DNA of 56,620 nucleotides. Source: Synechococcus sp. CS-1330. GTDB taxonomy: Bacteria > Cyanobacteriota > Cyanobacteriia > PCC-6307 > Cyanobiaceae. The notes below the pieces were generated by a model. That model saw only the letters and a list, made by a program, of their open reading frames with translations. It did not search any database and was not told where the DNA came from. How positions within the stretch are numbered: the first letter of the stretch is position 1; each line of letters begins with the position of its first letter. Shown here piece after piece: positions 1-56,620 of the stretch. Both the position numbers and the translations under genes were made by a program. The DNA is taken from NCBI GenBank assembly GCA_025128025.1, contig JAHLYR010000026.1, positions 1-56,620 on the forward strand. The letters are read 5' to 3'.

Positions 1-240
1 AGCCATGCGGCGATGGGTGTAAGCGTTGCCGCCAGGAGCGATCAAGGCGGGCTGCTGATCGAAGAGATCGCGAGCAGCGTTGGTAACGATGGCAGAAGCG
101 TTGGAGGTGATGCGGTTCACCGTATCCATGCGCTTGTTGCTTTCGGCAACCATCGATGCGAGGGCATCGATCTGGCCGGCGTTGATGAATTCGCCACGGG
201 CATCAGCCTGGGCAACAACCTTGGTGAAGGCGTCGAACAT
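1..240 (-). CDS. cpcB: Phycocyanin beta subunit, N-terminal 80 residues (cut by left edge)
   Basis: This is the light-harvesting biliprotein beta chain of the phycobilisome rod. The translation begins [18 protein letters not shown] and runs in frame to the window edge. It contains the invariant PGGNAYT segment with Asn72, the residue that is methylated in phycocyanin beta chains. The bilin-binding Cys82 would lie just outside the window. The ATG is at 238-240 with no clear Shine-Dalgarno. The 93 bp to the divergent GST-like gene must hold the start of the cpc leader. An R-phycocyanin-type beta chain (rpcB) cannot be excluded from the N-terminus alone. Confidence 0.93.
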
Positions 241-333
241 TGGAGCTCTGTTATGGAACTACGCCTTTGAACCATAGATAGGCCACCAAGCACCCCGCGA
301 GCTCCTAGAACCAAGGCTGCTGCAGCGATAGGC

Positions 334-1590
334 ATGGAGTCGACAGCCGAGGAAGTGCTCGATTGGCAAGAGCTCACTCAGCTGGTCGCCCAGCCAGGCG
401 ATCCCATCAACGGGGTCGCCAGCGCCCAGGCGAACCTGCGCCTGTTTGGCCATCTTGAGCAGGACGTTCGCGTCACCTTGTTTCGCGATCACCATGCCTG
501 GTGCCCCTACTGCCAGAAGGTTTGGCTCTGGCTGGAAGAGCGGCGGGTGCCCTACCGGGTGCGCAAGGTCACGATGTTTTGCTATGGCGAAAAGGAGGCT
601 TGGTTTAAGCGGCTGGTGCCTTCGGGGATGCTGCCGGCGCTTGAGCTCGATGGCCGCCTGATCACCGAGAGCGACCGCATCTTGGAGGCCCTTGAGGCAG
701 CCTTCGCTCCCCTGGGACTGGGCATGAACGATGCGGCAGTGCTGCCCCTGCGCCAACTTGAGCGCCTGCTGTTTCGCGCCTGGTGCCAATGGCTCTGCAG
801 TCCGGGCCTACGGCCTGCCCAAGAAGAAGCTGCCCGGGGTGCTTTTCAGCGCATTGCCGGCAAATTTGAGCAGGCGCTCAGCCAGCACAGCGGGCCGTTT
901 CTGCTTGGCGAACTAGGCACCGCTGATCTGGTGTTCGTGCCTTACGTGGAGCGTATGGCAGCAAGCTTGGCCTACTACAAGGGTTTTCTGCTGCGCAGCG
1001 AGCATCCGGCCATTGGCCGCTGGTTTGAGGCGCTCGAGCAGCGCCCCAGTTACCTCGGCACCCAGAGCGACTTCCACACCCATGCCCACGATCTACCGCC
1101 CCAGATGGGTGGCTGCTATGCCAGCGGAGAGGCCAACCAACAAGCACTGGCCAGCCAAATCGATAGGGGCCCCTGGCCCCTGGGCAGTCCCGACCCGGAA
1201 ACCAGCCAGGCCGAACCGGCCAATGCGGCAGCTTTTGCCCTCAGCCGGGTGATCAAGCACCGAGCGGCCATTCTTGGCCGCAGCCCCCTGGGAGCGGAAA
1301 ACTTCGATGTGCCGCTCCGCACAGCTCTCACGGCCCTGATCCACGCCAAGCCCCTGCCAGCACCGGCGGGCTCTGCCCCTGCCCTGCGCTACTTGCGCGA
1401 TCGAATCAGCGTGCCGCGGGACATGCCTCTTCATGCGGCCCGAAGCCTACGCCAGGCATTGGAAACAACGGCCAGCCTCGATCCACTGGCTGGCACAGCC
1501 CAGGGAGAGCCGCTCACCGTGGCCCATCGCCGTGATCAAGACCCCAAGCCATTTCTCCAGGCTGCCCCTAGCGTTTTTCCAGTCGCCTAG
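334..1590 (+). CDS. Glutathione S-transferase/glutaredoxin-fold protein with long C-terminal extension
   Basis: This 418-residue protein has a thioredoxin-fold GST N-terminal domain at about residues 45-125. It carries a glutaredoxin-type CPYC site at Cys57-Cys60 and the GST signature ITESDRIL. An all-helical GST C-terminal domain follows to about residue 255. Ordinary GSTs are about 200-250 residues; here some 160 further residues follow that I do not recognise. The CPYC site suggests a glutathione-dependent thiol oxidoreductase, as in omega or lambda classes, more than a classical conjugating GST; the substrate is unknown. It is divergent from cpcB, and its stop lies 6 bp before the DUF2808 gene. 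Confidence 0.82.
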   Translation: MESTAEEVLDWQELTQLVAQPGDPINGVASAQANLRLFGHLEQDVRVTLFRDHHAWCPYCQKVWLWLEERRVPYRVRKVTMFCYGEKEAWFKRLVPSGMLPALELDGRLITESDRILEALEAAFAPLGLGMNDAAVLPLRQLERLLFRAWCQWLCSPGLRPAQEEAARGAFQRIAGKFEQALSQHSGPFLLGELGTADLVFVPYVERMAASLAYYKGFLLRSEHPAIGRWFEALEQRPSYLGTQSDFHTHAHDLPPQMGGCYASGEANQQALASQIDRGPWPLGSPDPETSQAEPANAAAFALSRVIKHRAAILGRSPLGAENFDVPLRTALTALIHAKPLPAPAGSAPALRYLRDRISVPRDMPLHAARSLRQALETTASLDPLAGTAQGEPLTVAHRRDQDPKPFLQAAPSVFPVA

Positions 1591-1596
1591 CCCCCT

Positions 1597-2154
1597 ATGA
1601 ACCTGGCTCGACTTCGCCGCCTTGCCCTTGGAGTGGTCCTTTCTGCATCAATTGGGCCGGGGCTGATCAGCAGTGTCCGAGCACTGGAGCTCAGGGGGTC
1701 TACGTACTTCACCACCCCCCCCTGGAAGGTGGATCTGGTGAGCTACTACACCACTATTTGGCAGCCTTTTGCCGAGTACTACTTCACGATCAGCCTCGAT
1801 GCCGACGCCGGTGCCGCCCTGGGCAGCCTCACCATTCAGCAGACCCGCGGGGTAGACAATCGCTTCCCATTTGCTGTGGAGCGGACCGAAGCCTTTTTGG
1901 GCCGGCCACGCCAGCGGGGCCAGCAGCTGCCAGTGCAGGCCGAATTTGATGCTGCTGCAAGGCAGTTCAGCCTCACCTTTCCTGAACCAATCCCCCCCGG
2001 CTCCACCTTCACCGTGGTCCTCAGGCCCTGGAACAACCCATCTTTTTCAGACACCTACATGTTCCAGGTGACGGCCTATCCAGCTGGCCCCAATCCCTCG
2101 CCAGCGCCGGTGGGATTTGGCACCCTGCGGATCTACGACCCCGATTGGCGCTGA
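1597..2154 (+). CDS. Secreted DUF2808-family protein
   Basis: The 185-residue product has a signal peptide (Arg-rich start, hydrophobic residues 10-28, Ala at the likely cleavage site). The mature part looks like the cyanobacterial DUF2808 family: a beta-rich domain with an early FTTPPW segment, a PPGSTFTVVLRPWNNP stretch, and a C-terminus ending in a Tyr-Asp-Pro segment. The family is probably extracytoplasmic; its biochemical role is unknown. It begins 6 bp after the GST-like gene and is followed after 17 bp by an M23 peptidase, so the three may be cotranscribed. Confidence 0.78.
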   Translation: MNLARLRRLALGVVLSASIGPGLISSVRALELRGSTYFTTPPWKVDLVSYYTTIWQPFAEYYFTISLDADAGAALGSLTIQQTRGVDNRFPFAVERTEAFLGRPRQRGQQLPVQAEFDAAARQFSLTFPEPIPPGSTFTVVLRPWNNPSFSDTYMFQVTAYPAGPNPSPAPVGFGTLRIYDPDWR

Positions 2155-2171
2155 GCCAGATCCACTGAACC

Positions 2172-2828
2172 ATGACCCACCGGAGCTGGCCCGTGCTGTT
2201 GTCACTTCTCCTTGCGGCTGTGGTTACCCCGCTGCCCCTGCGTGTCCAAGGAGCCGAGCACCAGGCCTTGCTACCCCCAATGCCTCAGGCGCTACCGCGC
2301 CAAGTTTCGGTGCCAGATGTGCGACTCCAGGGTGCGATGGGATCGGTCATCCAGGGCGCTGTGCTGGCGTCAGAACTGGATTCGGTAGCGCCGCGCCTGG
2401 CCTACCCTTTGGACGAGCCGGCTGAGAGCCTGGACCCCTGGGGCTGGCGCTACTCCGAGCGCCGCTCCGCCTGGCGTCTCCATACCGGCATCGATCTGGC
2501 GGCCCCGAAGGGCACGGTCGTTCTCGCCTCCCAGGCCGGATGGGTGCTGCTGGTGGAGTCGATCAGCGGCTACGGCACCACCGTGTTGTTGGATCATGGC
2601 GAGGGATGGCAGACGCTGTATGCCCATCTGCATCAAGCCTCCGTTCTGGAGGGAGCTTGGCTTGAACAGAGGCAAGCCCTAGGTACGGTAGGAATGACGG
2701 GATCGGCGACAGGCCCCCACCTGCACTTCGAGCTGCGGCGCCAGGGCACAGAGTTGCTGGCACTGGATCCAACCCCCCACCTGCCGCCCCTGCTGCCACC
2801 CCCAGTGCTTGCCACAATCACTCCTTAA
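2172..2828 (+). CDS. Secreted M23-family (LytM-type) metallopeptidase
   Basis: This 218-residue envelope protein has a signal peptide of about 27 residues, a linker to about residue 75, and a LytM/M23 domain. The zinc-site motifs are intact: HTGID (His104, Asp108), YAHLH (His152) and GPHLHF (His183, His185). M23 enzymes cleave peptide cross-bridges of peptidoglycan. With all ligands present it should be an active endopeptidase, unlike degenerate LytM activators. The ATG at 2172 follows the DUF2808 gene closely. A second M23 protein lies at 50291-50914. Confidence 0.87.
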   Translation: MTHRSWPVLLSLLLAAVVTPLPLRVQGAEHQALLPPMPQALPRQVSVPDVRLQGAMGSVIQGAVLASELDSVAPRLAYPLDEPAESLDPWGWRYSERRSAWRLHTGIDLAAPKGTVVLASQAGWVLLVESISGYGTTVLLDHGEGWQTLYAHLHQASVLEGAWLEQRQALGTVGMTGSATGPHLHFELRRQGTELLALDPTPHLPPLLPPPVLATITP

Positions 2829-2890
2829 TTCGCCCCTCACCCTGCCGCCCCTACTTGCCACAATTGGGTCTTGATGGCCAAGTGACGCCG

Positions 2891-3169
2891 ATGCAAGCCC
2901 AGTGGAATGGTCAGGTGATCGCCAGCAGCGATGACATCGTCAAGGTCGACGGCAACGCCTATTTCCCCGCCGCCGCCCTTGACCCTGACTGCATCCGCCC
3001 CTCCACCCATACCAGCGTGTGCGGCTGGAAAGGCACGGCCCACTACTACGACCTAGTTGTCAATGGCCAAGTGAACGCCAATGCGGTCTGGTTTTATCCA
3101 GAGCCCAAGGAGGCGGCCGCCAACATCCGCGGCCGGGTGGCCTTCTGGAAGGGAGTGCAGGTGACCTGA
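2891..3169 (+). CDS. DUF427-family protein
   Basis: This small cytosolic protein (92 residues from the ATG at 2891) matches the DUF427 pattern. It starts MQAQWNGQVIASSDDIV, then has an early YFP segment, a Cys-Gly-Trp-Lys-Gly centre and a late FWKGVQV strand. The frame is open to an upstream TTG at 2855. I chose 2891 because family members normally begin with a short Met-x-Ala-x-Trp-Asn-Gly strand. The fold is a small beta barrel of unknown function. Its stop lies 1 bp from the stop of the convergent carbonic-anhydrase-like gene. Confidence 0.8.
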   Translation: MQAQWNGQVIASSDDIVKVDGNAYFPAAALDPDCIRPSTHTSVCGWKGTAHYYDLVVNGQVNANAVWFYPEPKEAAANIRGRVAFWKGVQVT

Positions 3170-3170
3170 A

Positions 3171-3695
3171 TCAACTGGGTAGCAAGGAGGAGTGGTGATG
3201 GAGGATCCGCCACTGGCCATCCTCCAATCCATACACAAATGTGTAGCGAGCCTCAACCGTGGCCTCTGGGTCGTGAAGGGTGAATCGGTACGTGCCCGCA
3301 TCCACGGCCCCATTGCAACCCAAACGGATCTGACGGTGGGTGACGCTGCCACTGGGGTGGCGGGCCAAGAAGGAGTTGAAGTAATCAGTGATGGCCTCGG
3401 GTGTCTCGCGCAACTCACTAGAGAGAGTCGGCAGCAGCAAGGCATGGTCGCCATAGAGCTGGGCGACTTGGACCGGATCGCCGGTGGCTAGAGCCTGATT
3501 CCAGCTTTCAAACCAGCCTTCCACCTGCCGCTCATCGAGGGGGCTGCAGGCGGCTTGGGGGGCTTGCTGAGCGCTGGGGTAAGCACTGGCCTCAAGCGCC
3601 TGCACCGGTGTGGCCAACAGAGCTACGGCAAGGGCTAGGGCCAGAGCGCAGAGCTGGAGGCCAGTCTGGAAGTGGCGAAGCAAGGGATTCAGCAA
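3171..3695 (-). CDS. Probable iota-class carbonic anhydrase (SgcJ/EcaC, CaMKII-association fold), exported
   Basis: The 174-residue protein starts with a signal peptide or membrane anchor (hydrophobic residues 12-30). A single SnoaL/CaMKII-association-type domain follows from about residue 52. It ends WRILHHHSSLLPS, so it carries the HHHSS motif (residues 166-170) that marks iota-class carbonic anhydrases of diatoms and bacteria. Cyanobacterial members of that class are reported to act without a metal cofactor. The expected reaction is CO2/bicarbonate interconversion outside the cytoplasm. Database searches often label such proteins SgcJ/EcaC oxidoreductases. Its ATG overlaps the upstream small gene by 7 bp. 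The family call is firm; the enzymatic role is inferred. Confidence 0.75.
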   Translation of the reverse strand: MLNPLLRHFQTGLQLCALALALAVALLATPVQALEASAYPSAQQAPQAACSPLDERQVEGWFESWNQALATGDPVQVAQLYGDHALLLPTLSSELRETPEAITDYFNSFLARHPSGSVTHRQIRLGCNGAVDAGTYRFTLHDPEATVEARYTFVYGLEDGQWRILHHHSSLLPS

Positions 3696-3955
3696 CCTGG
3701 AAATCGCAGGGTGCGCCAGTCGCCGCTGGCAGTGCTCACTTCAACGCCAATCTCCACAGGCCCTGAGCTGCCACCGCAGTGGTCGTTCCACCAGCCAATC
3801 GCCTCGCTCCATGCGGCATCGAGGGATTCGTAGAGGTCGTCGAGCACGGGATGGGGGGCGCCCTGACGATCGACTAGGCGGTAGATCCGCACGTGGCTGG
3901 GGGATTGGGTTCGCACTGCTGACATGTCTGGCTTCGCTGCTCTGCTGGTAATCAT
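3689..3955 (-). CDS. Small conserved-looking protein of unknown function (88 aa)
   Basis: The product is soluble and Trp-rich. Its central stretch IYRLVDRQGAPHPVLDDLYE is followed by a helix ending in Trp-Trp-Asn-Asp. I recognise no domain. It reads into the start of the carbonic-anhydrase-like gene with a 7 bp overlap, so the two are probably cotranscribed. The ATG at 3955 has an AAGG only 3 bp upstream, which is rather close. An internal ATG at 3925 (MSAVRTQ...) is an equally possible start and would give 78 residues. Confidence 0.6.
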   Translation of the reverse strand: MITSRAAKPDMSAVRTQSPSHVRIYRLVDRQGAPHPVLDDLYESLDAAWSEAIGWWNDHCGGSSGPVEIGVEVSTASGDWRTLRFPGC

Positions 3956-4029
3956 GGACCTTGTGCCAGATCGAAACTGTCACCTTCACAACATCTTCCG
4001 GTGTTGCAGGTTGCTGCACCGCCAGGGCA

Positions 4030-6198
4030 TCAGCGCATAAACAGCATCTCCTGGTAGCTGGGCAGGGGCCAGAGACCGTCGTCGACCAAGCCCTCCAGGC
4101 CATCCACCGCCGCACGCAGGTCGCCGATAAGCGGCATCAGGCTGTCGGCGCAGTGACGCATGTGGGCTTCGGTGCCGTGGGGCGCGGCATGTAGGGCCTG
4201 ATCGAGGCTCTCGCAACCGTTGTTGAGCTGCTCAAGCAGTTCGCCCAACTGATTGCGCAGTTTGAGATTGGGATGCAGACCCATCGCCTGCTGCTCCTGC
4301 AGGGCCTGGCCAAGCTCGCCTAGGTAGCGCACAGCAGCTGGATATACCTGGGTACGAGCGATCTGCAGGGCCAGCTTTGCCTCCACTTCAATCGCCAGCA
4401 CGTACTGCTCGGCGTACACCTCAAAGCGGCTCTCCAGCTCCACCGCACTGAGTACTCCCTGGCGCTCAAACAGCTCCCGCACCTCCGGGCGCTGCAGCAC
4501 TGGCAAGGCATCGGCGCAGGTGCGCAGGTTTTCCAGGCCACGCTCTTCTACAGCCAGGCGATGCCATTCGCTGGAGTAGCCGTCGCCGCCAAACACCACA
4601 GCACCGTGCTCGCGCATCACCTGCTGCAGCACGTTGAAGGCCGCTTCGCCTAGGGCGGTGCCGCTGTCGAGCTGACTCTGCAGCCGATCGGCAATCCAGC
4701 CGATCGAATCGGCCAGCACCGTGTTCATAGCCACCAGGGGCCCAGCTACCGACTGGTTGGAGCCAACGGCGCGGAATTCAAAGCGGTTGCCTGTGAAAGC
4801 AAATGGTGAGGTGCGGTTGCGGTCGCCGGGGTCTTTGGTGAATTCCGGCAGGGTGTCCACCCCCAGGGTCATGACGCCGCCCTTGGCGGAACTCTGCAGG
4901 TTGCCCTCGCGGATCTGGTTGAACACATCCTCGAGCTGGCTGCCGAGGTACACCGAGATGATTGCGGGCGGGGCCTCGTTGGCGCCGAGGCGGTGGTCGT
5001 TGCCGGCGGTGGCCACCACCGAGCGCAGCAGCGGTCCGTAGCAGTGGACGCCGCGAATCACGGCGGCGCAGAAGAGCAGGAACTGGAGGTTGTCGTGGGG
5101 TGTCTGGCCGGGGTCGAGGAGGTTGCCCTGGGTGGCGTTGCCGATCGACCAGTTGACGTGCTTACCCGAGCCATTGATCCCCGCGAAGGGCTTTTCGTGC
5201 AGCAGGCAGGCGAAGCCGTGCTTTTTGGCCGTGCTCTTGAGCACGGTCATGGTGAGCTGCTGGTGGTCGGTAGCGACGTTGGCGGCTTCGAAGTAGGGCG
5301 CAATTTCAAATTGCCCAGGTGCCACCTCGTTGTGGCGAGTCTTGGCGGGAACGCCCAGGCGGTAGAGCTGCTGCTCCACGTCCTGCATGAACACCTGCAC
5401 GCGCTCGGGGATGGCGCCGAAGTAGTGGTCGTCGAACTGCTGACCCTTGGCGGGCGGTGCGCCAAAGAGGGTGCGTCCGGCGAGGAGCAGGTCGGGGCGA
5501 AGGGCGATGAAGGCGTTGTCGACCAGGAAATACTCCTGCTCGGCGCCGCAGCTGGAGTTCACCGGAGCAACGTCGGTTTCACCGAGCAGACGCAGCAGGC
5601 GCTGGGCCTGGCGATTCATGGCGGCATTGGAGCGCAGCAGCGGCGTTTTTTTATCTAGGGCCTCACCGGTCCAGGAAACAAAAACGGTGGGAATGCAGAG
5701 GGTGACCCCATTGGGGGTCTGCATCAGATAGGCGGGGCTGGTGATGTCCCAAGCGGTGTAGCCGCGAGCCTCAAAGGTGGATCGGATGCCGCCATTGGGG
5801 AAGGAGGAGCCGTCGGGCTCGCCCTGCACCAGTAACTTGCCGGTGAATTCGGTGATCACCCGACCATCACTTTGAGGCGAAATGAAGCCGTCGTGCTTCT
5901 CAGCCGTTGAGTTGGTGAGAGGATAAAAAACGTGGGCGTAATACAGCGCTCCACGGGCGCTGGCCCAGGTCTTCATGGCGTCGGCCACGGCGTTGGCCAA
6001 TGACAAATCGAGCTTGCCGCCTTCCCGGATGGTGCTCTGGATCGACTTAAAGATGCGCCCAGGCAAGGCTTCCTTCATAGCCTGGAGGCCGAATACGTCG
6101 CTTGCCCACAGCTCATCGAAGGGGGCGGCAGCAGTTGTCGGCACCGGACGTCGCCGCTGAATCTGCTGCAGAGCGGCGTAACGGTGCGAGCTGGGCAT
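4030..6198 (-). CDS. glnN: Glutamine synthetase type III
   Basis: This enzyme makes glutamine from glutamate, ammonium and ATP. The 722-residue length is that of type III (GlnN) enzymes, far above GlnA (about 470). Visible family segments include [46 protein letters not shown] and [17 protein letters not shown], covering the glutamate and ATP/metal sites. In cyanobacteria GlnN is an NtcA-controlled enzyme raised under nitrogen shortage. Here a perfect NtcA site lies 58 bp upstream of the ATG (6196-6198). Many picocyanobacteria have only GlnA, so GlnN is an accessory nitrogen-stress trait. Confidence 0.96.
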
Positions 6199-6255
6199 GG
6201 GATCGATTGAAAAGGCTTTATGGGGGCATCCAATGCGGCAATCCCGCCCCCTTAT

Positions 6256-6269
6256 GTAGCTGTTGCTAC
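6256..6269 (-). promoter_or_regulatory. NtcA binding site upstream of glnN
   Basis: The sequence GTA-N8-TAC is an exact match to the consensus of NtcA, the global nitrogen regulator of cyanobacteria. It sits in a longer palindrome, TGTAGC-TGTT-GCTACA (6255-6270). On the minus strand a weak -10-like TTGGAT (6228-6233) lies about 22 bp downstream, the usual spacing for NtcA-activated class II promoters. The distance to the glnN ATG is 58 bp. Confidence 0.82.
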
Positions 6270-6323
6270 AAAATCACTCCCCCGCATTCGAGGGCTGGTG
6301 GCTACGGCGACAGACTGGCCAGC

Positions 6324-6719
6324 TCAGATCAAGTAATGGCGAATGCTGGGCCGACTCCAGAACACCAGCGCAGCAGTGGTAAATGCCCAAAGCAGACCAG
6401 ATAGCACTGCGGTGAGTAATCGCCCCTCACTGAGCAGAGCCAGGCGCACGATTCCGTAAGGCAGCCCCACCGCCAGGGCCATAGACAGGGCCACGATCGC
6501 CAGGATCTGGCCCCAGGCACGCCACTTGAGCAGGGCGATCGAGGCCACCAGGCCCACCACGGCCGTAGGCAGTACTGCACTGGCGCCCACAACCAGATTG
6601 GCCGTGCGCCAGGTGGGATCCAGCAGGATTACCGCCAGGCCGAGGGGGATGGCCAGACCATTGGCCACCAAACCCAGGCGAGCCAGGGTCACGTAGCCGC
6701 GGGGGGGCTGCTGCAACAT
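6324..6719 (-). CDS. Small polytopic membrane protein of unknown function
   Basis: The 131 residues are almost entirely hydrophobic with about four predicted membrane spans (near residues 15-33, 42-63, 70-90 and 100-121). The positive loops RTAN and KWRAWG lie between them. I recognise no family. It lies upstream of glnN on the same strand, but the NtcA site between them suggests glnN has its own promoter. The ATG at 6719 is 52 bp from the divergent ArsS-type gene. Confidence 0.65.
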   Translation of the reverse strand: MLQQPPRGYVTLARLGLVANGLAIPLGLAVILLDPTWRTANLVVGASAVLPTAVVGLVASIALLKWRAWGQILAIVALSMALAVGLPYGIVRLALLSEGRLLTAVLSGLLWAFTTAALVFWSRPSIRHYLI

Positions 6720-6771
6720 CGCAAACTCGGTGCCAGCGACTCTCCATGCTCGTTCATCGGTAGGCGGCAGG

Positions 6772-7785
6772 ATGGTGATGTTCGCAAATGGACGGGGATT
6801 GCAACTCCATTCCGCCCCGCCCTTAACAGGAGCCCAAGGGCCAGCAACGGCCTTCCCGCCGCTGCAACGGGGACCCCTGACAACCCTGCAGGTGAACCTC
6901 GGTTACCGCTGTAACCAGGCCTGCAGCCACTGCCACGTCAACGCTGGACCATCCCGCACCGAAATGATGGATCCGGCCACCCTGGCCCTAATCCCGCCGG
7001 TTTTGGCGGCTCGTCAGCTGAGCTGCCTCGACCTCACCGGTGGAGCGCCGGAGCTCCACCCCCAGTTCAGGGAGCTTGTGGTGGCTGCCCGCCAGCTTGG
7101 CGTCGAGGTGCTCGATCGCTGCAACCTCACGATTCTGTCGGAACCCGGCCAAGATGATTTGGCTCGCTTTTTGGCGGATCAGGGCGTCACGGTGGTGGCC
7201 TCCCTACCCTGCTACGCCGCCGAAAACGTTGATCGCCAGAGAGGCAGCGGCGTGTTTGAGCGGAGCATCGAGGCTCTACGCCAACTCAATGCCCTTGGCT
7301 ACGGCCAGCCAGGCAGCGGCCTAGAGCTGCAGCTCGTTTACAACCCCCAGGGGCCGGAGCTACCCCCTCCCCAAGCCCAGCTGGAGGCCGACTACCGCCG
7401 GGTGCTCGCCGCCGACTTCGGGGTGGTGTTCACCAGCCTCTACGCCCTTGCCAATATGCCCATCCAGCGTTTTGCCAGCTGGCTCCAAGCCCAGGGACAG
7501 CTGGAGGCCTACCAAGCCCTGTTGCAAAACAAGCACTGCGGCGCCAACCTCGAGCGGGTCATGTGTCGCTCCCTGATCAGTGTCGACTGGCAGGGCTGGC
7601 TTTATGACTGCGATTTCAACCAGCAGCTTGGCCTGAGCGCAGCTGACCGGCCCAGGCGCCATCTTCGCGAACTGCTGGGCTGGGATCCGCAGGGGGATGC
7701 GGTGGCAGTGGCAGATCATTGCTTTGGCTGCACCGCCGGAGGGGGCTCCAGCTGCGGCGGTGCCCTAAACCGCGCCGCGGGCTGA
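6772..7785 (+). CDS. arsS: ArsS-type radical SAM protein (arsenosugar biosynthesis family)
   Basis: The 337-residue protein has the radical SAM cluster motif CNQACSHC (Cys47, Cys51, Cys54) after a short leader ending LTTLQVNLGYR. This is the layout of the ArsS/DUF3641 family. A Cys-rich C-terminus (CDFNQ, then CFGCTAGGGSSCGG) probably binds a further iron-sulfur cluster. ArsS acts on methylated arsenic to make arsenosugar precursors. No arsM or ars transporter lies nearby, so the arsenic role rests on family resemblance. The frame is open to a GTG at 6730; the ATG at 6772, preceded by a purine-rich AGG, fits the family start better. Confidence 0.82.
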   Translation: MVMFANGRGLQLHSAPPLTGAQGPATAFPPLQRGPLTTLQVNLGYRCNQACSHCHVNAGPSRTEMMDPATLALIPPVLAARQLSCLDLTGGAPELHPQFRELVVAARQLGVEVLDRCNLTILSEPGQDDLARFLADQGVTVVASLPCYAAENVDRQRGSGVFERSIEALRQLNALGYGQPGSGLELQLVYNPQGPELPPPQAQLEADYRRVLAADFGVVFTSLYALANMPIQRFASWLQAQGQLEAYQALLQNKHCGANLERVMCRSLISVDWQGWLYDCDFNQQLGLSAADRPRRHLRELLGWDPQGDAVAVADHCFGCTAGGGSSCGGALNRAAG

Positions 7786-7818
7786 ATTCCTCCTGGCCAC
7801 GATCAAAATTTTCAGCCT

Positions 7819-7905
7819 CTTCTCAGTTGGCTTTTCGAGTCGCCTCAGTAAGATGAGAAGAAATTACTGGGTGATGTGCACACGCGGATGTTTACGAATA
7901 TCCGC
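7819..7905 (+). promoter_or_regulatory. Inverted repeats in the leader of the PilZ gene
   Basis: Two inverted repeats lie in the 134 bp between the ArsS-type gene and the PilZ gene. The outer pair is CTTCTCA (7819-7825) with TGAGAAG (7854-7860). The inner perfect pair is GCGGAT (7884-7889) with ATCCGC (7900-7905), separated by 10 bp and 14 bp before the ATG at 7920. The second could be a hairpin in the leader or an operator. No known riboswitch consensus is apparent. Confidence 0.35.
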
Positions 7906-7919
7906 CTGCATTTGACTTG

Positions 7920-8291
7920 ATGCCGGATCCTTCCCCAAGGCCAGATCCTTCCCCAAGGAATGAGGAGAGGCACATCGTGCCCTCAATCAGCATGACGATT
8001 CAGATCGACTTTTATGTCGATCCGGTGCCGTTTATTGGTCGCCTTTGGGATGTGAGCTCCTCTGGTGCCTGCCTGCTGTTTCCCATCCGCGAGCCCGTAG
8101 TGCCTCGTTGGGTCGGCTCCCTCTGGGTCGATCGGCTTGAGTCTGCCGCCTATGTGGGGGTGCGCTTTCTTGAAACCGTCGACTTCAACACCACCTTTTT
8201 GAAAGTGCTGATGCGCCGCAGCGGTGGCCACACGCCCGTGGGTGGTTTTGGCGACCTTCTCTCTGGCACGGCATTCGGCAGCTTCAGTTGA
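7920..8291 (+). CDS. PilZ-domain protein, probable c-di-GMP receptor
   Basis: The 123-residue single-domain protein carries both PilZ ligand motifs: RNEER (Arg13-Arg17, the RxxxR motif) and DVSSSG (residues 44-49, the D/NxSxxG motif) 27 residues later. PilZ domains bind cyclic di-GMP with exactly these elements. A short tandem duplication (DPSPRPDPSPR, from repeated GATCCTTCCCCAAGG) precedes RNEER. The ATG at 7920 was preferred to the adjacent TTG at 7917. The following secreted protein starts inside the stop codon, so the two are translationally coupled. Confidence 0.78.
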   Translation: MPDPSPRPDPSPRNEERHIVPSISMTIQIDFYVDPVPFIGRLWDVSSSGACLLFPIREPVVPRWVGSLWVDRLESAAYVGVRFLETVDFNTTFLKVLMRRSGGHTPVGGFGDLLSGTAFGSFS

Positions 8292-8887
8292 GCAAGCAGC
8301 GCCTTGGCCCAGCCCCAGCCCTGCTGATACCCCTTGGGCTGGGCTGGCTGCTTGCCGACTCTGCCCAAGCCCTGCAGCGGCCAGTTGATCCAGTAGCAGT
8401 CTGCGTGGTGGCCCCCCGGGTGGAGCCGGTGACAGAGGGCGATGCCATTGGTCTTGTGCCCACACCCATGCCCCTGCTGGTAGTGGTCGAACCCCTGCTG
8501 GAGCTCCGCATTGAGCGCCAGGGCCTGCTGGCATGGCAGCAGCTTGCCCCCGCCGGGCGCCCCTTCCGCGCCCCCCTGGCCTGGCCCCTGGCCCCCATTG
8601 CCCCCGGCGAGGTGGTTGTGCTGCGCCTGAGACCTGAGCAGGCGGCAGAGGGCAGCTTTGCCCAAGTGCAGTTAGTGGGCGCAGACGCCGAGCGGATGGC
8701 CCGCACCGCGGCCCTGATCCTTTCCCTAGGCCAGAGCCCCTCTACCTGGCTGGCGGCGATCGAAACGGCCCTGGAGGCTGGAGATGTGTCGCTGGCCTGG
8801 GCCCTGCTGTTTGAACCCCAGCTTCCCGATACAGCCGATCTAGTCGCCCTGCGCAACGAGGTGGTGCGCAGGGGCTGCGGCGACTGA
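8288..8887 (+). CDS. Secreted protein of unknown function coupled to the PilZ gene
   Basis: The 199-residue product starts at a TTG that overlaps the TGA of the PilZ gene (TTGA at 8288-8291), an arrangement typical of translational coupling. It has a signal peptide (about residues 1-29, ending near ADSAQA). The mature part is rich in Pro, Leu and Val, and alanine-rich helices fill the last 70 residues. I recognise no domain. Coupling to a PilZ receptor hints at a c-di-GMP-related envelope role, but that is inference. Other proteins in this window also start at TTG. Confidence 0.68.
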   Translation: MSKQRLGPAPALLIPLGLGWLLADSAQALQRPVDPVAVCVVAPRVEPVTEGDAIGLVPTPMPLLVVVEPLLELRIERQGLLAWQQLAPAGRPFRAPLAWPLAPIAPGEVVVLRLRPEQAAEGSFAQVQLVGADAERMARTAALILSLGQSPSTWLAAIETALEAGDVSLAWALLFEPQLPDTADLVALRNEVVRRGCGD

Positions 8888-8905
8888 TCCGCGACCACAC
8901 GGGCG

Positions 8906-8919
8906 AGTACAGGCGTACT
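8906..8919 (+). promoter_or_regulatory. LexA-type (SOS) box upstream of the UmuD-like gene
   Basis: AGTAC-AGGC-GTACT is a perfect palindrome with the GTAC-N4-GTAC spacing of cyanobacterial LexA boxes. It lies 37 bp before the ATG of the UmuD-like gene, over the expected promoter. Both the position and the identity of the downstream gene support SOS control. The inner four bases differ slightly from the published degenerate consensus as I remember it. Confidence 0.72.
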
Positions 8920-8956
8920 AATTTTGCGTTAGTGTGGTGGCCTTCGGGGGATTGCG

Positions 8957-9478
8957 ATGGCGACCGATCTGATCTGGCTGGGTCCCTTGCAGCCAGCACA
9001 TCACGACCTCGAGCCCCTGCTCCTGCCCTTGGCGGGCGAAACCGTGGCCGCAGGCTTTCCCAGCCCTGCCGATGACTACATCGAGGCAACGATCGATCTA
9101 AATGGAGCCCTGATTCAGCGACCGAGCTCCACCTTTTTGATGCGGGTAGACGGCGATGCCATGCGCGGGGAGGGCATCCACCACAGCGATCTATTGGTGG
9201 TCGATCGCAGTGTGGGTCCCCGTTCGGGCTCCATCGTGGTCGCCGTGCACGAGGGGCGCTTTCTGCTGCGGCGACTGGAAGGGGCACCTGCCCAGTGGCG
9301 CCTGGTGGCCAGCGATGCCACTAGCCCAGCCATTGCCCTGCAAGGTGACGATCCCGACCTGCTGATCTGGGGCGTGGTGATCCATGCGGTGCATCACCTC
9401 TGGAGGCAATCGCCGCAATCGCGAGTCCGAGGAAGCGCTTTTCAGCCTTCACCAGAAGCCTTTGGAATAAAGCCATAG
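8957..9478 (+). CDS. UmuD-like S24-fold protein with both catalytic residues replaced
   Basis: The 173 residues align along the length of E. coli UmuD. The cleavage-site region VAAGFPSPADDY is kept (Ala32-Gly33 at the scissile position), followed by IDLNGALIQ, DLLVVDRS and the C-terminal WGVVIHAV. The catalytic serine segment GDSM of UmuD reads GDAM here (Ala68, codon GCC at 9158-9160). The general-base lysine is Arg105, in LLRRL instead of VKKL. UmuD self-cleaves in the SOS response and joins UmuC in DNA polymerase V. This copy should not self-cleave. A LexA-type box precedes it, but no umuC follows; the next genes are on the opposite strand. The reading frame is intact. Confidence 0.85.
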   Translation: MATDLIWLGPLQPAHHDLEPLLLPLAGETVAAGFPSPADDYIEATIDLNGALIQRPSSTFLMRVDGDAMRGEGIHHSDLLVVDRSVGPRSGSIVVAVHEGRFLLRRLEGAPAQWRLVASDATSPAIALQGDDPDLLIWGVVIHAVHHLWRQSPQSRVRGSAFQPSPEAFGIKP

Positions 9479-9562
9479 GCCTAGCAATCCCACTGGCACA
9501 AACACTGCGCCAAGGATCTGCAACTTGATGGTGCGGGCAGATGGCTGGTTCTGACGAGGCAT
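9449..9562 (-). CDS. Very small single-span membrane protein (37 aa)
   Basis: The predicted product has a basic, polar N-terminus (MPRQNQPSARTIK) followed by one hydrophobic span rich in Val, Leu and Gly, and a short end containing SKGFW. This is a typical layout for small cyanobacterial membrane proteins. I chose the internal ATG at 9562, because the longer frame from 9631 adds a leader without membrane character. Its 3' end overlaps the UmuD-like gene by 30 bp in convergent orientation. No Shine-Dalgarno is visible, so the call rests on composition. Confidence 0.45.
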   Translation of the reverse strand: MPRQNQPSARTIKLQILGAVFVPVGLLGLWLYSKGFW

Positions 9563-9567
9563 GGGGA

Positions 9568-9882
9568 TCAGGCTGAAGGGGAGAACAAAATCGGGCGATA
9601 GGTGGGCCGAGCGGAGGGCGAAAGGCTCCACTTCACCCGGCAGGTGAAGGTGGCGTATTCACCTTTGATGGCAGTTGATACCCGCATGGCCGTAGCGGTT
9701 GCATCGGCTGGCATGCGGTATTGGGCCTGATTGCAGGAGTCCACTTCCGAGACGTCCGAGCTGTATTCAACGGTGCCGCTGGTGGGCGCGGCCTTGGCCT
9801 CTGCCTGGGCTGCGCAGGGAGCAAGCAAAGAAGCGGTGGTATACAGGGCCAGCAGACAGGGAAAGGCAGCAATGCGGCTCAT
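9568..9882 (-). CDS. Small secreted protein of unknown function (104 aa)
   Basis: A clear signal peptide (residues 1-28, with LLAPCAAQAEA around the likely cleavage site) precedes about 75 mature residues. Two Cys in the mature part (in VDSCNQ and TFTCRVKW) could form a disulfide. I recognise no family. The gene sits between small genes on the minus strand and could share a transcript with the 37-residue membrane protein downstream. Confidence 0.6.
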   Translation of the reverse strand: MSRIAAFPCLLALYTTASLLAPCAAQAEAKAAPTSGTVEYSSDVSEVDSCNQAQYRMPADATATAMRVSTAIKGEYATFTCRVKWSLSPSARPTYRPILFSPSA

Positions 9883-10030
9883 GGCTTGGCGTCAAAGTCT
9901 TCCTGTAATAGCCGAAGAGACGCAGCCGCGCCCGGGCGAGCAGCCAGTGAGGCAACCTGGCCCGGCAATGCGCTTAGGGCGGCTCTGATCGACTGGGGAC
10001 TAAAAGATATTTGGATTGCCCTCCCGCTTC

Positions 10031-10156
10031 GTGAACCTGCGCAGCCGTCGCATTTTTCTAACAATTCTTGTCGTGGTGATCGCAGTGGTAGTGGCGGGTT
10101 TGGCAGCAGGAGCGCTGGTGAGCTTTCCAGCCTTGTTACTAATCCCCTGCTGCTGA
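10031..10156 (+). CDS. Possible 41-residue membrane protein
   Basis: A GTG-initiated frame encodes a basic start (NLRSRR), a single long hydrophobic span of Ile, Val, Ala and Leu, and a Cys-Cys end. Its composition fits a small membrane protein. It has no recognisable homologue family and no Shine-Dalgarno, and other frames over this stretch are also open. It could be chance coding potential in a 380 bp gap between better-supported genes. Confidence 0.35.
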   Translation: MNLRSRRIFLTILVVVIAVVVAGLAAGALVSFPALLLIPCC

Positions 10157-10188
10157 TGGCTGCGGCCCCAGCCCTCTTTTACATCTGG

Positions 10189-10238
10189 ACCTAAAATCAG
10201 GACCTAAAATCAGGGTCTAAAATCAGGGTCTAAAACGG
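10189..10238 (+). repeat. 13-14 bp tandem repeat, about 3.5 copies
   Basis: Successive units ACCTAAAATCAGG, ACCTAAAATCAGGG, TCTAAAATCAGGG and the partial TCTAAAACGG form a short AT-rich direct repeat 22 bp before the phosphoribosyltransferase start. It lies where a promoter or leader would be, so copy number could affect expression; nothing in the sequence proves this. Confidence 0.8.
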
Positions 10239-10259
10239 ACCAGTCGAGGATGGCAGAAG

Positions 10260-10925
10260 ATGATTTTGCATCCCCCCCGATGGAGCAACCGTCATCAGGC
10301 AGGCCTGGAGCTGGCTGAGCGGCTAAAGACCAGTACCTGGCGCGACCATGACAGCACAGTTATTGGCTTGCCACGGGGCGGGGTTCCGGTAGCCGTCGCC
10401 ATTGGCAGGCAATTGAGGCTTCCCGTGGCCACCTGGTCGGTGCGAAAGGTTGCCGATCCCCTGCAACCCGAGCTCGCGATCGGCGCTATTTCAGGGGGAC
10501 ATGTAGCGGTCTGGCGAAATGGCCAAGCAGCGCTGAGGCGCCAAGAGCAGGCCCTCAGCCAGGGTTGGCTCCAGCTGCAGGAGCGGGAATTAGAGCGCAG
10601 GCAAAGGCTTTTCGGCGATCCAAGCCCGAAGCAACTGCGCAATCGCCATCTGATCGTGGTAGACGACGGGATTGCCACGGGGATGACTGTGCGAGCCGCC
10701 CTGCTTTCCCTGCGTCAGGCCGAGCCCCGCAGCATCACGTTGGCCATTCCTGTGGCTGATCGCACGGTGGCGTACCAACTGCGCCAGCTAGTCGATCAAC
10801 TCGAAATCCTGGTGCTGGTGGAGCAACTCCAATCCGTGGGCATGTGGTACGGAACGTTCAACCAGCTCGAAGATCGCGAGATACTTGATCTTCTGGCGGC
10901 GGGAACATCCGAAGCACCCAACTGA
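10260..10925 (+). CDS. Phosphoribosyltransferase-family protein
   Basis: The 221-residue type I phosphoribosyltransferase fold carries the PRPP loop LIVVDDGIATGMT (residues 131-143, with the acidic pair Asp135-Asp136). An N-terminal GLPRGGVPVA segment is typical of the stand-alone PRTase-like family often fused to or paired with hydrolases. The exact substrate cannot be read from sequence. The ATG at 10260 follows a purine-rich GCAGAAG. It converges on the ribbon-helix-helix gene, the stops being 2 bp apart. Confidence 0.83.
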   Translation: MILHPPRWSNRHQAGLELAERLKTSTWRDHDSTVIGLPRGGVPVAVAIGRQLRLPVATWSVRKVADPLQPELAIGAISGGHVAVWRNGQAALRRQEQALSQGWLQLQERELERRQRLFGDPSPKQLRNRHLIVVDDGIATGMTVRAALLSLRQAEPRSITLAIPVADRTVAYQLRQLVDQLEILVLVEQLQSVGMWYGTFNQLEDREILDLLAAGTSEAPN

Positions 10926-10927
10926 AA

Positions 10928-11089
10928 TCACTGCTTGCCCTTGACCTCGAGATCGTGAGCACCCTTTTGCACAAGGTAAGAATGGATGGCCTCTTTTAAG
11001 ACGGCGCCAAGCTTTTTACCCTCGAGAATGGTTAAAAGTTTTAAAGCTCGATGCTCCTCCACGGAGAGCTCAACGGTAATTCTTGGCAT
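10928..11089 (-). CDS. Orphan ribbon-helix-helix (CopG/antitoxin-like) protein, 53 aa
   Basis: The product starts MPRITVELSVEEHRALK, the beta strand and first helix of a ribbon-helix-helix fold. A Gly-Lys-Lys turn and a second helix (VLKEAIHSYLVQKG) follow. This is the size and pattern of CopG-type DNA-binding antitoxins. No toxin gene follows: the downstream side is the convergent phosphoribosyltransferase, and the upstream side holds no credible frame. It may be a toxin-less remnant or a small regulator. It lies in a lower-GC patch. Confidence 0.62.
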   Translation of the reverse strand: MPRITVELSVEEHRALKLLTILEGKKLGAVLKEAIHSYLVQKGAHDLEVKGKQ

Positions 11090-11446
11090 GACTGCGAAGG
11101 GAACTGAACCGATCTGACAAATCTATGGCAAGAGTACTGGAGGATGTGCAATCGGATATCAACACCTCAGCGCCAACGCTTCAGCACAGAATTGTGAGAT
11201 AATGCACCGGGATAAGAGTTACGCTGGTGAATTAGTGATTAGGCGTTAAGGCTGATTTTGCAAAAGCGTCCCAATATCCCAAAGCGTCGCAGCATTCCAA
11301 ATTGTCAGGCAGTGCGGCGGCGACCTCCCCGCCAAGTCAGTGCGGCCAGCCGGTCGAAAGCTAGTTTCAGCAAAACTGGGAGTATGGAAACAAATAATTA
11401 TCCTCAGGGCTTATCGACCTCGCCAACCAATCAAGCAGACATTTCT
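11090..11446. other. 357 bp without a convincing gene, lower GC than surroundings
   Basis: This stretch between the ribbon-helix-helix gene and the membrane protein holds only short frames. One plus-strand frame from 11258 runs through but has no domain, and part of it is antisense to the membrane protein. Visible elements are a GAGATAATG that could serve as a -10 near 11197 and a pair of AAAGCGTC direct repeats around 11266-11290. Composition is more AT-rich than the flanking core genes, consistent with acquired DNA. Confidence 0.5.
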
Positions 11447-11884
11447 TCAGTGATATTGGCGCCACCAGTGCCAACCTTCGATATTGATCAACAAGCCAAG
11501 CAGGGCCATCACCGCCATCAGTGCTATCTGATCAAGGCGTGCATCTGGCAGCAAGATATCTGACAGAAGATGTAAGATATTAGTAATTGAGTAAACCAGG
11601 CTTGACAAAAAGTGCAGACGCCTCAACGGCCGCCAGCGAATCCCTGGACCGATGGCTGAATCTGCGTAAGAGATCAGTATGATTGCAAGCAAGGGCACGA
11701 GAAAATAGCCAAGCATGGCGCCAAAAAGCATCGGCAATGCCTCTAGGGGCACTTGGCTGCTGATCTCGGGTGACTGCCCGTGGAATAAGGGCATCAAGCC
11801 CAAATCCACGTGAAATAGCATGGCCAGCAACCAGGCAATCCAGAGAGTGATCAATCGCTGGGCATGATTCGTAGTGGAGCGCAT
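11447..11884 (-). CDS. Small polytopic membrane protein divergent from an ArsR-type regulator
   Basis: The 145-residue product has about four hydrophobic segments (near residues 9-30, 48-72, 88-108 and 118-134), several His residues in or near them, and a Trp/His-rich tail (EGWHWWRQYH). I do not recognise the family. The gene is divergent from the ArsR-type regulator with a 149 bp gap, the classic layout for a regulator and its target. It could export or handle the regulator's ligand; that is inference. Confidence 0.6.
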   Translation of the reverse strand: MRSTTNHAQRLITLWIAWLLAMLFHVDLGLMPLFHGQSPEISSQVPLEALPMLFGAMLGYFLVPLLAIILISYADSAIGPGIRWRPLRRLHFLSSLVYSITNILHLLSDILLPDARLDQIALMAVMALLGLLINIEGWHWWRQYH

Positions 11885-12019
11885 AGGCGTTTACAAGGCT
11901 GGCGGAAGAGCAGGGATCCCAATCCGGCTGCTGCCCCCAGAGAGATCGGCATAAACGGAGGTATGACCGTAGCCGCATAAAGGCGGCACGCCCAAGATTG
12001 CCGGCAGAATGCGTATGGC

Positions 12020-12038
12020 GACATAATCGACACATGTC
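12020..12038 (+). promoter_or_regulatory. Possible operator: inverted repeat over the ArsR-type start codon
   Basis: GACAT (12020-12024) and ATGTC (12034-12038) form a perfect inverted repeat with a 9 bp spacer that includes the ATG of the ArsR-type gene. ArsR-family repressors bind short inverted repeats near their own start. The repeat is short, so chance is possible. Confidence 0.3.
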
Positions 12039-12372
12039 TTATTCCAGCTCCATGCCGTCTCCCCTTTTGCTGGAGGAGTACTGCCAGTTTTTCCGCTTGC
12101 TGAGCGAGCCGGCGCGCCTGCAGTTGATTTGTCAGCTCAGGGCAGGGCCCATGGATGTGGCAGCACTGATCGAAGCCACTGGCTTCTCCCAATCCCACAT
12201 CAGCCGCCAGCTCGGCCAACTGCAGCGGGCTGGCCTAGTGAGCTGCGAGCGCGATGGGGTCCGCACGATCTGGAGCGCTGAAGGTGCCTTGGTAGACGAG
12301 CTCTGCTCCCTGGTTCAGACCCGACTCAAGCGACGTCTGGAGAACCAGCTGGCCCAACTGCAATCAGCCTGA
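12034..12372 (+). CDS. ArsR/SmtB-family winged-helix repressor, possibly thiol-based
   Basis: The 112-residue protein has the ArsR core: LLSEPARLQLICQL (first helices), a recognition helix around GFSQSHISRQLGQLQRAGLV, and a wing at SCERDGVRTIW. The metal-binding CxC of ArsR/SmtB is absent from the third helix (GPMDVAAL). Cys33 and Cys91 instead fall at the second- and fifth-helix positions used by persulfide sensors such as SqrR and BigR. Cys17 and Cys71 are additional. This suggests a redox or sulfide signal in place of a metal. I used the ATG at 12034; the frame is open upstream to 11998. Confidence 0.78.
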   Translation: MSYSSSMPSPLLLEEYCQFFRLLSEPARLQLICQLRAGPMDVAALIEATGFSQSHISRQLGQLQRAGLVSCERDGVRTIWSAEGALVDELCSLVQTRLKRRLENQLAQLQSA

Positions 12373-12419
12373 GCGCGCAGGGCCTGAAGCCGGAAGAATG
12401 GCTGCATCAAGAGTTCCGT

Positions 12420-13970
12420 ATGGCGCAGTCAAGATCGCCCCTAGATCAGCTGCAGGAGCATCTGCGCCATAGCCAGCTGCTCGGCTCGATCAGCAGTGCC
12501 CTCTATTACGACCAGAACACGGTGATGCCGGCAGCCGGCGCCGAATGGCGTGGCGACCAACTGGCCCTGCTGGCCAGCCAGCTACACGAACGCCAGAGCA
12601 GCCATGCATACGCCGATCTGGTCGAGGCGGCGGAAGCCGAGCTGCAAGCCAGCACTCCGGCGGCGGTGCGCCGCAACCTGCAGCTACTGCGGCTTGAGCT
12701 AAATCGCCAGCGCTGCCTAGATCCCCAGTTAGTGGCCCTAATCGCCCAGGCCCAGTCGCGCGGCAATGCCATCTGGCAGGAGGCAAGGCGCCGCAGCGAC
12801 TTCAGCATCTTTGCTCCGGCCCTGGAAAGACTGATCGGCCTACGCCGCGAACAAGCGACCCAACTTGCCGCCGCCGAAGCCCAACAGCGCAGCCCCTGGG
12901 AAATCCTGGCCCAGCCGTTTGAGCCCGACGTCAGCAAAGAACGGCTGCAGCAGCTGTTTGCCCCACTGCAGGCCGAGCTGCCCGTCCTGCTCCAGCAGGC
13001 AGCAGCAACCCAGGTATCCCCCCTGCCAGAGCTACCCGAAGCCCTGCAGGAAAATCTCTGCACAGAGCTGCTCAACAGCTGGGGCTACGACCCGGCCTAC
13101 TGCCAACGCTCCCGCTCAGCCCATCCCTTCTCCTGCACCGTGGGCCCCAAGGACTTCCGCATCACCACCCGGGTGGTGCCGGATCAGCCCCTCTCGGCCT
13201 TCCTTGCCACCGCCCATGAATGGGGCCACTCCTTATATGAACAGGGCCTGCCCCGCACTAGCAACCACTACTTCCCCTGGCCCCTGGGTGAGGCCACCTC
13301 GATGGGGGTGCACGAGTCGCAGTCGCTGTTCTGGGAATGCCGCGTGGGCCGCAGCCGCGCCTTCGCCGAGCGCTGGCATCCGCGCTTCTGCACCGGCTTA
13401 GGCCGTGACGGTCGCAGTGGCGGTGGCAGTGATCCCTGGGGCGGCGCCTTCGGCTTCTGGCGAGGGCTCAACCCCCTGCGGCCCGGTCTGATCCGGGTGG
13501 AAGCCGACGAGCTCAGCTACTGCTTGCACATCGTGCTGCGCTTTGAGCTGGAGCTGGCCCTGCTCGAGCAGGACATGCCGGTGGCGGAACTACCCCAGCA
13601 GTGGAACCAACGGATGCAGGAGTTGCTTGGAATCCAGCCGCAGACTGACGCGGAGGGATGTCTGCAAGATATCCACTGGGCCGAGGGCCTGTTTGGCTAT
13701 TTCCCCAGCTATGCCATGGGCCATTTGATCAGCGCCCAACTCGCGGAAACCATGGAGCAGGAGCTTGGTGGCCCAGGTGCCATCGAGGCCGCGATCGCTG
13801 CTGGTCAGGAGAGCAGCCTGCGGGACTGGCTGGCGAGCAGGGTTTATCCCCTGGGCCGAAGCGTCAATGCGGAAGAGCTGGTGGAGCAGGTGAGTGGCCA
13901 GAGCCTCAGCGCGGCAGCCTTCCTTCGCTATCTGCGCAACAAGCTGAAGCGTCTGCGCTCAGATCCTTAG
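12420..13970 (+). CDS. M32-family (Taq-type) metallocarboxypeptidase
   Basis: This 516-residue zinc carboxypeptidase trims C-terminal residues from peptides in the cytosol. The M32 signature is intact: HEWGH (His266, Glu267, His270) and the third ligand Glu299 in HESQSLFWE. The family segment DFRITTR lies just before the active site, and the late GYFPSYAMGHLISAQ is typical. Length matches the family (about 500). It starts 48 bp after the ArsR-type gene, and pyrophosphatase follows 30 bp downstream. Confidence 0.92.
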   Translation: MAQSRSPLDQLQEHLRHSQLLGSISSALYYDQNTVMPAAGAEWRGDQLALLASQLHERQSSHAYADLVEAAEAELQASTPAAVRRNLQLLRLELNRQRCLDPQLVALIAQAQSRGNAIWQEARRRSDFSIFAPALERLIGLRREQATQLAAAEAQQRSPWEILAQPFEPDVSKERLQQLFAPLQAELPVLLQQAAATQVSPLPELPEALQENLCTELLNSWGYDPAYCQRSRSAHPFSCTVGPKDFRITTRVVPDQPLSAFLATAHEWGHSLYEQGLPRTSNHYFPWPLGEATSMGVHESQSLFWECRVGRSRAFAERWHPRFCTGLGRDGRSGGGSDPWGGAFGFWRGLNPLRPGLIRVEADELSYCLHIVLRFELELALLEQDMPVAELPQQWNQRMQELLGIQPQTDAEGCLQDIHWAEGLFGYFPSYAMGHLISAQLAETMEQELGGPGAIEAAIAAGQESSLRDWLASRVYPLGRSVNAEELVEQVSGQSLSAAAFLRYLRNKLKRLRSDP

Positions 13971-14000
13971 GATGCCGCCCAGCTAATCAAATTCCGCTTC

Positions 14001-14588
14001 ATGGCGAACATCGACCACGCCCCGAGCCGCACGATGCTCAACCTGCTGCACGTGCTGCCTGCCTTCGCCGATGAAGCCGCGCTGCGCGTGAACGCGATCG
14101 TGGAGCTCAACTCCATGACGATCAACAAGTACGAATTGATCACAGAAACCGGCCACCTCAAGCTGGATCGCGTCGGCTATTCGTCGCTTGCCTACCCCTT
14201 CGCTTACGGCTGCATCCCCCGCACCTGGGACGAGGACGGAGACCCCCTAGATATCGAGATTGTCGGAGTCACCGAGCCCCTAGTGCCCGGGTCGCTGGTG
14301 GAAGCAAGGATCATCGGCATCATGACCTTTGACGACGGCGGCGAGGTCGACGACAAGGTGATCGCCGTGTTGGCCGATGACAAACGCATGGACCACATCA
14401 CCAGCTTCACCCAGCTTGGTGAGCAGTGGGTCACGGAAACGCAGTACTACTGGGAGCACTACAAAGACCTCAAAAAACCCGGCACCTGCAAGGTAAATGG
14501 GTTCTTGGAGCCCGTGGAAGCCGTGCGAATCATCAAGGAGTGCGAACGGCGCTATCTCCACATCATCGACACCAAGCTGGTGAACTGA
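14001..14588 (+). CDS. ppa: Family I inorganic pyrophosphatase
   Basis: This enzyme hydrolyses pyrophosphate to two phosphates and so drives biosynthetic reactions. Active-site residues are present: Glu35, the Lys43-Tyr44-Glu45 segment, DEDGDPLD (Asp79, Asp81, Asp84), and the DDGGEVDDK stretch with Asp117, Asp118 and Lys119. At 195 residues it is slightly longer than the E. coli enzyme because of an N-terminal extension of about 20 residues. It is followed by an L,D-transpeptidase after 14 bp. Confidence 0.95.
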   Translation: MANIDHAPSRTMLNLLHVLPAFADEAALRVNAIVELNSMTINKYELITETGHLKLDRVGYSSLAYPFAYGCIPRTWDEDGDPLDIEIVGVTEPLVPGSLVEARIIGIMTFDDGGEVDDKVIAVLADDKRMDHITSFTQLGEQWVTETQYYWEHYKDLKKPGTCKVNGFLEPVEAVRIIKECERRYLHIIDTKLVN

Positions 14589-14602
14589 GAGCCAGTATCT
14601 CT

Positions 14603-15091
14603 ATGGCTAGCTACCTCAAACACCTCTGGATTGCTGCAGCAGCCCTGGCGATGGCTCCAGCCTGGACCCCTGTCCAGGCCCAGAGCAATAGCCGGGAAAT
14701 TGTGCTGCAGCTAGACAAGCGCACGATCAGCCTGCGTGAAGGCGGCAAGGTGCTGGGCAGTTGGCCAGTGGCGATTGGCGATCCAAGCACCCCCACACCA
14801 GTAGGGCGCTTCGCGGTGCAAAACAAGGTTGTTAATCCCAAATACCAGAGCACCAAAAGCGGCAAGATCAACGCCACCGTTGGACCAAATGGCCCCTTAG
14901 GCGATCGCTGGCTTGGATTCCAAAAAAGCGGACTCAACCAGTACGGCATCCATGGCACGCCTAATGCTTGGTCCTGGACGGTGACATCACGCGCGGCCGT
15001 GACCAACGGTTGCGTGCGCATGCTCCACGATCATGTGCGCTCCTTATTTGATCAGGTGGAAGTCGGTACGCCAGTAATCGTGCAGCGCTGA
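14603..15091 (+). CDS. Exported L,D-transpeptidase (YkuD domain)
   Basis: The 162-residue protein has a signal peptide of about 26 residues and a YkuD domain that ends near the C-terminus. The catalytic motif is HGTP (about residue 118) followed by NGCVRM with the nucleophilic Cys; most relatives read SHGCVRM. Such enzymes form 3-3 cross-links in peptidoglycan or attach proteins to it. I placed the start at the ATG at 14603 because the signal peptide begins there; the open frame upstream overlaps ppa. Confidence 0.87.
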   Translation: MASYLKHLWIAAAALAMAPAWTPVQAQSNSREIVLQLDKRTISLREGGKVLGSWPVAIGDPSTPTPVGRFAVQNKVVNPKYQSTKSGKINATVGPNGPLGDRWLGFQKSGLNQYGIHGTPNAWSWTVTSRAAVTNGCVRMLHDHVRSLFDQVEVGTPVIVQR

Positions 15092-15127
15092 AGCCAGCCG
15101 GTTGTCGGAAAATATTCTGGAGATCAG

Positions 15128-15150
15128 CCCAGCTTCGGCCGCAAGCTGGG
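15128..15150. terminator. Perfect hairpin between convergent genes, probable terminator
   Basis: CCCAGCTT (15128-15135) and AAGCTGGG (15143-15150) form an 8 bp perfect stem with a 7-base loop. It lies 36 bp after the L,D-transpeptidase stop and is followed on the plus strand by TTTA. On the minus strand it directly follows a small reading frame ending at 15152. It could terminate both directions, although the U-tract is weak. Confidence 0.6.
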
Positions 15151-15151
15151 T

Positions 15152-15259
15152 TTAGCGGCGTACTTTGTAAGGCCAAAACAAGGCATGAGGCCTTTCGACT
15201 GCGTCTATGTCTGCGGTTTCCCACTCCAGCCACTCCTGCGAGCCCCAAGTGAGCACCAC
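15152..15259 (-). CDS. Possible 35-residue protein downstream of the ClC gene
   Basis: A GTG-initiated frame encodes MVLTWGSQEWLEWETADI, then a Pro-His-Ala-Leu-Phe-Trp-Pro-Tyr segment and a basic end. The Trp-rich composition looks like protein and unlike random sequence, and the stop is 1 bp from the terminator-like hairpin. The same frame is open right back to the ClC stop codon, so it could also be the decayed end of a longer ClC or of a lost gene. I recognise no family. Confidence 0.35.
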   Translation of the reverse strand: MVLTWGSQEWLEWETADIDAVERPHALFWPYKVRR

Positions 15260-15370
15260 CTTGAAGTGAGCCAGTGACGGCGAGCTTTCGGCCCTCGATT
15301 TGGAGCGGATATTGGCCAGGCTAAGTGCGGTTGATCCAGCAGCCCAGGCTCTCTCTAGCCAGCTCCAGAC

Positions 15371-17389
15371 TCAAGCTTGAGCCCAATCTTCAGCGGGTGT
15401 GAGCTGGCGCGCTAGGGCCCGGGCCATGCCATCGCGGCTGGCTAAGCCACGTAAAGAAGCAACCGGCAAACCGGGATTGGGAAGCCCATGGGGCAGAGCA
15501 GCCGCCGCCGCCGCTGGCACATCAAAAACCGGCAATTGGCGCAAGCCATTTGGCCTTAGCTGGTCTTCCAGCTGAGCTAGCTGGGCAGACATCGGCAGCC
15601 AGACCAAGTCACTGCGGCGACAAGAGAGCAAGGTAGGCACCGGCAAAGAGCCGTCTTCATTGAATTCCCGCTCGGCACTTAGGGCCCGCTGCAGATCAGC
15701 CAAAGTGACCAGCCCCACCACCCAAGCCCCATCCGCCACCACCAGACAGTGGCCGTGGGCCTCCACCAGCTGAACCAAGGCCTTTTGGGCTGGTAGCTCG
15801 GCTGCCAGCACCAGGGGGGCCTCGGGCTCGAAAGCCTCAGCCACCTGCAGGGCGGCCAACTGGCGGCGGCGATGCTCCTCTTGGGGATCAGGCCCTAGTA
15901 AGCCCGGATCAGCCAGGCCCTGCCAGCGCTCCACCAAGGCAGCACTGAGGCCGGCGGCGGCCATCAGCGGCAGCACAATTCGAATATCGCGGGTGAGCTC
16001 AAACAGCAGCAGCAGGGCCGTCAGGGGAGCCCGGGCACTACCGGCCAGCACAGCGGCCATGCCCACCATGGCGTAGGCGGGAGGCTCAGCCACCGGCAGG
16101 TGCAGGCCACTGTCCCCAAGCAGTTGGCCGTAGCAGTTGCCGAGCACCGCTCCTAGGAACAGGGATGGGGCGAAGCCACCGCCAACAAAGCCGGTGGCAT
16201 TGCTGATGCCAGTGGCCAAAAGCTTGACGCCCAGCAACACCAGCAAGGTGAGCAGGGGCACACCACCCTCGCTGCCAAGCAGGGCCTCAATCGTGTCGTA
16301 GCCGACACCCAGCACCTGGGGAAATCCGAGAGCCATAACACCCACACAGGCACCCCCCAGGGCCGTGGGTAGGCCTGGCGGCAGCTGGCCCAGCCAGGCC
16401 TGCAGCCGCTCGCTGCGGCCTGCGGCCAGCAAGCTCACCAAGGCCCAGGACATCAAGCTGGCCACCAGGCCTAAACCCAGATAAAGGGGCAACTCCAGCG
16501 GTGAGCGCACTTCATAAGCAGGCAGCCGCAAAATCGGTGTGTCGCCGAGCAGCAATTGGGTGACCAGCGAGGAAGCCACCGCCGCCACCAGCACCGCCCG
16601 CAAGCTGGGCCGTCCCTGAACGGCACTGAAGCTTCCTTCAAAAGCAAAAAACACGCCGGCAATGGGTGCCTTGAAACCCGCCGCCAGACCTGCGGCCACT
16701 CCCGCGGCCACTAGGGCTTTCTGGCTCTGGGGCGAGAGCCCGCCGCGCAGGGCCACCCACAGACCGATATTGCCACCACTCTCAACGCTGGGCCCCTCCG
16801 GGCCGAGGGAGGCACCACTGCCCAGGCTGATGGATGCACCCAGCAGGCGCTGAAAGGGCAAGCGGGGCCGAGCGCTAACGGCGCCATCGGCCATCGCCAT
16901 CAGGCTGGGTAGGCCAGGGCCCAGGTCACCGCCATAGCGGCGCAAAAGACCAACAGCCCAACCCCCCAGGGTGGGCACCACCACCACCGGCCAGAGACTG
17001 ATCCAATCGGGCAGGGAAGAAACCGGCAGGGGCAACGGCTCAGGAATGGCTGGTGGCGGTGGCAGGAAGCCAAGCCCGCCGAGACCCACCTGAAGCAGGG
17101 CCCGCAGCGGTGTGCCCGCATCAGGAGCCACCACCAGCGGCAATTCGGGTGCCAACTCCGGCGGCTGGCTACGACCAACCGTTAGAAGCCCCTCCACAAA
17201 AGGTCCAAACAGCCCGTTGTTGATAAAGCCCAGCAATTCGTGGAAGGCCACCACTGCCAGACCAGTGAGCACACCAATCAGGGCAGCCCAGGCCAGCAGA
17301 TTCCATTGATAGGGAAGGGCGCGTGCCTCGGCTTCAACGGGGCTGGCGGCGACTGACGCTGGTTCAGGCTTCGGGCCGGACAGTTGCAA
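15371..17389 (-). CDS. ClC-family chloride channel/antiporter with CBS domains
   Basis: The 672-residue inner-membrane protein has the ClC core at about residues 30-475 and two CBS-type domains after about residue 510. Key elements are GPGLP (in place of GSGIP), GPEGP with the gating glutamate Glu198, and [11 protein letters not shown] near the third selectivity segment. Glu251 aligns with the proton glutamate (E203) of the E. coli exchanger. This suggests a chloride/proton antiporter. CBS domains often sense adenine nucleotides. The ATG overlaps the hemC end by 26 bp. Confidence 0.9.
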
Positions 17390-18314
17390 AAATCTCCTCC
17401 AGGATTTCGCCTGCGCCCTGGGCCTTCAAAGCATGGGCAAGGGCGATACCAATGGCCTCAGGGTCAGCCTGGGGACCGCAAGCCTCGTCGCGAATCAGGC
17501 GCAGGCCGTCGATGCTTGCCACCATGCCCGTCAATACAAGCTTATCGCCGTCGAAGCGGCTGTTAACGCCGATTGGCACCTGACAGCCCCCCTCCAGCTC
17601 ACGCAAAAAGGCTCGCTCAGCCAGGCAGCGACGGGCGGTGGGCTGGTGCTCCAACACCTTGATCTGCTCCAGCACGGCGGCATCGCCCTGTCGACACTCA
17701 ATACCTAAGGCACCCTGGCCAACGGCGTGGAGGGAAATGGAGGGGTCGATCAGCTCGTGGATGCGATCCCCCAAACCCAGCCGCCCCAAGCCAGCGGCCG
17801 CCAGGATCAGGCAGTCGTACTCACCAGCATCAAGTTTCTCCAAGCGGGTGATTACGTTGCCGCGCACATCCTTGAAGCTGAGGTGCGGGAAGTGGTGGCG
17901 CAGCTGGGCTAAACGGCGCAGGGAACTGGTGCCCACCACGGCACCGGCGGGCAGGGTTGCCAGGCTCTTATCGCGGTGCTGTTCATGCACCACCAAGGCG
18001 TCGGCGGGATCTTCCCGCTCGGTGATGCAGCCAAGCATCAGCCCCTCGGGCAGGTTGGTTGGCAGATCCTTGAGGCTATGGACGGCGATATCAGCCTGTC
18101 CAAGAAGCATCTGAGCCTCTAACTCCTTGGTAAAAAGGCCTTTATCTCCAATTTTGGCAAGGGCCACATCAAGAATCTTGTCCCCCTGGGTGGCCATCGC
18201 TTCGATGCTGATCTCCAGGCCGCTGTGGGCCTGGAGCAATTCATCGCGCACCCAATTGGTTTGCACCATGGCCAGCTGGCTGCGGCGGGAGGCGATGCGC
18301 AGGGGGTTGGCCAT
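17364..18314 (-). CDS. hemC: Porphobilinogen deaminase (hydroxymethylbilane synthase)
   Basis: This enzyme condenses four porphobilinogens into hydroxymethylbilane on the path to chlorophyll, heme and bilins. From the ATG at 18314 it is 316 residues and starts [20 protein letters not shown], the family N-terminus. [13 protein letters not shown] and the dipyrromethane-cofactor cysteine in [11 protein letters not shown] are present. The open frame reaches 18359, but that would overlap the DUF1824 gene and precede the conserved start. It lies in a minus-strand run with rpoD and DUF1824 upstream and ClC downstream. Confidence 0.95.
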
Positions 18315-18339
18315 CAGGGGCAGATCACAGCCACTCAGA

Positions 18340-18734
18340 TTAAGGGCCGAAGAAATCAAGGGGCAATGGGCCCCAGGTGTCTTCCGCAGCCGTATCTGCT
18401 GAACAGTGGCCGCTGATCAATAGGCCCTCTCCTAAACCGGTTTCAGCGCGCACCTGAAAGCGGCCGCTGTTTTGGTTGGCCTTGAGGAAGACAGGACCCT
18501 CGATCGAATCGAGGGCTACACCGGCTGGATCTAGCTCCAATTGCGACCAGCCCAGAGCCGTTTCAACCTGACGCAGACAGGTCACCGCCGCCGCTGCAGA
18601 AGCCGCCATCACTCCCGCCGTGAACCAGTCGCAGCGAGCCAGCAGCGGCTCAAGCTCTGCCCGCAGAGACGAGCAGGCTGCGGGGTCGAGCGAAGGAGCA
18701 GTGCGCAGCCCCCGCAGGGATGCCAGGCCCTGAC

Positions 18735-18738
<4 letters not shown>
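18340..18738 (-). CDS. DUF1824-family protein
   Basis: The 132-residue soluble protein resembles the cyanobacterial DUF1824 family. Recognisable parts are a helix with WFTAGVMA, the segment [12 protein letters not shown], and a late GEGLLISGH strand. Function is unknown. It starts at a GTG that overlaps the rpoD stop (GTGA at 18735-18738), so translation is probably coupled to the sigma factor, and hemC follows after 25 bp. Confidence 0.77.
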
Positions 18739-20114
<1,376 letters not shown>

Positions 20115-20558
20115 AGGTAACGAAAACGAAACAACAAAACAAATGGGCGGAAACGCATCACCTCAAATCGCTTCTAGCTATCTCCTGCCTGTAATCGGCA
20201 AAAAATCGCTCCAGCTACGCCGGGATTAGCCGTAGGCGCTGGTGCAAGACCACGAAAGCGGGAAGGAAACCTCTGAAATGGTGGTAGTCGGCAGGGAAAG
20301 TCGAGCGACCCGGCAAAGAGCAAGGGGTCGGTGGCCGAAGCCTGGAAGGGGTGGCCGAAGCCTGGAAGGGGTGGCCGAAGCCTGGGAGGGGTGGCCGAGG
20401 CCTAGACAGGGCTGACAGGGGTGGTCGCAGACCGGGAGGCCGAATGGTGGGAGGCTGGCTCCCGAGGTCTCACTTCAGGTCTTCCCGCTGGACGGAACTC
20501 TGTTTGGTTCCGACGGCAGTCTTTGAACTGCCCAACATTCGCATCCTAAGAATGGGTT
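20115..20558. other. 444 bp divergent intergenic region between rpoD and priA
   Basis: No gene is credible here. The rpoD-proximal part is A-rich on the plus strand (20115-20150) and should hold the rpoD leader and promoter; TTGCCG followed about 15 bp later by TAGCTA on the minus strand is a weak candidate. The middle holds a 20 bp tandem repeat (20331-20410). The plus-strand frame from 20351 is an artefact of that repeat and then runs antisense-like into priA. Confidence 0.6.
20331..20410 (+). repeat. 20 bp tandem repeat, four copies
   Basis: The unit GTGGCCGAAGCCTGGAAGGG is present four times head to tail. Copies 1 and 2 are identical, copy 3 has one change, and copy 4 has about five. Degeneration increases toward the priA side. 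It lies about 150 bp before the priA start and is likely to vary in copy number between strains. Confidence 0.92.
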
Positions 20559-22790
20559 GTGACCTTTGCAAGCTTGTCGATCCCCTGGCTGCAGATCTGG
20601 CTCGAAGCCGGGCGAGAAGGCCAGGTATTCACCTACGCCAACTCCCCCGAAACCCCAGCAGGGATTGGGGATTTGGTCCGGGTGAAGCTGCAGGGACGCC
20701 CGCACACTGGCCTGGTGGTGGGCTGGCTTGATCAATTACCCGCCAGTCTCAGCAGCAAGCGAATACAACCAATCCTGGAGATTTGGCAGCGGGCTGCCGT
20801 AGATCCAGATTGGCAAAACTTAATGTCAAGCGTGGCGGCGGAGTGCCACACAAGTCTGTTCAAAACTCTAAAAAGCGCCCTGCCACCTGGCTGGCTTGGC
20901 CAGCGCAACCAGGGGCCCAGCAGGCCAAGCCGCGCAATCTGGCTGGTGGAGCGCTCGCAGGCAGCACTCCCAAGCCAGCCCCTCACCGAGCGCCAGCAGC
21001 AACTGCTTGAGCACCTTGATCGCCATAGCGGGCCAGTGCCCCTGCGGAATCTTTGTGGTGAGGCTGGCTTCAGCCGCGCCGTGCTCAAGGGGCTGGAGGC
21101 TCGCGGTCTGGTGCAGCGCCTTCAGTCTCCCCCCGAGGGCAGTGGAGCTGGCCTCGCACCATCCCACTGGCCTGCCCTGACAGAAGCCCAGGCCGCTGCA
21201 GTAGCGGCCCTGGCCGGTGCCCCAGCGGGAGCGGAATATTTGCTCTGGGGTGTAACAGGTGCCGGCAAAACTGAGGTGTATCTGCGGGCGGCCGCTCAGG
21301 CCTTAGAGGCGGGGCAGGCCACGCTTTTACTCACCCCGGAGATTGGCCTGATTCCCCAGTTGCTCGACCGGGCACGGGAACGCTTCGGCTACCGGGTGGT
21401 GGAGTTCCACAGCGGCCTTTCCGACGGTGCCCGGGTGGCGGCCTGGCGTCGCTGCCTGGAATCAGAGGCGGTGGTTGTGGTGGGTACCCGCTCAGCGATC
21501 TTTCTGCCAATGCCCAGGCTGGGCCTGATCGTGCTCGATGAGGAACACGACAGCTCCTACAAGCAGGACAGCCCGATGCCCTGTTACCACGCCCGCGACG
21601 TAGCCCGCCTACGGGCCCGGCACTGCGGGGCGCGGCTGGTGCTCGGCAGTGCCACCCCCTCGCTCGAGAGTTGGCTCAGCTGTCAATCCCCCCAACCAGC
21701 CACCCGCCTCCTACGACTGCCGGAGCGGATTGGTTCGCGGCCCCTGCCTGCCGTACGGGTGATCGACATGCGCCACGAGCTCGCTGACGGTCACCGCCGC
21801 CTGATCAGCCGGGCCCTGATGGGGCGCTTAGAGCAGCTGCAGGAGAAGGGCGAACAGGCAGTGGTGCTGGTGCCCCGACGGGGCTATCGAGCATTCCTGA
21901 GCTGCCGCAGCTGCGGTGAAGCGGTGCTCTGCCCCCACTGCGATGTAGCCCTCACCGTGCACCGCTCCAAGGGGGGCCAGGAATGGTTGCGCTGCCACTG
22001 GTGCGACCACCGCGCCGAGATGGGCAATCGCTGCGGCCACTGTGGCTCCACGGCCTTCAAACCCTTCGGCGCGGGCACCCAGCGGGTGATGGAGCAGCTG
22101 GCAACCGAGCTTGAAGGGTTGCGCCTGCTGCGCTTTGACCGTGACACCACCCGGGGCCGTGACGGCCACCGCCGCCTGCTCGATCGCTTCGCCCAAGGGG
22201 AAGCCGACGTATTGGTAGGCACCCAGATGCTGGCCAAGGGCATGGACCTACCCCGGGTCACGCTCGCGGCGGTATTGGCGGCAGACGGGCTGTTGCATCG
22301 CCCCGATCTGCGCTCCTCCGAGCAGTGCTTGCAATTGCTGTTGCAATTAGCGGGCCGGGCGGGCCGCGGCGAAAAACCAGGCGAGGTGCTGGTGCAGACC
22401 TACAGCCCCGACCACCCGGTGATTCGCCACCTGGTGGATGGGCGCTACGAGCTGTTTTTGGCCGAGGAAAGCCAGTTGCGCCGTCAGGGTGGCCTGGTGC
22501 CCTTCAGCCGGGCCTGCCTGCTGCGACTGAGCGGACCTAGTGCCAGCGGCACGGCAACCGCCGCCGCCGCCTTGGCCGAGAGAATCCGCAGCCAGGTGGA
22601 GGCAGCCGGATGGCTGTTGATTGGTCCCGCCCCGGCCCCGGTAGCCCGCGTAGCGGGCAAGAGTCGCTGGCAGCTGTTGCTGCATGGTCCCGCCGGCATG
22701 CCCCTGCCCTTGCCAACTGAAAGCCTGCTGCGGGAGGCGCTGCCAGCGGGGGTGGGTCTGGCGATCGACCCCGACCCCCTCAGCCTTTGA
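20559..22790 (+). CDS. priA: Primosomal protein N' (replication restart helicase PriA)
   Basis: This 743-residue DEAH-type helicase reloads the replisome at stalled forks. The N-terminal DNA-binding domain is followed by Walker A (GVTGAGKTEVYL), the Walker B box DEEHDSSYKQD, and GSATPSLES. Paired zinc-binding CxxC motifs follow (CRSCG/CPHC and CHWCDH/CGHCG), then the helicase C-lobe with GTQMLAKGMDLP and the QLAGRAGRG box. It starts at a GTG; no in-frame ATG lies close upstream. It converges on the TPR/DUF3153 gene with an 8 bp gap. Confidence 0.95.
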   Translation: MTFASLSIPWLQIWLEAGREGQVFTYANSPETPAGIGDLVRVKLQGRPHTGLVVGWLDQLPASLSSKRIQPILEIWQRAAVDPDWQNLMSSVAAECHTSLFKTLKSALPPGWLGQRNQGPSRPSRAIWLVERSQAALPSQPLTERQQQLLEHLDRHSGPVPLRNLCGEAGFSRAVLKGLEARGLVQRLQSPPEGSGAGLAPSHWPALTEAQAAAVAALAGAPAGAEYLLWGVTGAGKTEVYLRAAAQALEAGQATLLLTPEIGLIPQLLDRARERFGYRVVEFHSGLSDGARVAAWRRCLESEAVVVVGTRSAIFLPMPRLGLIVLDEEHDSSYKQDSPMPCYHARDVARLRARHCGARLVLGSATPSLESWLSCQSPQPATRLLRLPERIGSRPLPAVRVIDMRHELADGHRRLISRALMGRLEQLQEKGEQAVVLVPRRGYRAFLSCRSCGEAVLCPHCDVALTVHRSKGGQEWLRCHWCDHRAEMGNRCGHCGSTAFKPFGAGTQRVMEQLATELEGLRLLRFDRDTTRGRDGHRRLLDRFAQGEADVLVGTQMLAKGMDLPRVTLAAVLAADGLLHRPDLRSSEQCLQLLLQLAGRAGRGEKPGEVLVQTYSPDHPVIRHLVDGRYELFLAEESQLRRQGGLVPFSRACLLRLSGPSASGTATAAAALAERIRSQVEAAGWLLIGPAPAPVARVAGKSRWQLLLHGPAGMPLPLPTESLLREALPAGVGLAIDPDPLSL

Positions 22791-22798
22791 GCACCCTC

Positions 22799-23947
22799 TC
22801 AAGCCGGTAGTTCCGGCAGGCCGAAGCCCAGCAGACGCCGCAGCCGCTCCAGGGCCAGCACCAACGCTAGGGCTAGGGCAATCAGGGCACCGCCAATACC
22901 AAGACCACTCCAGCGCCAGCAGCTGAGCTGCAGAGAATTGCTGGCGCCAAAGCGCAGGGGCCAGTGCATGGTAGCTCGTCCTGAAATCGCCGCAGCGGGC
23001 TCGGGACTGGCCAGGCGGACAGCCGCAGGGGTCACAGGGGCCAGGTCGATGGCGGCGCTGAAGCCCGGCAGAGCACTGAGCCCACGCAGGTCCACTGCCA
23101 GCTCAAGGCTTTGGTGCACCCCCAGCAGCCAATTGCGCTCCCGCAGCTGGAAGTGGGGCGGCGGCAGGGCCACACCGGCTAGATCCGCTGCCGCGCTGAG
23201 GTTCGCTGCCAGCAGGGCAAGGGCCTCGGGCGCTGCCAGCACCGGGCTCTCCAGGCGCTGGTGAAAGCCCTCAGCGCCAGCAGATGGCTTGGGCTGCTTG
23301 GCCGGGTGAAATCCCTGGCTCAGCAAGCTGAGGCCAAACTGGCGGGCCCAGGGCTCGGGTTGGCTACCGGGGCTCGATAGACCATGGGCGATCTGCAGCC
23401 GGCCCGGCCCCTTAAAGGTCAACTCGCTGCGCACCTCGGTGCAGCCGCCGAGCAGCAGCGTCAGCAGCAACAGCAAAACGGCCAGCACAGCGAAGCCCAC
23501 TGGAGCCCTGGTTGGCCCCACCGGCGGCGCTGGCGGCGGTGGCGGTTTGTTGGAGCGGCGGCCGCGGGCAAGCTGCTGCATCTGGCCGCCCATGGCCTCG
23601 GCCGAGCCCAGATCGGGCAGGGTGATCGACCAATCGCGGGGGCGCTCGAGGGCCGGTGCCTCGAGCACGGTGAGTAGGTCTATGGCCTGAGCCCGCAGGC
23701 TGGCATCACGGCAGCGCTTGATCAGCCGGCAACAAAGGATCGCCCGGCCGTTGTCGCCCCGCCCCATCCAGGCGGTGGCGAGCAACAACTGAATCTCAGC
23801 TCCGGTGGCGGTAGCAGCAGGATGCTCAATGGTGAGGGGCTCCAACAGGCGTACAACCTGGCCGTAATCGCCCCGCTCGAGAGCTGCGCGGGCTGCAGCC
23901 AACTGGCCTTCGTCCACCAAGTCTTCTGCCACCAGGTCTTCAGCCAT
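22799..23947 (-). CDS. TPR-like plus DUF3153-type membrane protein
   Basis: The 382-residue protein has a helical TPR-like N-terminus (about 1-110), a Pro-rich linker, and a hydrophobic span with [12 protein letters not shown], which could be a lipobox-like Cys or just a membrane anchor. A beta-rich external region and a final span with arginine-rich tail follow. This fits cyanobacterial proteins annotated TPR plus DUF3153, but I am recalling that family, not measuring it. The ATG overlaps the argB end by 8 bp, so the two are cotranscribed. Confidence 0.7.
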
Positions 23948-24821
23948 GGCCGACGCGCTGGCTGCCCACCACCATGGTGCCGATCCCCGAATCGGTGAAT
24001 ACCTCTAACAACAGGGCGTGGGGCACCCGGCCATCGACGATGTGGGCCGCCGCCACCCCCTGAGCCAGGGCACGGATGCAGCACTCAGTCTTCGGGGTCA
24101 TGCCGCCTGCCACCACACCGTCATGGATTAATTGGCGTGCCTGCGCCAGGGTCAGCTGACGAATTAGGGAGTCAGGATCGTGGCGATCCTGCAAGATCCC
24201 TGCCGTGTCGGTGAGCAGGATCAGCTTCTCAGCCTGTAAAGCCGCGGCCAGTTCACCGGCCACGGTATCGGCATTGATGTTGTGGGCCTGGCCCTCAGCA
24301 TCGGCGGCCACGCTAGAGATCACAGGGATATAGCCGCCATCAAGCAGGGGGAAAAGAACTGCCGGATCTACTGCCGCCACCTCTCCCACCAGCCCATTTA
24401 CTCCGCCGGCGTAGGTGCGGGCCCGCACTAGGGAGCCATCACTGCCGCAAAGTCCCACGGCCCGGCCACCCACCTGATTGAGGCCGTTAACAATGTTTTT
24501 GTTGACCCGGCCCACCAGCACCATCTCAACCACGTCCATGGTTTCCGGAGTGGTGACCCGCAAACCATTACGGAATTCGGGCTCGATTTGGAGGCGATTC
24601 AGCCAGTCATTGATCTCCGGGCCGCCGCCATGAACCACCACCGGCTGCACTCCCACCGAGGCCAGCAGCACCACATCGCGGTAGACCGCTTCGCGAAGCT
24701 CCGCTTGCACCATCGCCGCGCCGCCGTACTTGACCACCACCCGGCGGCCCGCGAAGCGCTGGATGTATGGAAGGGCCTCACTTAGGACCGACACTCTCAG
24801 GGTGTCCTGGCTGCTGATCAA
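23940..24821 (-). CDS. argB: Acetylglutamate kinase
   Basis: This enzyme phosphorylates N-acetylglutamate in arginine synthesis. The 293-residue sequence has the amino-acid-kinase landmarks [23 protein letters not shown] and [11 protein letters not shown], and the C-terminal [11 protein letters not shown]. The N-terminal helix ([14 protein letters not shown]) is typical of arginine-sensitive hexameric enzymes, which in cyanobacteria are activated by the PII protein. Regulation by PII is inferred from the family. The downstream gene overlaps it by 8 bp. Confidence 0.96.
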
Positions 24822-24859
24822 GGTTTCGCTTTTCGATGGGGCAAATGGATTCAGGGGTC

Positions 24860-25408
24860 TTAGCTAGCGCTGGGCTCGGGCACCAGAGCGAGGCTGAATT
24901 CATCGCGGCGCTCGGGCTTGATATCCGCACTCAAACCGGGGCCGAAGAAGCGGCCCAGCCGATCAGCGCGGGCCTGCCAGCGATCCAGGGGCACCCCTTC
25001 GCAGCGAAAGCGCAGGCGCAAGCCATAGCGGCCATCGCAGTCGAGCTCCTCAACGCTCAGCAGCTGGGGCGGAGCGTCCTCGTCCCAGAGCTTGAGCACC
25101 TCCAGGGAGCTCTCCAGATGGGCTTTCTGGCCGTAGCGCCAGCGATCTACATCGGCCAGCAGCTTGCGCAGGGGCTCGCTCTCCGGCAGGTCCCGCAATT
25201 GCTTGAAACGGGGGGCCGGCGTGAGTCGTTTAGGTGGAGGCAGCTCAGAGGATTTCAAGGCCAACCCACCCAACAGGATCGGAATGCCGTAGAAAATCGT
25301 AGGCAGGCTGAGATTGGGGATATCGGTGGCGTAGGCGATCGTGCCGATCACCGTGAGCACAGCCCCCGCGATGGTCACGAGGCTGCCTGGTGAGAGAAGT
25401 GCTTGCAT
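24860..25408 (-). CDS. DUF2854-family membrane protein
   Basis: From the ATG at 25408 the protein has 182 residues. It begins [20 protein letters not shown], which enters the first of two membrane spans, followed by [22 protein letters not shown]-like sequence and a soluble C-terminal domain of about 120 residues. This is the pattern of the cyanobacterial/plastid DUF2854 family, of unknown function. GGAGGT abuts the chosen ATG; alternative ATGs lie at 25432 and 25495, but they add non-family sequence and overlap the divergent small gene. Confidence 0.8.
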
Positions 25409-25430
25409 ACCTCCATCTTCCTTGATGCCC

Positions 25431-25634
25431 ATGGCGGATGCGACCACCAGCCGGCCCAGCGAAACCGGCACCGCCGAACTGATCAGCAACCTCAAGAGCG
25501 ACCGGCTTTGGTTATTGCGCCAAATTGATGCGGGTCGTTGGCCCCAATGGCGCCTTGATCTAGCCGCCCTTGAGCGGGAGCTGGGCCAGCTGCTCGATCA
25601 ATTGAGCGACGTTGATTCCAGCGCCGACTCCTAG
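25431..25634 (+). CDS. Small soluble protein of unknown function (67 aa)
   Basis: The product is helical with a conserved-looking core SDRLWLLRQIDAGRWPQW followed by an amphipathic Leu-rich helix (LAALERELGQLLDQL). I recognise no domain. The ATG at 25431 fits; upstream in-frame starts would overlap the DUF2854 gene. It sits between two minus-strand genes and is only 22 bp from the divergent DUF2854 start, so their promoters must overlap the coding sequences. Confidence 0.58.
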   Translation: MADATTSRPSETGTAELISNLKSDRLWLLRQIDAGRWPQWRLDLAALERELGQLLDQLSDVDSSADS

Positions 25635-25657
25635 CCTTGAACAGGGCCAATCCAGGA

Positions 25658-26146
25658 TCAAAAAGGGATGTCGTCGTCGTCAGGGAGATCAGGCACCAGC
25701 GGGGAGGTATTCCAGGTGGGCGGCTGGGCACCTGCCGGCGCAGCTAGAGCCGGGGTTGCCGGGGTTGCCGCCGCTGGGGCACGACGCTGGGGCGCAGGCG
25801 CAGTTGAGGCAGCTGGATTGACAGCAGGACTGCTGGTGGCGCCAGGGCCCATGCCGTGCAGCCGGGCCAGGGTGAATTCAGCGCGCTTTTCCTTGACGCC
25901 GTCCTGACGGGTGACGGTATTCATGCGCAACCGGCCCTCGAGCATCAGCCGCTGGCCAACCTGCACCCGGTTCTGGAGCTCTTGCGCCAAATTGCCCCAG
26001 CCGACCACCTTCAATTGACCCGGGGGATCATCGGGACGCAGGCCATCTATCTGGACCGCCATCTCCGCCACCGGCGTCTGATTGTCCTGGGTGTATCGCA
26101 CCTGGGGCGCTTCCAGCACCTCAACCTCGAGCAGACAGTGATTCAC
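25658..26146 (-). CDS. ssb: Single-stranded DNA-binding protein
   Basis: The protein coats single-stranded DNA in replication and repair. An OB-fold domain at about residues 1-100 begins NHCLLEVEVLEAPQVRYTQD. A long Pro/Ala-rich linker and the acidic tip DDDDIPF follow; the tip recruits partner proteins such as PriA. The GTG at 26146 gives the usual N-terminus (162 residues); the frame is open to an ATG at 26173, which would overlap little of the divergent cobK-type gene. The fold lacks a Trp-rich DNA-binding face I could confirm by eye. Confidence 0.88.
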   Translation of the reverse strand: MNHCLLEVEVLEAPQVRYTQDNQTPVAEMAVQIDGLRPDDPPGQLKVVGWGNLAQELQNRVQVGQRLMLEGRLRMNTVTRQDGVKEKRAEFTLARLHGMGPGATSSPAVNPAASTAPAPQRRAPAAATPATPALAAPAGAQPPTWNTSPLVPDLPDDDDIPF

Positions 26147-26177
26147 TCCCCGGCAACCATTGGTGAATCCCATCCTG

Positions 26178-26969
26178 ATGCACCGACCTGAGATTCACCA
26201 GACCTCGCCCCGTCTGTGGCTGATCGGCGGCACCGGAGAAGGCCCCGTAGTGGCGGAGCGGCTGCTGCAGCGCGGCTGGCACCTAACCGTGAGCGTGGTT
26301 GGTGCAACAGCGGCCCTGGCCTATCGCCCCCATCCGGGCCTAACCCTGCGCGTCGGCGCCATCGATGGCGAGCAGGGGGTTTGGGCAGAACTGGACGCCG
26401 CCGAATCGGTGGGTTGGCCCTATGCGGTGGTGGTGGATACCAGCCATCCCTTCGCCTGTGTGGTGAGTCGCCAGCTGGCCGCCGTGTGCAAGCAGCGCAG
26501 CCAACGGCTGATACGGCTGCTGCGCCCCAGCCTGCCTGGAGGGGCAACGATTCTCCCCAGCTTGGAGGATTTGCGCAGCCGCTCGCTGCAGGGCCACTGC
26601 CTGCTGCTGGCAATCGGTGCCCGCCAATTGAGCGTGGCGCTGGCCTGCAGCCCCGGCGCCCAGCACTTCGCCCGGCTGCTGCCCAGCCCAAGGGCCCTCC
26701 AGCTGGCCATGGCTGCTGGCTTGGCGGCCGATCAGGTCGCTTGCCTCCGCCCATGCTCGCAGCTGGAGGTGGAGCGGTCCCTGATTCGCCGCTGGCGCAT
26801 CACCACGGTGTTGGCACGCCAGTCGGGCGGTGTTACTGAACAGCTGTGGCAGCAACTCTGTGCCGGCACAGGCCCCCAGCTATTGCTGATCGGCAGGCCG
26901 GCAGAGCCGGTCGGGGTAGAAGCCCTTAGCCAAAAGGAGCTCTTGGGGGCTCTGGTGCTGCCGCAGTGA
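26178..26969 (+). CDS. cobK: Precorrin-6A reductase family protein (cobalamin pathway)
   Basis: The 263-residue protein starts near LWLIGGTGEGPVVAERL, an N-terminal Rossmann-type nucleotide site. It has DTSHPFA and RLIRLLRPS, characteristic of CobK/CbiJ, and a late TVLARQSGG segment. The reaction is NAD(P)H-dependent reduction of precorrin-6A (or cobalt-precorrin-6A) in the corrin ring pathway. The ATG at 26178 was chosen over the TTG at 26160. Marine picocyanobacteria make pseudocobalamin, and cobO lies at 47 kb. Confidence 0.86.
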   Translation: MHRPEIHQTSPRLWLIGGTGEGPVVAERLLQRGWHLTVSVVGATAALAYRPHPGLTLRVGAIDGEQGVWAELDAAESVGWPYAVVVDTSHPFACVVSRQLAAVCKQRSQRLIRLLRPSLPGGATILPSLEDLRSRSLQGHCLLLAIGARQLSVALACSPGAQHFARLLPSPRALQLAMAAGLAADQVACLRPCSQLEVERSLIRRWRITTVLARQSGGVTEQLWQQLCAGTGPQLLLIGRPAEPVGVEALSQKELLGALVLPQ

Positions 26970-26972
26970 GGC

Positions 26973-27971
26973 TCAGCCCAGGTGCTGGGCTACGAGCTGC
27001 TTTAGGGAGCCCTGGGGCCGGGGACCTAGCTGGGTCACAACCTGACCAGCGCAAAGGGAGCCCAACAGTCCACAGGCGTCGACGGCCTGGCCCTGGGTGT
27101 AGGCGTGTAGGAAGCCAGCGGCGTAGAGATCACCCGCCCCCGTGGTGTCCAGCAAGGGACCGAGCTGGAAGGGGGCGATGCTGTGGGTGCCGGCGCCATT
27201 GAGGACTACCGATCCCTGCTCGCTGCGGGTGAGGGCTGCCAGCTTGCAGCGGCCCCGCACCTGGTCGGCAGCCTCTTCAAAACTATTGGCCTTGTAGAGC
27301 GCCGTGATCTCCATTTCATTGGCAAACAGGATGTCGACGTGGCCGTCCACCAGCTCTTGGAAGCTTTTCCGGTGACGCTCGACGCAAAAAGCATCCGACA
27401 GGCTCAAAGCAACCTCGCCCCCATGGGCGCGGGCCACCTCGGCCGCAGCGATGAAGGCCGCCTTGGCCTCGTCGCTGTCCCAGAGGTAACCCTCTAAATA
27501 GAGCACCTTGGCTTGGGCAACCATCTCAAGATCGAGGTCGGCTGGATCCAGCCCCACCGAAGCGCCCAGGTACGTACACATGGTGCGCTGGGCATCTGGA
27601 GTCACCAGGATTAGGCAACGGGCCGTGGAAGGCCCCTCCGTGGCCGCAGGGGTGTCAAAGCGAGCTCCAACCGAACGGATGTCGTGGCTAAAGATCCCCC
27701 CCAGCTGATCGTTGCGCACCCGACCAATAAAGCCCGCCCGGCCGCCCAGTTGGGCAACCCCAGCCAGGGTGTTGGCAGCGGAGCCACCAGAGGTTTCAAG
27801 GCCTGGTCCAACGCTGGCGTAGAGGCGCTCGGCTTGGGCTTCGTCCACCAGGGCCATGGTGCCCTTGGTGAGTTCGAAGTTGTCGATCAGGTCGTCGTCG
27901 GCTTGCACCAGCACGTCAACGATGGCGTTGCCAATGCCGACGACGTCGTAGCTCTTTTCCATGAGGTCCAT
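26973..27971 (-). CDS. PfkB-family carbohydrate/adenosine kinase
   Basis: The 332-residue ribokinase-fold enzyme has the PfkB N-terminal signature region SGGSAANTLAGVAQLGG. The C-terminal catalytic motif DTTGAGDLYAAGF contains the base Asp and the anion hole GAGD. It is usually annotated as adenosine kinase or sugar kinase in cyanobacteria; the substrate cannot be fixed from sequence. The start codon overlaps the purA stop (TGATG), so the two are translationally coupled, which favours an adenine-nucleotide role. Confidence 0.87.
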   Translation of the reverse strand: MDLMEKSYDVVGIGNAIVDVLVQADDDLIDNFELTKGTMALVDEAQAERLYASVGPGLETSGGSAANTLAGVAQLGGRAGFIGRVRNDQLGGIFSHDIRSVGARFDTPAATEGPSTARCLILVTPDAQRTMCTYLGASVGLDPADLDLEMVAQAKVLYLEGYLWDSDEAKAAFIAAAEVARAHGGEVALSLSDAFCVERHRKSFQELVDGHVDILFANEMEITALYKANSFEEAADQVRGRCKLAALTRSEQGSVVLNGAGTHSIAPFQLGPLLDTTGAGDLYAAGFLHAYTQGQAVDACGLLGSLCAGQVVTQLGPRPQGSLKQLVAQHLG

Positions 27972-29290
27972 CAGGTGCTCAGCAGGGCCCGCTTGGGACC
28001 GTGAATAGGATCTTCCACAACGATCGTCTGATCGCGGTTGGCTCCAAGGGAAACGATGGCGATCGGCACCTCCATCAGATCGGCAAGAAAGCGCAGATAG
28101 CTCATCGCAGTTGGAGGTAATTCCTCAAGGCTGCGGCAATCGGCAGTAGAGGTTTGCCAACCCGGCAAGGTTTCAAAGATCGGCTGGCAGCGGGCGAAAT
28201 CCTCCGAACTGCTGGGGAAATATTCGATCCGCTCGCCGTCGAGTTCGTAGGCAACACACACCTGGATCTCATCGAGCTCATCGAGCACATCGAGCTTGGT
28301 GATAGCCAGACAATCGAGGCCATTCACCTCCACCGCATAGCGACCAATCACCCCGTCAAACCAACCGCAACGGCGGCGACGGCCCGTGGTGGTGCCAAAT
28401 TCACCGCCCCGATCACAGAGGTGATCATTGAGGCTGCCCTGGAGCTCGGTGGGGAAGGGCCCCTCTCCTACCCGAGTGGTGTACGCCTTGGCTACACCGA
28501 TCACCCGATCGATCAAGGTCGGGCCCACCCCAGCTCCGATACAGGCGCCGCCACTCACCGGGTTAGAGGAGGTGACATAGGGATAGGTGCCGTGGTCCAG
28601 ATCTAACAATGTGCCCTGGGCACCCTCAAACAGAATGTTTTGGCGGGCTCGCGCAGCGCTGTGGATGGTGCGAGTGCAGTCGACCACATGGGGCGCTAGC
28701 CGCTTGCCGTAGCCGACGTATTCGGCCACAACCGTCTCGAAATCCAACGGCTCAAGGCCGTAGAGCTTCACCAGAATTTCGTTCTTTTCGGCAAGGGGGC
28801 CGGCAAGGCGGTCCCGCAACCGATTCGCATCAAGAATGTCCAGGATGCGGATGCCATTGCGCTCCGATTTATCTGCGTAGGTGGGACCGATACCTCGACC
28901 AGTGGTGCCGATGCGGCGATCGCCGCGGCGCTGCTCCATCGCCTGATCCAGCAGGCGGTGGTAAGGCATGGTGACGTGGGCCGTAGAAGCCAGCTTCAGG
29001 CCACTGATGTCGATGCTGTAGGTGGCGAGCATGTCGAGCTCGCCCAGCATCACCTTGGGATCGACCACCGTGCCGGAGCCGATCAGGCAAATCGTGTCCG
29101 GGTAAAGGATCCCGGAGGGGATCAGGTGCAATTTCAGCACCTTGTCGTCCACGACGATGGTGTGGCCGGCGTTCACCCCGCCCTGATACCGCACCACAAC
29201 GTCGGCTGAGCGGCTGAGAAGATCCGTGATCTTGCCCTTCCCCTCGTCACCCCACTGAGCACCGATGACGACAACGTTGGCCAAGGACAC
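27971..29290 (-). CDS. purA: Adenylosuccinate synthetase
   Basis: This enzyme makes adenylosuccinate from IMP, aspartate and GTP, the first step from IMP to AMP. The 439-residue sequence starts with [16 protein letters not shown], which contains the GDEGKGK P-loop, followed by [12 protein letters not shown] and [11 protein letters not shown]. The start is a GTG; no nearby ATG is in frame. It lies between psb27 and the coupled PfkB-family kinase. Confidence 0.97.
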
Positions 29291-29378
29291 AGCGGCCCGG
29301 AGCCGCTTCTGAGCACAATCCGAGAGCTTCTCAGATCGTGGGGTCCTTCGTCAAAGATGGACGGCTCAGATCAGGGCC

Positions 29379-29813
29379 TTAGGCGCCGCGAGTCGCGTTC
29401 GTTTCAGCCTTCTTGAGTTCCTTGGCGATCCGCTCCTTAAGCGCGTCAGGCAGCGGCCGATTAGGATAATTTGTGTAGTGGCCTGCCATGGAATTGATGG
29501 CCGTCTGCATGGTGGTGAAAGAGCCCAAGCCGTTCACCGAGCTGCGAGGGCGGTAACGGGCCACGTAGCCATTGCTCAGGCTGCGAGCTTCGATCTCGGC
29601 CTCCGCGCGGGCAGGATCGTCGGCCCCTAAGGCGATGGTGCTCAGCAGGCTGTCGGCCACCGCCACCGTGTCCTCGACGTAGTTACCAGAAAGACCAGTA
29701 TTTGCAGAGCTACAGGCAGTGAGTGCCAGGCTGAGGCAGAGCACCAGCGCTATGGCAAAGCGTGAAAAAAGCTGCTTCAGCCGCTGGCGGAAGGAGGTAA
29801 GCGCAGCGGCCAT
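29379..29813 (-). CDS. psb27: Photosystem II assembly lipoprotein Psb27
   Basis: Psb27 binds CP43 on the lumenal side during assembly and repair of photosystem II. The 144-residue precursor has a basic start, a hydrophobic segment and a lipobox ending LALTAC, with Cys34 as the lipidated residue. The mature four-helix domain starts with GLSGNYVEDTVAVADSL and includes YVARYRPRSSVNGLGSF. The gene is 48 bp after proS and 88 bp before purA on the minus strand. Confidence 0.94.
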   Translation of the reverse strand: MAAALTSFRQRLKQLFSRFAIALVLCLSLALTACSSANTGLSGNYVEDTVAVADSLLSTIALGADDPARAEAEIEARSLSNGYVARYRPRSSVNGLGSFTTMQTAINSMAGHYTNYPNRPLPDALKERIAKELKKAETNATRGA

Positions 29814-29860
29814 GGGTGAAATGCGAATCTCCCGATCCTAGAAGCCGCCTCAGGGGCCCT

Positions 29861-31687
29861 TCAGACAGGCAGGCCCATGCGCTGGCTTGCCAGGCTGGGC
29901 AGCAGGTTCTCAAGCAGCTCAATGGCCGGCAGATCCCGCTTGCTGCTGCTGGAGCGCTCCACCAACTCCACCAGCCCATCAGCCGCGCTGCGACCCACCA
30001 CCACCCGCCAGGGAATCCCAATCAGATCGGCATCCTTAAACTTCACCCCAGCCCGCTCACTGCGGTCATCCAGCAATACATCTACACCTGCTTCCTGGAG
30101 ACGCAGATAGAGCTGCTCAGCCAAGCTGCTCTGCTCGGCCTCGGCCCAATTGGCCGCCACCACGATCACTTCGAAAGGCGCAATCGATACGGGCCAGCAG
30201 ATGCCATTGCCATCGTGATTTTGCTCAACAGCCGCCTGGGCCAACCGGGACACACCGATGCCGTAACAGCCCATCCACAGGGCTTCTTCCGAGCCAGCCT
30301 CGTTGGTGAAACGGGCCTCAAGCGCCTCTGAATATTTGCGGCCCAGCTGAAAGATGTGTCCCACCTCGATGCCCCGACTGGCCTGGAGCTGCTGGGAGGG
30401 GTCGTGTTGGCAGCGATCACCTGGTTGGGCGGCCCGCAGATCAAGGCTCTCAGGGCAGGGGCAGAGGGATCCCCAGGCCGCGCCGACTAGGTGGATATCG
30501 GTGCTGTTGGCACCACACACAAAGGAGCTGAGCTCAGCAGCGGTGCTGTCAGCTAGTCGCAAGAAGTGCTTGGTCCAGTGACCGGAATCGCTCAGCAGCC
30601 CATCAGCTAGGTGGGGACCCATAAAACCAAAGGGCAAGGGCAGCAGCCCTTCGCTGGCCGCGGCCTCCTTAGTAATTGGGGAAATGTCTAATAGCGCCCC
30701 ATGCTCCGCTGAGCAGCGGGCCGTGACTGCATTGGCCAGCTTGACTTCGTTGAGTTGTTGATCTCCCCGCAGGCTCACCAGCAAGGGCTGGGAGCTTTCA
30801 TCTTCAAAACGGGCCAACAACATCAAAACCTTTACGGTTTGACAGGGCTCAATGCCATGGCCGGCGCAGAGATCTTCAATGCTGCTTTGGCCAGGGGTGG
30901 CCAAAGGTTCACCCGTGCCGCCAGCCCGCGGTCCACCCGGTAGCGGAATTGGGTCAGCAGCTAACGAAACAGCCCGCTCCTGGTTGGCGGCGTAGGCCCC
31001 ATCGGAACTAGCCAGAATCAAATCCTCACCGGCCTCAGCCGTAACCATGAATTCCTGGCTGGCCGATCCACCAATCGCACCACTGTCTGCCTCCACCGCG
31101 ACGGCTCGCAAACCACAACGGGCAAAGATGCGTCTGTAGGCACCATCCATAGCGGCGTAGGTTTGCCGCAAGGACTCCTCATTGGCATGGAAGGAATAGG
31201 CATCTTTCATAATGAATTCGCGACCACGCATCAAGCCGAATCGGGGACGAATCTCATCACGAAATTTGGTCTGTATCTGATACAAATTGACTGGCAATTG
31301 CCTGTAAGAGCGCAACAGATCGGCGGCTAAATATGTGATTACCTCCTCATGGGTAGGCCCCAGCCCCAACTCACGCCCCTGACGATCCTCCAGGTGAAAC
31401 ATGATGCCCTCCCCTGCGGTGTAGCCGGCCCAGCGGCCGCTGCGTTGCCACAACTCCGCCGGCTGAAGTTGGGGCAACAGGGTTTCGAGGGCTCCGGTTC
31501 CGTCCATCTCCTCACGCACCACCCGGGCAACCTTTTGGAGCACCCGCCACATCAAGGGGAGATAGGCGTAGATGCCCGAGGCAACCCTGCGGATGTAGCC
31601 GGCGCGAAGCAGCAGCTTGTGAGAGGGAATCTCAGCCTCCGACGGATCGTCGCGGAGCGTCACCAGCATCAGGCGGGAGACGCGCAT
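29861..31687 (-). CDS. proS: Prolyl-tRNA synthetase (bacterial type, with editing insertion)
   Basis: This class II aminoacyl-tRNA synthetase charges tRNA-Pro. The 608-residue length fits bacterial ProRS, with the catalytic core split by an editing insertion (about residues 220-400). Landmarks are LLLRAGYIRRVASGIYAYLP (N-terminus), GPTHEEV, KFRDEIRPRFGLMRGREF (motif 2), MGCYGIGVSRL (motif 3), and an anticodon-binding C-terminal domain. The ATG at 31687 is followed by MRVSRLMLVTLRDDP. It is divergent from the AlpA-like gene. Confidence 0.97.
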   Translation of the reverse strand: MRVSRLMLVTLRDDPSEAEIPSHKLLLRAGYIRRVASGIYAYLPLMWRVLQKVARVVREEMDGTGALETLLPQLQPAELWQRSGRWAGYTAGEGIMFHLEDRQGRELGLGPTHEEVITYLAADLLRSYRQLPVNLYQIQTKFRDEIRPRFGLMRGREFIMKDAYSFHANEESLRQTYAAMDGAYRRIFARCGLRAVAVEADSGAIGGSASQEFMVTAEAGEDLILASSDGAYAANQERAVSLAADPIPLPGGPRAGGTGEPLATPGQSSIEDLCAGHGIEPCQTVKVLMLLARFEDESSQPLLVSLRGDQQLNEVKLANAVTARCSAEHGALLDISPITKEAAASEGLLPLPFGFMGPHLADGLLSDSGHWTKHFLRLADSTAAELSSFVCGANSTDIHLVGAAWGSLCPCPESLDLRAAQPGDRCQHDPSQQLQASRGIEVGHIFQLGRKYSEALEARFTNEAGSEEALWMGCYGIGVSRLAQAAVEQNHDGNGICWPVSIAPFEVIVVAANWAEAEQSSLAEQLYLRLQEAGVDVLLDDRSERAGVKFKDADLIGIPWRVVVGRSAADGLVELVERSSSSKRDLPAIELLENLLPSLASQRMGLPV

Positions 31688-31825
31688 GGCAGGAGCTTTC
31701 GATGAGGGCGGAACCTATCACCGACACCCAGCCAGATGAGCCGGTAAGGGGGTGACCACCGCTGCTGATTGGCCAAAACCCCTGCTATGTTCTCGTTCTG
31801 ATCCCGTTAGTCCAAAAGCCGTCTC

Positions 31826-32314
31826 ATGCCACCCCAGCCCAGTTCTGCAAATGGATTGGGAGCTATCGGGCTACCTGCTGAGCTTGTCGCCCAGGCCGAA
31901 TCTGCAGATACGGGATCCACCGAAATCGCTGAAGGCCTAATCGGCATCGAAGAAGTCCAAAGGGCTCTCAACCGCTCTCGGGCATCTGTATATCGCTATA
32001 CAAATACCGACCCCCGCAATCTCAATCCGCCTTTCAACCCCCGCAAGTTGAATCCGGAATACCGCAGCGATCAAAAGGATCCGCTGATGTTCCACCCCAA
32101 TGAGGTGGCCCGTTTTGCCCGCGACGTGCTGCGGATTAAGGAAGTAACGGTTGAGGTACTCAACTCACCCTCCACTGCCACCCAACAATTGTTGGGTGCG
32201 ATCCTCGAAGAGCTGCGCTCGATCCGATTGCGCCTGGACCATCTAGATGGTCGCACCACAGACCTGAGTGCCCGGCGTGATCAACACGATCAAGGCTCCC
32301 GCCCTGCCGCCTAA
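31826..32314 (+). CDS. Conserved-looking DNA-binding-type protein (MerR/AlpA-like helix-turn-helix)
   Basis: The 162-residue protein has a disordered first 35 residues and a compact domain with IEEVQRALNRSRASVYRY, which looks like the AlpA/excisionase winged helix. Basic NPRKLNPEYRSDQ and PNEVARFARDVLRI follow. A helical tail (LLGAILEELRSIRLRLDHLD) suggests oligomerisation. I recognise no named family. It stands alone between proS and a membrane-anchored small protein, with no phage or plasmid gene nearby. Confidence 0.6.
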   Translation: MPPQPSSANGLGAIGLPAELVAQAESADTGSTEIAEGLIGIEEVQRALNRSRASVYRYTNTDPRNLNPPFNPRKLNPEYRSDQKDPLMFHPNEVARFARDVLRIKEVTVEVLNSPSTATQQLLGAILEELRSIRLRLDHLDGRTTDLSARRDQHDQGSRPAA

Positions 32315-32446
32315 ACATCGGCATTGCTAGTTGAACGAGTAAATTGTTGTTTGATCCCCAATTTCTGAGCAAAAGTGCCAGAATTGAAAAAGTTCCTTTG
32401 AATTTCCGAGTGGAATCGGTGCCCTTATGCGCCCTTTCCCATTGCT

Positions 32447-32770
32447 ATGGATTCAGTTCCCCGAGATTCCCAACCTTCTTCCATCGCCCATCTTGCTGAA
32501 GCGAGCGCGCCAGAGCGCGACCTTGATGAGCAGGGCGAAGATCCATTCAGTACGGGCCCCCAAGCCCTTTCAGGCCTGCTGGGAAGCCTGATCGCCCTGG
32601 CCACGGCGGTGGTGCCGCTGGCCATGGTTGTCGCCGGAAGACCTTTCAGCTATTCGGCCCCGAGCTTCGAGGGCTCAGGGGCGGCGCTGCAGCAGAAAGC
32701 CCTCATAGCCGAGAGCCTGAAAGATCCTGGCCGGATCTCCAAAGCCAGCCGCGTTGACCAGAGCCGTTAG
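32447..32770 (+). CDS. Small single-span membrane protein of unknown function (107 aa)
   Basis: A polar, acidic N-terminus of about 40 residues is followed by one hydrophobic span (GLLGSLIALATAVVPLAMVV) and a polar tail. The last 96 bp run antisense to the C-terminus of the methyltransferase gene, a long convergent overlap. If the true stop were earlier the core would still be about 75 residues, but no earlier in-frame stop exists. I recognise no family. Confidence 0.45.
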   Translation: MDSVPRDSQPSSIAHLAEASAPERDLDEQGEDPFSTGPQALSGLLGSLIALATAVVPLAMVVAGRPFSYSAPSFEGSGAALQQKALIAESLKDPGRISKASRVDQSR

Positions 32771-33373
32771 CCGCGCTTCACCAATCGGATGGAGGCCTTG
32801 GGTAAGAGGGGCCAAATCGTGAGGATCAGCGTTAAGGCCACTAGCCCGTTGGAAACCCATCCAGGCTGCCTCCACCTGGCTTTGCAGGGTCGATCGCTCC
32901 GGCGCCATCAAATCAACCAGCACGAGTTGGCCACCAGGCTCAAGGCTGCGGGCAAGGGCCGTAAGGAATGCAAGCTTGCTGCCATCGTCTGGCAAGGACT
33001 GCAAAACCAGCACGGACAGGGCGCCAGCAAAACAGCCGTCGGCGTTGAGGTCCTCGACCGTGGTTTGACGCCAGCTGATCGACTCGACACCCAGCCGCTG
33101 TTGGGAAGCCGCGAGCATCTCAGCGGAGGGATCGATTGCGGTGAGCTGCCAGTCTGGGCGCTGGGCCCTGGCCTCCACCAGCTCTGCTCCGGTGCCGCAG
33201 CCCGCCACCAGCACAGCTGCACCAGAGCTGCCGGCCCGGGGCGAAGCAGCCAGCAAGGCAACAGCCAGGCGAGCGAGGCTGGCGTAACCCGGAATCAGCT
33301 GCTGGACTATCAGGTCATAACCAAGAGGCAGGTCATAACCAAGAGGCAGGTCATAACCGAGGGGCGTTGACAC
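32675..33373 (-). CDS. Class I SAM-dependent methyltransferase with repeated N-terminus
   Basis: The 232-residue Rossmann-fold methyltransferase has the SAM motif VLVAGCGTGAELVEA, followed by LTAIDPSAEMLAAS (motif II acid) and LEPGGQLVLVDLM. The N-terminus is three copies of a YDLPLG-type unit, encoded by an 18 bp tandem repeat at 33311-33358. Substrate is unknown. It begins at a GTG at 33373 with no ATG nearby. The 3' end overlaps the convergent small membrane-protein gene by 96 bp. Confidence 0.83.
   Translation of the reverse strand: MSTPLGYDLPLGYDLPLGYDLIVQQLIPGYASLARLAVALLAASPRAGSSGAAVLVAGCGTGAELVEARAQRPDWQLTAIDPSAEMLAASQQRLGVESISWRQTTVEDLNADGCFAGALSVLVLQSLPDDGSKLAFLTALARSLEPGGQLVLVDLMAPERSTLQSQVEAAWMGFQRASGLNADPHDLAPLTQGLHPIGEARLTALVNAAGFGDPARIFQALGYEGFLLQRRP
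33311..33358 (-). repeat. 18 bp in-frame tandem repeat in the methyltransferase N-terminus
   Basis: The plus-strand unit CAGGTCATAACCAAGAGG occurs twice exactly and a third time for 12 bp. It encodes successive YDLPLG units. Because 18 is a multiple of three, gain or loss of copies keeps the reading frame, so only the length of the leader would change. Confidence 0.92.
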
Positions 33374-33455
33374 AGCTCGCTCGCGAAGGTTCCGATGCTA
33401 GGCATCGGGACGGGCGTGACCTAAGTTGGGCGGCGCCCATTCCCCCAGCTCGACC

Positions 33456-33818
33456 GTGCCCACCATCCGTTTTGAACAGGAAGGCCAGACGGTCGGTTGC
33501 ATCGAAGGTGCCAATCTCCGCAAGGCCGCCCTGGATGCGGGCATCAACCCTTACAAGGGACTAAACAACGTCAACAACTGCGGTGGCATCGGCCAGTGCG
33601 GCACCTGCGTTATGGAGGTGATCGAGGGCATGCAGAACCTTTCCCCCCGCAGCGATGTAGAGGAGGTTTACCTCTCTGATCGTCCAGCCAATTTCCGTCT
33701 CAGCTGCCGCACCAGCGTCAACGGCGACGTCACCGTGCGCACCAAACCGACCAACGCCGTTGGTCAGGGTTCAAACAGCCTGGTGGGCGCCCTGAAGTCC
33801 CTAATCGGCATCAAATAA
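33456..33818 (+). CDS. [2Fe-2S] ferredoxin-like protein
   Basis: This small electron carrier has 120 residues from the GTG at 33456. The cluster loop is NNCGGIGQCGTC, with a fourth Cys in RLSCRTSV, giving the adrenodoxin/plant-type C-x5-C-x2-C...C pattern. The loop spacing differs from photosynthetic PetF, so a special partner is likely. A tail of about 20 residues follows the domain. The frame is open to a TTG at 33426, but the conserved beta strand begins right after the GTG. Confidence 0.83.
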   Translation: MPTIRFEQEGQTVGCIEGANLRKAALDAGINPYKGLNNVNNCGGIGQCGTCVMEVIEGMQNLSPRSDVEEVYLSDRPANFRLSCRTSVNGDVTVRTKPTNAVGQGSNSLVGALKSLIGIK

Positions 33819-33847
33819 GCGGCCGGCACCCAAATCCGTAGCTCCGG

Positions 33848-34192
33848 ATGAAGCTCTATAGCTATCCCCGCTGCAGTACTTGCCGCAAGGCAATCGCCTG
33901 GCTGACAGCCCGTCATCAAGCTGCCGAAACGCTGGACATCACCGAGCAGCCGCCCAGCATCGCCGAACTTGAGCAGGCCTTAGCCCAGCTTGGAAGGCAG
34001 CGCCTGTTCAATACCAGTGGGCAGAGCTACCGGGCCTTGGGAGCCGCTGCGGTGCAGGCCATGGACGACCAAGCCGCTCTAGCAGCACTGGCCGCCGACG
34101 GCAAATTGATCAAGCGGCCTTTTCTGGTCGCAAACGACGGGCGCATTCTCACCGGCTTCAAGGAGCCGGAGTGGCTGGATCTTCTGGACTAG
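33848..34192 (+). CDS. ArsC/Spx-family thioredoxin-fold protein
   Basis: The 114-residue protein starts MKLYSYPRCSTCRKAIAWL, with a CSTC redox pair near residue 9, and has the DGKLIKRPFLV segment typical of the ArsC/Spx/YffB family. Arsenate reductase of this family uses the first Cys with glutaredoxin. Spx-type members instead regulate RNA polymerase, but usually lack this context. The arsenate-reductase role is therefore possible, not shown. It overlaps the convergent 513-residue membrane protein by 35 bp. Confidence 0.8.
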   Translation: MKLYSYPRCSTCRKAIAWLTARHQAAETLDITEQPPSIAELEQALAQLGRQRLFNTSGQSYRALGAAAVQAMDDQAALAALAADGKLIKRPFLVANDGRILTGFKEPEWLDLLD

Positions 34193-35699
34193 CGAGGCCA
34201 GGGGCGGTCATCAACTGGTCGAGCTCCTGGATCAGGGCTTCGATTCCGGCCCTGTTGATCTGGCTGAGATAGGTGCCCTTGGCGCCGTCTATCAAGGTGC
34301 AAAGCAGCTCCTGGGAGCGCTCCAGGGCCGAGCCGCTCTCGAGGGCCGCGGCCAGCTCCTCCCAGAACCGGTCGATGAACCTCTGCAGTAAATCCAATTG
34401 CACGTCATCGCGGCGGGAAAGCTGGTTGCCAGTGCTGCGGGAAAGCTCAAGGAGGCTGTCGACCATGCCGCTCGCTAGTTGGCGACTGATGCCGGTCTCG
34501 ACCTGGAGCAGCGGTTGCAACTGGCGTAACGGTGCCGGCACCACGGTGCGCTCGAGACTCTGACGCAGGCTGTATCCCAGCAAACCTTGCAGCTCCGGCG
34601 CAAGCTTCGGTGCCACCCGGCTCAGCAGCAGCGGCGCCCAGATCCTCACCAGCTCAACCAGCGCCCGCTCGTCGCTGCTGCTGGCCACGCTCTGATGGCT
34701 GCGCAGGGCTCGCAGCCGTTGGGGCCAGCGCCGCGAGCGAATCAACCCCTGAGTGCCATCGAGGATCTGCAGCGACAGCACTTCAAACAGCTCCACCGCC
34801 AGCAGCGCCACCACCCCCCGGCTCACCACGGCCCGCAGCGGCTCAAAATTGACCAAGCCGGAGGTCTGCAGGCGCTCAAGCACCGGTACCAGCCGCAGCC
34901 AGCGCCAGAAGGGCAGCAGCAGGGGCAGGTCGCTCCAACGGCGCAACAGGGCATCACCCCAGCTCAGGCCCGGCAGCCGGCGCCGCAGCCGGATCAGCCG
35001 CAACAGGATGTCTAGAACAAAGACGCTCTGAAACAGCAGCAGGTCGATGCGCCAGAAGTGGTCTGTGGGTCGGCCGTTTTCATCGATCGAGCGCCAGTAG
35101 TTGGTGGCCACCAGCGGCAGCACCTGATCGTTCCAGAAGCGCCGCTCCTGGCTCCAGCCGCTGGCTTGTATCCGCTCTGGACTAAGCAAAAGGCTGGAGG
35201 CTTGTCGAGCGGAATCCCGGTCCGCTCGCTGCCGCAAGCGATTTTTGATCTTCTCCAGGGTTCCGGAGGCCTCAGAAGCCAGAAATGGATTGCTATCAAT
35301 CAGCTGGGCCGTGAGTTGGGCCTGACGATTCAGCAGCAGCACCTGGCGGGGCTGGGGTGCCTGACCGGCAGGTAGGGATAGCAGGGCTGCATCGAGTTGG
35401 CGAAATTGCTCCAGGTAGGCCTGGGTCTCCCGGTGGGGCTCAATGCCCTTGATCGGATCCACCAGGGGGGTCACGTCCGGGATGACGCTGAGGGGCACCA
35501 CTAGGGGCACCGAGGGGATCGGGTAGAGGTTGCGCTGCAGCCAGAAGGTGCGCAGCGGCACGTAGGTGATATCGAAGGCCACCCACAGCAGGTTGACGCT
35601 GGCCCACACCGCCACAAAGCGGTCCCAACCCAGCATCCAGCGGCCCACTGGCTCAGCCGATGCCGACTTGGTGCGATCTTGCCAGCGAGGGGACGCCAT
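34158..35699 (-). CDS. Large membrane protein of unknown function, voltage-sensor-like centre
   Basis: The 513-residue protein has an N-terminal span (about residues 27-48), a soluble stretch to about 210, and then a hydrophobic block. One helix in that block reads FQSVFVLDILLRLIRLRR and a second reads LLLPFWRWLRLVPVLERL. Acid-in-helix followed by spaced arginines resembles the S3-S4 part of voltage-gated channels, but no pore signature follows. The last 200 residues form helices with a C-terminal SMC-like charge pattern. Function unknown; the resemblance is by eye. Confidence 0.7.
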   Translation of the reverse strand: MASPRWQDRTKSASAEPVGRWMLGWDRFVAVWASVNLLWVAFDITYVPLRTFWLQRNLYPIPSVPLVVPLSVIPDVTPLVDPIKGIEPHRETQAYLEQFRQLDAALLSLPAGQAPQPRQVLLLNRQAQLTAQLIDSNPFLASEASGTLEKIKNRLRQRADRDSARQASSLLLSPERIQASGWSQERRFWNDQVLPLVATNYWRSIDENGRPTDHFWRIDLLLFQSVFVLDILLRLIRLRRRLPGLSWGDALLRRWSDLPLLLPFWRWLRLVPVLERLQTSGLVNFEPLRAVVSRGVVALLAVELFEVLSLQILDGTQGLIRSRRWPQRLRALRSHQSVASSSDERALVELVRIWAPLLLSRVAPKLAPELQGLLGYSLRQSLERTVVPAPLRQLQPLLQVETGISRQLASGMVDSLLELSRSTGNQLSRRDDVQLDLLQRFIDRFWEELAAALESGSALERSQELLCTLIDGAKGTYLSQINRAGIEALIQELDQLMTAPGLASPEDPATPAP

Positions 35700-35776
35700 G
35701 GGCTTTGGCGGGGTGGTGGTTGTGCCTAATCTGCCCTGTCTGGTTCGGTGAACCTGAACAAAGGAGATCTGCTGTC

Positions 35777-36544
35777 TTGAGCCCTTCCAACAGTCCAGAG
35801 AGTGGTCAGGTTGTCAATCAGGAGGGCGGCAGTCCCAACCCCTCCCTGATCCAGCCCGAACAGTCACCCCAAGAGAGCCCCTGGGCCTTCTGGCGCAGCG
35901 TGCTGATCACCCTGGCAGTGGCACTAGGTATTCGCCAGTTTCTGGTGGAAGCTCGCTACATCCCCTCGGGTTCGATGCTGCCAGGACTGCAGCTTCAGGA
36001 CCGCCTACTGGTGGAAAAGCTGAGCTATCGCCAGCGCTCGCCGCGGCGCGGCGAGATCGTCGTATTCCATTCACCCCACCGCTTTGACCCGGTGCTGGCA
36101 GCTGGATCAAGCTCCAATCCCCTGCGTTGCCTGCTGGTGAATCTGCCGCTCCTGGGCAGCCTGCCCGGGGTTGCCAACCCTGCCTGCGACGCCTACATCA
36201 AGAGGGTTGTAGCTCTTCCCGGTGAGAGGGTTGTGGTGGATCCAAGGGGTCACGTGTTCATCGATGGCCAGAGGCTGGCCGAGCCCTACGTCCAAGGCGA
36301 TTGCCCCGTAGATAGCCAAGGCATGGGTCCATGCCGAACCTTGAATGCCGTCGTTCCAGCTGGCCACGTGCTCACCCTGGGCGACAACCGGGCCAATAGC
36401 TGGGATGGCCGCTTCTGGCCTGGGGGAGCGTTCCTACCCGAAAGCGAAATCATCGGTCGGGCCTTCTGGCGCTTTTACCCCTTCAACCAAACCGGTGCCC
36501 TTGGAGTCACAAGCTCCAGTGATCAGCCGGCTGCAGGCCGGTAG
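35777..36544 (+). CDS. lepB: Signal peptidase I
   Basis: This membrane-bound serine protease removes signal peptides. A TTG start at 35777 is fixed by a strong Shine-Dalgarno AAGGAG at 35761-35766 with good spacing; the longer open frame has no such support. From there the protein has 255 residues: an acidic leader, one membrane span (about 40-58), the catalytic Ser66 in PSGSM, and the general-base Lys142 in IKRVVALPGE. GDNRANSWDGR is the C-terminal signature. It overlaps the dihydroorotase-like gene by 38 bp in convergent orientation. Confidence 0.95.
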   Translation: MSPSNSPESGQVVNQEGGSPNPSLIQPEQSPQESPWAFWRSVLITLAVALGIRQFLVEARYIPSGSMLPGLQLQDRLLVEKLSYRQRSPRRGEIVVFHSPHRFDPVLAAGSSSNPLRCLLVNLPLLGSLPGVANPACDAYIKRVVALPGERVVVDPRGHVFIDGQRLAEPYVQGDCPVDSQGMGPCRTLNAVVPAGHVLTLGDNRANSWDGRFWPGGAFLPESEIIGRAFWRFYPFNQTGALGVTSSSDQPAAGR

Positions 36545-37787
36545 CCCGCACGGCCCCGCATACCGACTGGCCCAAGCGAGGCTGGTTGGCTGCCATCGAC
36601 AAGGATTCACCCCGTTCCCAGCTCCAGGGGTGCTGGGGGTCGAACAGCAGCCAGCGGCGAGTTCCCTGGCTTAATTGCTCGGGGGGCAGCCCCAGCAACT
36701 CGGAGCCTCCCCAGCTCAGGGCCTGCCAGAGCAGCTCCACGCTCCAGCCGCGGCGCTCCACAAGCTCTTGCCACAACAGCGGCAGCACAAGCCCATGGCG
36801 GGCGCCATGGCCGGCCACTCCGGCCCGCCGCTGATCGAGGGGGAGCAGTTGCTCTTCCGCATCAAGCGGCAGATGGTGCACGGCCACGGCCGAAAGCAGC
36901 CGCTGCTCTAGGCCAGCGAGCAAGCCCAGGCGATCAGCGGGAGTTCCCAAACTGGGCCGCAGGCGCCAGCCCTCCTCGGTGGGGTGGAGATTGCCGCTAT
37001 CAGCTAGCAGGTGCCACCAGCTGACGCTGGCCAGGGGCCGCCTGGGGGCCTGGGCCAAGAGATCCACCCCAGCGGCTGTGGATAGGTTCATCAGCCGCAT
37101 AGCCACTGCGGAACGAGCCTGAGCCAGGCTGAGCAGGCTCTGCAGCGGCAGGGTTTCGCTGAGCTCCGGATCAAGGGGCCAGCCCGCCCGAAGAGCATCA
37201 ACTCCTTCGCGCACGAAGCCACCGCAGCTAAGGCCCGCATCGCGCGGGGCTACTAGCACGGGCCGGCTGCCCATCTCCGCCAGCAGCAGGCCCCGCTCCA
37301 GCAAAGCCAACGGTGGCTGCTGCTCAGCGCAGGCCAAACCAATGGCACCGGCAGCGATTTGATCGGCGTGGGGGGCCAGCTCCTGATCGGCACCCTCCAG
37401 ACTGAAGCTGCCCCAAAGCAGTAATTGCATCGGCTCAGCCCACTCCAAACCAAGCCGCTCCGGTCGATCGCGCCAGGGAGTAGCCCAGGGCAGCAGGGCC
37501 ACGGTGCCGTAGCCGCCAGCCGCAGCGGCGGCCGCCAAGCTGGCCAGATCTTCCGCTCGCCCGCCGCAAGGTTGCTCCAGCACGCTGTGGGGGTCAACCA
37601 ACACTGGGGCTAACAGCCAGGAACGGGCGTCGGTGGGGCTGAGGCCAAGGGCCTGGGCCCGCTGGCTGGCCTCTTCTCCCCAGAGGAGCAGCTCGCCACC
37701 CCTATCGATCAGGGCATCGGCGCTAGTGAGCGGCTGGCCAGGACCGGTGAGCAGCTGAACCTGGTGAAGCCAGAGGGGAAGAGTCAA
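36507..37787 (-). CDS. Dihydroorotase-like protein with degenerate metal-binding motif
   Basis: The 426-residue amidohydrolase-fold protein resembles the type I dihydroorotase family in length and overall pattern. The key N-terminal metal motif D-x-H-x-H-x-R reads DPHSVLEQP (Asp65, His67, then Val69), so the second His and the Arg are missing. The expected central metal ligands are also not visible. It may be the non-catalytic PyrC-like paralog described in some bacteria, acting as a structural partner of aspartate transcarbamoylase. No other pyrimidine gene is adjacent; pyrH is 9 kb away. Confidence 0.72.
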   Translation of the reverse strand: MTLPLWLHQVQLLTGPGQPLTSADALIDRGGELLLWGEEASQRAQALGLSPTDARSWLLAPVLVDPHSVLEQPCGGRAEDLASLAAAAAAGGYGTVALLPWATPWRDRPERLGLEWAEPMQLLLWGSFSLEGADQELAPHADQIAAGAIGLACAEQQPPLALLERGLLLAEMGSRPVLVAPRDAGLSCGGFVREGVDALRAGWPLDPELSETLPLQSLLSLAQARSAVAMRLMNLSTAAGVDLLAQAPRRPLASVSWWHLLADSGNLHPTEEGWRLRPSLGTPADRLGLLAGLEQRLLSAVAVHHLPLDAEEQLLPLDQRRAGVAGHGARHGLVLPLLWQELVERRGWSVELLWQALSWGGSELLGLPPEQLSQGTRRWLLFDPQHPWSWERGESLSMAANQPRLGQSVCGAVRATGLQPADHWSL

Positions 37788-37790
37788 AAT

Positions 37791-39125
37791 TCAGAGAGCA
37801 CCGGCGGCGGTGCGGTCCAACACGCCTCCAAGATGGGAGGTGAGGTTCATGGCGGCCACCACAGGACGGCCAGCTGGACCCTCGGGGTAATCAATCACCG
37901 TGACACCGCCATTGCCCTGCTTAATGGCCCAGATGTCAGCGGGTTGCAGGCCCAGCAGCCCGCACAGGATGGTCTTGTTGACCGCGTCGTGGGCCACCAC
38001 CAAGGCCGTTTCATCAGCGCGGAGGCTGGCAGCGATGCGAGCCCAGGTGGTTAAAGAGCGGTCCCATACCTCCTGGAGGGTCTCCCCATCAGGCATCTGC
38101 ACGGTGTGGGGTGCCCGCTTCCAATCGGCCAGCAGCTGGGGCCAACCTGCGGCGATCTCATGCTCCAAGCAGCCCTCCCAGAGGCCGTGGCCGATCTCCA
38201 CCAGGCCGGTGCTGCTGGTAAGGGGCACACCAGGATGGCTAGAGAGGATTGCCTCAGCCGTCTGGCGCGGCCTGGCCATGCAGCTGGTGTAAGCGCGATC
38301 GATGCTCACCGGGGCGAGAAAACTGCCAGCGGCCTCGGCCTGGGAGCGTCCGTTGGCATTGAGGGGAATGTCGATCTGGCCCTGAAAGCGACCCTCTCGG
38401 TTCCAGTCGGTTTCGCCGTGACGCACCAACAGCAGTCGGGCGCCTGAAGCTTTAGGGGGCAGGGGCTCACCAAGGTGGGCCACCCCATTGAGCGACTCCA
38501 CCTGGACGCCGCCCTTGCTGACATTGAGCACAGAAATGGAACAGTTGTCGACCCGCAGCCGGCGGAAGCCGCTGAGGGGCAGCTCCAGCAGGGCTAGTAA
38601 CAGGCAACGCAAGATGGCGTTATGGGCCACCAAGAGCACGGTCTGGGGAGGGGCCTGATCGTCAGCTAGCGCGGCGGCATGGCGATCAAAAAGCAAATGG
38701 CGGAACTGCTGGGCCTGGGCCATCAGCTCCGGCAAAGGCAGGTAAGCGCTGCCATCGGGGCGCTGCAGTTCAAGCAACTCAGGGGCTTGGCGCCATTGCT
38801 GCTCCTGCTCGGGGTAGCGCTCCCGCAACTCCTGTCGCAGCAGACCGCTCCAGGGGGCCAGATCAATTTCCAACAGCCCGTCCGCCTGTTCGGCAACCAG
38901 GCCTTGGCCCTGCTCGGCTAGGAGCAGTCGGGCGGTTTCAGCGGCTCGCCGCAAAGGGGAGCAGTAGGCAGCAGCGCAGGTCAGATCACGCAGGGCCGCT
39001 CCTGTGGCACAGGCCTGGCTCTGGCCAGTTGCCGTCAGGCTCGACAGGTCGTCGCGGCCCTGGATCCGATGCTCCAAATTGAAGCTGCTCAGCCCATGGC
39101 GCACCAACACAATCCGAAGGGGCAC
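37791..39125 (-). CDS. Double-domain histidine phosphatase (phosphoglycerate-mutase superfamily)
   Basis: Two complete histidine-phosphatase domains are joined in 444 residues. The first begins VLVRHGLSSFN and the second LLVRHGETDWN; each has its own later catalytic His (in VAHNAIL and VAHDAVN). Such tandem proteins occur in cyanobacteria and are often annotated alpha-ribazole phosphatase or phosphoglycerate mutase. Phosphoserine phosphatase is another known activity in the superfamily. Both active sites look intact. It lies 3 bp after the stop of the dihydroorotase-like gene. Confidence 0.87.
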   Translation of the reverse strand: MPLRIVLVRHGLSSFNLEHRIQGRDDLSSLTATGQSQACATGAALRDLTCAAAYCSPLRRAAETARLLLAEQGQGLVAEQADGLLEIDLAPWSGLLRQELRERYPEQEQQWRQAPELLELQRPDGSAYLPLPELMAQAQQFRHLLFDRHAAALADDQAPPQTVLLVAHNAILRCLLLALLELPLSGFRRLRVDNCSISVLNVSKGGVQVESLNGVAHLGEPLPPKASGARLLLVRHGETDWNREGRFQGQIDIPLNANGRSQAEAAGSFLAPVSIDRAYTSCMARPRQTAEAILSSHPGVPLTSSTGLVEIGHGLWEGCLEHEIAAGWPQLLADWKRAPHTVQMPDGETLQEVWDRSLTTWARIAASLRADETALVVAHDAVNKTILCGLLGLQPADIWAIKQGNGGVTVIDYPEGPAGRPVVAAMNLTSHLGGVLDRTAAGAL

Positions 39126-39208
39126 GGGCTCGTCGCTGCTCAGATCCCATCGTATGGGAGGGGTGCGGGCCAGAATCCCGACACCGGTGCGCCCTGGAGG
39201 GCCTGCGT

Positions 39209-40624
39209 TTGAACGCCAGTCCCCCCCCGCAACCCCGCCAGAGCGCCCGATGGACCACTGGACTTGCCCTGCTGAGCCTGGTGCTCAGTGGCCTGCTTTG
39301 GATCACTGGCCTGGTTGACAGCCTGCAACGCCCATCTGTGGGCAATTCCCTGGAGCTGCGCCAACTGGAGCTGACCGCTCTGGCAGCACCAGCACTGCCG
39401 GCTGGCCTGCGCCAAGCCCTCACCGGCGCCCAGCCCCTCGAAGCCCTGCGCCTTGATCTGCAGAAACAGTTGGATGGCAATCCCGTGCCGCCAGCACCGC
39501 AGCAAGAGCTGCAACTGGCCCTACTGGAGCTTCAGGCTGGCCAGGGGAGTGCAGCACGCCAGCGGCTGCAAGAACTAAATCAGCAGGTGCCATCTGAGCA
39601 GCGCCTACTGCTCAAGGCCCTGCTCGAGCCAGCATCCAGAACCGCCACCAGCGCCCCAGAGCAAGCGGCACTGGAGCAACTACTTAGGGGCTGGGGCCTG
39701 TCTCCCCTGAGCAGCCAACTGGTGTGCCAAGCCCTAAGCGATCCCCAAGCTGCTTGTGGAGATCGCGTCGCCCAGCAGGTAGCAGTGCTGCGCCTATTCG
39801 GAACCGCCGTAATGCCGGTGCTACTGCTGCTATTTGGCTCAGCCCTGCTGCTCCGTGAACTGTGGCTGCGCTGGCGCGGCAAGGCAGCTCCGCCCGCCCC
39901 CCTGGTAGGGCCACCTCTCACCCTGGCGGAGGTGACCCTGCTGATCGCTGGCGGATTCGTGGTGCTGGGCGAGCTGGTGATGCCCCTGGTGCTGGCGCCG
40001 CTGTTGCAGGGGCTGCTCAAGCCGTTGGCCGGTCAGCCTGCCCTACAACAGGGATTGCTGGTATTGGGGCTATACAGCGGCCTGATGGCAGCGCCACTGG
40101 TCTTGTTATGGAGCCAGCTGCGACCCCATGGACCCAAGCCCCAGGGAGGCTGGTTGCAGTGGCACTGGCAGCCGCTGGCCAGTGCGTTGAGCCGAGCTTT
40201 GCTGCAGGTGTTGCTGGTGTTGCCTCTCGTAGCCCTGGTGGGATGGCTACTGGAGCGCTTAGTTGGCGATCCCGGCGGCAGCAATCCCCTGCTTGAGCTC
40301 GTGCTCAACAGCGCTAATCCCCTTGCCCTGCTCTGTTTCGCCATCACGGCCCTGGTGCTGGCACCTTTATTTGAAGAAACCCTTTTCCGGGGGGTGCTGC
40401 TGCCGGTGCTGGCCCAGCGCTGGGGGGGGATGGCTGCCGTGGTGGTGAGCGCCCTGCTTTTCGGTATCGCCCACCTCAGCCTGGGAGAACTTCCCCCTTT
40501 ATTCGTGTTGGGGCTAGGGCTGGGCTGGCTCCGGCTGCAGAGCGGACGGCTCGGGCCCAGCGTGCTTATGCACAGCCTTTGGAATGGCCTCACCTTTGCC
40601 AATCTGTTGTTACTTGCTGGCTGA
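39209..40624 (+). CDS. CPBP-family intramembrane metalloprotease
   Basis: The 471-residue polytopic membrane protein has a long N-terminal part with helical repeats and about eight membrane spans. The CPBP (Abi/Rce1) motifs are LFEETLFRG (EExxxR) and a later HLSLG and SLWNGL with the conserved His and Asn. Family members cleave within or near membranes; some function in bacteriocin self-immunity, but plant/cyanobacterial roles are little known. The TTG at 39209 has GGAGG 8 bp upstream (39196-39200), which supports this start. Confidence 0.87.
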   Translation: MNASPPPQPRQSARWTTGLALLSLVLSGLLWITGLVDSLQRPSVGNSLELRQLELTALAAPALPAGLRQALTGAQPLEALRLDLQKQLDGNPVPPAPQQELQLALLELQAGQGSAARQRLQELNQQVPSEQRLLLKALLEPASRTATSAPEQAALEQLLRGWGLSPLSSQLVCQALSDPQAACGDRVAQQVAVLRLFGTAVMPVLLLLFGSALLLRELWLRWRGKAAPPAPLVGPPLTLAEVTLLIAGGFVVLGELVMPLVLAPLLQGLLKPLAGQPALQQGLLVLGLYSGLMAAPLVLLWSQLRPHGPKPQGGWLQWHWQPLASALSRALLQVLLVLPLVALVGWLLERLVGDPGGSNPLLELVLNSANPLALLCFAITALVLAPLFEETLFRGVLLPVLAQRWGGMAAVVVSALLFGIAHLSLGELPPLFVLGLGLGWLRLQSGRLGPSVLMHSLWNGLTFANLLLLAG

Positions 40625-40657
40625 GTGTCTGCCAACCCTTGCTGCTAGGCGCCAAGG

Positions 40658-41164
40658 ATGGTTCAATCGCGCAGTGCTTTACCTGCTCCCTTGGTTGCCT
40701 CCCTATCGCCTCGGCAGGCTCCAGTGCGCAGCGTGACTGCAGGTACAAATCCAAGTCCCAAGCTGCAGCAACGCACGCTCAAGCTGATCCAGGGTTCGCT
40801 CTCGGGCCGCAAAATCGAGCGCCGTGCACCTTGGATCTCCAACCTGCACAGGGCCACCGATGGCACCCTGGCTGGTCTGGGAATCTGCATGTTTGCCCTC
40901 AGTGCCCTAACCCTGCACTGGCAAAACCAATGGGGTGTCAGCTACCAGCAGATGGAGTCGTCCCAGGTTCTGGAGCACAAGCTGCAGGAATCTGCCGCCC
41001 TGCTGGAACAGCACCACCTTGGCGCCGTGAAGCGTCCAGGCTGGCTGGTACCCACCAGCAGCGAAAAACTCATATACCTGCCGGCCCCAAGCGTGGAGTC
41101 AGGCCCAATCGGCTTACCACTGCTGAGCAGCCTGCCCCTGCGCCAGATCAGGACGGGCTACTGA
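40658..41164 (+). CDS. FtsL-like division protein candidate upstream of ftsI
   Basis: The 168-residue bitopic protein has a basic cytosolic N-terminus (about 65 residues), a single membrane span (about 70-88), and a short periplasmic helix (VSYQQMESSQVLEHKLQESA) of coiled-coil type. This is the layout of FtsL. It lies 13 bp before ftsI, where FtsL is encoded in most bacteria. Sequence similarity to known FtsL is not evident by eye, so the name is a position-based inference. Confidence 0.5.
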   Translation: MVQSRSALPAPLVASLSPRQAPVRSVTAGTNPSPKLQQRTLKLIQGSLSGRKIERRAPWISNLHRATDGTLAGLGICMFALSALTLHWQNQWGVSYQQMESSQVLEHKLQESAALLEQHHLGAVKRPGWLVPTSSEKLIYLPAPSVESGPIGLPLLSSLPLRQIRTGY

Positions 41165-41177
41165 TGGCAACATTCCT

Positions 41178-42995
41178 ATGAACAACAGCCGTCAGCGGGG
41201 TCAGGTTCAGTCTCCTCGCCGGTCCCAGCAGCGGGTAGTAGCAATCCAACCTGTGCCCGCCGGACGCCTGGTTGCTGTTTATGGCTTGCTCTGTGCCGGT
41301 TTAGTTGGCCTGGCTGGTCGGTTGGCCTGGCTCCAGGTGGTGGATGCCACCAACCTGCAGACCCGTGCCCATGCCATCCAGACCCAAACCACTAAGCCCA
41401 TCGGCAAGCGGCGCACGATCGTCGATCGCAATGGCCGTCTTGTTGCACTCGATGAGCAGCGCTTCACGCTCTGGGCCCATCCCCGTTACTTCAATTTCCC
41501 AGGCGACGACCCCCAGAAGATCCGCACGGCAGATGAGGTGGCCGGAAAGCTGGCGGCAGTGCTTGCCCAGCCCGAGCCAGTTCTGCTGCAAACCATGGCC
41601 GGCCGGCCCAGCGGGGTGAAACTGCGCACCGACCTCGACCCCGAAACGGCCGAACGGGTAAGCCAATTGGGCATTAGTGGTCTCGACCTGGAGGCCTATC
41701 CACACCGGATCTATCCCCAGGGCTCCCTTTTCGCCAATGTGGTCGGCTTTCTCAATTTGGAACGCGTTCCCCAAGCTGGCCTGGAGCAAAGCCGCGACAG
41801 TGATCTCAAGCGCCAGGAGACGGCCGTGCAGATGCGACGCGGTGCTGATGGCACCCCCCTTCCCGCTGGCCTAACGGCCGGCTCTCTCTACGGCGACGAC
41901 CTACGCCTGCAGCTCACCCTTGACGCCCGTTTGCAACAGGTAGCTGTTCAGGCATTGGCAAAGCAGGTGAAAAAGTGGAACGCCAAGCGCGGCGCGGCAC
42001 TGGTAATGGACGTGCGCAATGGCGAAATGCTGGCGCTGGCTTCCACACCCACCTACGACCCCAATAAGTTCTGGACGTTTAATCCAGGGTTGTTCCGCGA
42101 ATGGTCTGTGCAGGACCTCTACGAACCTGGCTCCACCTTCAAGCCGATCAACCTGGCGGTGGCCCTACAGGAAAAAGCCATTGAGGCAAATGGTCGCGTT
42201 GCCGACACCGGCCAGCTCAGCATCGGGGGCTGGCCAATCTTCAACCACGACAAAAAGGCTAATGGCTTAATTGATTTCCCTACCGTTCTACAGGTGTCTA
42301 GCAACGTCGGCATGGTGAGGGCCATGGCCCAGGTGAAGCGCGATCGCTTCTGGCACTGGTTGCGCAGTATGGGGATCGACGAAACCCCCGACACCGACCT
42401 GCCCGGGGCGGTAGCAGGCGAGCTCAAGTCGCGGAAGGATTTCACCGGCCAGGCGATCGAACCTGCTGTAGCCGCCTTTGGACAGGGGTTTTCCCTCACC
42501 CCGCTGAAGTTGCTGCAACTGCACGCCATGCTTGCCAACGGCGGCCGTCTGGTGAGTCCGCACATCACCCGCGGACTGCGCTCCGGCGATGCCCTAGCCA
42601 GCGCACCCGGCGGCAGTGGTCTTCAGTTGCTTGATCCCGGGGTCACCCGCACGGTGATGGCCTGGATGGAATCGGTGGTGGACAACAGCAGCGGCCTGGG
42701 TATGAAGATTCCCGGTTACCGCATCGGCGGCAAGACCGGCACCGCCCAGAAAGCTGAGCGTGGTGTCTATATCCCAGGGGCCCTGATCACCAGCTTTGTA
42801 GGCCACCTCCCCATCGACGATCCCCGCTACGTGGTGCTGGTGGTGGTGGATGAGCCCAAGGGGGGCAACACCTTCGGCTCCACGGTGGCAGCGCCAGTAG
42901 CGCGCCAGATCATCGACGCCCTGCTGGTGCTGGAGCGGATCCCCCCTTCCCGCCCCAAGGAGCTGCAGAGAGCAGTCTCTAGGCCACGCGCCTGA
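41178..42995 (+). CDS. ftsI: Peptidoglycan D,D-transpeptidase FtsI (septal PBP)
   Basis: This class B penicillin-binding protein makes septal peptidoglycan. The 605 residues include a basic cytosolic tail, one membrane span (about 30-52), a pedestal domain with KRRTIVDRNGRLVALD, and the transpeptidase. The three active-site boxes are intact: STFK (Ser319, Lys322), SSN (near 370) and KTGT (near 515). It is followed after about 115 bp by transaldolase. The upstream FtsL-like gene is 13 bp away. Confidence 0.96.
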   Translation: MNNSRQRGQVQSPRRSQQRVVAIQPVPAGRLVAVYGLLCAGLVGLAGRLAWLQVVDATNLQTRAHAIQTQTTKPIGKRRTIVDRNGRLVALDEQRFTLWAHPRYFNFPGDDPQKIRTADEVAGKLAAVLAQPEPVLLQTMAGRPSGVKLRTDLDPETAERVSQLGISGLDLEAYPHRIYPQGSLFANVVGFLNLERVPQAGLEQSRDSDLKRQETAVQMRRGADGTPLPAGLTAGSLYGDDLRLQLTLDARLQQVAVQALAKQVKKWNAKRGAALVMDVRNGEMLALASTPTYDPNKFWTFNPGLFREWSVQDLYEPGSTFKPINLAVALQEKAIEANGRVADTGQLSIGGWPIFNHDKKANGLIDFPTVLQVSSNVGMVRAMAQVKRDRFWHWLRSMGIDETPDTDLPGAVAGELKSRKDFTGQAIEPAVAAFGQGFSLTPLKLLQLHAMLANGGRLVSPHITRGLRSGDALASAPGGSGLQLLDPGVTRTVMAWMESVVDNSSGLGMKIPGYRIGGKTGTAQKAERGVYIPGALITSFVGHLPIDDPRYVVLVVVDEPKGGNTFGSTVAAPVARQIIDALLVLERIPPSRPKELQRAVSRPRA

Positions 42996-43111
42996 GCGCC
43001 TGTGGCCGTTCCCTCAAGTTAAGGCATTGCTGCTGAGACAACCCGAAAACGCTGGCTAGCTTGGCTGTAACCCGGGTCGATGCTCCGCCATCAGCCCCCC
43101 TCATCCAGCCA

Positions 43112-44128
43112 ATGGCCAACCTGCTCGACCAACTCGCCGCCATGACCGTGGTGGTCGCCGACACCGGTGACATAGACGCGATCAAGCAGTTCACGCCCCG
43201 CGACGCCACCACCAACCCATCGCTGATCCTGGCGGCAGCCCAGATCCCCACTTACCAGAATCTGATAGATCTCTCCTTGCAGGAGTCGCGCCAGGTGATG
43301 GGTGCCGATGCTGGCGCCGATGCGGTGGTGCGCGAAGCCCTCGATGAGATCTGCATCACCTTCGGCAAGGAGATCCTCAAGATCGTGCCAGGGCGCGTCT
43401 CCACTGAAGTTGACGCCCGCCTCAGTTACGACACCGAGGCAACGATCACCAAGGCCCGCAAACTCATAGGCCTCTACAACCAAGCCGGCATCAGCAACGA
43501 CCGGGTACTGATCAAGGTGGCCTCCACCTGGGAAGGTATTTGCGCAGCTGAACAACTGGAACGGGAAGGTATCCACTGCAACCTCACCCTTCTGTTTGGC
43601 TTCGCCCAGGCCGTCGCCTGCGCGGAAGCCGGCGTCACCCTGATCTCTCCCTTTGTGGGGCGGATCCTCGATTGGTACAAAAAGAGCAGCGGCCGCGATG
43701 GCTATCCCGGCCCAGAAGATCCCGGTGTGATCTCCGTAACCCAAATCTTCAACTACTTCAAGACCTACGGCTACAAGACCGAGGTGATGGGGGCCAGTTT
43801 CCGCAACATTGAAGAGATCATTGAACTGGCCGGTTGCGACCTGCTGACGATTTCGCCGGCGCTGCTTGATCGGCTGCGCCACACCGATGGCGAGCTAGAG
43901 CGCAAGCTCAACGCCTTCGACCCCGCCCCCACCGACGCCCAGATCCACCTAGACGAAGATCATTTCCGTCAGATGCTGGCCGCCGATCCAATGGCCACCG
44001 AGAAACTCGATGAGGGCATCCGTGGTTTCTGCAAGGCCATCGAATCCCTAGAAGCCCAGCTAGCCCACCGCCTTGGTGAATTGGAAGGGGCTGCTGTCCT
44101 GGTGGGGACCGGCTTGAACCAGGCTTAA
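43112..44128 (+). CDS. tal: Transaldolase
   Basis: This pentose phosphate enzyme transfers dihydroxyacetone from sedoheptulose-7-phosphate to glyceraldehyde-3-phosphate. From the ATG at 43112 it is 338 residues. The Schiff-base lysine is Lys135 in [14 protein letters not shown]. The N-terminal VVADTGDI (Asp20) and the later [16 protein letters not shown] and [11 protein letters not shown] complete the class signature. An upstream frame to 43061 adds no family sequence. Confidence 0.95.
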
Positions 44129-44172
44129 CCGAGGTAAGCCACACTGACTAATCAGTACTGGATAGCGGCCTC

Positions 44173-44550
44173 GTGAACGCCCTCGACACCATGCGCGCCT
44201 TGGCCAGCAATGGTGAGGTTGTCAAGCTTGAGCCCGGAGAGCTAATTTTTAGCTCTGGAGAGGCCGGCGACTGCATGTTTGGCCTACTTGAAGGATCGGT
44301 TCAGCTCAGCTGGAACGGCGACCAAGGTCACGAACAGATCAACGCCGGCGATGTATTCGGGGCAGGCGCCTTGGTGACCAGTGATCACCGCCGCTACGGC
44401 AATGCCAAGGCCCTAACCACCTGCAAGGTGCTCGTGATGAACCGTGAAAAATTCCTGTTTGCCGTGCAGGAATCGCCGATGTTTGCGATTGAGCTGCTGG
44501 GATCAATCGACCAGCGGCTGCGCCAACTCAAGGACTGCACCAAGATCTGA
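44173..44550 (+). CDS. Stand-alone cyclic-nucleotide-binding domain protein
   Basis: The 125-residue protein consists of a single CNB (Crp-type) beta-roll domain: IFSSGEAGDCMFGLLEGSVQ, then the phosphate-cassette area INAGDVFGAGAL, and a C-terminal helix. There is no DNA-binding helix-turn-helix, so it is not a transcription factor. The cassette lacks the usual Arg-Ser contact for cAMP, so ligand binding is uncertain. The start is a GTG at 44173. A short inverted repeat (ACTGA...TCAGT at 44143-44156) lies upstream. Confidence 0.8.
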   Translation: MNALDTMRALASNGEVVKLEPGELIFSSGEAGDCMFGLLEGSVQLSWNGDQGHEQINAGDVFGAGALVTSDHRRYGNAKALTTCKVLVMNREKFLFAVQESPMFAIELLGSIDQRLRQLKDCTKI

Positions 44551-44558
44551 CCCGACCC

Positions 44559-45725
44559 TCAATTGCGCTGAAACAGCAGTCGCCGGATCACACGCTGGGC
44601 GATATCGCCATAGCCCATCTCGCCGGAAAGGATCTGGGCGATGCGCTGGGGAGCCGTTGGCCGCTTTATGCCGAGTTGGTAGCCAACCCGCGGCACCCGG
44701 TAGAACACCTGGGCGATGCGCTTGCCCCAGGCCATCGAGGCGCCCCATTCAGCCCGCATGCGATTGGTGTAGCCCGCCAGGGCCTGACTATCACCGGCCA
44801 GCCAGGGAATCAGAGCTTCTGCGGCCCTGCAGCCGCTGATCAGGGCGGGCCGTAGCCCCTCGGCCAGGAAGGGATCGCAGAGGGAGGCGGCATCGCCCAC
44901 CACCACCAAACCGGCATTGGCACCCTGGCCATGCAAGGGGTGGTGGCCATCCCAGATGCGTAGGCGGCCAGGCTGGCGAACGCCGGCCTGCGGCGGCAGG
45001 CCGAGGCTGGGCAGCAGCTGGCTGAGAACCGCGTCGGCATTGGCGGGGTCTCGACCGATGAAGGTGCCCACGCCAATGCTGTAGCCCCCCTTGCGGGGGA
45101 AGGTCCAGCAAAAACCGTGGCGCACCAGGCCAAATTCAAAGCGGGCCGTGCTCGGGTCGCTCACCTCGCAATCCACCTCCACCGACACCGTTTCGGCGTA
45201 GCGGGGCTGGCTTGGACCAAGGCCATGGCGGGCCGCCAACAGGGAGCCTGAGCCATCGGCGATGACCACGGTCCGGGTCTGTAGCTGCAACGGTTTCCCC
45301 TCCGGCCCGCGAGCCTGAAGCTGCCAGCAATCGCCTGCGCGCTGCAGGCTCTCCACCGCCACCCCAGTCAGGAAAGTGGCTCCAGCGGCCTGGGCCTGCT
45401 CCACCAAATAGGCATCGAGCACGGAGCGGCGCACGATCCAGAAGGGCGAATCACCGGGCAGGACCGCCGTGACCGGGTCGCCAAGGCACCAGGTGAAGCG
45501 CACCTGGTCAATCACCGAATCAACGGCAGGGCTGAGATCGAAGGGAAATAGCCCCTGCATCGAGGCCGCTATACCACCACCGCAAGGCTTGGATCGGGGG
45601 AAGCTGGCTCGCTCCAGCAGCAGCACCTCTAAACCGCTAGCGGCTAGGTGGAAGGCAGCAGCAGCGCCAGCCGCACCAGCGCCGACCACCACGACATCAG
45701 CCACGCCAGCCGGCGAGCTAGTCAC
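44559..45725 (-). CDS. Geranylgeranyl-reductase-family FAD protein
   Basis: The 388-residue flavoprotein starts with the dinucleotide site [17 protein letters not shown]. It contains [11 protein letters not shown] and the second FAD motif [20 protein letters not shown]. The family includes ChlP, which reduces the geranylgeranyl tail of chlorophyll, and archaeal lipid reductases. True cyanobacterial ChlP has additional conserved regions, so this is more safely called a family member. The start overlaps the frr stop by 4 bp, placing it in the frr-pyrH-cobO operon. Confidence 0.83.
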
Positions 45726-46261
45726 ACCTTGAGGATGTCAGCTTCCTTGGTAACAAGGAGCTTCTCAAGCTCAGCGATGAATTTATCGGTGAGCTTCTGC
45801 ACCTTCTCCTGCTCGTCACGGCTCTGATCTTCGGAGAGATCGCCGTCTTTTTCCTGCTTTTTAACCCTGTCGATGGCGTCACGGCGCACGTTGCGCAGGG
45901 CAACCTTGCCCTCCTCGGCGTATTTGGCAGCCAGCTTGCAGAAATCCTTACGCCGCTCTTCTGTGAGGGGTGGGATGTTGATCCTGATCACCTTGCCGTC
46001 GTTGTTGCAGGTGAGACCGAGGTCACTCATGGAGATGGCCTTTTCGATCAGGCCCATCGAACCACCATCAAAGGGCTGGATCTGAATCGTCTGGGAATCA
46101 GGGGTGGAGATGGTGGCGAGAGATTTCAGCGGCGTTTCAGCGCCGTAATACTCCACGGAAATCTTGTCGAGCAGGGAGGGGTTAGCTCGACCGGTACGGA
46201 TGGTGTTGAAGGTGCGTTGGGTCGATTCCAACGACTTGCGCATGCTGGCTTCCAAATCCAT
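45722..46261 (-). CDS. frr: Ribosome recycling factor
   Basis: This protein splits post-termination ribosomes with EF-G. The 179 residues show the three-helix bundle pattern with [17 protein letters not shown], the domain II segment [14 protein letters not shown], and the basic [13 protein letters not shown] stretch. Length is normal. It lies 8 bp after pyrH and overlaps the flavoprotein gene by 4 bp; pyrH-frr is a widely conserved bacterial pair. Confidence 0.97.
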
Positions 46262-46269
46262 GGCTGGCG

Positions 46270-47019
<750 letters not shown>

Positions 47020-47042
47020 TTAACCTGCCGCCTCGGCCAAGC

Positions 47043-47726
47043 TCAGAACTCAATCCCCCGTTGAGCCTTCACCCCCTGCTCCCTGAAGGGGTGGCGAACC
47101 AACTTCATTTCGGTCACCAAGTCGGCCCGCTCCAGCAGCTGCGGCGGCGCGCCCCGGCCCGTCAGGGCCACGTGGGTGAGCTCCGGCCGCAGGTCCAGTC
47201 CGGCAAGCACCTGTTCAATCCCCAGGTAACCGAGCTTGAGGGCCACGTTTACCTCGTCGAGCACCACAAGCTTGCGACTGGCATCCGCGAGGTAGACCAA
47301 CGACTGCTCCCAGGCCTGCTGCACCAGCTGACGATCGCGTTCGCGGTCTTGGGTTTCCCAGGTGAAGCCTTCGCCCAGGGCGTGCCAGTGCAGCGCCTCG
47401 CCAAACAGCTCCAGGGCTTTTGCCTCCCCGGGCTGCCAGCCCCCCTTGATGAACTGCACCACCGCCACCTGGTCGCCGTGACCCAGGGTGCGCAGTGCCA
47501 GGCCAAGGGCCGCCGTGGTCTTGCCCTTGCCGTCGCCGGTGAACACCAGCACCAGGCCTTTCTCCAGGTTGCGCTCACCCACCCGCTGCTGCTGCACCTC
47601 CTTGCGACGGGCCATGCGGCGGCGATAGCCGTCCTGATCAGCTTCTGGCGCCAGATCACCGCCGGGACCCAACTCCGCCGCGGCCGCATCAAGGCTTGAG
47701 GCTTGATTGCTGGGGTGCTGATTCAC
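47043..47726 (-). CDS. cobO: Cob(I)alamin adenosyltransferase (CobO/BtuR type)
   Basis: This enzyme adenosylates corrinoids. The 227-residue protein has the P-loop variant TGDGKGKTTAALG (residues 64-70) near the start of the core. VVQFIKGGWQPGE and VVLDEVNVALKLGYL follow, as in CobO/BtuR. A charged N-terminal extension of about 50 residues precedes the core. The ATG overlaps the recombinase stop by 4 bp, so both are in one operon. Confidence 0.94.
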   Translation of the reverse strand: MNQHPSNQASSLDAAAAELGPGGDLAPEADQDGYRRRMARRKEVQQQRVGERNLEKGLVLVFTGDGKGKTTAALGLALRTLGHGDQVAVVQFIKGGWQPGEAKALELFGEALHWHALGEGFTWETQDRERDRQLVQQAWEQSLVYLADASRKLVVLDEVNVALKLGYLGIEQVLAGLDLRPELTHVALTGRGAPPQLLERADLVTEMKLVRHPFREQGVKAQRGIEF

Positions 47727-49012
47727 GGAGTTACCAAAGCGGTGACGCCACTCTGGCGGTGACGGGCCAGGGCCGCATCCACCGCCTGCTGCTGGTCGCG
47801 CCGGGTGATCCAGTGGTGATAGGTGCGGGTATGAATTGCCACCGAGTGGCCCATCATCCGGGCCGCGACCGTGTCCGGTAGGCCGATGTGAATGGTGCGC
47901 ACCGCCCAGGCATGGCGCAGGTCGTAGGGGGTGATCGGCAACTCATAGCGGCGAAACTGTTCAGCCACCCGGCGGCCCACCTGCTGCAGGGTCGTGTGGC
48001 GCAGGTCGGTTGCCACCGCTGGCAGGGGCGGCTGGGAGCCCCCCAGCTGCTCCAAGCCGAAATGCTCCACCCAATCGGGCTGGAACGGCCACACCTGATG
48101 TTCACCGGTCTTGGAGGTGGGCAGCACCCGAATCACCCGGTCACCACCAGGGGCAAGGGCCGAAAGATCGCAGAAGAACACCTCGTGATTGCGCAAGCCG
48201 TAGGTGGCCATCAAGCCGTAGGCCAGGCGCCAGGCCGGATTGGGTATCTGCTCGGCCCACAACAAAATCTGAGAATCACCCGGAAGCCGCCGGAACTGGG
48301 CCGCATGTAGGCCATAACCAGCAGCCCTCTCACTCCAGTTATCGGGCAGGTCGAGCTCAAAGTGGCGAGCCAGGGCGGCCAGGGCTGTGCCGCACTGCTG
48401 GCGGCTGCGACTGCTGGCGGCGTAGCTCTCTAGCGCCATTTCGAGTAGGGGCAGACCCAAGGGCAAGTCGCGCTCGGCCGCAACGGCCGCCAGGCGCCGC
48501 AGGTAGGGCAGGTAGGCGCTGCTCCAGGTGGTGCGACAACCGGCAGGGTTGCGCCGGCGGCGGGGATCGGCAAAAAACGCTGCTTCAAAAGCTGCCAACC
48601 CCAGCAAATCGCCCGCGGCGGGCTGATTAGCTACCGGCAACCATGGAGGTGGAGGTGGAGGTGAAGGTGAAGGTGGCTGAGCTTGTTGAACCCCCCAGGC
48701 ACTCCAAGCGAAGCGCCCTTGCTGCAGCTGACGCAACACCTCTTTAAGCCGCTCCCTAGCCAGCCCAAGACCAGCAGTATCGGCAGGCAGCCCGAGACTG
48801 ATGCGCTGCACCGGGTGGCGGCCCGAGCCCCGGCGACAGGGAAGGGGCCCGCGCAGGCCCAACCTTTGGCCGCGCAGCTCTATGCGCAGGGAGACACCGG
48901 CCTGGGCTAGGGCCTGGTTTGCCTGGGCGAGGCCGATATGCAAGTTGGCGTTGGCATCTGCTGCACTGGCATCTGCCCCAGCCAGATCCAGCTCCACCGC
49001 TGCTTTTGCCAT
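47723..49012 (-). CDS. Tyrosine recombinase (Xer/integrase family), core-genome type
   Basis: The 429-residue protein (ATG at 49012) has a basic, variable N-terminal part with a proline-rich linker (PPSPSPPPPPPWLP), encoded by a GGAGGTG-like short repeat near 48644-48670. A tyrosine recombinase domain follows: Arg in YGLRNHE, the beta-hairpin Lys in TSKTGEH, YDLRHAW (Tyr in place of the first His of HxxR), GHS, and the Tyr nucleophile in TRTYHHW. Its genomic neighbours are housekeeping genes, not a prophage. It reads into cobO with a 4 bp overlap. A GTG at 49045 is an alternative start. Confidence 0.84.
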   Translation of the reverse strand: MAKAAVELDLAGADASAADANANLHIGLAQANQALAQAGVSLRIELRGQRLGLRGPLPCRRGSGRHPVQRISLGLPADTAGLGLARERLKEVLRQLQQGRFAWSAWGVQQAQPPSPSPPPPPPWLPVANQPAAGDLLGLAAFEAAFFADPRRRRNPAGCRTTWSSAYLPYLRRLAAVAAERDLPLGLPLLEMALESYAASSRSRQQCGTALAALARHFELDLPDNWSERAAGYGLHAAQFRRLPGDSQILLWAEQIPNPAWRLAYGLMATYGLRNHEVFFCDLSALAPGGDRVIRVLPTSKTGEHQVWPFQPDWVEHFGLEQLGGSQPPLPAVATDLRHTTLQQVGRRVAEQFRRYELPITPYDLRHAWAVRTIHIGLPDTVAARMMGHSVAIHTRTYHHWITRRDQQQAVDAALARHRQSGVTALVTP

Positions 49013-49134
49013 GGGCCCAGCACAGAGGCTGACGTTCCAGCACACAACTTGACGTTATCGATCCTGCGCCTTGGTCGCTAGGGGAGGAGCGGCAGCGTTA
49101 CGCTCTCAGCCTCTGAGCCGCGCGGAACGAGGGC

Positions 49135-50310
49135 ATGGCCAAAGTTGGCGTGCTGCTGCTGAACCTCGGTGGACCCGAGCGTATCCAGGACGTTGGGCCG
49201 TTTCTTTACAACCTGTTTTCCGATCCGGAAATCATTCGGTTGCCCAATCCAGCCCTACAAAAACCGTTGGCCTGGTTGATTAGTACTTTGCGGGCTGGCA
49301 AGTCCCAAGAGGCGTACCGCTCCATTGGTGGTGGTTCACCGCTGCGGCGTATCACCGAGCAACAGGCCCGCGAACTCCAGAGCGAACTGCGCACTCGCGG
49401 CATCGAAGCCACCAGCTATGTGGCGATGCGCTATTGGCATCCCTTCACCGAGTCGGCTGTGGCCGACATCAAGGCCGACGGGGTTGAGGAGGTGGTGGTG
49501 CTGCCCCTTTACCCCCACTTCTCGATCAGCACCAGCGGTTCGAGTTTCCGCGAGCTGCAGCGGTTGCGCCAGGCCGACAGTGGCTTTTCGCGGCTGCCGA
49601 TCCGCTGCATTCGCAGCTACTACGACGACCCCGGCTACGTGGGTGCCATGGCCGGCCTGATTGCCCGCGAAATCCAGGCATGCCCGGAGCCCTCAAAGGC
49701 CCATGTGTTTTTTAGTGCCCACGGGGTGCCAAAGAGCTATGTGGAGGAGGCGGGGGATCCTTACCAAAAAGAGATCCAAGCCTGCGCCCAGTTGATCATG
49801 GAACGACTTGGTCGTGATCTGGGCTTCGCCAATCCCTTCACGCTGGCCTACCAGAGCCGGGTAGGTCCGGTGGAGTGGCTTAGGCCTTACACAGACGATG
49901 CCCTGCAGGATCTCGGAGCCGCTGGCATCAAGGATTTGGTGGTGGTGCCGATCAGTTTCGTCAGCGAGCACATTGAGACCCTCGAGGAGATCGATATCGA
50001 ATATCGGGAGATAGCGACCGAGGCAGGCATCATCAATTTCCGGCGTGTACCAGCCCTAGACACCACCCCGGCTTTCATCAACGGCTTGGCCGATCTGGTG
50101 CAGCAGGCCATGGCTGGGCCCGAGGTGAACCTCGACCAGGCCGCCGAATTGCCCAGCAAGGTGAAGCTCTACCCCCAGGACAAATGGGCCTGGGGCTGGA
50201 ACAACAGCTCTGAAGTTTGGAATGGGCGCTTGGCGATGGTGGGATTTTCCGCTTTTCTGGTGGAACTTCTCAGTGGCAAGGGACCCCTGCATGCGCTGGG
50301 CCTGCTCTGA
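49135..50310 (+). CDS. hemH: Ferrochelatase with C-terminal chlorophyll-binding (CAB) helix
   Basis: This enzyme inserts Fe(II) into protoporphyrin IX. The catalytic domain (about residues 1-320) shows [17 protein letters not shown], the [10 protein letters not shown] His motif, and [14 protein letters not shown] with the second active-site His and Glu. A Pro-rich hinge leads to a membrane helix with [14 protein letters not shown], the chlorophyll a/b-binding ExxNxR motif found only in cyanobacterial and plastid enzymes. That tail helps balance heme and chlorophyll. It is divergent from the recombinase operon. Confidence 0.97.
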
Positions 50311-50914
50311 GCGCCGTCTAATACAGGTCAAACTGTTATCGGCGGCGGTCGCATTCAGCGGCAGCGCCTGCCTACCCCTGTCCAGCTCGGCGGGGCTGGC
50401 CCAGAGTCGCTGGCAAATGGGGGTTTTCCCCGTCACCAGCTTCCTGGCCTACACAAGCCATTTCGGTACCCGCACCGGCCCCTGGGGTTGGGTGGAGCCC
50501 CATTACGGCCTGGATATCGCAGCACCCATGGGATCGCCGATCCGCAACTGGTGGGCTGGCTCAGTGCAGGACGTGATCAACGACGGACGCTGCGGCTTGG
50601 GGCTGGTGATTCGTTCGGGCGATTACGAGCACATCTACTGCCATTTGTCCGGGCGGGTTTCAGGCGGCACCTACAGCAGTGGTCAGGTGCTGCTGCGCCA
50701 GGGCCAGGGCGTACGCACGGGCCAACTGATCGGCCATGTGGGCATGAGCGGCCGCACTACTGGTCCCCACCTGCATTGGGGCATGCGCCATGGCGGCCGC
50801 TGGCTAGACCCAGCCCAGATCCTGCGAGCTATGGCAGCCGGCAGGCGCCAGCAACCCGGGCGGGCAGCTGCCCCGAAAGCGCCGCCGGCAACTAGGGTTG
50901 CCGTAATCCGTTAA
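50291..50914 (+). CDS. Secreted M23-family metallopeptidase
   Basis: The 207-residue protein starts inside the last codons of hemH (ATG at 50291, 20 bp overlap), then has a signal peptide of about 37 residues. The LytM domain has HYGLD (His71, Asp75) and the late GPHLHWGMR. The middle catalytic His is in EHIYCHLSG. This is the full set of M23 zinc and catalytic residues. A basic, disordered tail ends the protein. An upstream frame to 50222 is open but lies entirely within hemH. Confidence 0.85.
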
Positions 50915-50942
50915 CCGCCAAGTTGATTGGCCTGCAGCAGCC

Positions 50943-52829
50943 GTGACGCTGACGCCCCTCGCCTCTGCGGCCCAGTCCGCAACCGCCACAACTAGTGGTG
51001 ATGACACCGCCGCTGAAGCTTTTGCTCCTCAGCGAGTAAATGGCGGCTATGCCCTGATGGACGCCCTGCATCGCCATGAAGTGCGCCACATCTTTGGCTA
51101 TCCCGGCGGCGCGATCCTGCCCATCTACGACGAACTGCACAAGGCAGAGTCCCGTGGCTGGTTGAAGCACATCCTGGTGCGCCATGAGCAGGGCGGAACC
51201 CATGCAGCCGATGCCTACGCCCGAGCCACAGGAAAAGTTGGCGTCTGCTTTGGAACTTCGGGGCCCGGAGCCACCAACCTGGTCACCGGCATAGCCACCG
51301 CCCAGATGGACTCGGTGCCGATGGTGGTGATCACCGGGCAGGTGCCGCGGGCCTCGATTGGCACCGACGCCTTCCAGGAAACCGACATCTTCGGCATAAC
51401 CCTGCCGATCGTTAAGCACTCCTGGGTGGTGCGCGATCCCCGCGATATCGGCCGAATCGTGGCTGAAGCCTTTTTGATTGCAGCCAGTGGCAGGCCCGGC
51501 CCGGTGCTGATCGACGTACCCAAGGACGTCGGCCTCGAGGAATTTGACTACACGCCGGTGGCTCCGGGCTCGGCGATTCCAGCGGGATTCAAGTTGCCAC
51601 CCAGCCCCGACCCCGAGGCCGTTGCAGCGGCCCTGGCCTTGATCCGCCAAGCCCGTCGCCCCCTGCTCTACGTCGGTGGCGGAGCTATCAGCAGCGGTGC
51701 CCATGACGCCGTGAAACAGCTGGCCGAACGCTTCCGCCTGCCGGTCACCACCACCTTGATGGGCAAAGGAGCCTTCGATGAGAAGCACCCCCAATCGGTG
51801 GGCATGCTCGGTATGCACGGCACCGCCTATGCCAATTTCGCAGTCACAGAGTGCGATCTGCTGATTGCCACCGGTGCCCGTTTCGACGACCGGGTCACAG
51901 GTCGGTTGGATGGCTTTGCGCCCCGGGCCCAGGTGATCCACATCGATATCGACGCGGCGGAGATGGGCAAAACCCGCCTACCCGATGTTGCCTTGGTGGC
52001 CGATGTCGAAGCCGCTCTGGCAGCCCTTCTGGCCGCCTCAGCCCAGGACAGCTCGGAGGGCCGCACCGAGGCCTGGTTGCAGCGCATCGACAGCTGGAAG
52101 CAGAACTATCCGCTGGTGGTGCCCGATCCGGAGGGAGATATCGCCCCCCAGGAAGTGATTGTCGCCCTGAGGGAGCTGGCACCAGATGCCTTCTACACCA
52201 CAGATGTCGGCCAACACCAGATGTGGGCCGCCCAGTTTCTTCACAATGGCCCCCGGCGCTGGATCAGCTCGGCAGGACTTGGCACGATGGGTTTTGGCAT
52301 GCCCGCAGCCATGGGCGTCCAGACCGCCTTCCCGGATGAGCAGGTGATCTGTGTCGCCGGCGACGCCAGCATCCTGATGAACATTCAGGAACTGGGCACT
52401 CTCAGCCAATACAATCTGCCTGTGAAGGTGGTGGTGATCAACAACGGCTGGCAGGGCATGGTGCGCCAGTGGCAGGAGAGCTTCTACGGAGAGCGCTACT
52501 CGGCCTCGGAAATGACCAATGGCATGCCGAATTTCGCGGCCTTAGCGGAATCCTTCGGCGTTCGAGGCGTACGCATCGACGAACGGGCCAACCTGCGCCA
52601 GCAACTGCAGGAGGCCCTTGACCATCCCGGACCTGCCTTCATCGATGTCAAGGTGCGCCGCAATGAGAACTGCTATCCGATGGTGCCCCCCGGCGCCAGC
52701 AACGCCCAGATGGTGGGGCTGCCATCCCATCCGGAGCTGGCTATCGACACCAGCCGCCATTGCCACTCCTGCGGCAGCACCACCGAAAGTGCCCACCTGT
52801 TCTGCCCCAGCTGCGGCGCCAAGCTTTGA
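50943..52829 (+). CDS. ilvB: Acetolactate synthase large subunit with C-terminal zinc ribbon
   Basis: This thiamine-diphosphate enzyme makes acetolactate or acetohydroxybutyrate for branched-chain amino acids. It has [16 protein letters not shown], the catalytic Glu in [13 protein letters not shown], and the ThDP/Mg motif GDASILMN through NNGWQGMV. The 628 residues exceed the E. coli enzymes (about 560-575) because of an N-terminal 30-residue leader and a C-terminal CHSCG...FCPSCG zinc ribbon (residues about 604-628). The start is a GTG at 50943. The next gene starts inside the stop codon. Confidence 0.96.
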
Positions 52830-53215
52830 GATGGCTCGCCGCTTTGCTTGCGGTTTTACTGGTTTGGCCTGGAGCCGCCTTGGCAGCCGAGGTGCTGCAG
52901 GTGCGGGGGGCAACCCTGCTTCAGCTAGGCGACCAAAACCGTAGTTACACGGTGCAGCTGGCCTGTGTGGAGGTAGCTGAAGCTCAGCAGGCTGAGGCAG
53001 TGGCCTGGCTTCGCCAAGCCGTTCCTCGCCACACCCGCGTCAATTTGCGGCCGATGGGCCAAAACCAGGGAGTTCTTTTGGCAAGGGTTCAGCCGCTTGC
53101 TCCGGCGCGTGGCAGCACAAACCAATCAGCAGATCTGGGCAGCGGTTTAATCGCAGCTGGTCTTGCCCAAGCCGAATCCCATAGCAACGCGGACTGTGCC
53201 AACGTCGCAGCCTGA
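52826..53215 (+). CDS. Secreted SNase-like small protein
   Basis: The 129-residue protein starts at a TTG that overlaps the ilvB stop (TTGA at 52826-52829). It has a signal peptide of about 20 residues. The mature part ([28 protein letters not shown]) resembles the first strands of the staphylococcal nuclease OB-fold. The catalytic Arg/Glu residues are not evident, and the domain is short, so nuclease activity is doubtful. Coupling to ilvB is probably positional. Confidence 0.6.
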
Positions 53216-53235
53216 ATGCGGCCACTTATCTGCCC

Positions 53236-53442
53236 ATGAGTCTGAATCGCACCGCCAAGGGCATCGTGCTGGTGCCCTCCCTGTTGCTGGGAGGTGCCTT
53301 CCTGGCGGCGGGGGTATGGAGTGAGGGCCCCGCGGCGAGCAATAAAACCCTGGCCCTTAGCTTGGGCGGATTGCTGATGGCGGCTGGGCTACTGGCCCAA
53401 CTCCTACCGGAGAGCAAACCAGAGTCTTCCGACTCCGACTGA
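53236..53442 (+). CDS. Small two-span membrane protein of unknown function (68 aa)
   Basis: Two hydrophobic segments (about residues 9-27 and 40-57) flank a short polar loop, with an acidic Ser-Asp-rich tail (ESSDSD). No family is recognised. It lies 20 bp after the SNase-like gene on the same strand and so may end the hemH-M23-ilvB run. The ATG at 53236 is the only good start. Confidence 0.6.
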   Translation: MSLNRTAKGIVLVPSLLLGGAFLAAGVWSEGPAASNKTLALSLGGLLMAAGLLAQLLPESKPESSDSD

Positions 53443-53465
53443 TCTCCATTCAAAGGGCAAGCGGT

Positions 53466-53933
53466 TTACTTCTTGGGCTGGGCCTTGGTGGCCTGGGCTG
53501 TGTACTGGGCGATCACTTCGTCCACAAATTTTTTGTCGGCGGCGGTGATCTTGGCGTAACAACCCTGCTTAACCCGACCCACAATTTGCACAATGCTGCC
53601 GTTGATAATCTGAGCGGCTTCAAGCTTGCCGCTGCCAGCTATCTGACCGCCATGGGCAGCGGTCACCACGTAGGTGATCGCCTTGGCATTGGAGATCACG
53701 GCGTTCTGCACGGCCAATTTCTGCTCCACCGCCAGCTCACAGACGTTGACGGCGGCGGCGAGCGACAGATCGTTCATGGTCTCAAGGCTGACTGGCTTGG
53801 CCGCAGCGGCGGCAGCCCCAGGCGACTGGGCGAAGACAGGAGCTCCCAGCAGAGCGGTGGTACTTAGGGCGGAAGCAGCGATCCAGGCAAGGGAAAAGCG
53901 AGACACAGAAACTAGCGAGCAACGAAAAAGCAT
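53466..53933 (-). CDS. Secreted protein of unknown function (155 aa)
   Basis: From the ATG at 53933 the protein has a long signal peptide (about 36 residues, ending PVFAQ). The mature domain contains VNVCELAVEQKLAVQNAVISNA and IVQIVGRVKQGC, two Cys that may pair, and a Lys-rich end. It looks like a conserved cyanobacterial periplasmic family, but I cannot name it. The open frame reaches 53999, but the extra residues precede the signal peptide. Confidence 0.68.
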   Translation of the reverse strand: MLFRCSLVSVSRFSLAWIAASALSTTALLGAPVFAQSPGAAAAAAKPVSLETMNDLSLAAAVNVCELAVEQKLAVQNAVISNAKAITYVVTAAHGGQIAGSGKLEAAQIINGSIVQIVGRVKQGCYAKITAADKKFVDEVIAQYTAQATKAQPKK

Positions 53934-54043
53934 CAGCCCACTGTGCCACCCATTTCGAACCAGCGGCAGGGGGTGTGGGGCCTGCATCGCTGGCTTCACA
54001 GTTAAGACAACGCCCCAAGAAGGCGCCAGAGTTTAGAGGTGGC

Positions 54044-54076
54044 TGCCAACTACCCATGCCAACTACCCATGCCAAC
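54044..54076 (+). repeat. 13 bp tandem repeat across the ppsA start codon
   Basis: TGCCAACTACCCA occurs twice exactly (54044-54056 and 54057-54069) and a third time for 7 bp. The first copy ends on the A of the chosen ATG at 54056, and the repeat creates a second ATG at 54069. Thirteen is not a multiple of three, so a copy change would put a different ATG in a different frame. Confidence 0.9.
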
Positions 54077-56476
54077 AGCCGCGAACTGCTCGTAGTGCCG
54101 TTCGCGGCAGTTGGCATCGGGGCGATCGCCGAGGTGGGCGGCAAAAACGCCTCCCTCGGCGAAATGATCCGCGAGCTCGCCGGCCAGGGTGTACGGGTGC
54201 CTGGAGGCTTCGCCACCACAGCCGCCGCCTACCGCCACCTGTTGCGCAGCAATGGCCTGAGCGAACCGCTGGGGGAGCTGCTCACCGGGCTGGATGCGGA
54301 TGATCTCGGTGCCCTGCAGGCCGCCGGCAAAGCCGCCCGCAACCTGCTGCTGAACGCCAACCTGCCAGCAGACCTAAGCGAAGCGATCCTGGCCGCCTAT
54401 CGAGAGCTGGCAACACCAGATGGCGTTTTGCCAGCCGTGGCAGTGCGCTCCAGCGCCACCGCCGAAGACCTGCCCGATGCCAGCTTCGCCGGCCAGCAGG
54501 AGACCTTCCTCAATATTCAGGGGGAGGCAGCCCTGCTGCAGGCCTGCCGGCGTTGCTACGCGTCGCTGTTCACCGACCGGGCCATCTCATACCGCCAGCT
54601 CAATGGTTTTGACCACCTGGAGGTGGCCCTTTCAATCGGTGTGCAGCGCATGGTGCGCTCCGACCTGGCCTGCGCTGGGGTGATGTTCAGCATCGACACC
54701 GAAACCGGCTTCCGCGATGCGGTGCTGCTCACCGCCGCCTACGGCCTCGGTGAAAACGTGGTGCAGGGCGCCGTTAACCCCGATGAGGTGCTGATTTTTA
54801 AGCCAACGCTTGAGCAGGGCTATGCGCCAATCCTCAGCAAGCGGCTGGGCAGCAAGGCGATCCGGATGGTGTACGGGGAAGCGGGGATCACGGTGATAAA
54901 CGAGCCCGTACCGGAAGCCGAATGCAACCGCTTCGCCCTCAGCGACGAGGAATGCCTCACCCTGGCCCGCTGGGCCTGCCAAATCGAGCGTCACTACAGC
55001 GCTAAGCGTGGTGCCCCCACGCCGATGGACATCGAGTGGGCCAAAGATGGCCTCACAGGCGAGCTATTCATCCTCCAAGCCCGTCCTGAAACCGTGCAGT
55101 CGCGGCAGCAGCAGGCGGTGCTGCGCAGCTGGCACCTGGAGCCCCACCAGGCCGAAACCCTGGTGAGCGGCCGCGCCATCGGCGCCTCTGTGAGCAGCGG
55201 CGTAGCCCGGGTGATTAAAGACCCCGGCGAAATCAGCCGTTTTGAGGCTGGCGACCTACTGATCACCGAACGCACCGACCCCGACTGGGAGCCGATCCTC
55301 AAGCGAGCCAGCGGCGTGGTCACCGACCAGGGCGGGCGCACCTGCCATGCGGCGATCATTGCCCGCGAGATGGGCATTACGGCCATCGTCGGCACCGGCG
55401 ATGGCACCCAGCGCATCCAGGACGGCGACGCCATCACGATCAGCTGCTGCGAAGGCGATGTGGGCCGGGTCTACCGGGGCACCTTGCCGTTCAGCGTTAC
55501 GGAGCAGGCCATTGGCGATCTGCCCGTCACCCGCACCCAGATCCTGATAAGTGTGGGCAATCCGGAGGAGGCCTTCAACCTGGCCGCCATTCCCTGCGAC
55601 GGAGTGGGACTGGCCAGGCTGGAGTTCATCATTGCCAACCACATCAAGGTGCACCCGCTGGCCCTGCTGGCACCGGAGCGGGTGGCAGACCCCACCCAGC
55701 GGGCGGCCATCGCCCAGCTGACGGCCGGCCACACCAGCCCCGCCGAGTACTACGTGGATCTGCTGGCCCAGGGCATGGCCCGCATTGCCGCGGCTTTCTA
55801 TCCCCGGCCGGTGATCCTGCGCTTCTCCGATTTCAAGAGCAATGAATATGCCCGCCTGCTGGGGGGAGCTGCGTTTGAACCCAACGAGGAGAACCCGATG
55901 CTCGGCTGGCGGGGGGCTTCGCGCTACTACGCCCCCGCCTTCCGCGCTGCTTTTGCCCTCGAATGCCAGGCCCTTAAACGGGTGCGTGATGGCATGGGAC
56001 TCACCAATGTGATCCCGATGGTGCCTTTCTGCCGCACCCCCGAGGAGGGGGATCGGGTGTTGGCGGAAATGGCCCGCTCCGGCCTGGTGCGGGGCGAGAA
56101 CGGACTTGAGGTGTATGTGATGTGCGAGCTGCCAAGCAACGTGATCGCAGCAGAGGCGTTCGCTGAGCGCTTTGATGGCTTCTCGATCGGCTCCAACGAC
56201 CTCACCCAGCTCACCCTGGGCCTGGATCGTGATTCAGCCTTGGTGGCTGAGTTGTTTGACGAGCGCCATCCGGCCGTGAAAGCCATGATTCGCCTTGCAA
56301 TCCAAAGCGCCAAACGCTGCGGCCGCAAGATCGGCATCTGCGGCCAAGCCCCCAGCGACTATCCCGATTTCGCTCGCTTCCTGGTTGAGGAGGGCATTGA
56401 TTCGATCAGCCTCAACTCCGACGCCGTGATCGCCACCCGCCTGGAGGTGGCCAGGATCGAGGCCAGCTTGGGCTGA
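54056..56476 (+). CDS. ppsA: Phosphoenolpyruvate synthase
   Basis: This enzyme makes phosphoenolpyruvate from pyruvate, ATP and water. The 806 residues contain the ATP-grasp-like N-domain beginning VGGKNASLGEMI, the phosphohistidine site GGRTCHAAIIAREMG, and the C-terminal PEP-utilising barrel with SIGSNDLTQLTLGLDRDS and CGQAPSDYPDF. The start at 54056 sits on the 13 bp repeat; an upstream in-frame ATG at 53975 is possible. The stop is followed within 8 bp by an IS end. Confidence 0.96.
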   Translation: MPTTHANSRELLVVPFAAVGIGAIAEVGGKNASLGEMIRELAGQGVRVPGGFATTAAAYRHLLRSNGLSEPLGELLTGLDADDLGALQAAGKAARNLLLNANLPADLSEAILAAYRELATPDGVLPAVAVRSSATAEDLPDASFAGQQETFLNIQGEAALLQACRRCYASLFTDRAISYRQLNGFDHLEVALSIGVQRMVRSDLACAGVMFSIDTETGFRDAVLLTAAYGLGENVVQGAVNPDEVLIFKPTLEQGYAPILSKRLGSKAIRMVYGEAGITVINEPVPEAECNRFALSDEECLTLARWACQIERHYSAKRGAPTPMDIEWAKDGLTGELFILQARPETVQSRQQQAVLRSWHLEPHQAETLVSGRAIGASVSSGVARVIKDPGEISRFEAGDLLITERTDPDWEPILKRASGVVTDQGGRTCHAAIIAREMGITAIVGTGDGTQRIQDGDAITISCCEGDVGRVYRGTLPFSVTEQAIGDLPVTRTQILISVGNPEEAFNLAAIPCDGVGLARLEFIIANHIKVHPLALLAPERVADPTQRAAIAQLTAGHTSPAEYYVDLLAQGMARIAAAFYPRPVILRFSDFKSNEYARLLGGAAFEPNEENPMLGWRGASRYYAPAFRAAFALECQALKRVRDGMGLTNVIPMVPFCRTPEEGDRVLAEMARSGLVRGENGLEVYVMCELPSNVIAAEAFAERFDGFSIGSNDLTQLTLGLDRDSALVAELFDERHPAVKAMIRLAIQSAKRCGRKIGICGQAPSDYPDFARFLVEEGIDSISLNSDAVIATRLEVARIEASLG

Positions 56477-56483
56477 GCCGACG

Positions 56484-56620
56484 TGACCCCCTTTGCTGCT
56501 CCAGTCTTTATGAGAGCTGATGGGTGATCAGGCCGCTTTCCATTGCTGGAGGACTTCCAGGGGCCTACACCCCTGGAGAGCCGAATGCGGTCTGTAGATG
56601 TCGTACTCGGTCGTACTCGA
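56484..56620 (-). mobile_element. End of an IS3-like insertion sequence, continues beyond the window
   Basis: A minus-strand transposase C-terminus runs in from the right edge. The likely outer end is at TGACCCCCTTTGCTGCTCCAG, starting about 56484, which resembles IS2-like ends as I remember them. The element lies only 7 bp after the ppsA stop. Its boundary is a judgment, because the other end and any target duplication are outside the window. Confidence 0.5.
56528..56620 (-). CDS. IS3-family-like transposase, C-terminal 30 residues (partial)
   Basis: The frame from the right edge ends EYDIYRPHSALQGCRPLEVL and then Gln-Gln-Trp-Lys-Ala-Ala-stop. The Tyr-x-x-x-RPHSAL signature, with a later L-P/L-E-V-L, is the typical end of DDE transposases with an rve integrase core (IS3 group). 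The catalytic acids lie outside the window. The inverted repeat CCAGGGG/CCCCTGG at 56558-56577 falls inside this coding sequence. Confidence 0.68.
   Translation of the reverse strand, partial: SSTTEYDIYRPHSALQGCRPLEVLQQWKAA

Follow-up and report, generated by a model that had tools for sequence, protein, structure and literature searches.

Cleavage of UmuD gates error-prone DNA synthesis. Escherichia coli UmuD has its own Ser-Lys dyad, and when a single gene provides both enzyme and substrate it is hard to tell cutting in cis from cutting in trans, or to tell whether the two UmuD' subunits have different roles. UmuD-UmuD' heterodimers are preferentially formed in E. coli, and an arm-shortened UmuD (Delta18) shows no appreciable self-cutting but, given RecA:ssDNA, is efficient at cutting UmuD S60A in trans (PMC5342242). 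In a published model of Pol V the tail of UmuC lies on one UmuD' at S36, T71, K73, and E69 (S60, T95, K97, and E93 of UmuD in our own renumbering) and the arm of the second UmuD' enters UmuC; arm-less UmuD' is reported there to dimerise yet to fail in mutagenesis (PMC11791011). The PPB2 duplicates of PolB2 mutasomes likewise comprise two accessory-subunit copies with an N-terminal motif in just one, although these are proteins other than UmuD and the accessible text does not mention proteolysis (PMC11791011). For Cyanobium gracile PCC 6307 a duplicated umuD is given as a gene count, the accessible text mentioning neither dyad loss nor complementary roles (PMC5101192), and it is perhaps the gene pair described below. 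In the accessible text of the open-licence PMC literature, neither a split UmuD nor one lacking the dyad was found described, in agreement with the original prediction that a cyanobacterial pseudoprotease of this family was undescribed, yet dyad-defective UmuDs of another type are readily found in Chitinophagaceae and other cyanobacteria. The novelty would lie in a UmuD system that has its enzyme and its substrate encoded by different genes.

The window analysed here is a stretch of 56,620 nucleotides from Synechococcus sp. CS-1330, contig C43 of a 2.5-Mb genome (G000) that is 99.9% complete. A forward-strand open reading frame at 8957-9478, with an ATG start and a Shine-Dalgarno-like GGGGGA upstream of it (8946-8951, +, read off the sequence), encodes a 173-amino acid UmuD homologue that scores 122.2 bits against NCBIfam PRK10276 (NF007621, the Pol V autoproteolytic subunit; cut-off 110) and 76.8 bits against Pfam Peptidase_S24 (cut-off 23.3). 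Alignment to E. coli UmuD places the scissile bond at Ala32-Gly33 (9050-9055, +), opposite Cys24-Gly25, so that an N-terminal arm of residues 1-32 (8957-9052, +; residues 1-24 of E. coli UmuD) is predicted to be removed on cleavage. The putative substrate segment from P10 to P1, LPLAGETVAA (9023-9052, +), is marked out by column conservation among 34 genes of the same type, and P1' is Gly in all 34. The arm and the Ala-Gly bond are both present (VAAGFPSPADDY) and the catalytic dyad is not, with Ala68 (GCC, 9158-9160, +) at the position of Ser60 and Arg105 (CGG, 9269-9271, +) at that of Lys97, just as the original prediction had read them. Since the dyad is missing, RecA-stimulated self-cleavage is expected to be absent. 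We label this protein UmuD-S, for substrate chain.

UmuD-S does not fit the neighbouring families. The LexA repressor model TIGR00498 gives 55.4 bits, far under its cut-off of 110.95, and Pfam found no DNA-binding domain in the protein, in which merely 32 residues precede the cleavage site. The HumD model NF051876 gives 77.9 bits against a cut-off of 120, and the arm is present. UmuDAb proteins are defined by an extra N-terminal DNA-binding region (PMC8565304), and the 32 residues ahead of the site hold no further Pfam domain. AlphaFold modelling of the single chain gave low confidence (mean pLDDT 60.9, with residues 23-46 below 50) and the model backs the core fold only; its best Foldseek matches are 1umu, 1ay9, and 8gmt. 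Elsewhere in the window, a Radical SAM protein with DUF3641 lies at 6730-7785 (+), and a small reverse-strand protein (IKLQILGAVFVP...) at 9449-9631 (-) adjoins the UmuD-S gene and is present at 23 of the 35 UmuD-S loci scanned, one of them fetched twice, across genera.

Five S24 matches occur in the genome: LexA with its Ser-Lys intact, UmuD-S, a third small type present twice, and a second UmuD that we label UmuD-P, for protease. UmuD-P (L003, contig C56) is 126 amino acids long and keeps Ser and Lys, has neither the Ala-Gly site nor the GFPSPADDY arm, and its gene shares 4 bases with the start of umuC. This umuC is the only PF00817 polymerase in the genome, which bears out the earlier statement that no umuC follows the UmuD-S gene. 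The description of UmuD-S as stand-alone, on the other hand, was wrong, because UmuD-P sits ahead of umuC in the same genome; a genome search for umuC and an active umuD thus returns one umuC, elsewhere, together with a UmuD that is arm-less and dyad-intact, as we propose for a split UmuD. The phage P1 protein HumD resembles UmuD-P in having no removable arm and in keeping Ser and Lys by alignment; unlike UmuD-P, it has the mature arm, its sequence beginning MGFPSPAADY. To our knowledge P1 HumD has no full-length partner.

The distribution of the two genes was followed in 16 genomes of the genus, searched with the domain model, and in 300 of the family, searched with the window protein, 264 of which matched at 1e-5 (G169, G180, and G298 were searched with the window protein alone and gave one match each). 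S24 sequences were read from 72 Cyanobiaceae genomes and sorted by cleavage site and dyad; the counts omit the second fetch of the G095 locus as well as G300 and G301. UmuD-S accounts for 34 genes in 33 genomes (G008 has two), every one of them with Ala60, Arg97, and the cleavage segment. Because all 34 carry the same Ala and Arg, sequencing error at the two dyad codons, which had been raised as a way for the observation to fail, is excluded, and no orthologue with an intact Ser or Lys appears within the group. UmuD-P is found in 30 of the 33 genomes, with Ser and Lys in 30/30 and the cleavage segment in 0/30; the three genomes without it are drafts that are 62, 77, and 89% complete. Ordinary UmuD, with segment and dyad on one chain, is found in the remaining 39 genomes, none of which has UmuD-S (in 32 of them the full-length second match was assumed to be LexA, its sequence unread). 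An extra dyad-intact fragment at a contig end in one ordinary genome, G217, was not counted as UmuD-P.

The two states alternate within the window's own genus, where 12 genomes are split and 4 ordinary. Exactly one PF00817 gene is present in 31 of the other 32 UmuD-S genomes and none in a 62%-complete draft. At five loci of genus g47 (L055, L059, L061-L063) UmuD-P and umuC follow the UmuD-S gene at a short distance, separated from it by small frames on the reverse strand.

A perfect match to AGTACN4GTACT (AGTACAGGCGTACT, 8906-8919) lies 37 bp 5' of the UmuD-S start codon; the published cyanobacterial LexA consensus is AGTACWNWTGTACT (PMC3091678). Boxes with at most 2 mismatches stand upstream of 29/34 UmuD-S, 26/30 UmuD-P, and 37/39 ordinary UmuD genes, compared with a mean best of about 3.8 mismatches in shuffled sequence and at least 3 in all 36 downstream control stretches of the UmuD-S set, two non-family rows included. 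The scan set gene starts by rule and may miss boxes, as for the G100 UmuD-P, which scored 4 mismatches and has a perfect box visible by eye. Both genes are probably under LexA control. Perfect matches occur in only five places in the 2.5-Mb genome, the one at 8906-8919 included, and not every one is a real site, because one falls inside a peptidyl-tRNA hydrolase gene (PF01195). Another lies just 5' of dprA (PF02481; L293, G000:C58:11638-11651), a hint that DNA uptake might be tied to the SOS response in this genome.

These complementary losses point to a natural split UmuD, in which UmuD-S would be substrate and arm donor and would be cut in trans by UmuD-P, and we regard this as the probable explanation. 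The ordinary self-cutting UmuD would have been replaced in this lineage by two proteins, both probably LexA-controlled, one retaining the cleavable arm and no catalytic residues and the other the Ser-Lys dyad and no arm. After DNA damage UmuD-S and UmuD-P would be made and would pair as a heterodimer; on RecA-ssDNA the active site of UmuD-P would cleave Ala32-Gly33 of UmuD-S; and the cleaved heterodimer would serve UmuC, UmuD-S giving the GFPSPADDY arm to the polymerase while the UmuC tail is bound by its partner UmuD-P. The likeness to E. coli UmuD lies in family, cleavage segment, and, probably, LexA-type control, and the difference is that the dyad, missing from UmuD-S, sits in a second gene. 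A closer counterpart is the engineered pair of UmuD S60A and Delta18, likewise a dead full-length substrate with an arm-less active chain (PMC5342242), although that pair is a laboratory construct and the cyanobacterial one is natural, has replacements at both Ser and Lys, and is only proposed to undergo cutting in trans.

The division of labour may extend to the polymerase. Since UmuD-P has Ser60, Thr95, and Lys97 without the arm, and UmuD-S the arm without Ser60 and Lys97, the two seats of the UmuD' dimer may each belong to a different gene; if the unequal seats of Pol V are filled by different genes, activation would need both chains and cleavage would occur in trans only. This fuller proposal, a two-gene Pol V switch in Cyanobiaceae built on an obligate heterodimer in which one chain is enzyme and holder of the UmuC tail and the other is substrate and donor of the polymerase arm, is put forward tentatively, at something close to an even chance. 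With enzyme and substrate seemingly in separate genes, the questions of cis versus trans cutting and of subunit roles can be addressed directly through mutations in either chain alone, and the pair would, if the reading is true, exemplify a self-processing protease evolving into an enzyme and its substrate.

Conservation of the cleavage site carries much of the case for cutting in trans. P8 is Leu in 33/34 UmuD-S, P7 Ala in 32/34, P5 Glu in 34/34, P3 Val in 31/34, and P1 Ala in 32/34 (identical segments were merged in this alignment, taking the 39 ordinary sequences to 38), and pN/pS over P10-P1 is 0.26, near the 0.25 of the rest of the protein, against 0.86 in the 10 alignable arm columns before P10. 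UmuD-S thus keeps the P side, which is absent from a mature UmuD', and this favours trans-cleavage. So does the way P1 Ala follows the partner. All 31 UmuD-S that have a UmuD-P partner have Ala at P1. It is Thr in G073 and G123, where umuC stands without UmuD-P, and Ala in G037, a 62% draft in which neither partner nor umuC was found. In G073 and G123 (L194, L204) umuC has a box-like sequence (2 mismatches) and no UmuD ahead of it, with repetitive sequence at that place; both are drafts and close kin, and a UmuD-P copy elsewhere in the genome is possible.

Dyad-defective UmuDs of Chitinophagaceae provide the comparison. A UmuD relative occurs in 120 of 195 genomes of that family, and 50 loci (L213-L242 and L271-L290) were read, the 30 best matches to a dyad-less query and 20 picked from lower ranks. 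Ser, Lys, or both are missing at 46 of the 50, which is not a rate because the loci were selected by similarity to a dyad-less query. Most have Ala60/Arg97 and most have the arm region, as in UmuD-S. They differ from it at P1, which is Thr in 38, Asn in 2, Ser in 2, and Met in 4 of the 46, and never Ala or Cys; at the 4 loci with Ser and Lys, P1 is Ala in 3 and Thr in 1. The P1 residue appears to track the presence of an active chain, although the independent events behind this are few: a single lineage that lost the partner and, for the most part, a single clade of Chitinophagaceae.

The same comparison bears on the most durable alternative, that UmuD-S is never cut and acts as a permanent full-length UmuD with UmuD-P, either as a checkpoint subunit or as a tether bringing UmuD-P to ClpXP. 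E. coli offers precedents, since its UmuD bears the ClpX signal in the arm and brings its partner for degradation, and the S60A form of UmuD perturbs contact between alpha and beta in the replicase (PMC5342242). UmuD-S is retained in G073 and G123 with no protease chain ahead of umuC, for which reason it may have some role when uncut, and Thr-P1 dyad-defective UmuDs are maintained in Chitinophagaceae, where the copy in Gynurincola sits ahead of umuC in a genome with no second UmuD. Permanent non-cleavage leaves unexplained, however, why Ala-Gly is fixed in UmuD-S that have an active partner and not in the dyad-defective Chitinophagaceae proteins, and why arm-less UmuD-P keeps its dyad in 30/30 genomes, and we judge it unlikely. 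The protein had been predicted to be non-cleaving and repurposed, perhaps as a dimerising partner or a decoy: non-cleaving appears right for self-cleavage and not for cleavage in trans, to which the conserved substrate side and P1 Ala point, and dimerising partner comes close to the split UmuD that we favour.

A less likely alternative, and in our view an improbable one, divides the labour on UmuC and dispenses with proteolysis: Ser60, Thr95, and Lys97 of UmuD-P would hold the UmuC C-terminus, and the arm of UmuD-S would serve the polymerase cleft. The contacts of the UmuC C-terminus in the published model are indeed S60, T95, K97, and E93 in UmuD numbering, and the dyad pocket may be kept also for holding the UmuC tail (PMC11791011). 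UmuC C-termini in Cyanobiaceae (L003, L183-L212, L251-L270) mostly end in V-x-A, plus 0-1 residues, like P3-P1 of the UmuD arm, and such a tail is perhaps a product mimic sitting in the UmuD' active site. V-x-A-like tails occur in both split and ordinary states; the UmuC of G073 and of G123 ends VDAAG and that of G100 has an extended tail, too few to conclude from. Against a role of the dyad in UmuC binding alone, ten UmuD-like genes that have Met at P1 and lie directly 5' of umuC manage without an intact dyad; moreover, without cleavage the 32 extra residues would stay attached to the arm, and conservation extends to the P side.

Those ten belong to a set of 12 bacterial UmuDs with Met at P1 (L331-L342), 8 from other cyanobacteria and 4 from Chitinophagaceae, all of which lack one or both dyad residues; they are called arm-less on the strength of that Met, 7 having no other in-frame upstream start and 5 having one. 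They were perhaps born as UmuD'. The loci of other cyanobacteria were hand-picked from a set, Cyanobiaceae included, in which 78 of 194 genomes matched. Phage and plasmid searches gave 69 phage records and at least 5000 plasmid entries, from which 8 sequences were read: four ordinary with Ser and Lys, the HumD proteins of P1 and D6 with both residues by alignment, and two dyad-less arm-less proteins from Pantoea phage G19 and Aeromonas phage pAEv1818. UmuD-P aside, 14 of the 17 arm-less UmuDs read have lost one or both dyad residues (the 12 Met-P1 genes and the two from G19 and pAEv1818), 10 of the 14 directly 5' of umuC. The three that keep Ser and Lys, with no dead partner known, are P1 HumD, D6 HumD, and a gene in G526 (L356) directly 5' of umuC-like pieces in two frames, in a genome that also has an ordinary Cys-Gly UmuD. 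In UmuD-P, by contrast, S60, M61, F94, T95, and K97 are invariant in 30/30, among 25 invariant columns of 92 in the core. That a protease site is retained in a chain with no bond for it to cut would be explained most simply by a substrate elsewhere, and UmuD-S fits.

Still other combinations were met with. G660 and G516 (L348, L357), both outside Cyanobiaceae, have UmuD-like frames with Leu60/Lys97 and a kept Ala-Gly, no active partner being seen, which counts against the split reading. G595 has a Pro60/Arg97 UmuD (L347) with Ala-Gly intact alongside two dyad-intact UmuDs (L345, L346), with no umuC within the 3.2-kb stretch around L347, and may be a case in which a split UmuD arose a second time.

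That UmuD-S could act as a decoy for LexA or some other S24 protein, or regulate one of them, with no link to Pol V, is very improbable. In the window genome the gene does not adjoin umuC, and a separate LexA box precedes it, but UmuD-S together with UmuD-P and umuC replaces ordinary UmuD and adjoins them in genus g47, and the missing DNA-binding domain and low LexA score speak against this reading; nothing found favours the LexA decoy that had been suggested.

Decay of a duplicate umuD, for which the loss of both catalytic residues could be cited, is the least credible alternative and is rejected, as 34 genes across 33 genomes are alike, with fixed residues, promoter box, and neighbours preserved across genera, broken copies across most relatives, which would have favoured decay, were not seen, and median pairwise dN/dS is 0.17 (13 sequences, 74 pairs, within the genus), below the 0.28 of ordinary UmuD (39 sequences, within the family). 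UmuD-S is under purifying selection, in keeping with the original prediction of a repurposed protein and not a decaying gene, and relaxed selection is not what the ratio indicates. The corresponding medians are 0.29 for UmuD-P and 0.09 for LexA (within the genus), with dN/dS and pN/pS alike computed on stop-to-stop frames.

In a tree of 70 rows, which took in 15 of the 34 UmuD-S, 14 of the 39 ordinary UmuDs, 35 of the 50 Chitinophagaceae loci, and other rows, UmuD-S forms one clade (100/97) within a Cyanobiaceae UmuD clade (95/90). In a first tree, with fewer rows, UmuD-P, entered with its core only, clusters with ordinary UmuD at a poorly resolved fork (84/79). From these placements UmuD-S looks like a diverged duplicate that arose within Cyanobiaceae, and UmuD-P is likely the ordinary gene ahead of umuC that has lost its arm, its descent from ordinary umuD not being firm. 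That first tree had also placed the rows of Gynurincola and of Melainabacteria with the window group (99/84, on long branches). Dyad loss shared by descent with Chitinophagaceae was rejected, the larger tree setting the window group apart from the main Chitinophagaceae clade; because most Chitinophagaceae rows fall in that separate clade, the losses in the two families look convergent.

The third UmuD-like type is arm-less and dyad-less, with Gly or Arg at position 60 and Arg at 97. The two copies in the window genome (G000:C41:3388-3657, L004 and L089; G000:C17:2312-2575, L005 and L090) have Gly60/Arg97 and no cleavage site, and with relatives L081-L088, L179, and L181 the type amounts to 12 rows in 9 genomes, at most two per genome. 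It clustered with the window type in the first tree. A small ORF (...GAPVLVVTKSG...) recurs upstream of it at some loci, and a LexA-type box at one mismatch stands ahead of 10 of the 11 scanned, one row having had no anchor.
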